24,161 bases of DNA from the IMG/VR virus record IMGVR_UViG_3300010300_000103, positions 1-24,161 of that record. One strand, written 5' to 3'. Both the position numbers and the translations under genes were made by a program. This document shows positions 1-24,161 of the stretch, in pieces. The stretch's first letter is position 1, and each line of letters starts with the position of its first letter. The notes beneath the pieces were generated by a model. The model saw only the letters and a list, made by a program, of their open reading frames with translations, was not told where the DNA came from and ran no database searches. This stretch comes from a virus.

Positions 1-51
1 GTCAAGGATAGGCGGGCGTTCCAAAAAATTATCACACACATGGAACGATGA
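1..51 (+). CDS. Possible 3' end of an upstream gene (partial)
   Basis: The first reading frame is open from the window edge and stops at TGA 49-51, giving a 16-residue tail ending in FQKIITHMER. A second frame is also open from the edge and runs to about position 110 across the start of the methyltransferase gene, so the frame assignment is not certain. The first is preferred because it ends before the next ribosome binding site and inside a terminator-like hairpin. No function can be read from so few residues. Confidence 0.25.
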   Translation, partial: VKDRRAFQKIITHMER

Positions 52-67
52 TGTGTTATTTTTTTTT
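36..67 (+). terminator. Weak intrinsic terminator-like hairpin
   Basis: ACACAT (36-41) pairs with ATGTGT (51-56) around a 9-nt loop, followed by a T-rich run to 67. The 6-bp stem is short, so it may act only as a weak terminator or attenuator ahead of the methyltransferase gene. Confidence 0.35.
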
Positions 68-83
68 ATGGAGGATAAAAACA

Positions 84-692
84 ATGATAAATCTTTATAA
101 TATGGATTGTTTGGAAGCGATGAAACGAATGGAAGATGGAAAATATTCGTTGGCGATTGTCGATCCACCGTATGGTTTGAAAAAAGCCGGTGTTCAAGGA
201 GGTGGAAAAATGAAAAATAGGGCTTTCAATCGTGGTGAAGTTTTTCGATGGGATATACCACCAAATAAGGAATATTTTAATCAATTGTTTCGTGTATCAA
301 AAAACCAAATCATTTGGGGCGGAAATTATTTTGATCTTCCACCTTCTCGTTGTGTTATTTGTTGGAATAAAAAACAACCTTGGGAAAATTTCAGTCAATG
401 GGAAATGGCATGGACATCATTTGATTTTCCGGCGCCAATGTTCACTTTTGATAATCGATATAAAGGTAAAATACATCCAACACAAAAACCAATCGAATTA
501 TATGTTTGGTGTTTGAATCGATTTGGAAAAGAAGGCGATACAATATTGGATACACATCTTGGTTCTGGTTCCATCGCTATAGCATGTCATGATATGGGTT
601 ATTCTCTGGATGGATATGAACTTGATGTGGACTATTTCGAAGCAGCTTCCAAAAGATTGAAGGAACACCAAAGACAATTGAAACTATTTTGA
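84..692 (+). CDS. Beta-class DNA methyltransferase (N6-adenine or N4-cytosine)
   Basis: This 202-residue enzyme would transfer a methyl group from S-adenosylmethionine to an exocyclic base nitrogen in DNA, probably to protect phage DNA from host restriction. Catalytic motif IV is DPPY (residues 27-30). It is followed by a variable target-recognition stretch, then HPTQKP (131-136, motif X) and DTHLGSG (156-162, motif I, usually DPFxGSG), then GYELD (177-181). Motif IV before motif I is the beta-class order. The ATG at 84 is chosen because GGAGG lies at 70-74 with 9-nt spacing; an in-frame ATG at 48 has no such site and lies in the hairpin region. The His in motif I where Phe is usual is a mild deviation. 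No partner restriction gene is visible, so it is probably an orphan methyltransferase. Target base and site cannot be read. Confidence 0.9.
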   Translation: MINLYNMDCLEAMKRMEDGKYSLAIVDPPYGLKKAGVQGGGKMKNRAFNRGEVFRWDIPPNKEYFNQLFRVSKNQIIWGGNYFDLPPSRCVICWNKKQPWENFSQWEMAWTSFDFPAPMFTFDNRYKGKIHPTQKPIELYVWCLNRFGKEGDTILDTHLGSGSIAIACHDMGYSLDGYELDVDYFEAASKRLKEHQRQLKLF

Positions 693-703
693 GGAAAAAA
701 ACA

Positions 704-976
704 ATGAATATACCATACACCAACAAACATTTTCGTTCATTCTTAAGACGAAATATCAAACGTCCAAATGAATTTGCCGATAAATATCATTACAATGCAA
801 GGAACATGCGGAGATGGTTATATAACGATCCTTTTCCACGTCCACCAATGATTGCGCAGTTATGCAAACAAATATCGGAATGTTATGGTGTTCCTCTGGA
901 AGATATCATAATGGAATGTTTTGAAGCGTTACAACGTGATATGGATGAACATTTGAAAATACAATATAGTTTATAA
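704..976 (+). CDS. Small helix-turn-helix DNA-binding protein
   Basis: A 90-residue basic protein. Residues about 20-60 fit a compact XRE-like helix-turn-helix: the FADKYHYNARNMRRWL stretch supplies a recognition-helix-like segment and PPMIAQLCKQIS a following helix. The family is known for phage repressors and small regulators; here the assignment rests on pattern only. GAGGA at 691-695 overlaps the methyltransferase stop codon (690-692) and sits 8 nt before the ATG, so the two genes are probably co-transcribed and coupled. An in-frame TTG at 689 was rejected because it overlaps that ribosome binding site. No terminator is seen in the 64 bases that follow. Confidence 0.6.
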   Translation: MNIPYTNKHFRSFLRRNIKRPNEFADKYHYNARNMRRWLYNDPFPRPPMIAQLCKQISECYGVPLEDIIMECFEALQRDMDEHLKIQYSL

Positions 977-1040
977 TTCTATGCAAAAATCAAGTATATG
1001 TATACAATTATGAATAAATATAAACTGTAATATATATTCA

Positions 1041-1391
1041 TCACTTCTTTGATGGTTTAATGGTTCGTGTTTGTTGTGTGTAGGCGATTCCAAGCGCGGT
1101 TGGACTTGCAACCACTTCGCCAATGATTCCAGTGTTTATTTGTGTTTTTTTGGGCGTTCGATTCTTTTTCATATTTTGTTGGACCATTCGCATGGCAATC
1201 GCCGCCGCGCCACGTGCCACGGATACCGAAAAAAAGTTTCCAGCCGGATCCAGTTGGCCAACACTACCCATTCGGATGGCCGCCGCAGTAGCTCTTTTTT
1301 TTGAATATCCCAAATCCTTCATAAGTTTGGGAATCGCTTGTTGGATGGCGCGATTGGTGGAACGGTCTGTGATGATGATTCGTTGTGGCAT
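1041..1391 (-). CDS. Hypothetical small basic protein, lone minus-strand gene
   Basis: A 116-residue protein of unknown function. The N-terminal half looks helical (TNRAIQQAIPKLMKDLGYS), the middle is Ala-rich, and the end is basic (TIKPSKK). I accept it because its codons resemble the other genes here (CAA, AAA, CGA, CCA, TCC, GGA), while the overlapping + frames do not read as plausible proteins. There is no clear Shine-Dalgarno before the ATG at 1391, only AT-rich sequence with TATTAT/TATAAC words, so a leaderless or weakly translated message is possible. It lies convergent to the helix-turn-helix gene and divergent from the gene at 1428, alone on its strand. Confidence 0.6.
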   Translation of the reverse strand: MPQRIIITDRSTNRAIQQAIPKLMKDLGYSKKRATAAAIRMGSVGQLDPAGNFFSVSVARGAAAIAMRMVQQNMKKNRTPKKTQINTGIIGEVVASPTALGIAYTQQTRTIKPSKK

Positions 1392-1399
1392 GTTATAAT
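1391..1399 (+). promoter_or_regulatory. Extended -10 promoter for the 1428 gene
   Basis: TGTTATAAT (TG-n-TATAAT) ends 28 bases before the ATG at 1428. No good -35 lies at 17 bp, consistent with an extended -10 type. It overlaps the start of the divergent 1041-1391 gene, so the two could interfere. Confidence 0.45.
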
Positions 1400-1427
1400 A
1401 CTATCATATTTTTATGGAGATATAAAC

Positions 1428-1784
1428 ATGGCCAAACAAAGAATAAATACAGTACCACCAAAACGTGTTCAGGAAAACGCGCGTCGTGCTTTGATGGTTC
1501 GCGCAAAACTACCACCATCCAAAAAAGCGATGAAGGATGAAAAAGGAAATGACACCACCGGCGTTTCAACGGCTCGAAAATTGATTGGTGGACGTCCATT
1601 GTCTATTGATACACTTCGAACAATGCGCGCGTGGTTTGCTCGTCACGATACACCGGAGGAACGCGCAAATCGTCGAAATGATAAGACATCCAAAGCATGG
1701 CAATCTTGGGAAGCATGGGGCGGTGATGATGGGAAACGATGGGTTGAAGCCGTTATGGATAGAATCGAACGGAATGAAGAATAA
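1428..1784 (+). CDS. Basic phage protein with a C-terminal WGGDDG motif
   Basis: A 118-residue, strongly basic protein. After a Lys/Arg-rich N-terminus, residues 50-105 carry a recognisable pattern: RKLIGGRPLSIDTLRTM, then FARH (70-73), then WQSWEAWGGDDGKRW (91-105). From memory, the arrangement of S-x-x-T-x-x-x-M, ARH and WGGDxGxxW recurs as a short domain in many phage hypothetical proteins, sometimes fused to larger ones. I know of no assigned biochemical role, so I give none. GGAGA at 1416-1420 lies 7 nt before the ATG, and an extended -10 promoter lies just upstream. The gene ends directly at the bidirectional terminator at 1788. Confidence 0.7.
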   Translation: MAKQRINTVPPKRVQENARRALMVRAKLPPSKKAMKDEKGNDTTGVSTARKLIGGRPLSIDTLRTMRAWFARHDTPEERANRRNDKTSKAWQSWEAWGGDDGKRWVEAVMDRIERNEE

Positions 1785-1832
1785 AAAAAACACCATCCGA
1801 TATTGAATGGTGTTTAGTATGTTCTTTTTTTT
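1783..1832. terminator. Bidirectional intrinsic terminator between convergent units
   Basis: AAACACCAT (1788-1796) pairs perfectly with ATGGTGTTT (1807-1815) around a 10-nt loop. In the minus direction the stem runs straight into eight T (the A-run 1783-1790), a strong terminator for the three small genes at 1843-2591. In the plus direction the T-run (1825-1832) is 9 nt away, so termination of the 1428 gene may be less efficient. Confidence 0.75.
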
Positions 1833-1842
1833 ATTGTGTGTT

Positions 1843-2001
1843 TTATGATGGAATAATCAGCGTGATATATTCCATCGTTTCGATTTCGTACGAATATTTG
1901 ATCATGTAATCCACCGCGAAATCGTTGTTCATTATTATAACTGTTTCACCATTATGAAAATGAATCAGAATGTATTTTTTTTCGATGTTTTGTGTTTCCA
2001 T
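1843..2001 (-). CDS. Hypothetical 52-residue protein
   Basis: A short gene reading METQNIEKKY and ending ITLIIPS. Function unknown. It alternates hydrophobic and polar residues (YILIHF, TVIIM), suggesting a small beta-rich fold, and carries no Cys pair or obvious DNA-binding motif. It is accepted because its start context (AAAGGAAAAAACAATG) matches that of the next two upstream genes almost exactly, and because it fills the space up to the terminator at 1783. It is the last gene of a three-gene minus-strand unit. Confidence 0.65.
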   Translation of the reverse strand: METQNIEKKYILIHFHNGETVIIMNNDFAVDYMIKYSYEIETMEYITLIIPS

Positions 2002-2016
2002 TGTTTTTTCCTTTGG

Positions 2017-2337
2017 TTATTGGTTAATTGATTGTTTAATTAGTTCTTCAATAAAATCTATTCTCTTCCTTTGCTCTCTTCTAGCATCCTCAATTTTATT
2101 AATTTCTAATCCCATTTCATGCCTGAGTAGTCTTGCGTGACTATTCATGTTTTTCGAATAGGTTTTTACTACCATATAAAAATATAGGTTTTCTATATCT
2201 TTCTTTAACCATTTAATTTTTTCATTCATCTGCTGAATATTTTTGTGAATCTTCTTTTTTCCATATTCCAATTCTTCTGTTGTTAATTGTCTTTCTATAA
2301 TTGCTTTTTTCCACTCTTCATAATTTTGTAAGTTCAT
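2017..2337 (-). CDS. Hypothetical coiled-coil protein
   Basis: A 106-residue protein rich in Lys, Glu, Gln and Ile. It begins MNLQNYEEWKKAI and has long helical heptad-like stretches at about residues 28-55 and 75-105, with few Gly or Pro after the first third, so a coiled coil or helical hairpin is likely. No catalytic motif is visible and no function is assigned. The start has the leader AAAGGAAAAAACAATG, shared with its two neighbours. It is the middle gene of the small minus-strand unit 1843-2591. Confidence 0.7.
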   Translation of the reverse strand: MNLQNYEEWKKAIIERQLTTEELEYGKKKIHKNIQQMNEKIKWLKKDIENLYFYMVVKTYSKNMNSHARLLRHEMGLEINKIEDARREQRKRIDFIEELIKQSINQ

Positions 2338-2358
2338 TGTTTTTTCCTTTGGTTAGTT

Positions 2359-2376
2359 GGGGCTTTTTACGGCCCC
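2359..2376. other. GC-rich hairpin in an intergenic leader
   Basis: GGGGC (2359-2363) pairs with GCCCC (2372-2376) around 8 nt. It stands out in AT-rich surroundings between the 2397-2591 gene and the start of the 2017-2337 gene. No T-run follows on either strand, so it is not a standard terminator; it could stabilise or process the message. Confidence 0.35.
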
Positions 2377-2396
2377 ATGTTAGTTGTTAGTTGTTA

Positions 2397-2591
2397 TTAT
2401 TGTATTTTGAAATCTCTTTGTAATGCAGTTGGTGAAACGTTTTTTTCGTCGAGTCTGAAATTTCTGATTGTGTACCAAATTTCAATTCCTTCGTCCATTT
2501 TCCATTCTTCACGTTCTATAATCCACCATTCGTTTCCATATTCGTCGAAAAATGTTGTTCCTCTTTTCAAGTTTTTATAATCGATAGTCAT
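2397..2591 (-). CDS. Hypothetical 64-residue protein
   Basis: First gene of the minus-strand unit. The protein reads MTIDYKNLKRGTTFFDEYGNEWWII and is rich in Trp, Tyr and charged residues (EREEWKMDEGIEIWYTIRNF). The alternating pattern suggests a small beta-barrel or SH3-like fold, but this is inference. A promoter with TTTACA and TAGTAT lies just upstream, and the start has the leader AAAGGAAAAACAATG, one A shorter than in the two downstream genes. Function unknown. Confidence 0.65.
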   Translation of the reverse strand: MTIDYKNLKRGTTFFDEYGNEWWIIEREEWKMDEGIEIWYTIRNFRLDEKNVSPTALQRDFKIQ

Positions 2592-2625
2592 TGTTTTTCC
2601 TTTGGTTAGTTGGTTAGTAATTACA

Positions 2626-2654
2626 ATACTAATTTATTATTTTCAATCTGTAAA
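2626..2654 (-). promoter_or_regulatory. Promoter of the small minus-strand unit, with operator-like word
   Basis: On the minus strand TTTACA (2654-2649) and TAGTAT (2631-2626) are 17 bp apart, giving a start near 2619 and a leader of about 28 nt. The -35 is embedded in ATACTTTACAG (2658-2648), the same 11-mer found in the divergent region at 7258-7268, so both may be bound by one regulator. Confidence 0.5.
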
Positions 2655-2700
2655 GTATTATTTTACATAATTATGAAAAAAAGATAAAAAAAAATATCTT

Positions 2701-2906
2701 TTGGAACATTTGGATCATTGGATCATCGTTTTTCTATACATTTTATATATTATTAATAATTTCTTTTGTTTTTTTATGTTCCAATGTTCCAATTATATAA
2801 TTGGAAGAATAAATAACGATTGTCACGAATAGATTTGATTGATTTTTTGGAACATTTTTTGGATCATTTTGGATCTTGTTTTTGTTCCAATTGTCAAAAA
2901 TATGTA
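2701..2906. repeat. AT-rich gene-free segment with iteron-like repeats and palindrome
   Basis: No gene is seen from 2592 to 2949. GGAACATT followed by two GGATC words occurs at 2701-2724 and again, stretched by extra T, at 2847-2875. The inverse word GTTCCAAT occurs in tandem at 2778-2793 and once more at 2884-2891. TTCCAATTATATAATTGGAA (2787-2806) is a perfect 20-bp palindrome. A further ACTTTACA-type word (on the minus strand) lies near 2902-2912. Repeated short words in AT-rich DNA between divergent genes suit a replication origin or a multi-site operator; the sequence does not decide which. Confidence 0.5.
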
Positions 2907-2949
2907 AAGTGTAAACAAAATACGTTTTTTTTGATACATTGATCTTGTT

Positions 2950-3423
2950 ATGTCAAGGAATCACAAATTACTTATCATTAAAGATATGAACAAACATCAC
3001 GTCGAAATTGTATGTGATGAAAAAGTGTATCGTATAGCTATGCGATTCGGAAAACCTTGGATGATTTTTGACATCGCGAATCGAACCCATGTAAAGGTTC
3101 CAAAAAACTTTGATGTGTTATCATTGTTGAATTATGGAATTTTCAATCTAATTTTGGAAGGTGTTATGTCTGAAGAATCATCACAAAAATTTGTTTATAT
3201 TGTCCACACATTTCCGGATTCCTCAAAGATGAATTGGCATGCCGATTGTTTTGATTTCGTAGAATATACATATGGATATCCAATCCAATATGACAAAAAA
3301 CACGATATGTATTATATTCACACCGATGAAGAATTGGATATTTTGGAGCTCAACAATGACCATGGGATTGTGGCGATTCTGGAACCGGATGAAAATGGAA
3401 AAATTCAATTGGATGATGATTGA
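2950..3423 (+). CDS. Hypothetical protein of unknown function
   Basis: A 157-residue acidic protein starting MSRNHKLLIIKDMNKHHVEI and ending in a run of Asp. It alternates beta-like stretches (KFVYIVHTF, MYYIHTDEEL) with charged loops. I see no catalytic, metal-binding or membrane motif and recognise no family. No Shine-Dalgarno precedes the ATG at 2950; a later in-frame ATG at 2986 is no better supported, so the start is uncertain. Its last 19 bases overlap the end of the convergent HNH gene. It is the only + gene between the repeat-rich segment and the minus-strand replication cluster, so control from 2592-2949 is likely. Confidence 0.6.
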   Translation: MSRNHKLLIIKDMNKHHVEIVCDEKVYRIAMRFGKPWMIFDIANRTHVKVPKNFDVLSLLNYGIFNLILEGVMSEESSQKFVYIVHTFPDSSKMNWHADCFDFVEYTYGYPIQYDKKHDMYYIHTDEELDILELNNDHGIVAILEPDENGKIQLDDD

Positions 3424-4166
3424 GTATGAAATCGATGATGGCATGGTTCACACAATACCACCAAATCATCATCACGTTCACGTCCAAGCCTTTCATAACT
3501 GTTATGATGGACATTCAATGGTTTATCATTGGCACCACACAATTGACATTTAAAACCGGCTTTTTCTCTCATTCGACGCGCTGTTTGTTTCCAAGCATGT
3601 GAAGATATATAACTGGCATAATTCACCGGTGAATTCATTGGTGTTTTCGTCCATTGATTCATCCACACATCATGTTCTTTTCGTATTTTCAAAGCATCAC
3701 ACGATGAACACGTTTTTGATGGTTGTTCGTTTCTGGATCGAATGGTGGAAACAAATGTTCGATGGCATATTTCACAATTCATTTGAATCGGTAATGGTCC
3801 GGCGATCCCATAAATCCGTTCTTTGTTTACATCTATCAATTCACCAATCGATGTTGGTGACATGTCCGTTTTCCAATATAAGTATCGAATCAAATCGGTC
3901 CGGTCATCTTCATCAGAGTCTACAATAAAATCAGCGATGGAAGAATCAAGCCGTTTTTTCGATTCCTCCATCAGTAGATTCGTATATTCCAATTGGTGTT
4001 TGGCCATCTCTATCAATTCCAAAAGATTGGTGATTTGATAGCGCAATTCGGAAATATTGTTTTTTTGCATTTCACGATATGGTTGAAATAAATCTTCACA
4101 ATCGCATGGATCCGCGAAACATATTTCACATGGTGTATCTTGTTTTTTTTCGGTGTTTTTGTCCAT
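3405..4166 (-). CDS. HNH endonuclease with extra zinc-binding and HTH-like modules
   Basis: A 253-residue predicted DNA endonuclease. The HNH domain at about residues 204-248 has a zinc pair C207/C210 and C239/C242, the catalytic-type HH at 220-221, Y224, LGRE (227-230), DLVVLCEPCHHRFH and a final His at 247. Upstream are a Cys cluster (C13, C16, C21, C23), a helical stretch (35-80), an HTH-like segment (about 88-124) and a second zinc knuckle (C131, C134, C153, C156). HNH enzymes in phages act in packaging, recombination or as mobile nicking enzymes; the context, last in the replication cluster, does not decide. The ATG at 4166 is preferred over the TTG before it; GGATGA supplies a weak ribosome binding site. 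The 3' end overlaps the + gene by 19 bases. Confidence 0.85.
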   Translation of the reverse strand: MDKNTEKKQDTPCEICFADPCDCEDLFQPYREMQKNNISELRYQITNLLELIEMAKHQLEYTNLLMEESKKRLDSSIADFIVDSDEDDRTDLIRYLYWKTDMSPTSIGELIDVNKERIYGIAGPLPIQMNCEICHRTFVSTIRSRNEQPSKTCSSCDALKIRKEHDVWMNQWTKTPMNSPVNYASYISSHAWKQTARRMREKAGFKCQLCGANDKPLNVHHNSYERLGRERDDDLVVLCEPCHHRFHTQSSSN

Positions 4167-4208
4167 CAATCATCCGGTGTTTTGTGGTGTATGATGGAAT
4201 ATATTATA

Positions 4209-5516
4209 TCATACATTTTTGGATTGATCATTATATCGATAACATCGAACACGTTTTCCATTGGGCATATTTGCCATATATGGTTGATATCCTAGTTTTT
4301 TCAAACAGAATTCAATTCTGGATCGTGTTCCACTGGTTCGGTTTTGCATGGGTACCTCCAAAAGATTCATCGCCAAGTTGAAATCCACAACGTCAACGCG
4401 TCCACGCTTCAAAAAAAGCGGTTTGGTAAATTCACCGCTTTCCAGCTTATCCAACCACGGATCGATGGTGGAAAAAATATCGGCTTCATCCATTCGCAGT
4501 TGTTCCTCTTCATCCGTCAACCAATGTTGTTCATCTTCCATCATATAATGTATGGCTTCAGCCCAAATTTGAGGAACTACTTTTGAAAAACTATCACGAT
4601 CAAATCGTTCATCCATTGTTTCACCGACTTGAACACACCAAAAACGCGTTGAACCGGTGGAATCGGTCAATAAATCCATTCTATTGGAAGTCACAACCAT
4701 TATTCCTTGTCTTGGAAGTGTTACGGCGTTTCGTGCGTATGGAACTTTTACCGTATCCGAAGCCGATGATATGAACGCTTTTTCGATTTCCGCATCTTTG
4801 GATCTTCCAGCCCACTCCGCTAATTCATATATAAATTTTCCTTGCAATTTCAAAGCCGCGTATTCGTGATTCATGTTGAATTTGGTATCCGCGAACCATT
4901 CTTGATTTCCACACAATGTTTTCAAAAACATCGATTTTCCAAAATTTTGTTGACCGGTCAAAACCAAAATGGATTTGATATATACCGGGTCTTTTGATGA
5001 AGCATGAAACAATCTTTTCACGGCTCCAATCAACCATCGTTTGGAATATGCACGATGTAATTCTGAATCAGATACACCGCACCAATCAATCAACATTGTT
5101 TCCAATCGTTTTTCACCATCCCATTCCAATGTTTTCATCCATTCGCGAACCGGATGATATCTGTTTTCTCTAGCGATGAAAATGATGGCTTCGTGTAACA
5201 TCTTCATGTTCACACGTAATTGATACACACGTGATAACCAATCCGCCAACCATACCTCGTCCGTATCCGATAATATTTCACTATCTGAATAGTATTGGTC
5301 CGGAAATTTGACGTGAACCTGCTGTGTAAATTCATTCAATCGAATCGCGTTTTCCAATCTGGAATCAAAGCGTAATACACGAATGATATTTTCCAAATAT
5401 GGAAATGGTTCCCCTTCAATCATTTGGTTTCCAACAATCTTTGTTCGGCGTTCCAATGGAATGTTTTCCGGTTGTAGTTGTTTTTTCAAGTTTTGTAAAT
5501 CTTCTATGTTCATCAT
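4209..5516 (-). CDS. VapE-like SF3 replicative helicase
   Basis: A 435-residue ATPase of the virulence-associated protein E type, which in phages and mobile elements acts as a replicative helicase partner of a primase. Walker A is GQQNFGKS (188-195). A Walker B-like FIYELAEW is at 228-235 with acidic E231 and E234, motif C-like GIMVVTSN at 271-278, and an arginine-finger-like STGSTRFWCV at 287-296. HPVREWMKTLEWDG (121-134), just before the ATPase core, is characteristic of the family as I remember it. AAGGA lies about 6 nt before the first of two ATG codons at 5516. It starts 11 bases after the end of the primase gene, a classic primase-helicase pairing in one operon. Length fits the family. 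Confidence 0.88.
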   Translation of the reverse strand: MMNIEDLQNLKKQLQPENIPLERRTKIVGNQMIEGEPFPYLENIIRVLRFDSRLENAIRLNEFTQQVHVKFPDQYYSDSEILSDTDEVWLADWLSRVYQLRVNMKMLHEAIIFIARENRYHPVREWMKTLEWDGEKRLETMLIDWCGVSDSELHRAYSKRWLIGAVKRLFHASSKDPVYIKSILVLTGQQNFGKSMFLKTLCGNQEWFADTKFNMNHEYAALKLQGKFIYELAEWAGRSKDAEIEKAFISSASDTVKVPYARNAVTLPRQGIMVVTSNRMDLLTDSTGSTRFWCVQVGETMDERFDRDSFSKVVPQIWAEAIHYMMEDEQHWLTDEEEQLRMDEADIFSTIDPWLDKLESGEFTKPLFLKRGRVDVVDFNLAMNLLEVPMQNRTSGTRSRIEFCLKKLGYQPYMANMPNGKRVRCYRYNDQSKNV

Positions 5517-5527
5517 ATGTTTCCTTT

Positions 5528-6400
5528 TTAGTCGATATTATTGTATTTTGATAAATTGTATAATGATATTGATTTTCCACACGAATTTCGATGTCCACAA
5601 ATCGCCGCTGGTGATTGGATTGGCGCGTAATAAAAATACATCGATGGACGATTGCAAAATGGACACGGTATTTTTTCAAAACGATCACCACGATCCACAC
5701 CAACCAATCGAGACGATAACCAACGTCTTGAATGTTCATCGGTGTTATATTGTTCGATGATTTGTTGAATGATGGATCCACGTCCGTAGTATTTTACACT
5801 ACTTGAATCAAATGTTGGTGATGGATTTGATTTCACAATGGTTTTTTGTTCTGGAATGTGTGAATAATCCAAATCTAACCATGGCCATTCCTTCGCTGGT
5901 TGAAAATATGAATCTTTTGGTGATTGTGGTTTGTGCGCTGGCATGTAATATATTCTTGATGGATCTTTACATTGTTGGTCCGGTCCGGTTTCCAATCCGG
6001 TTTTTTCAGTCCAAAATTCCATCGCCGCAATCCACGCACGATTCCAATCTACCGCCGGAATTGGTTTTTCAAGCGGAAAAACGATCCTCCACTTGTGTTT
6101 TTCCCAAGTATGCGAAAAGCTAGTATAAAAATAGTATTTCGTACCCCAAAAACACATATTTTTTCCAACGGATGTTCCATCGTCAATGTCAAAAACCAAC
6201 ATCGTAATTTCTTTGACATTCTTTTTTGATCTTGGACCATTCATGACAGCTGGACAAAAAGCCGCACCATTTTTTTCATCACGAATTCTAAACTTCAAAA
6301 AATCACTATCCATTTTGTGTTGTGGTAGCGATACCGAAACACCTTTTTTATCGAAATGATTGCGATACATATGAAAATGTATTATCTTATCTTTATACAT
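5528..6400 (-). CDS. Archaeo-eukaryotic-type (AEP) DNA primase with C-terminal zinc finger
   Basis: A 290-residue putative primase or primase-polymerase. The metal-binding motif is FDIDDG (70-75, D71/D73/D74). The second motif is SFSHT (94-98), followed by KHKWRIVFPL (101-110), and the third region includes DPSRIYYMP (146-154). This order matches phage and plasmid AEP enzymes. A Cys4 zinc finger (C246, C249, C268, C274) ends the protein and probably helps template binding. The ATG at 6400 is chosen because AAGGAG lies 6 nt upstream; an in-frame ATG at 6427 has no such site. It lies between RusA and the VapE-like helicase, with which it would synthesise primers and unwind DNA. Primase versus primase-polymerase activity cannot be told from sequence. 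Confidence 0.82.
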   Translation of the reverse strand: MYKDKIIHFHMYRNHFDKKGVSVSLPQHKMDSDFLKFRIRDEKNGAAFCPAVMNGPRSKKNVKEITMLVFDIDDGTSVGKNMCFWGTKYYFYTSFSHTWEKHKWRIVFPLEKPIPAVDWNRAWIAAMEFWTEKTGLETGPDQQCKDPSRIYYMPAHKPQSPKDSYFQPAKEWPWLDLDYSHIPEQKTIVKSNPSPTFDSSSVKYYGRGSIIQQIIEQYNTDEHSRRWLSSRLVGVDRGDRFEKIPCPFCNRPSMYFYYAPIQSPAAICGHRNSCGKSISLYNLSKYNNID

Positions 6401-6454
6401 TGTTTTCTCCTTGTATATTTGACTCATTGTTTTTGTTAGTTAGTTTGACTTCGA

Positions 6455-6494
6455 TGGCGCGCCGGATTTGGTTAGTTGGCGTGCCATCATTTTT
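6455..6494 (+). other. GC-rich hairpin between resolvase and primase genes
   Basis: TGGCGCGCC (6455-6463) pairs with GGCGTGCCA (6478-6486) around 14 nt, with one G-U pair as + RNA and one A-C mismatch as minus RNA. On the + strand it is followed by TCATTTTTTTT, the form of a terminator facing against the operon. In the sense (minus) direction there is no T-run, so there it may serve as a processing or attenuation structure. Confidence 0.45.
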
Positions 6495-6498
6495 TTTG

Positions 6499-6951
6499 TT
6501 AGCATTCAAAGATTGATACCGATATGTGTGAATACTCATATGTATCATCATCAATTTTTGAACAATAATATTTGGTACCAGTCACAGATACAACCAAATG
6601 ATCATCCGTTAAACATTGGGCGTCCACCAATCCATCCAAAACGGCTTTGATACAGTTATCAACATCCGGTTTTGATGCATGAAACAATCGTTCTGATGGA
6701 ATTTCTCGGTGTTTCATTCTTTGGGGACGTGGAAAAACGAATGTGATTCCAATCGTAACCGGATAATCGATGGTTTTGAAATCTTCATATTCAGCCAATA
6801 AAAGCGCCGTTTCTTGGATGAACTGACGTTTCCATACAACATAATCTTTCGGCATATATGAATGACTTGTTTTTGTTACGCGTGGACGTGGACACGATTT
6901 TGGTTCCAAAAGATAATCGAAATGAAATGATTTTTTGTTATTGTTTTCCAT
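6499..6951 (-). CDS. rusA: RusA-family Holliday junction resolvase
   Basis: A 150-residue nuclease that would cut four-way DNA junctions made during phage recombination and replication, clearing branches before packaging. The family signature KPDVDNCIKAVLDGL (94-108) is intact, with metal-binding Asp candidates D96, D98 and D106, followed by DDH (116-118). RPRVTK (22-27) and the YMPKDYVVWK region (32-41) match the N-terminal substrate-binding part. Length is close to the usual 120-150. AAGGA lies in the last codons of the upstream regulator gene, which overlaps by 14 bases, so translation is probably coupled. It is followed by the primase gene after a 98-base gap with a hairpin. Confidence 0.88.
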   Translation of the reverse strand: MENNNKKSFHFDYLLEPKSCPRPRVTKTSHSYMPKDYVVWKRQFIQETALLLAEYEDFKTIDYPVTIGITFVFPRPQRMKHREIPSERLFHASKPDVDNCIKAVLDGLVDAQCLTDDHLVVSVTGTKYYCSKIDDDTYEYSHISVSIFEC

Positions 6952-7195
6952 TGTTTATCATCCTTTTGAATTGTGTTTGGAATACAGCCATTTGTATTTT
7001 TTGAGCTATTTTTTCTTGTTCCGAAAAATCATCCGTGAAACATTCAGCCAATGCAATAATGTTTTTGAATGTCGGACAATGATTCCCTTCGATCCAATTA
7101 TAATATGTTTGTCTGGATACACCTAATTGTTGACATATCGATGTAACCGACATTTTTTTGATAAGTTGTAAATCATCCATAAGATTTTTTAACAT
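6938..7195 (-). CDS. XRE-type transcriptional regulator (Cro/repressor-like)
   Basis: An 85-residue DNA-binding protein. Residues about 10-50 form a helix-turn-helix: MSVTSICQQLGVSRQTYYNW is a textbook first-helix, turn and recognition-helix pattern, followed by EGNHCPTFKNIIALAECF. There is no room for a dimerisation or protease-like C-terminal domain, so it resembles Cro or a small repressor. AAGGAG lies 7 nt before the ATG at 7195. It is first in the minus-strand replication unit and faces away from the + genes at 7314, with overlapping promoter elements and inverted repeats between them. Autoregulation and control of the divergent genes are inferred from this arrangement. Confidence 0.82.
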   Translation of the reverse strand: MLKNLMDDLQLIKKMSVTSICQQLGVSRQTYYNWIEGNHCPTFKNIIALAECFTDDFSEQEKIAQKIQMAVFQTQFKRMINNGKQ

Positions 7196-7222
7196 TTTTA
7201 TCTCCTTTTTTATATTAAAGTA

Positions 7223-7293
7223 TTGACAAGTAAATAGTTACACATTATTGTATAACTATACTTTACAGTATCAAATAATATTTTACACGTCAA
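7223..7293. promoter_or_regulatory. Divergent overlapping promoters with operator-like inverted repeats
   Basis: On +, TTGACA (7223-7228) and TATTGT (7246-7251) are 17 bp apart. On minus, TTGACG (7293-7288) and TACTGT (7270-7265) are 17 bp apart. An inverted repeat with arms TAGTTACACA (7235-7244) and TGTATAACTA (7249-7258), one mismatch, covers the + -10. A second, ATACTTTACAGTAT (7258-7271), covers the minus -10. Both starts fall near 7258. This is the layout of a repressor-controlled switch. Confidence 0.55.
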
Positions 7294-7313
7294 ACAAAAA
7301 AAGGAAAAAAACA

Positions 7314-7463
7314 ATGAACAATCTTATAATCGATACAATGTGGAATTTTCATTTCTTATTGGCCAATTTTCGACCGCTCTTTCATCTCGGTGGTGTTATT
7401 CTTACAATCATTATTCTATTTTTGCTACTTTTGGAGGAAACAAACAATGATCAAAAAAAATAA
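7314..7463 (+). CDS. Small single-pass membrane protein
   Basis: A 49-residue protein with one strong hydrophobic segment (LGGVILTIIILFLLLL, about residues 26-41) and a charged C-terminus, so a single membrane span is likely. Function unknown; short early membrane proteins in phages include host-takeover and superinfection-exclusion factors, but nothing here identifies one. AAAGGAAAAAAACAATG is the same leader type as the small genes at 1843-2591. It is the first gene of the + unit from the divergent promoter region, and its last 17 bases overlap the exonuclease start, suggesting coupling. Confidence 0.6.
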   Translation: MNNLIIDTMWNFHFLLANFRPLFHLGGVILTIIILFLLLLEETNNDQKK

Positions 7464-8034
7464 TACAAAAATCGTTATTGATTGCGAAACATCCGGTTTG
7501 AATCCGGAAAAACACCAAATCATTGAAGTATGTATAGCTACATTGGATGATAACAATGAAATCGTGGATATGTGGTCACAACGATGTCAATTTGAATATA
7601 AACGCGCCGATTCTACCGCATTGAAAATCAACGGATACGAAAACGATCGTGAGCTTTGGAATAATGCAGTATCTCAAAATGCGATTGCCATCGAACTTCG
7701 AAACCGCATAGCCGGAAAAACAATCATTGGTCACAATGTGAAATTCGATATGGATTTCATTGTGGAATTGTGGCGCGTACAAGGTATTTCAAAACCCAAA
7801 TATGACTATCGATTCATTGATACGGTTGTTTTGTGTCATTACCATCTTGATTTCCTTGGTATGTCTTTATCTTTGGATACTGTACGGAAATTCTTTGGAT
7901 GGTCTTTGGAAGGAAACCACACCGCAACAAAAGACGTTCATGACACCGCCAAATTATATCGAAAACTTATGAACGCCGGCCGGCTTCATCGATTTCAATG
8001 GATCATCTCTTATTTGATTCGACTATCAATTTGA
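7447..8034 (+). CDS. DEDDh 3'-5' exonuclease (DNA polymerase III epsilon-like)
   Basis: A 195-residue nuclease predicted to remove nucleotides from 3' ends, as in proofreading or recombination end-processing. Exo I is IDCETSGL (D12, E14), Exo II is GHNVKFDMDF (95-104, with D101), and Exo III is HTATKDVHDT (158-167, H158 and D163), so all DEDDh residues are present. GGAGG lies 7-8 nt before the ATG at 7447, inside the end of the membrane protein gene. The last 20 residues (RFQWIISYLIRLSI) are hydrophobic and may be a read-through tail: the 3' end overlaps the convergent coiled-coil gene by 32 bases. No polymerase gene is adjacent, so it may work alone. Confidence 0.85.
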   Translation: MIKKNNTKIVIDCETSGLNPEKHQIIEVCIATLDDNNEIVDMWSQRCQFEYKRADSTALKINGYENDRELWNNAVSQNAIAIELRNRIAGKTIIGHNVKFDMDFIVELWRVQGISKPKYDYRFIDTVVLCHYHLDFLGMSLSLDTVRKFFGWSLEGNHTATKDVHDTAKLYRKLMNAGRLHRFQWIISYLIRLSI

Positions 8035-8446
8035 TTCCGGAAATCTGACCATCCAAATGTGTCACCTTTTGTTCCAAAACTGATATTCTGGATGAAATAT
8101 CATCAAATTTTGTCGCTATTGTCGTTAATTTTTCGGTGATGTTTTCCATTTTTCCGGTGGTTGAATCCAATTTGGAAGATATGGAATTTGTGATGGTTTT
8201 TCGTTCATCATCCAGTTTTCCAACCACTTCATCATATTTCGTTCGCAGTTTTTCCTCGCGTACTTCGAATTTCAACAATTGTTGTTCCTCATTTGCGGCG
8301 TTCAAACGTGTGATTTCATCGATTTTCAAAAGGAAACGACTGTTCATTTCATCCAATCGTTTTTCACTTTTTGTATCTCTATATACAAGATAAGCCGCGA
8401 ACAATCCCATCGCGCCATTTTGCAACAATATATCGATGAATTCCAT
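8003..8446 (-). CDS. Holin-like protein: N-terminal membrane segment plus long coiled coil
   Basis: A 147-residue protein. Residues about 5-22 (DILLQNGAMGLFAAYLVY) form one membrane segment, followed by a long charged helical region (25-145) with heptad character. The N-terminus resembles BhlA/UviB-type holin-like proteins, but the coiled coil is much longer than usual in that family. Position next to a candidate cell-wall enzyme supports a lysis role, by inference. The ATG at 8446 is preferred because AGGA is 6 nt away; the ATG at 8452 would sit directly on it. It is the last gene of the long minus-strand late block and overlaps the exonuclease end by 32 bases. A spanin-like or tail-associated role is an alternative. 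Confidence 0.55.
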   Translation of the reverse strand: MEFIDILLQNGAMGLFAAYLVYRDTKSEKRLDEMNSRFLLKIDEITRLNAANEEQQLLKFEVREEKLRTKYDEVVGKLDDERKTITNSISSKLDSTTGKMENITEKLTTIATKFDDISSRISVLEQKVTHLDGQISGIKLIVESNKR

Positions 8447-8454
8447 TTCCATTC

Positions 8455-8655
8455 CTAAATTCCATTTTTTTCGATAAACGCTTTGGTGATGGGTACAATC
8501 AATTCAATGATATTTTCAGCTACAATATCTTTTAATTCGTCTTTGTCTACTCTTTTATCATCAGCGCGCGCCGCTTGGACATCTTCGACAATCTTTTTTG
8601 TTTGGTCTTGAAAAATCTGTATCAATTCAAGCCATGGAACCTTAATATTCTTCAT
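8455..8655 (-). CDS. Hypothetical 66-residue helical protein
   Basis: The protein starts MKNIKVPWLELIQIF and is Asp/Lys/Glu-rich with amphipathic helices; the C-terminal half (DIVAENIIELIVPITKAF) is hydrophobic on one face. It has no full membrane span. The start at 8655 lies inside the last codons of the preceding gene (14-base overlap), with GGAAA about 7 nt upstream. It stops 8 bases before the holin-like start. Position between a candidate wall hydrolase and a holin-like gene suggests a lysis accessory, but no family is recognised. Confidence 0.6.
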   Translation of the reverse strand: MKNIKVPWLELIQIFQDQTKKIVEDVQAARADDKRVDKDELKDIVAENIIELIVPITKAFIEKNGI

Positions 8656-9238
8656 TATATTTTCCAGTAATAAGAGTATATGTGAATGTTGGCCATCCAC
8701 GAAATTCGATTTGTTTCCTACATAATAACATGAAATGATCGAATTCGATAGGACTAGCGAAAACTTGACATCCAGCTGACCATTTATCCACGAATACCGA
8801 TTCACGCGAAGGATTTGAACGATGAATGTTGATTCCGAAAATCCCTTGGTCTACTACTTGCGATTCTTCCGCAACTTCATCACGATCCGAATCTCGCCAA
8901 ACACGGACGGGTAACCTTTGACATAAAGCGTCGTATTTTCCACGATGTTTTCCGATTTGCCATCCTCCACAAACCTGTTGTGGACTACACATCACCGCGG
9001 TTCCCTTCTTTCGTCCATTCAATAACCAATATTTTCCAGGTTCGGTTGTTATACGATATTTGTGATGTTTCCAATGTCCGGTTTGTTTATATGCGACATG
9101 TAACCAATCATCAAAGCGATTTGGAACGGCGGCGCCCAATGGCGTTCGAACACCAATAATATTCAAGTTGAAATCACCATTTTCGAAAACCTTGAAACCA
9201 GCCGATTCGACGATATCAAGTATGTGTGGTCTTTTCAT
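8642..9238 (-). CDS. Conserved phage protein, putative cell-wall enzyme (lysis candidate)
   Basis: A 198-residue protein with two conserved blocks known to me from many phages. The first is YRITTEPGKYW (61-71), then GTAVMCSPQQ (79-88), IGKHRGKYDALCQ (95-107) and VRVWRDSD (111-118). The second is GINIHRSNP (135-143) and WSAGCQVF (153-160). The His then S-x-G-C arrangement resembles the L,D-transpeptidase (YkuD) active site H...SHGC, so a peptidoglycan-acting fold is inferred; catalysis is not proven. It has no signal peptide. It overlaps the tail hub gene by ATGA and is followed by the small helical and holin-like genes, the position of an endolysin. Confidence 0.6.
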   Translation of the reverse strand: MKRPHILDIVESAGFKVFENGDFNLNIIGVRTPLGAAVPNRFDDWLHVAYKQTGHWKHHKYRITTEPGKYWLLNGRKKGTAVMCSPQQVCGGWQIGKHRGKYDALCQRLPVRVWRDSDRDEVAEESQVVDQGIFGINIHRSNPSRESVFVDKWSAGCQVFASPIEFDHFMLLCRKQIEFRGWPTFTYTLITGKYNEEY

Positions 9239-10872
9239 AATATTGTCCTATTGTTTACGATGGGATTGTCTTCTATCATCAAAGTGTACATCCATTGTTT
9301 GTCTTGATATTCTTTAGCTATGATTTGACATTTTATCCGATTCATTCCGTGGATGATGGATGTCAATGTAACAACATCACCCAAATAGAGATAGCCATAT
9401 TCGAAATCTGATTGGATATCCACCGTGAAATATCCCAAAGCACGTTGACGAAGTATATTGGCACCAATCCGTTGAACCGTGGAAAAATCTGTGACGAATT
9501 CCAATTCGATTTCCTGTTTTCGTACACCAAAACGATTTTTGGAAATTGTCGTGTATTCGCTTTCTTTGATGGTGTAATATCCCAAATATTTATCAAAAAA
9601 TCCACTGTATCCATATTTCAATGTAACTTCATTGATGATTTCATCCGATGATATGGATGGCTGGATTGGTGATATCAAACGACAATTATCATCTACTTGA
9701 AAATCAAATAGCGACGATGGATTGTTGCGAAAAATCATTGGTGTGATTGGTCGCAATCCGTTCGGACCGTTCACAATCTCCAATGGTAAGAATGGAATCA
9801 TATGTGTTTGGATGAACTGTTGAACGGTTATATCTGTGTTGATGTATCCGGTGAATTTGTATACATTCAGATATTCACGAATGGAATCGAAAGAAGGAAA
9901 ATCGATATTGGCTTTGGTTTTCATCAAAAGATACAACAATAAATCACCGGCTTTTTCCAACGCTCCATCACCAAAAGGATTTGGAAAACCACCACCATTT
10001 GTCCATCGGATCCAATAATATGGATTTCCAGCGTTTTCCGATGTGCTTTGATTTCCTTCGATGGCCGTGGATGTTGTTATAACACTGATTTCATTACCAA
10101 GTAGATCAAACGATTGTGAAATGGATATCGACGCGGTGTTGTGTGCAAAATCAACCACCTCCACCGATGTAGCTTCAACCGGATGACCGGCCACCATTAA
10201 TTCAAAAACACCGCCAACCGTGTTTTGTTCGTTGTTCAAATAAGCCGGTGTACAATATATATCGGCGTTGAATATTCCACCGGTGGATGTTGTTTGTGGA
10301 ATTTGATTCCCCGGTGAACCAATGATGAATGGATATACTTTTCCAATGGCAGTTGAATCATGTGGATCCACGAATGTTTGATATGATATTTTCTTTTCTG
10401 GATCCACAATTTGGATGATTTGATCATCCGTTTCATTTTCGATTGAAAACGCTACATATCCAATTGGCTGATCTACGTGTCCAAAAACGGGTTGTGTAAC
10501 TTTTCCTTTCATCATGACCACGCGTTGTTCATACGTGTGGACCGGCTGAAATTCACGTATCAAAATGTAAGATATTTCACATGGTGATTCGTCCAAAAGA
10601 TTTCCTTGGAATCTTTGTTGTGATACATTGATATTATCAAAATATACCTCCATCGGAATGGAATTGGATTCAGCATTGAAGCCCAAAACCGACGATTCCA
10701 AACGAAAATCCGGATCGTCGATGGCGCCTTGAAATGATATCGTGGTTCCATCATCTTTTTCGATTTCGATTGGCATTGTGGAAAATCTATATGTTTGACC
10801 ATTCCAATCCAATTCCATCAAAAAAACAATATCCGAACCAAGTAATTCAATGTATGATGGAGCTAATTTCAT
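9235..10872 (-). CDS. Tail hub / tail tip structural protein
   Basis: A 545-residue beta-rich protein beginning MKLAPSYIELLGSDIVFLME. The position, downstream of the tape measure and a large tail protein, is where siphovirus distal tail and hub proteins lie. The C-terminal third (about 400-545) has the look of a hub: repeated domain-like strands, LEFVTDFSTVQRIGANILR, then GYLYLGDVVTLTS and a final barrel-like segment (KCQIIAKEYQDKQWMYTL). No enzymatic motif is seen. Its ATG overlaps the upstream stop as ATGA, and its own stop overlaps the next start the same way, so these three genes are tightly coupled. Exact identity (distal tail versus hub) is not resolved. Confidence 0.65.
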   Translation of the reverse strand: MKLAPSYIELLGSDIVFLMELDWNGQTYRFSTMPIEIEKDDGTTISFQGAIDDPDFRLESSVLGFNAESNSIPMEVYFDNINVSQQRFQGNLLDESPCEISYILIREFQPVHTYEQRVVMMKGKVTQPVFGHVDQPIGYVAFSIENETDDQIIQIVDPEKKISYQTFVDPHDSTAIGKVYPFIIGSPGNQIPQTTSTGGIFNADIYCTPAYLNNEQNTVGGVFELMVAGHPVEATSVEVVDFAHNTASISISQSFDLLGNEISVITTSTAIEGNQSTSENAGNPYYWIRWTNGGGFPNPFGDGALEKAGDLLLYLLMKTKANIDFPSFDSIREYLNVYKFTGYINTDITVQQFIQTHMIPFLPLEIVNGPNGLRPITPMIFRNNPSSLFDFQVDDNCRLISPIQPSISSDEIINEVTLKYGYSGFFDKYLGYYTIKESEYTTISKNRFGVRKQEIELEFVTDFSTVQRIGANILRQRALGYFTVDIQSDFEYGYLYLGDVVTLTSIIHGMNRIKCQIIAKEYQDKQWMYTLMIEDNPIVNNRTIL

Positions 10873-13800
10873 GTTATCTCTCTGATATCAATTTGTGAAA
10901 TTCTGTAACATTCATCGACATTTTCATCACCCAAAACATTATCAATCGATATGTTTGATGTTGTAATGCCATATATGAAATCTTGATATCTGTTTAACAC
11001 TCTTTTTGTGAGACCGGCTTTAATCGCTGGAATATATACAATCGGTTTTCCAGCGCCATCCAAATAAGTATACAATCCAATCATCGAATACGGAATATCA
11101 CCATAATTCGCGATTGAATATGTTTGGGTGTCTGTGTTTAATGTGCTGAAATAATCACCATCAAACGATGATTCGAACAATGTTGTTTGATCGACGGGAT
11201 CCGTCCATGAAATTCTAGCGGTTCGATGTCCAATACTTCGAACACGTGTTTTAATTTGGTTATCTGTTGTTTGATATATATCCGTGTTTGATTCATAGGT
11301 TATTGATCTTCCACGACCATATTGTGGTGCGAAAATAAACATGGAACCGTGGATAATTTGGCCAATTTCAAAATATGAATCCACGATGGTTTGTGAAGGA
11401 AATGATATTTTCCAACGTGATGATGATAAAACGGAATGTGTGATTGTTACTTGTCTGGAATATACTTTGAATGTTCCGGTGTATGGTTCGGTGTCATCGA
11501 TTCCATCCAAAACAAACGTGGCCGGTTTTCCGGTTGTACTACCCATAACACCGGATGAATTTGATATGATACGACGATATTTTGTTGAGGTTAAATATGT
11601 GAGCTCACATATACAACCCGCAAATTCATTTTCGAACGCATAAAAGGAACCACCACCGGATGTTGTGGAACGTACTGTTGAACCAATCCGAATCAAATCA
11701 CAAACCAATCCATCCGACATATTAATAACACCAAGCGATGTCCATGAACCAAACGCTTCATAATATAATGTAAATTCACGAAAATTACATCCTAGTAATG
11801 TAACGGCGCCCATGTTGTTTGTGGATATGTCTCTAACGGTATCATTTCCATATGTATACCAAACAATATCTTGTGCGGATGTGTTGGTTGATTGCCATTT
11901 TACACGTGGCGATGTGTTCACGTCAAACATCATACGTTCCAAAGCGAAATCATATTGTCGTTTGATTTGGTATTGATCGCCAATTCGCGCCGGTCCATCT
12001 ATGGTTGATATTGAACATCCACCATTCACAAATTGTTTCAATCCGGTGGATGGATACGGAACACCAATCAATGATGGTATTTCATCAAATCCAGTTAATC
12101 CAAAATGGAATTCATACCAATATGTCGATACTTGTGATGTGGATGTGGTAATATGTCCCCATTTTATAGTGCGGCCGGATGTGATTGATGATGTGGATGT
12201 CACGCCGGCGTTCGCGATTTCACGCCATGTTTTTCGGCTTTTGTACACATCGTATGTATCCCATACAATGATATTTGAACCCGTAAAAGATACCAAAAAT
12301 TCGATCTGTTCGGTGTTGTGTCCGGATGATGAACCCATCGATGTGGCGCCGGTTACATCGTACACATCAATCGCGTTTGTATCGATTCGTATTTCCACAA
12401 TGTAACGTGATGAACCATCATCAATAATCAATTCTACACCACGTTCCGTTGATGATGAGGAACCGCCCAATGTAGGTTTACAACGAAATCGAAGTAACAA
12501 ATTACCGGATGAACCGGATGTATATGTATAAAAAATTTGTCCACCGGACGAATTGCAGATTGTTCGCATTCTTCCATCGTTTATTGTATTCCCTACGGAT
12601 CCGGATACAGTTCGTGTCCACCATCCGGTTTCATGTGGCTCGTCGAATGGAAACCAAGTTGAATAGAAATTATTGATATCAAATTTGTTTGTATATATTC
12701 CAACATCATTTGTAACATCCAAAGATACATTCGACATTTGATTGTAGTAAATCACATGAACCGAATTATCATCCGGACCCGGATTTGAGATGTGACTGGA
12801 AAATAATCCACTTCGGCCATCAACATACCGCGCATGTATATCAATCAAACGTGTGATTGTATCATTATGACTTACCAAATATTGTTGTATTGGTGAAATA
12901 AAACCATCCAAATCACCATCGGATGAATAATATAAATTTGTTGAATAATATGTTGCTGATGATATCAATGTTCGTAATCTAAAAACCAAATGTTTTTCAC
13001 CATTCAGAATTTCATACGATGTACATTCACCATCTGATAACAAATTTGATGATAAATAACACGTAGACAAAGCCGATGAGCCGGCGCCACTATAATCCAC
13101 AATATCTTCATAGTCATTTCCAAGTATTTGATCGATAATCGACGATCCACCATCAGAAAATGACAATATCGATATAAAATCCGGATCTCGTATCCAAGTA
13201 AAAATGAAATCTCCATTCGTATCCGTGTATAAATCGATGCGATATATATAATCATCACCGGCGATTGATTCATCAACTTTTGAAAATGTCATTCCACCAT
13301 TCACGGATAAATATTGGATGATTCGATTTCGATGTGTATCCAAGGAATTGAACCAATAATGTTCCAAGATCAAAATGGTTTGTCCTCTGGAATAGGCCAT
13401 TCGAATTCGTTGTGGAATTTGTTCGTTTATGCTTATCTTTATATCCAAACATCCTTCATTCACCAATGTCCAATTATCACCATCATTTGTTGAACGATAT
13501 ATTGATATATTCGCGTAATTTGTACTATCATCGACTTGTAAAAATGCCAATAATATCGAACCATCATCCATCATACACATCGATGGAAATATATCTTGTG
13601 ATGATGTGTTTTGAACTTCCAATGTTAATTTGTTTGTCCACGTAGATGTTGTATCGGTATTCAAACACTTATCCACCAAAACATATTTATTATTTCCACT
13701 TGTGTATCTCTGGTAAGCTACAAGTTTATCGCCATTCGATAATGGTTGGACATATGGATAATTATATTGTTCTGTTGCTTCGGCGGCGATCATTTCAAAT

Positions 13801-14105
13801 CCGGATATACCATTTCGACCAAATTGACCATAATATGTTGATTCACCGGTTTCGGAAAACTTGAACATCGCCGGATTTTCAACATTTCCCGGTGTGCCTC
13901 CTTTGATTGTTTCAATGGTTATATCTTCCAAATCATCTTGATCTCCAAACGATGCCAATGACATATCGTTTTGTGTTAGATTCTTTGGACTTCCACAACG
14001 CGAACCGGCTTGTGTTGCGGTTGTGGATGAATAATCGATGGAATCAACATTGAATGGTGAGGGGACCAAAAATCCACGAAAATGTTCTTGTGTTTTTAAT
14101 GCCAT
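10869..14105 (-). CDS. Large tail protein with sialidase-like Asp-box repeats
   Basis: A 1078-residue protein, probably part of the tail tip and host binding. Residues about 120-430 look like a beta-propeller: an Asp-box SIYRSTNDGDNWTL (about 201-214), a second degenerate one near SVNGGMTF (about 267-274), and weaker SDGG/SSDGD turns further on. Residues about 500-700 are Ser/Thr/Gly-rich strands ending in WYEFHFG, resembling a LamG/concanavalin-like sandwich. Asp-boxes occur in sialidases and in non-enzymatic propellers; I do not see a full sialidase catalytic set, so binding is the safer reading. The ATG at 14105, 1 nt after the tape measure stop with TAGG upstream, is preferred over an in-frame ATG at 14177 inside the tape measure gene. 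Confidence 0.7.
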   Translation of the reverse strand: MALKTQEHFRGFLVPSPFNVDSIDYSSTTATQAGSRCGSPKNLTQNDMSLASFGDQDDLEDITIETIKGGTPGNVENPAMFKFSETGESTYYGQFGRNGISGFEMIAAEATEQYNYPYVQPLSNGDKLVAYQRYTSGNNKYVLVDKCLNTDTTSTWTNKLTLEVQNTSSQDIFPSMCMMDDGSILLAFLQVDDSTNYANISIYRSTNDGDNWTLVNEGCLDIKISINEQIPQRIRMAYSRGQTILILEHYWFNSLDTHRNRIIQYLSVNGGMTFSKVDESIAGDDYIYRIDLYTDTNGDFIFTWIRDPDFISILSFSDGGSSIIDQILGNDYEDIVDYSGAGSSALSTCYLSSNLLSDGECTSYEILNGEKHLVFRLRTLISSATYYSTNLYYSSDGDLDGFISPIQQYLVSHNDTITRLIDIHARYVDGRSGLFSSHISNPGPDDNSVHVIYYNQMSNVSLDVTNDVGIYTNKFDINNFYSTWFPFDEPHETGWWTRTVSGSVGNTINDGRMRTICNSSGGQIFYTYTSGSSGNLLLRFRCKPTLGGSSSSTERGVELIIDDGSSRYIVEIRIDTNAIDVYDVTGATSMGSSSGHNTEQIEFLVSFTGSNIIVWDTYDVYKSRKTWREIANAGVTSTSSITSGRTIKWGHITTSTSQVSTYWYEFHFGLTGFDEIPSLIGVPYPSTGLKQFVNGGCSISTIDGPARIGDQYQIKRQYDFALERMMFDVNTSPRVKWQSTNTSAQDIVWYTYGNDTVRDISTNNMGAVTLLGCNFREFTLYYEAFGSWTSLGVINMSDGLVCDLIRIGSTVRSTTSGGGSFYAFENEFAGCICELTYLTSTKYRRIISNSSGVMGSTTGKPATFVLDGIDDTEPYTGTFKVYSRQVTITHSVLSSSRWKISFPSQTIVDSYFEIGQIIHGSMFIFAPQYGRGRSITYESNTDIYQTTDNQIKTRVRSIGHRTARISWTDPVDQTTLFESSFDGDYFSTLNTDTQTYSIANYGDIPYSMIGLYTYLDGAGKPIVYIPAIKAGLTKRVLNRYQDFIYGITTSNISIDNVLGDENVDECYRISQIDIREIT

Positions 14106-14106
14106 T

Positions 14107-16326
14107 TTAATACCTACCGGACGCGCGTTTTGTTCCAAATCTTCCACGTTTTTCACCGGCCGATATGAAACGATCAAAATGTTTGAATGGTTGTATGACT
14201 ACCACTTTTTGTTGTGGTGCGTTTTGTAATTCTCTCAATCCTTGTTCGCCACCAAGCCGTTGAACCGTGGCACGATCCAAAACGGCTTCACCGGTTAATA
14301 ATTGCGCTTGTGTTTGGTCCGGTGCCAATGGATCCGACTGTCCAACCATACCACCAACATCGAATTTTGGTGGTGGTTGTGATTGTACCGCCGCCAATTC
14401 CAATCCAGCTTTTCCAGCCGCCAACGCCGCAATTCCAACCGAAGCCGGAAAAGGATAATCAGCGAACGCGCGCGCCGATGATTGGGCCATATCGATCAGT
14501 ATTCCAGCCACCGCCGCCGATTGTTTCATTCGAAATGATTTCATCATTTGTTTTTCGATGGTTTGTTGATATGCCTTTTCAATGTCTGTTCGTTGACGTG
14601 CTGATTCTTCCGAACTAATAACACCGGCTTTTTCCATCTTTTCAATGTTTTGGATGGCTTCATCGCGATTTCGAACATATTGTTCTATTGCATTATCTTG
14701 GATTTGTAAAAATGCCGATGATATTCCACTTACCAAATTCATCGCTTCATCGATCATTTGTTGGTTCATCGCTTTTCGTTCTTCAATGATTTCATCGATG
14801 GCCGCTTTTTCCAAATCTACCAAATCATCTTGTAATTTCTGTTCACTGAAATATCGCGCTTGATTCCCTTGTTCGTACATATTGACGATTTGATCACGCA
14901 TTTCGATACGTCGAGCCATATAATCATCTTCGGATATTTCACCGGCTTCCAACGCTTTTTCCAAATCCGTGGTTCGTTGTTGATATGCTTGTTGTTGTGC
15001 ATATTGGATTTCTTTGATTCTTTCCAATCTATCTTCGTGTGCTTTTCTTAATTTATCTTCATCAGATAATTCACCTTTGTATAATTCCATCGACATATCA
15101 AACAATGATGATTGGGCGTCAAAAATATCACCAAGTACATCCAAATCATTATTTCGTATTTCAATCAGTTTTTCCAATGCTTTGGTTTCTTCTTTGATTT
15201 CCTCGATTTGTGGTTTTCTGGATGGTGTCTTGATTGGCTTTTCACTATCCGAACGGATTTTCATTCGTGCTTGATGTAGTTTTTCAATTTCTTTTTCAGC
15301 TTCGGAAAATGCATTAAAAGCGGTGTCAACATTTTCGAAAGCCGCGTTGAATCCTTCTTTGATGGCGTTGGCGGCCATCACAACATCACCGGACAAAAGA
15401 TGTTGCATAGCGACCAAATGACCGTTCACAATTGATATTTGAACCGACATGCCATTGAACGCCGCAACAAATGCCGCTTTGGTATATATGATTCCGGATG
15501 TTATCGAATCAATCGCCGATGATATTCCAGCGGTTCCGGTCATTGTCATAAGAATTTCTTGCATGGCTCCGGTTCCAACTGCACCCAAATCAGCCATCGC
15601 GCGTTGGAAATCGGCGGCTTGTTTTACGGCTTCCGGTCCAACATCTAATCCAAATTCTCTACCCAATGAAATGAATTCATCCATAGCACCAACCGCGCCG
15701 GACTGCGCAAATATAGCGCCGGATTCACCAAACATTTTCATCAATAACGCGTTTCGTTCCAAATCACTATCCATTTCACCAAGTGATTTCATCATGTCTC
15801 GAAAAACATCATCGGCGTTTCGCAAATCTCCATTGGTTTCATTGACTTGAACACCCATTTTTTCGAACAAATCTATCGCGTTTTTATTTTCGTTATTGGC
15901 TTCCACCATAAAGAATTGAAGTTTTTGGAGGGGTCCAATAAACTGTTCGAACGCCAATCCACTTCCTTCGGCGGCGATTTTCAATCCTTGTAATGTTTCG
16001 GCGGCGATTCCGGTTTTGGTGGATGTGTCCACCAAATCATTGGTGGCATCGGCTACACGTTGACCAAATTCCAACATCGCATATCCAGCGCCGGCAATCG
16101 CAACACCGGCCATCGAAGCGGATTTGGACATATTCGAAAACTTTTCTTTGAATGATTTGGATGTTTTATCGGCGGCGCGTTCGGCTTTTTTCAACTCTTT
16201 TTCAACTTCGTTGATTGCCTGTTTCATCTGTTTTTCAGTGATTCCGGGAATACGTTTCAACGCACGTTCCAACGCGCCGATATTCGCCGTGTAACTGATT
16301 TCGATGGTTTTATTCACGTCCGCCAT
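14107..16326 (-). CDS. Tail tape measure protein
   Basis: A 739-residue protein that sets tail length during assembly. The N-terminus (VNKTIEISYTANIGALERAL) leads to a helical region (about 30-70), a hydrophobic Ala/Gly segment near 72-90, then TKTGIAAETLQGLKIAAEGSG, typical of phage tape measure proteins. A long charged coiled-coil region (about 330-600) is followed by a hydrophobic stretch and the C-terminal FDVGG ... LLTGEAVLDR ... RLGGEQGL pattern seen in this family. The start shares TAATG with the previous stop, and AAGGA is 7 nt upstream. At the usual rise of about 0.15 nm per residue, the tail would be roughly 110 nm, an inference only. Confidence 0.92.
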   Translation of the reverse strand: MADVNKTIEISYTANIGALERALKRIPGITEKQMKQAINEVEKELKKAERAADKTSKSFKEKFSNMSKSASMAGVAIAGAGYAMLEFGQRVADATNDLVDTSTKTGIAAETLQGLKIAAEGSGLAFEQFIGPLQKLQFFMVEANNENKNAIDLFEKMGVQVNETNGDLRNADDVFRDMMKSLGEMDSDLERNALLMKMFGESGAIFAQSGAVGAMDEFISLGREFGLDVGPEAVKQAADFQRAMADLGAVGTGAMQEILMTMTGTAGISSAIDSITSGIIYTKAAFVAAFNGMSVQISIVNGHLVAMQHLLSGDVVMAANAIKEGFNAAFENVDTAFNAFSEAEKEIEKLHQARMKIRSDSEKPIKTPSRKPQIEEIKEETKALEKLIEIRNNDLDVLGDIFDAQSSLFDMSMELYKGELSDEDKLRKAHEDRLERIKEIQYAQQQAYQQRTTDLEKALEAGEISEDDYMARRIEMRDQIVNMYEQGNQARYFSEQKLQDDLVDLEKAAIDEIIEERKAMNQQMIDEAMNLVSGISSAFLQIQDNAIEQYVRNRDEAIQNIEKMEKAGVISSEESARQRTDIEKAYQQTIEKQMMKSFRMKQSAAVAGILIDMAQSSARAFADYPFPASVGIAALAAGKAGLELAAVQSQPPPKFDVGGMVGQSDPLAPDQTQAQLLTGEAVLDRATVQRLGGEQGLRELQNAPQQKVVVIQPFKHFDRFISAGEKRGRFGTKRASGRY

Positions 16327-16802
16327 TATGCTATCCTTCTTACAATCTTCAAATATTCATTGGCCATTTTTTCAGCGATATTTTGCGCTTGGTTTTTCAT
16401 TGGGTCATACAATAGTTTTGAAAATACGTGTGAATTTTTTGGAAGAGGAACTCGGCGATTGTCTTTTGTTTCAGATTCGAATCCAATCGCCGTTTTGATC
16501 ATATATGCGTATTGTGCATTGTTGTTTATCGACACTTTCAATCCAATGTTTCCACCTTGGATAATTTTTGATGACTTGATGAAAAACATATCTCGCGAAT
16601 GTGGTTTGTTTTCTCGTGTTCGTGTCCGGCGGTGGTCATATGGCCAATTTTTTTTCGTTTGATTTAATATTGGAACCAACGACATTTTCATTTCGTTTTC
16701 CAATGGACGCAACAAATCATTTAATCCATCTTCAAAGATACGTAGAGCGCCGGATTGACTTTTGATTGTATGACCGGATGATGTTTTGATTTCAAATCCC
16801 AT
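16326..16802 (-). CDS. Small protein between tail chaperone and tape measure
   Basis: A 158-residue basic protein (MGFEIKTSSGHTIKSQSG at the start) ending in a Lys/Arg-rich helix. RRTRTRENKPHSRDMF, a central beta region and YAYMIKTAIGF suggest an HK97 gp10-like or minor tail fold, the class of protein often encoded near tail genes; I cannot choose between them. The G-T fusion frame overlaps its first 11 bases, and its stop shares TAATG with the tape measure start. The start has GGGATCCA just upstream with AAAGG, a usable ribosome binding site. Probably structural or assembly; confidence in function is low. Confidence 0.65.
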   Translation of the reverse strand: MGFEIKTSSGHTIKSQSGALRIFEDGLNDLLRPLENEMKMSLVPILNQTKKNWPYDHRRTRTRENKPHSRDMFFIKSSKIIQGGNIGLKVSINNNAQYAYMIKTAIGFESETKDNRRVPLPKNSHVFSKLLYDPMKNQAQNIAEKMANEYLKIVRRIA

Positions 16803-17381
16803 TGGATCCCTTTCGTAAATATTTTTCGCGTTGTTTCAAAAATCGTTCTTTTTTCAATCTTTCTTTTCGTTTCTGGATATGCTTTGGATCCATTCTTGAC
16901 AATCTATAATGAGCTATCAAATCAATCTGTAAATCCTTTTCAAGTCCAATAAACCATCCCGGTGTTTGATTCCAATCTTTTTCGATATCAAGTATTATTC
17001 TTTGGATTCCTCCACGGGATCCGATGAAAAATTTTCCCTTTCTTCGACCTCGTCATTTGATGGTATTTTTGAACCAGCCAAAACCAAACATTTGGAACCG
17101 GCGGTGATAATATCACCCAATGAAACACCATTGTCCAAAAGATATTTTTGCATTGTAGCGCCATACATCAACGGGTCACAATCCATCATCGAATATTTTG
17201 GTGGTCGAATGGATGGACATAAAACACCGATGGCCGCCGCCGATAATCTTCCAAATTTCGCACGGTTCCCATTGGTGGATGATTGTTCAAAGACAATATC
17301 CAATAGTATAGAAATGCTTTTCGGATATTCAATGTCCACCATTCCAAATTTTCCCAAATTTACTTGTTGTTTATCTTCCAT
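16792..17381 (-). CDS. Tail assembly chaperone G-T fusion by -1 frameshift
   Basis: Translation that slips back one base at 17034-17028 leaves the 128-residue G frame after residue 118 and continues for 78 residues to the TGA at 16794-16792, giving a 196-residue fusion. The extension reads FIGSRGGIQRIILDIEKDW, then TPGWFIGLEKDLQIDLI, then a basic helical tail. That frame is open for the whole stretch between G and the next gene, which otherwise would be an unexplained 192-base gap. Siphoviruses commonly make such a G-T pair; the fusion binds the tape measure and major tail protein during assembly. The coordinate span includes the slip, so simple translation of the interval will not reproduce the product. 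Confidence 0.82.
16995..17381 (-). CDS. Tail assembly chaperone G (unshifted product)
   Basis: A 128-residue protein located exactly between the major tail protein and the tape measure region, the canonical place for the G chaperone. It is mostly helical (KSISILLDIVFEQSS, GATMQKYLLDNG) with a short acidic end (DEVEERENFSSDPVEESKE). In most ribosomes translation should stop here; a minority shift into the T frame. The start is strongly supported by AAAGGAGG 5 nt before the ATG at 17381. The gene is 40 bases after the major tail protein gene in the same direction. Confidence 0.85.
   Translation of the reverse strand: MEDKQQVNLGKFGMVDIEYPKSISILLDIVFEQSSTNGNRAKFGRLSAAAIGVLCPSIRPPKYSMMDCDPLMYGATMQKYLLDNGVSLGDIITAGSKCLVLAGSKIPSNDEVEERENFSSDPVEESKE
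17028..17034 (-). other. Programmed -1 frameshift site A AAT TTT
   Basis: On the minus strand the heptamer AAATTTT sits in phase as A_AAT_TTT, codons 117-118 of chaperone G, so both tRNAs can re-pair one base back (AAA, TTT). Downstream, GGATCC and GG-A-ATCC can form a small stem with a bulged A. This is the only in-phase slippery heptamer seen near the end of the G frame. Confidence 0.78.
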
Positions 17382-17421
17382 GTTTCCTCCTTTGGACGAT
17401 AAAAAAATGAATCAAATATAA

Positions 17422-17925
17422 TTATGGTGTAAATGTACTTCTTACGATACCACCATAACATTCACCGGTTAATGAAATGCTATCTGGATCCCCTTCGGAT
17501 ACTTGATATGTAAGTAGACATTTCGATAATGTAGCACGATGGCCAACAACTTCGGCGCCGATTGCGGTTTTATCAACATCAAATTCGATATCCACCAAAT
17601 ATTGTTCATAACCATTTCCGCCGGCGCTAACATTTATTGATGCGTTACCAGTTTTCATAATGAAATCGATAATGGAATCCGATGATGTATTGGTAAGCTC
17701 GCGAAAATGAACCGTGAATGAAAAAGACAAAACCGGATCGTCGGCGCGTCTCAATCCAACGATGGTTCCACGATCACGAATCACAACACGATCGCTTTTT
17801 TCCTCCGTGAATGAAAAATCGCCATTCTCATATGCTACGGTGTATTGATTTGGTGTTGGTGTGGTACCATCAAGTATTCGTATTGTTCCGTCGCGACGTA
17901 CCGCGACACTCGTTGATTCAGCCAT
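17422..17925 (-). CDS. Major tail (tube) protein
   Basis: A 167-residue protein that would polymerise as stacked rings to form the tail tube. It reads as a beta sandwich: TVAYENGDFSFTEEK, VVIRDRGTIVGLRRADDP, then the FSFTVHFREL strand, a helix (SDSIIDFIMKTG), and a C-terminal barrel ending in LTGECYGGIVRSTF. The DPVLSFSF pattern with a following short helix is typical of tube proteins. GGAGG lies 7 nt before the ATG at 17925; an upstream in-frame TTG at 17937 is part of that ribosome binding site. It lies between the tail terminator candidate and chaperone G, as in standard siphovirus order. Confidence 0.78.
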   Translation of the reverse strand: MAESTSVAVRRDGTIRILDGTTPTPNQYTVAYENGDFSFTEEKSDRVVIRDRGTIVGLRRADDPVLSFSFTVHFRELTNTSSDSIIDFIMKTGNASINVSAGGNGYEQYLVDIEFDVDKTAIGAEVVGHRATLSKCLLTYQVSEGDPDSISLTGECYGGIVRSTFTP

Positions 17926-17940
17926 GTAAGCCTCCAATTA

Positions 17941-18390
17941 TTAATTTATAGGTAAATAGTGATATGCATCGAAAAACGATGATGAAAAAAAATATTCTCC
18001 ACTATCCGATATTTCACGTTGTGAGTTTATATAACGAAAATGTGTGGATTCATATAAATCGGTGTCGGTTCGGTCCAATATCGCTTTGATGATTGATTGT
18101 TCTTTGTCTAGCAAATTATCATAGTCATCATTTTGTGATAATGGTCGAATTCGATATGAAAAACGTACTTCGATTTGGGTGATACATTCAACACCTTCCG
18201 ATGGTCTTTGGCGACCGGATACGGCGTTGGTAGCATTGGCACCAATCGAAAACGCCAAATGTGCCACGGTTTGTTGTGTTTTCCCAAACATCAGAATCGG
18301 AAATGTAGAACGACGAAATCCACCACCGGAAATTCCAATGATGGCCGTAGCTACATGATCTTGAATATTGGATACACTGATTGTTGTCAT
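17941..18390 (-). CDS. Tail terminator / tail completion candidate
   Basis: A 149-residue alpha/beta protein. The C-terminal half, with RFSYRIRPLSQNDDYDNLLD, a helix containing SIIKAILDRTD, and YFFSSSFFDAYHYLPIN, has the strand-helix-strand shape of lambda U or minor tail terminator proteins, which cap the tube and join it to the head. Recognition is by overall pattern and by position just upstream of the major tail protein. Its start codon shares TAATG with the stop of the previous gene, so coupling is likely. Confidence in the exact role is moderate. Confidence 0.6.
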   Translation of the reverse strand: MTTISVSNIQDHVATAIIGISGGGFRRSTFPILMFGKTQQTVAHLAFSIGANATNAVSGRQRPSEGVECITQIEVRFSYRIRPLSQNDDYDNLLDKEQSIIKAILDRTDTDLYESTHFRYINSQREISDSGEYFFSSSFFDAYHYLPIN

Positions 18391-19160
18391 TATCTCATCC
18401 CAAAACGACGATAAAACGCGCGCGGTGGATCGGACAAATATATTTGAGATACACCACCGGTTCGTTCATATGGGTCATCCATTACACCGTCCTCATCTTC
18501 ATCATATCGAAAATTCATTGATGAAAATGTACGTTCAAACGCACGTTCATGTTCCCTTGCAAGATCCAAATATCTTCCTTCACTCTGGCCCAATGCACTA
18601 TGTAAAGCGCGCCATATTAAAGATAAACAAAGGTTGATATGTGGTTCACGTAAAGCATGCGGATCCATAATCAAATATGGAAGCCGGCCGGCGATACGAA
18701 TACGATTCAACACTTGAAACCACGATTCATCGATCCACTTTTGCCATGATGTTTCATCGGTTGGAAGTAGATTCGACAAATCCGGATACAATGTTGTTAA
18801 ATCAATATCTGATATCACTGGATAAATCGGTGATAAACAAATATACGCTGGTCGTTTGAATGTGTATTGTGTTGTGCCAATCGTTATTTTCCACGTTTCC
18901 ATCCATCCTTCGGATAGTGTTGTGGTTGATGGTACTTGTGAAGCGGCGATGGTGTATTGTGCCGAACTATCCACTTTATTCACGTTTTGATTTTCCAAAA
19001 TAAATTTTCCGGTCTGATCTTGTAAGGAATACAAACCGGATGTGAAATCAATTTTGGCACCATCACGATATACATCCAAAGAAACCAATTGTGTTTTGGC
19101 TCTTTCGATAAGTTGTGGCGCACGTATTCGTGGCGCGTATGGGGTTGATAATTCGGGCAT
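18390..19160 (-). CDS. Head-tail joining protein candidate
   Basis: A 256-residue protein. The N-terminal half (up to about 120) is beta-rich with TQLVSLDVYRDGA near the start and resembles an immunoglobulin-like or connector domain. The C-terminal half is helical, with WQKWIDESWFQVLNRI, then INLCLSLIWRALHSALG and acidic DEDEDGVMDDPYERTGG at the end. Such composition and its place between head genes and the tail terminator fit a head-tail adaptor; no motif proves it. The ribosome binding site before the ATG is weak. It ends in TAATG overlap with the next gene. Confidence 0.55.
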   Translation of the reverse strand: MPELSTPYAPRIRAPQLIERAKTQLVSLDVYRDGAKIDFTSGLYSLQDQTGKFILENQNVNKVDSSAQYTIAASQVPSTTTLSEGWMETWKITIGTTQYTFKRPAYICLSPIYPVISDIDLTTLYPDLSNLLPTDETSWQKWIDESWFQVLNRIRIAGRLPYLIMDPHALREPHINLCLSLIWRALHSALGQSEGRYLDLAREHERAFERTFSSMNFRYDEDEDGVMDDPYERTGGVSQIYLSDPPRAFYRRFGMR

Positions 19161-19171
19161 GTGTTATCTCG

Positions 19172-19513
19172 TTATACGTGTAATAAAATATCCCAAGATG
19201 AACCATCACAAACGACAATGGCACTTTCACCAGCCGCAACACCGGCGCCGCCAATGATAGGATTTCCATCGGCATCTTGTATAACATAAGCATGTCCGGA
19301 TAGAGCATCGTTACGAAAAAAGAATACCGCACCATCCTTTTTTGGTGGTGTTTTGATTGTTGCGGAACTTCCTTTGGAATTTGTAATAACTTGAAACATG
19401 GAATCTTTATATGTAAGATTTTTGTCCGCTGTTATTGTTTCAATGTTTACACCGTTTTTGAATTGAAAATGTCTAGCTACTTTGAACGCTTGACTAGAAT
19501 TATATGATGCCAT
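19172..19513 (-). CDS. Small beta-rich head or decoration protein candidate
   Basis: A 113-residue protein: a polar N-terminus, then strands GAVFFFRNDALSGHAYV and ESAIVVCDGSSWDILLHV separated by a Gly-rich turn. The C-terminal AAGESAIVVCDG-x-x-W pattern is, from memory, found in small phage surface proteins. Position after capsid genes suggests a decoration or head-fibre role, inferred only. AAGGA lies about 8 nt before the ATG. It ends 11 bases before the head-tail joining candidate starts. Confidence 0.55.
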   Translation of the reverse strand: MASYNSSQAFKVARHFQFKNGVNIETITADKNLTYKDSMFQVITNSKGSSATIKTPPKKDGAVFFFRNDALSGHAYVIQDADGNPIIGGAGVAAGESAIVVCDGSSWDILLHV

Positions 19514-19546
19514 TTCTATATCCTTTTTTGATGGTTAAGATAATCT

Positions 19547-19690
19547 CTATTTTTTAGAGTCATGACGTTGTGCGATTTTTTGCGCCGCTTGTCGTGCCTC
19601 CGTATAACTAATACTTGGGTTTTGTTTTACCAAACGATCCGCCATTCTCTGTACCGCTCGATATTTTTTATTGTATTCTTTTTCTTTCAT
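19547..19690 (-). CDS. 47-residue basic protein
   Basis: A short gene starting MKEKEYNKKYRAVQRMADRL and ending IAQRHDSKK. It is highly charged, helical and basic; no function recognised. It is accepted because its ATG overlaps the previous stop as ATGA (19690-19687), its codons resemble its neighbours, and it fills an otherwise empty 173-base space. It could be a small scaffold or nucleic-acid-binding factor, but nothing shows this. Confidence 0.55.
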   Translation of the reverse strand: MKEKEYNKKYRAVQRMADRLVKQNPSISYTEARQAAQKIAQRHDSKK

Positions 19691-20325
19691 GCTTTCTTTC
19701 TCTTTTTGGATGTCGATTCATCCTGTTTATCATTATACAACAAATCTTTCGCTTTTTTCATATGTTCCAATTTTTTTTCTTCCAAAGCGATTTGTTTTTG
19801 TACGTGTGGAATGTGTCCACGTTGTGCATTTCTTTCTATTCGTCTTTCTTGACGTTCAATCAGTACATCCAAAACATCGACATCCGGTTGTGGTAATACA
19901 CCATCATCCAATAATTTCATCCTCCATTCATCGAATGATTTATGGTCGAAATTCCATATGACACGATTTCCAATGACTTTTGGTGTTGCCCAAATTTCTT
20001 TGTAGATCCATCCACCATATCGTGATTGAAATCTTTGTTGATATCCAAATTCCAAATCCAATATTTCAAAGCCGTTATCCATCATTTGGACACGTGCCAT
20101 TGTTGAATCGGCGCCACGTCCATTCGGTACCATTCGAACCGCATTACAACCGGGTAATTCTCTCAAATGTCGAAATGTTGGAAGCCATCGATAGTTTTCA
20201 TCATCGATTTCGACCAATTCCCAACATGTCATTGGATGATGCATCAACCAAAACGGATGATTGGGTTTTTCTGGAATGGCAGTTTGTTTTTTGGCTTGGT
20301 AGCCAGTCCAAGGTTGATTTTGCAT
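19687..20325 (-). CDS. Head-associated hypothetical protein
   Basis: A 212-residue protein. The first two thirds are mixed with many aromatic residues (LMHHPMTCWELVEIDDENYRW, FGYQQRFQSRYGGWIY); the last third is a long charged helix (about 150-200) ending in a Lys-rich tail. The composition resembles proteins that follow the capsid gene in some phages, but I recognise no family. AAAGGAGGAAAC directly precedes the ATG at 20325, a strong ribosome binding site. The gene follows the capsid gene after a structured 124-base spacer, so its transcription may be attenuated relative to capsid. Confidence 0.65.
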   Translation of the reverse strand: MQNQPWTGYQAKKQTAIPEKPNHPFWLMHHPMTCWELVEIDDENYRWLPTFRHLRELPGCNAVRMVPNGRGADSTMARVQMMDNGFEILDLEFGYQQRFQSRYGGWIYKEIWATPKVIGNRVIWNFDHKSFDEWRMKLLDDGVLPQPDVDVLDVLIERQERRIERNAQRGHIPHVQKQIALEEKKLEHMKKAKDLLYNDKQDESTSKKRKKA

Positions 20326-20354
20326 GTTTCCTCCTTTGCAAAATAAAAAAGTGA

Positions 20355-20431
20355 AAAATCGGAAAGGTACCCCAAACCAAAAAGATGGCTTGGGGAAAAA
20401 GGAGGAAATTCCCCCAAACCGATCCGATTTT
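20355..20431 (-). promoter_or_regulatory. Structured spacer after capsid gene, with mutually exclusive hairpins
   Basis: In minus-strand RNA order the elements are AAAATCGGA (20431-20423), GGTTTGGGG (20420-20412), CCCCAAGCC (20395-20387), GGTTTGGGG again (20378-20370) and TCCGATTTT (20363-20355). The middle element can pair with either copy, and the outer pair can close the whole. ATCTTTTT follows the first alternative, and further T-runs follow the outer stem. It is a candidate partial terminator or attenuator. Confidence 0.6.
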
Positions 20432-20449
20432 AATCAGAAAAATCAGATA

Positions 20450-21379
20450 TTATGCATCCGTTGAAACGAGTACACCACGCGCATCTTCAACGATACCAGC
20501 ACCACAATAAGCGGTTCCAATGATTTCGGTCAATCCTTTGGATGCATCACGTTGATATTCAACAACGATTGGTGTTCCGGCTGGTCTTACTTCGCCACCG
20601 GCTCCAACCATTGGCGCGGGTGTTCCGATTGCGTATGCGATTGCACCAGCGCTGAACATAGCACCTTGTTTATTTCCAGCGGATTCCGCAACATAAGAAG
20701 ATTTATGTATTTGAACACCAAGGAAATCACCGACATATCCTTGTCCCATCATCTTCAACATATCGTGAGATGCTGAATTGAATGCTATAGCGTTCGCGGC
20801 TTCATTGCGGATTGATGCTTGTAGATCTGCAATTTGACGTGGATGTAATACCGCAAAAATTTGTGATGGATTGTTGGCCAATTCCAAAGCGAAAACACCA
20901 TCGAGAAAATCATCGATAGACATATCAACACCGGATGTTCCGACACTGGTTCCAAAACTTCCAAATGTAGCCGCTACGATTTCCATAAAACGAGCTTCGA
21001 ACGCTCCAACCATACTTTCAGCTAAGCGAAACGGTGAAATATCGGATCCAAGCCCGGACAAATTCGCGAGGTCGGTCATATCGTAACGAAGTGCTTGACG
21101 TGCGACTGTGATTGTTGCGGTGTCCATTTCGAGTTGTGAAGCGCTTACATCAGCACCATCGGAAGCGGAAGCCATAGCATCATAACCATCTAAACCAGCG
21201 AAACGAAGTGTGATGGAATCCGAGCCAATATTGGCAACATCACCAGCAAAAAGCAAAGCACCGGATTGACGAATGGAGGCGTTATCGGCCAAAAGTGCGC
21301 GTACTTCGGCTTCAATCATCGCCGCAAGGCGCAAACCGCCGGTTTCAAGTCCGGCAAAATCTAAATCTTGTAAAGACAT
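20450..21379 (-). CDS. Major capsid protein (HK97-fold type)
   Basis: A 309-residue protein expected to form the head shell. After a helical, Ala-rich N-terminus (about 1-50) come strands SDSITLRFAGLDGYDAM, then a helix-rich core (about 110-190) and FAVLHPRQIADLQASIRNEA, a motif typical of coat proteins, followed by GDFLGVQIHKSSYV and a C-terminal P-domain-like part. Ala, Gly and Asp are markedly more frequent than in neighbouring genes, with more GC at third positions, as is usual for a highly expressed coat gene. AGGA lies about 8 nt before the ATG. A strong promoter is located about 120 bp upstream. No N-terminal scaffold/protease domain is fused. Confidence 0.82.
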   Translation of the reverse strand: MSLQDLDFAGLETGGLRLAAMIEAEVRALLADNASIRQSGALLFAGDVANIGSDSITLRFAGLDGYDAMASASDGADVSASQLEMDTATITVARQALRYDMTDLANLSGLGSDISPFRLAESMVGAFEARFMEIVAATFGSFGTSVGTSGVDMSIDDFLDGVFALELANNPSQIFAVLHPRQIADLQASIRNEAANAIAFNSASHDMLKMMGQGYVGDFLGVQIHKSSYVAESAGNKQGAMFSAGAIAYAIGTPAPMVGAGGEVRPAGTPIVVEYQRDASKGLTEIIGTAYCGAGIVEDARGVLVSTDA

Positions 21380-21495
21380 TTTTTATATCCTATTTGTTAA
21401 AAGTGAAAAAATAAATTTGTGGATTCCACTGTTAACCGGTGTGACCGTTTCCACACATATATATAATATTATGATATATTATCACAATATGTTAC

Positions 21496-21524
21496 ATTAT
21501 ATACTAAATTCATACTATTTTCAA
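21496..21524 (-). promoter_or_regulatory. Strong sigma70-like promoter for the late block
   Basis: On the minus strand TTGAAA (21524-21519) and TATAAT (21501-21496) are exactly 17 bp apart. The start would fall near 21489, leaving a leader of about 110 nt before the capsid ATG. The leader contains inverted repeats (GTGTG/CACAC at 21439-21456 on + and overlapping AACCGGT/ACCGTT), possibly stabilising the message. Confidence 0.65.
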
Positions 21525-21540
21525 ACAAAAGGATTTTGTT

Positions 21541-21840
21541 ATGGCTACCGATTTATCATCATCAAATTCATTTCCATTCATATATGTTGTTAGCGTTGGA
21601 ACCACGTGGTCCGAAATCGTTCTTCCACTTGGCGCCAAACGTGTCACCATTGGAGCGTCCACCGCTTTGTATGTTGGGCAAAATGGCGCGTCCGATTCCG
21701 GTGTGGTTGGTACACATAAAGCGTTCGTAACATCCAACAATTATTTGGAACTTGAATTGAAAAACGATACACAACGTGCATCATCGATTTTTGTAGCCGC
21801 GCAAACTGGAACCGCTTCGGTTTCTATCATTTTGGAATAA
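21541..21840 (+). CDS. Small beta-rich structural protein
   Basis: A 99-residue protein rich in Ser, Thr, Val and Gly, with strands such as FIYVVSVGTTWSEIVLPLG, TIGASTALYVGQNG and ASSIFVAAQTGTASVSIILE. The pattern suggests a jelly-roll-like or fibre-tip domain. AAAGGA lies 7 nt before the ATG. It is first in a + unit of three genes with fibre-like products and is divergent from the capsid gene. The role in fibre or head surface is inferred from neighbours; no family recognised. Confidence 0.6.
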   Translation: MATDLSSSNSFPFIYVVSVGTTWSEIVLPLGAKRVTIGASTALYVGQNGASDSGVVGTHKAFVTSNNYLELELKNDTQRASSIFVAAQTGTASVSIILE

Positions 21841-21873
21841 TATAACATTTCATAACATCGCTAAGGAGGAAAC

Positions 21874-22119
21874 ATGGCGCGGTTATTATACAGTGATGGA
21901 ATTTCGGAATTACTACAATTCGATATTTCAGATCAAATTGATGGAATTACGCAATCTTTTAACACTTCATCATCTATGAATCAAGATTCATTACGTGTAT
22001 ACTATAATGGAATACGACAATCTCCAAATGATATATCATTTAATTCGTCAACGTCTTTTTCACTCTCATTCACACCGCAGATTGGTGATTTTCTATTCAT
22101 TGATTTTGTGGTTGGATAA
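21874..22119 (+). CDS. Small protein resembling a fibre C-terminal domain
   Basis: An 81-residue protein. The second half, DSLRVYYNGIRQSPNDIS, then SLSFTPQIGDFLFIDFVVG, matches in pattern the last 80 residues of the 605-residue fibre downstream (VMVYKNGLALL ... RITFGAALADSDNVLVWYL). This VYxNG then ITF/D-x-L layout is widespread in phage fibre and surface proteins. It could be a stand-alone trimerisation or tip module. AAGGAGGAAAC before the ATG at 21874 is an ideal ribosome binding site. It sits 33 bases after the previous gene. Confidence 0.6.
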   Translation: MARLLYSDGISELLQFDISDQIDGITQSFNTSSSMNQDSLRVYYNGIRQSPNDISFNSSTSFSLSFTPQIGDFLFIDFVVG

Positions 22120-22144
22120 TCTTAATCAAAAATAGGAGCTATAT

Positions 22145-23962
22145 ATGGCTGTTCAAATTACTAGTGCACAAATAAAAGATAGTGCGATAACCGAAGATAA
22201 ATTAAACGCAAGTTCGGTCACCGCGACAAAAATCGCCGCTGGGGCAGTAACCCAAGCAAAAATATCCAATTTTGCAGTTGGACAATATCAATTGGCTAAT
22301 GGTTCCGTTGTATCGGGTAAAATTGCCACGGGTGCCGTTACTCCGGCAGCATGTGATCTTACAGCTACATGGAATTTTGTAAATGGTACATTAAAAGCTA
22401 ATACACCATCCAGTTCGTCTGAGGTTGCCAATAAAAGTTATGTGGATAGTGTGGTATCCTCCAATATTTATTGGAAACCACCGGTTCGTGTTGCTTCAAC
22501 CGAAAATATTAGTCTTACAAACGCGCCGGCTGCAATCGATGGTGTAACACTATCAACCGATGATCGTATACTTGTAAAAGATCAAGATACCGCATCAGAA
22601 AATGGTGTTTATGTTTTTAATGGTTCCGGATCGGCTATGTCAAGAGCATCGGATTGTGATTCAGCGGCGGAATTAAATGGAGCAGCGGTATTCGTTAAAG
22701 AAGGTTCCACCAATGCCGATCAAGGTTTTGTACAAACTGATGAAGTTGTCACAATTGGAAGTAGTGATGTTACATTTGTACAATTTACAGGTCTCGGACA
22801 AGTAACCGCTGGTGATGGGCTTGATAAAACTGGAAATACACTTTCAGTTGATGCCGGTGCAGGGTTACAAATTGCTTCTGGTGCAGTTGCAGTAGAAGCC
22901 GGTAATGGATTGTTCATCGATTCAAATGCAGTCGCAGTATCTGTTGATGATAGTACAATTGAAGTCAATGGAAGTAACGCGCTTCAATTGAAAGACGGTG
23001 GAATAACAACCGCGAAAATCGGAACCAATCAAGTAACCGGAAATGAAATCGCCGGATCTGCCGTTGGAACCGCGAACCTAGCCGATTTATCCGTGACATC
23101 CGCGAAGTTAGGGGCTTCCAGTGTTTCGGCGGTTAAGATTGCTTCAAATGCTGTCACATCCGACAAAATAAATTCAAATGCTGTTACTGAATCAAAAATA
23201 GCTACATCCGTGGCTGGTGATGGATTGAGCGGTGGAAATGGAAGCGCTTTGGCAGTTAATGTTGATGATGCAACCATCGAAATCAACACCGATACATTAC
23301 AATTGAAGGATTTAGGAATTCCAAGCGGAAAATTACAAGATTCAGCAATTACCACCGCGAAATTGTCTGATGATAGCGTAACAAAAGCAAAAATCAATTC
23401 TGATGTGGCTGGAAGTGGTCTAGTACAAAATGCCGATGGTTCTTTGGAAGTATCTGTAACCAACGGTTTAATTATCAATTCTGACCAAATCGGAATCAAT
23501 GAAGGCGCCGGATTGGAAGTTGATGGAAGTAACACGTTAAATGTTTTGGTTGATGATTCATCATTGGAAATCGATGGAATTTCAGGCAATTTACAAGTAA
23601 AATCCGGGGGGGTTGATAGTACACATCTAGCGAGTGAAGCAGTCCAAACATCAAAAATCCAAGATGACGCAGTCACATTTGCGAAGTCTGGATGGAGAAT
23701 GTACCAAGAATTATCAACAATTTCCGGTTCATCTACATCCACCATCGATTTGGCGCGCGCGCTTGATGCAAACGCAGTTAACGGTGTTATGGTATACAAA
23801 AACGGTTTGGCTTTGTTGAATCAAACGGCTTTATCTGGAAGCGCCGCGAATAATGACGAATTTAGTGTTTCGGCTGATGGTGGAGCTGGTTCCGTTGCTA
23901 GAATCACTTTTGGCGCGGCTTTGGCTGATTCTGATAATGTTTTGGTTTGGTACTTGACATAA
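22145..23962 (+). CDS. Repeat-rich tail fibre or head fibre protein
   Basis: A 605-residue fibre. The repeat A-V/I-T-x-x-K-I/L with 8-10-residue period fills three blocks: about 7-40 (ITEDKLNASSVTATKIAAG), about 285-350 and about 395-425, plus a short last block near 495-515. Between blocks 1 and 2 is a globular domain (about 110-215, WKPPVRVASTENISL, TLSTDDRILVKDQDT, ENGVYVFNGSG) known from many phage fibres. The last 80 residues form a separate tip domain (VMVYKNGL to VLVWYLT). GGAG precedes the ATG at 22145 by 6-7 nt. It is the last of three co-directional fibre-like genes. Whether it is on the tail or the head cannot be read from sequence. Confidence 0.75.
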   Translation: MAVQITSAQIKDSAITEDKLNASSVTATKIAAGAVTQAKISNFAVGQYQLANGSVVSGKIATGAVTPAACDLTATWNFVNGTLKANTPSSSSEVANKSYVDSVVSSNIYWKPPVRVASTENISLTNAPAAIDGVTLSTDDRILVKDQDTASENGVYVFNGSGSAMSRASDCDSAAELNGAAVFVKEGSTNADQGFVQTDEVVTIGSSDVTFVQFTGLGQVTAGDGLDKTGNTLSVDAGAGLQIASGAVAVEAGNGLFIDSNAVAVSVDDSTIEVNGSNALQLKDGGITTAKIGTNQVTGNEIAGSAVGTANLADLSVTSAKLGASSVSAVKIASNAVTSDKINSNAVTESKIATSVAGDGLSGGNGSALAVNVDDATIEINTDTLQLKDLGIPSGKLQDSAITTAKLSDDSVTKAKINSDVAGSGLVQNADGSLEVSVTNGLIINSDQIGINEGAGLEVDGSNTLNVLVDDSSLEIDGISGNLQVKSGGVDSTHLASEAVQTSKIQDDAVTFAKSGWRMYQELSTISGSSTSTIDLARALDANAVNGVMVYKNGLALLNQTALSGSAANNDEFSVSADGGAGSVARITFGAALADSDNVLVWYLT

Positions 23963-24001
23963 TAGTCAAAACTATTTTCCAAAATAGTCAAAATTATTTT
24001 C
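23961..24001 (+). repeat. Tandem repeat with internal palindrome after the fibre gene
   Basis: AATAGTCAAAACTATTTTC (23961-23979) repeats with one change at 23983-24001, period 22 bp. The centre contains ACTATTTT-CC-AAAATAGT, a perfect inverted repeat (23971-23988). It begins at the fibre stop codon and lies just before the terminator. Confidence 0.6.
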
Positions 24002-24003
24002 AT

Positions 24004-24037
24004 AAAAACCACTGATATCACACGGTGGTTTTTTTTT
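24004..24037 (+). terminator. Strong intrinsic terminator after the fibre gene
   Basis: AAAAACCAC (24004-24012) pairs with GTGGTTTTT (24025-24033) around 12 nt, with the T-run continuing to 24037. It ends the + fibre unit and shields the DnaA-box array behind it from transcription. Confidence 0.8.
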
Positions 24038-24040
24038 ACC

Positions 24041-24161
24041 TGTGGATAACCCTGTGGATAACTTATATAACCCTGTGGATAACCCTGTGGATAACCCTGT
24101 GGATAACTTATATAACCCTGTGGATAACCCTGTGGATAACTTATATAACCCTGTGGATAAC
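24041..24161 (+). repeat. Array of perfect DnaA boxes, candidate replication origin
   Basis: TGTGGATAA, the complement of the consensus DnaA box TTATCCACA, occurs eight times in one orientation, starting at 24041, 24053, 24074, 24086, 24098, 24119, 24131 and 24152. Spacings are 12 or 21 bp. The longer spacings hold the palindromic AT word TTATATAA. The array runs to the window edge and may continue. A DnaA-dependent origin or a DnaA-titrating site are the main readings. Confidence 0.8.

Follow-up and report, generated by a model that had tools for sequence, protein, structure and literature searches.

A phased array of DnaA boxes in an aquatic phage family as a candidate sink for host DnaA

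Known clusters of DnaA boxes

Proteins are the known means by which phages halt host replication. DnaA boxes in clusters have been described for oriC, plasmid origins, datA and phage T5. Both oriC and many plasmid origins are built around arrays of boxes, and in the plasmid origins Rep is helped by host DnaA (PMC4980987). Phased boxes permit cooperative loading in origins of both types; a gap of 3 bp, i.e. a 12-bp step, is the R4-C1 spacing of cooperative DnaA loading in oriC of E. coli (PMC4451416). Outside the origin, clustered boxes are found in E. coli in datA, in DnaA-titrating loci and on plasmids with extra boxes, and additional copies titrate DnaA and postpone initiation (PMC5835720, PMC12371093); the plasmids raise the initiation mass (PMC5835720). 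For phages, DnaA boxes have been reported in the injection stop signal of T5 (PMC13250531); one exact copy and three with one mismatch were detected there in the T5 record. Origin calls of the Ori-Finder type with DnaA boxes have been published for a phage (PMC11512268). The nearest published idea concerns the CtrA-site clusters of alphaproteobacterial phages, which are also phage clusters of sites for a host cell-cycle regulator; that regulator is another host protein, and asymmetry of DnaA sites was sought in those phages and none was found (PMC9437464). DnaA-box arrays as phage decoys, or dense, phased arrays relocating across a phage family, were not found in the literature searched, in which subscription journals were thinly covered and older work may exist.

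In datA, two consensus boxes are accompanied by weaker ones and an IHF site, and its action is mostly through hydrolysis of DnaA-ATP; the array described here, which is carried by a virus, has as many as ten consensus boxes, all pointing the same way and at phased steps. With oriC and DnaA-assisted plasmid origins it has the phasing and the 3-bp gaps in common, but no conserved unwinding element is apparent alongside, its position is variable, and it is missing in a complete close relative. The lytic phage T5 likewise has DnaA boxes in noncoding DNA (PMC13250531), but there they occur among other repeats and palindromes in the terminal repeat region, whereas the present array is dense, regular and part of the late region. 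The clusters of the T7-like phages phiEap-1, VB_Ship_A7 and nasanit comprise five to eight boxes with many steps of 11-12 and 21-23 bp, likewise in noncoding DNA of phages with their own replication genes; these phages are unrelated, and the steps are less regular.

The array, its limits and its surroundings

The window, i.e. the whole stretch of 24,161 nt that was analysed, is an entire IMG/VR contig. A scan for the exact motif detected TGTGGATAA eight times on the plus strand (starts at 24041, 24053, 24074, 24086, 24098, 24119, 24131 and 24152), in a single orientation and with steps of 12, 21, 12, 12, 21, 12 and 21 bp; number, orientation and the two step lengths agree with the preliminary description. 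All eight copies fall within the final 123 bases, and the rest of the window contains none. If one mismatch is allowed, 25 matches are present in the window, compared to a mean of 10.6 and a maximum of 18 in shuffled sequences. The repeat unit CCTGTGGATAAC is 12 bp long, and the longer steps add TTATATAAC (9 bp). The spacer word TTATATAA, said to occur in each longer step, was indeed present in all three 21-bp steps (Table 1); in relatives it is swapped for TTATAAAAG, TTATTTGAG or GGTGTTGATAAG-type words.

The contig breaks off inside the array, which had been described as running off the edge. By a pattern scan of viral contigs a second record of the same virus was located, IMGVR_UViG_3300007539_000182 (G001; 25,627 bp, 99.985% identical to the window over 20,457 bp). 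It continues to ten perfect boxes in 153 bp, an array of about 155 bp, and then into unique sequence, providing the extension past the window that had been called for. Since G001 reads through the ten boxes into unique DNA, the array is bounded, neither a collapsed nor an unbounded repeat. An assembly artefact, the concern raised beforehand, is ruled out by the unique DNA on both sides in this second record. A coding repeat was considered as well: the 12- and 21-bp steps of the window leave a frame open (ORF VDNPVDNLYN), but the 20-bp steps of relatives break it. Clustering of matches to TTWTNCACA, as in the G001 array, exceeds chance; clusters of at least four such boxes were obtained in none of 640 first-order Markov (dinucleotide-based) shuffled genomes of the phage family.

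Table 1. Features of the window in relation to the DnaA-box array
Feature	Position	Strand	Remarks
DnaA-box array	24039..24161	+	eight perfect TGTGGATAA (TTATCCACA on the other strand); ten boxes in G001
TTATATAA spacer word	24063..24070; also 24108-24115 and 24141-24148	.	one per 21-bp step
Intrinsic terminator	24004..24037	+	11-bp stem AAAAACCACTGATATCACACGGTGGTTTTT, then T run; between fibre gene and array
Fibre/decoration-like gene, 605 aa	22145..23962	+	3' end towards array; convergent with 74-aa gene (G001)
VapE-like (PF05272) helicase	4209..5516	-	replicative helicase candidate of the phage; not adjacent to array
Primase-like protein	5528..6427	-	weak PHROG DNA primase matches
GTCAAGGATA	1..10	.	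genome end; its reverse complement starts G001; probable 10-nt cohesive end

In the usual left-to-right phage orientation, the order in G001 is genome end, terminase small subunit, terminase large subunit, portal, scaffold-like gene, four small genes, array, terminator, fibre-like gene (opposite strand), major capsid, tail genes, tape measure, lysis-like genes, exonuclease, HTH, RusA, primase, VapE-like helicase and HNH, with the major capsid named by a PHROG match to major head protein and the portal, scaffold and terminase small subunit named from position and weak or no family matches. Box 1 starts two bases past the stop codon of the 74-aa gene, and an 11-bp hairpin terminator follows the last box, so that the array is placed between that stop codon and the terminator, beyond which the convergent fibre-like gene lies. 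The terminator, noted before as preceding the array in the window, is real; its left side is A-rich and it is possibly bidirectional. The helicase and primase candidates are about 18 kb away from the array.

Occurrence and position in the phage family

A search with the terminase yielded about 17 relatives, most of them with 93-97% amino-acid identity. At the same junction, nine boxes (20/12/12 steps) are found in L120 and six (12/20 steps) in L124, while eight other close relatives have no boxes there, and a terminator or a short piece of unrelated DNA comes after the stop codon instead. The relatives without the array keep the same gene order. In G015 (29,386 bp), the whole genome was scanned and no box cluster was detected anywhere; it begins and ends with the same ten bases, as would a complete linear genome of the cohesive-end type. 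In a terminase tree, which is only a guide since its outgroup branch is very long and recombination is possible, the three carriers do not form one clade (AU p 3e-6). Whether a close relative has the array is thus a labile trait.

The boxes themselves are constant. In three close carriers 25 out of 25 are identical, while the spacers differ (TTATATAAG, TTATAAAAG, TTATTTGAG). A scan for the syntax of 12- and 20-21-bp steps revealed further carriers, distant members of the same phage family of 28-30 kb, with 43-59% identity in the terminase and, in most, 26-28% in the 1,100-aa protein; all family relatives are metagenomic. About 100 boxes from 14 arrays were tallied with a mismatch allowed anywhere. 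Position 5 was C80/A12/T8, all other positions were at least 97% constant, and it is position 5 that is the free base of the DnaA consensus TTWTNCACA (PMC5835720). The steps measured 11-12 or 20-21 bp in 69 of 79 cases, close to a single or a double turn of the helix. The 21-bp spacer of several distant members includes TGTTGATAA, a box in reverse orientation with one mismatch, and for this reason the real pitch may be about 10.5 bp throughout. That the array consists of DnaA boxes, as the preliminary description had proposed from the consensus, is thus well supported by sequence comparison, and the exact motif, the conserved box, the free base and the phasing together strongly suggest binding of DnaA.

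The same data bear on a neutral origin of the array. A tandem repeat grown by slippage from one chance box would have nearly identical units within each array, as observed, and might come and go between close relatives as these arrays do. It would not account for spacers that diverge between arrays while the nine-base box does not, nor for finding this box with these steps again elsewhere in the family and in further phages, and shuffled genomes produced no clusters. We consider it quite improbable.

The position of the array is not fixed. It is located near helicase-primase genes in G008, G010, G012, G013 and G025, beside another small gene in G009, G011 and G037, and just upstream of the major capsid gene in G023, G031, G044 and G047, in most of the last group with a promoter-like TATAAT alongside. 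At least four intergenic locations are used in the family, and the orientation of the boxes relative to neighbouring genes varies. To estimate prevalence, carriers found via the array were excluded, and in a modest sample of 24 fetched records picked by terminase or capsid alone, at least four boxes within 160 bp were present in six, all of them among the 20 more distant ones.

Some of these sites would allow regulation of phage genes, either by a DnaA-bound array halting transcription between convergent late genes or by tying expression to the host cell cycle. The location between stop codon and terminator of a convergent pair in the window virus and the location just before the capsid gene would be suited to such a role, which has been proposed for clustered CtrA sites in alphaproteobacterial phages (PMC9437464). 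A terminator is already there, however, array-free relatives have the same gene order, and the orientation of the boxes to the neighbouring gene is inconstant (G008 versus G012). A regulatory site or roadblock is therefore regarded as improbable.

More weight has to be given to the main alternative, an origin of replication, of which the array could be the whole or a part: host DnaA would bind the boxes and open AT-rich DNA alongside, and a phage or host helicase would be loaded. Arrays of boxes are the core of known origins, as outlined above, origin calls with such boxes have a precedent in a phage, and in five genomes the array is close to helicase-primase genes. Spacers and flanks are AT-rich; most arrays have an AT-rich flank on one or both sides, terminators and promoters being included in these flanks, and the right 50-bp flank in G001 is among the most AT-rich of that genome. 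The AT-rich spacer, however, is not conserved (GGTGTTGATAAG, GGCTATCTGAG in others). From an origin one would expect resistance to loss, a tie to the replication genes and a switch in strand composition. The array is missing from the complete close relative G015, and its position varies among family members. Replication modules are swapped between close relatives: window positions 4209-6427 encode the VapE-like helicase and the primase, whereas G014 (L193; 3936-5377) and G015 (2306-3747) have an HTH_36-like 177-aa protein and a 298-aa unknown. Carriers at the same site differ in the module, with the VapE-like helicase in one and the HTH_36 type without that helicase in another; the array thus occurs with two unrelated modules and is not linked to either. 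Conversely, G014 carries the array and G015 does not, although both have the same module. The check for a GC-skew switch called for in the preliminary description gave no array-specific signal: a dip beside the array tracks the reversed fibre genes, and genomes that lack the array show it equally. Because of the absence from G015, the two unrelated modules, the contrast of G014 and G015, and the lack of a skew switch of its own, we consider an origin doubtful. Between origin and titration, which had been left open, the evidence leans against a fixed origin; were it an origin nonetheless, this phage family would be shifting DnaA-dependent origins around its genome.

The best bacterial match of the terminase reached 46% (Rhodospirillaceae MAG SP205), and a prophage search for the host gave no close bacterial match. 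The four-box pattern with 12- and 20-21-bp steps was found in none of 399 Pseudomonadota genomes, which also speaks against an origin, and a looser three-box pattern in two of 289 genomes from the class of the best bacterial match. The array is therefore not a copy of a common oriC in that phylum, and descent from the host's oriC is weakened as an explanation, with the reservation that the genomes compared may not include the host's.

Clusters in other replicons and a possible sink for DnaA

BLAST searches of GenBank phages revealed clusters of boxes in lactococcal 949-like and in T7-like phages. The density and regularity that had been called unusual for phage DNA are so, but the occurrence of box clusters is not, since they are found in many unrelated phages. 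The Enterobacter phage phiEap-1 (L178, L334) has a 195-bp direct terminal repeat, identical at both ends, with five perfect boxes per copy. VB_Ship_A7, nasanit and P483 have similar clusters close to a genome end or to a terminase-early junction, for the first two at record starts or such junctions.

Boxes in the phiEap-1 terminal repeat and in the T5 injection stop signal (PMC13250531) raise the question of a pause signal for DNA entry, and the array is 5.1 kb from the terminase-side genome end. Its position varies widely in the family, however, and many members are without it; the complete relative G015 has a terminal repeat of only 10 nt, and no fixed place for a first-step transfer is apparent. 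Such a signal appears highly improbable.

The explanation favoured here, with a probability of slightly below one half, is a cooperative high-affinity array for host DnaA acting as a sink. Boxes of the same orientation on nearly the same helix face would let DnaA molecules line up in a row. Each new copy of the phage genome would add ten boxes, and free DnaA would be drawn to them in competition with the host origin and the dnaA promoter. Fewer new rounds of host replication could then leave nucleotides and replisome parts to a phage with its own helicase and primase, which would be the benefit of DnaA sequestration. A sink tolerates loss and movement because it needs only copies and affinity, and the varied sites, the unfixed orientation and the carriers outside one clade fit a position-independent site acting in trans. 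Position independence and dispensability, as of datA-like loci, were seen by comparison only, in the number of family sites and in G015. Against a sink stand the minority of terminase-chosen relatives with a cluster (6/24) and the subgroup with the array beside helicase-primase genes, the place expected for an origin; the helical phasing also suits an origin. To be effective, a sink would need a product of copy number and boxes on the scale of the DnaA pool.

T7-like phages make their own RNA polymerase, and the model phage T7 is not known to need DnaA for replication; a sink fits such carriers. It is possible, and put forward tentatively, that the arrays are recurrently acquired 'DnaA sponges', noncoding and protein-free, gained separately by unrelated lytic phages to switch off host initiation via competition for sites, with the present aquatic family and T7-like, T5-like and lactococcal 949-like phages as carriers. 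If true, a short noncoding array, easily gained and lost, would permit host takeover without a protein, and scattered DnaA boxes in phages not needing DnaA would be accounted for. It would also offer a natural test of the initiator-titration model, since a phage would add hundreds of sites within minutes.

Other layouts of boxes were encountered in these searches. BLAST of the array against plasmids gave a single match, a 6.5-kb plasmid of Formicincola oecophyllae (NZ_CP038232.1; L182), with nine perfect TTATCCACA at alternating 22- and 23-bp steps in a stretch without listed genes, probably the plasmid origin. Separate viral contigs (L059, L010, L015, L023, L035, L039, L050, L068, L081, L083) contain five boxes with steps of 12/21/12/12 or 11/22/12/12 and, after them, direct repeats of AGATCTAAGACT; such boxes beside iterons resemble the layout of an origin.

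Several further features of the phage family were observed. GTCAACAATA is present at both start and end of G015, and in several relatives the contig breaks off some 66 bp ahead of the terminase small subunit. The pattern resembles that of a conserved cos site leaving a cohesive end of 10 nt, and the window virus would then have a genome of close to 29.3 kb. Window positions 2620-2949 are an AT-rich noncoding stretch flanked by divergent genes, in which TTGGAACAT/TTGGATCAT words recur in either orientation and around which the GC content of the kilobase is about 27%, a candidate for a phage origin or control region independent of DnaA. The small cargo genes that separate the 74-aa gene from the fibre gene vary in number and content between relatives, and a near-identical sequence resembling a cassette leader precedes each of them (CATTGTTTTTTCCTTTGGTTGATTGGTTA, reverse strand; L117/G018 5259-6074, L124 5436-6300, window 1999 and 2589). 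About 70 bp are shared by the tape-measure ORF and the 1,102-aa ORF (window 14107-14177); the latter starts with TTG, and its true start is probably downstream.
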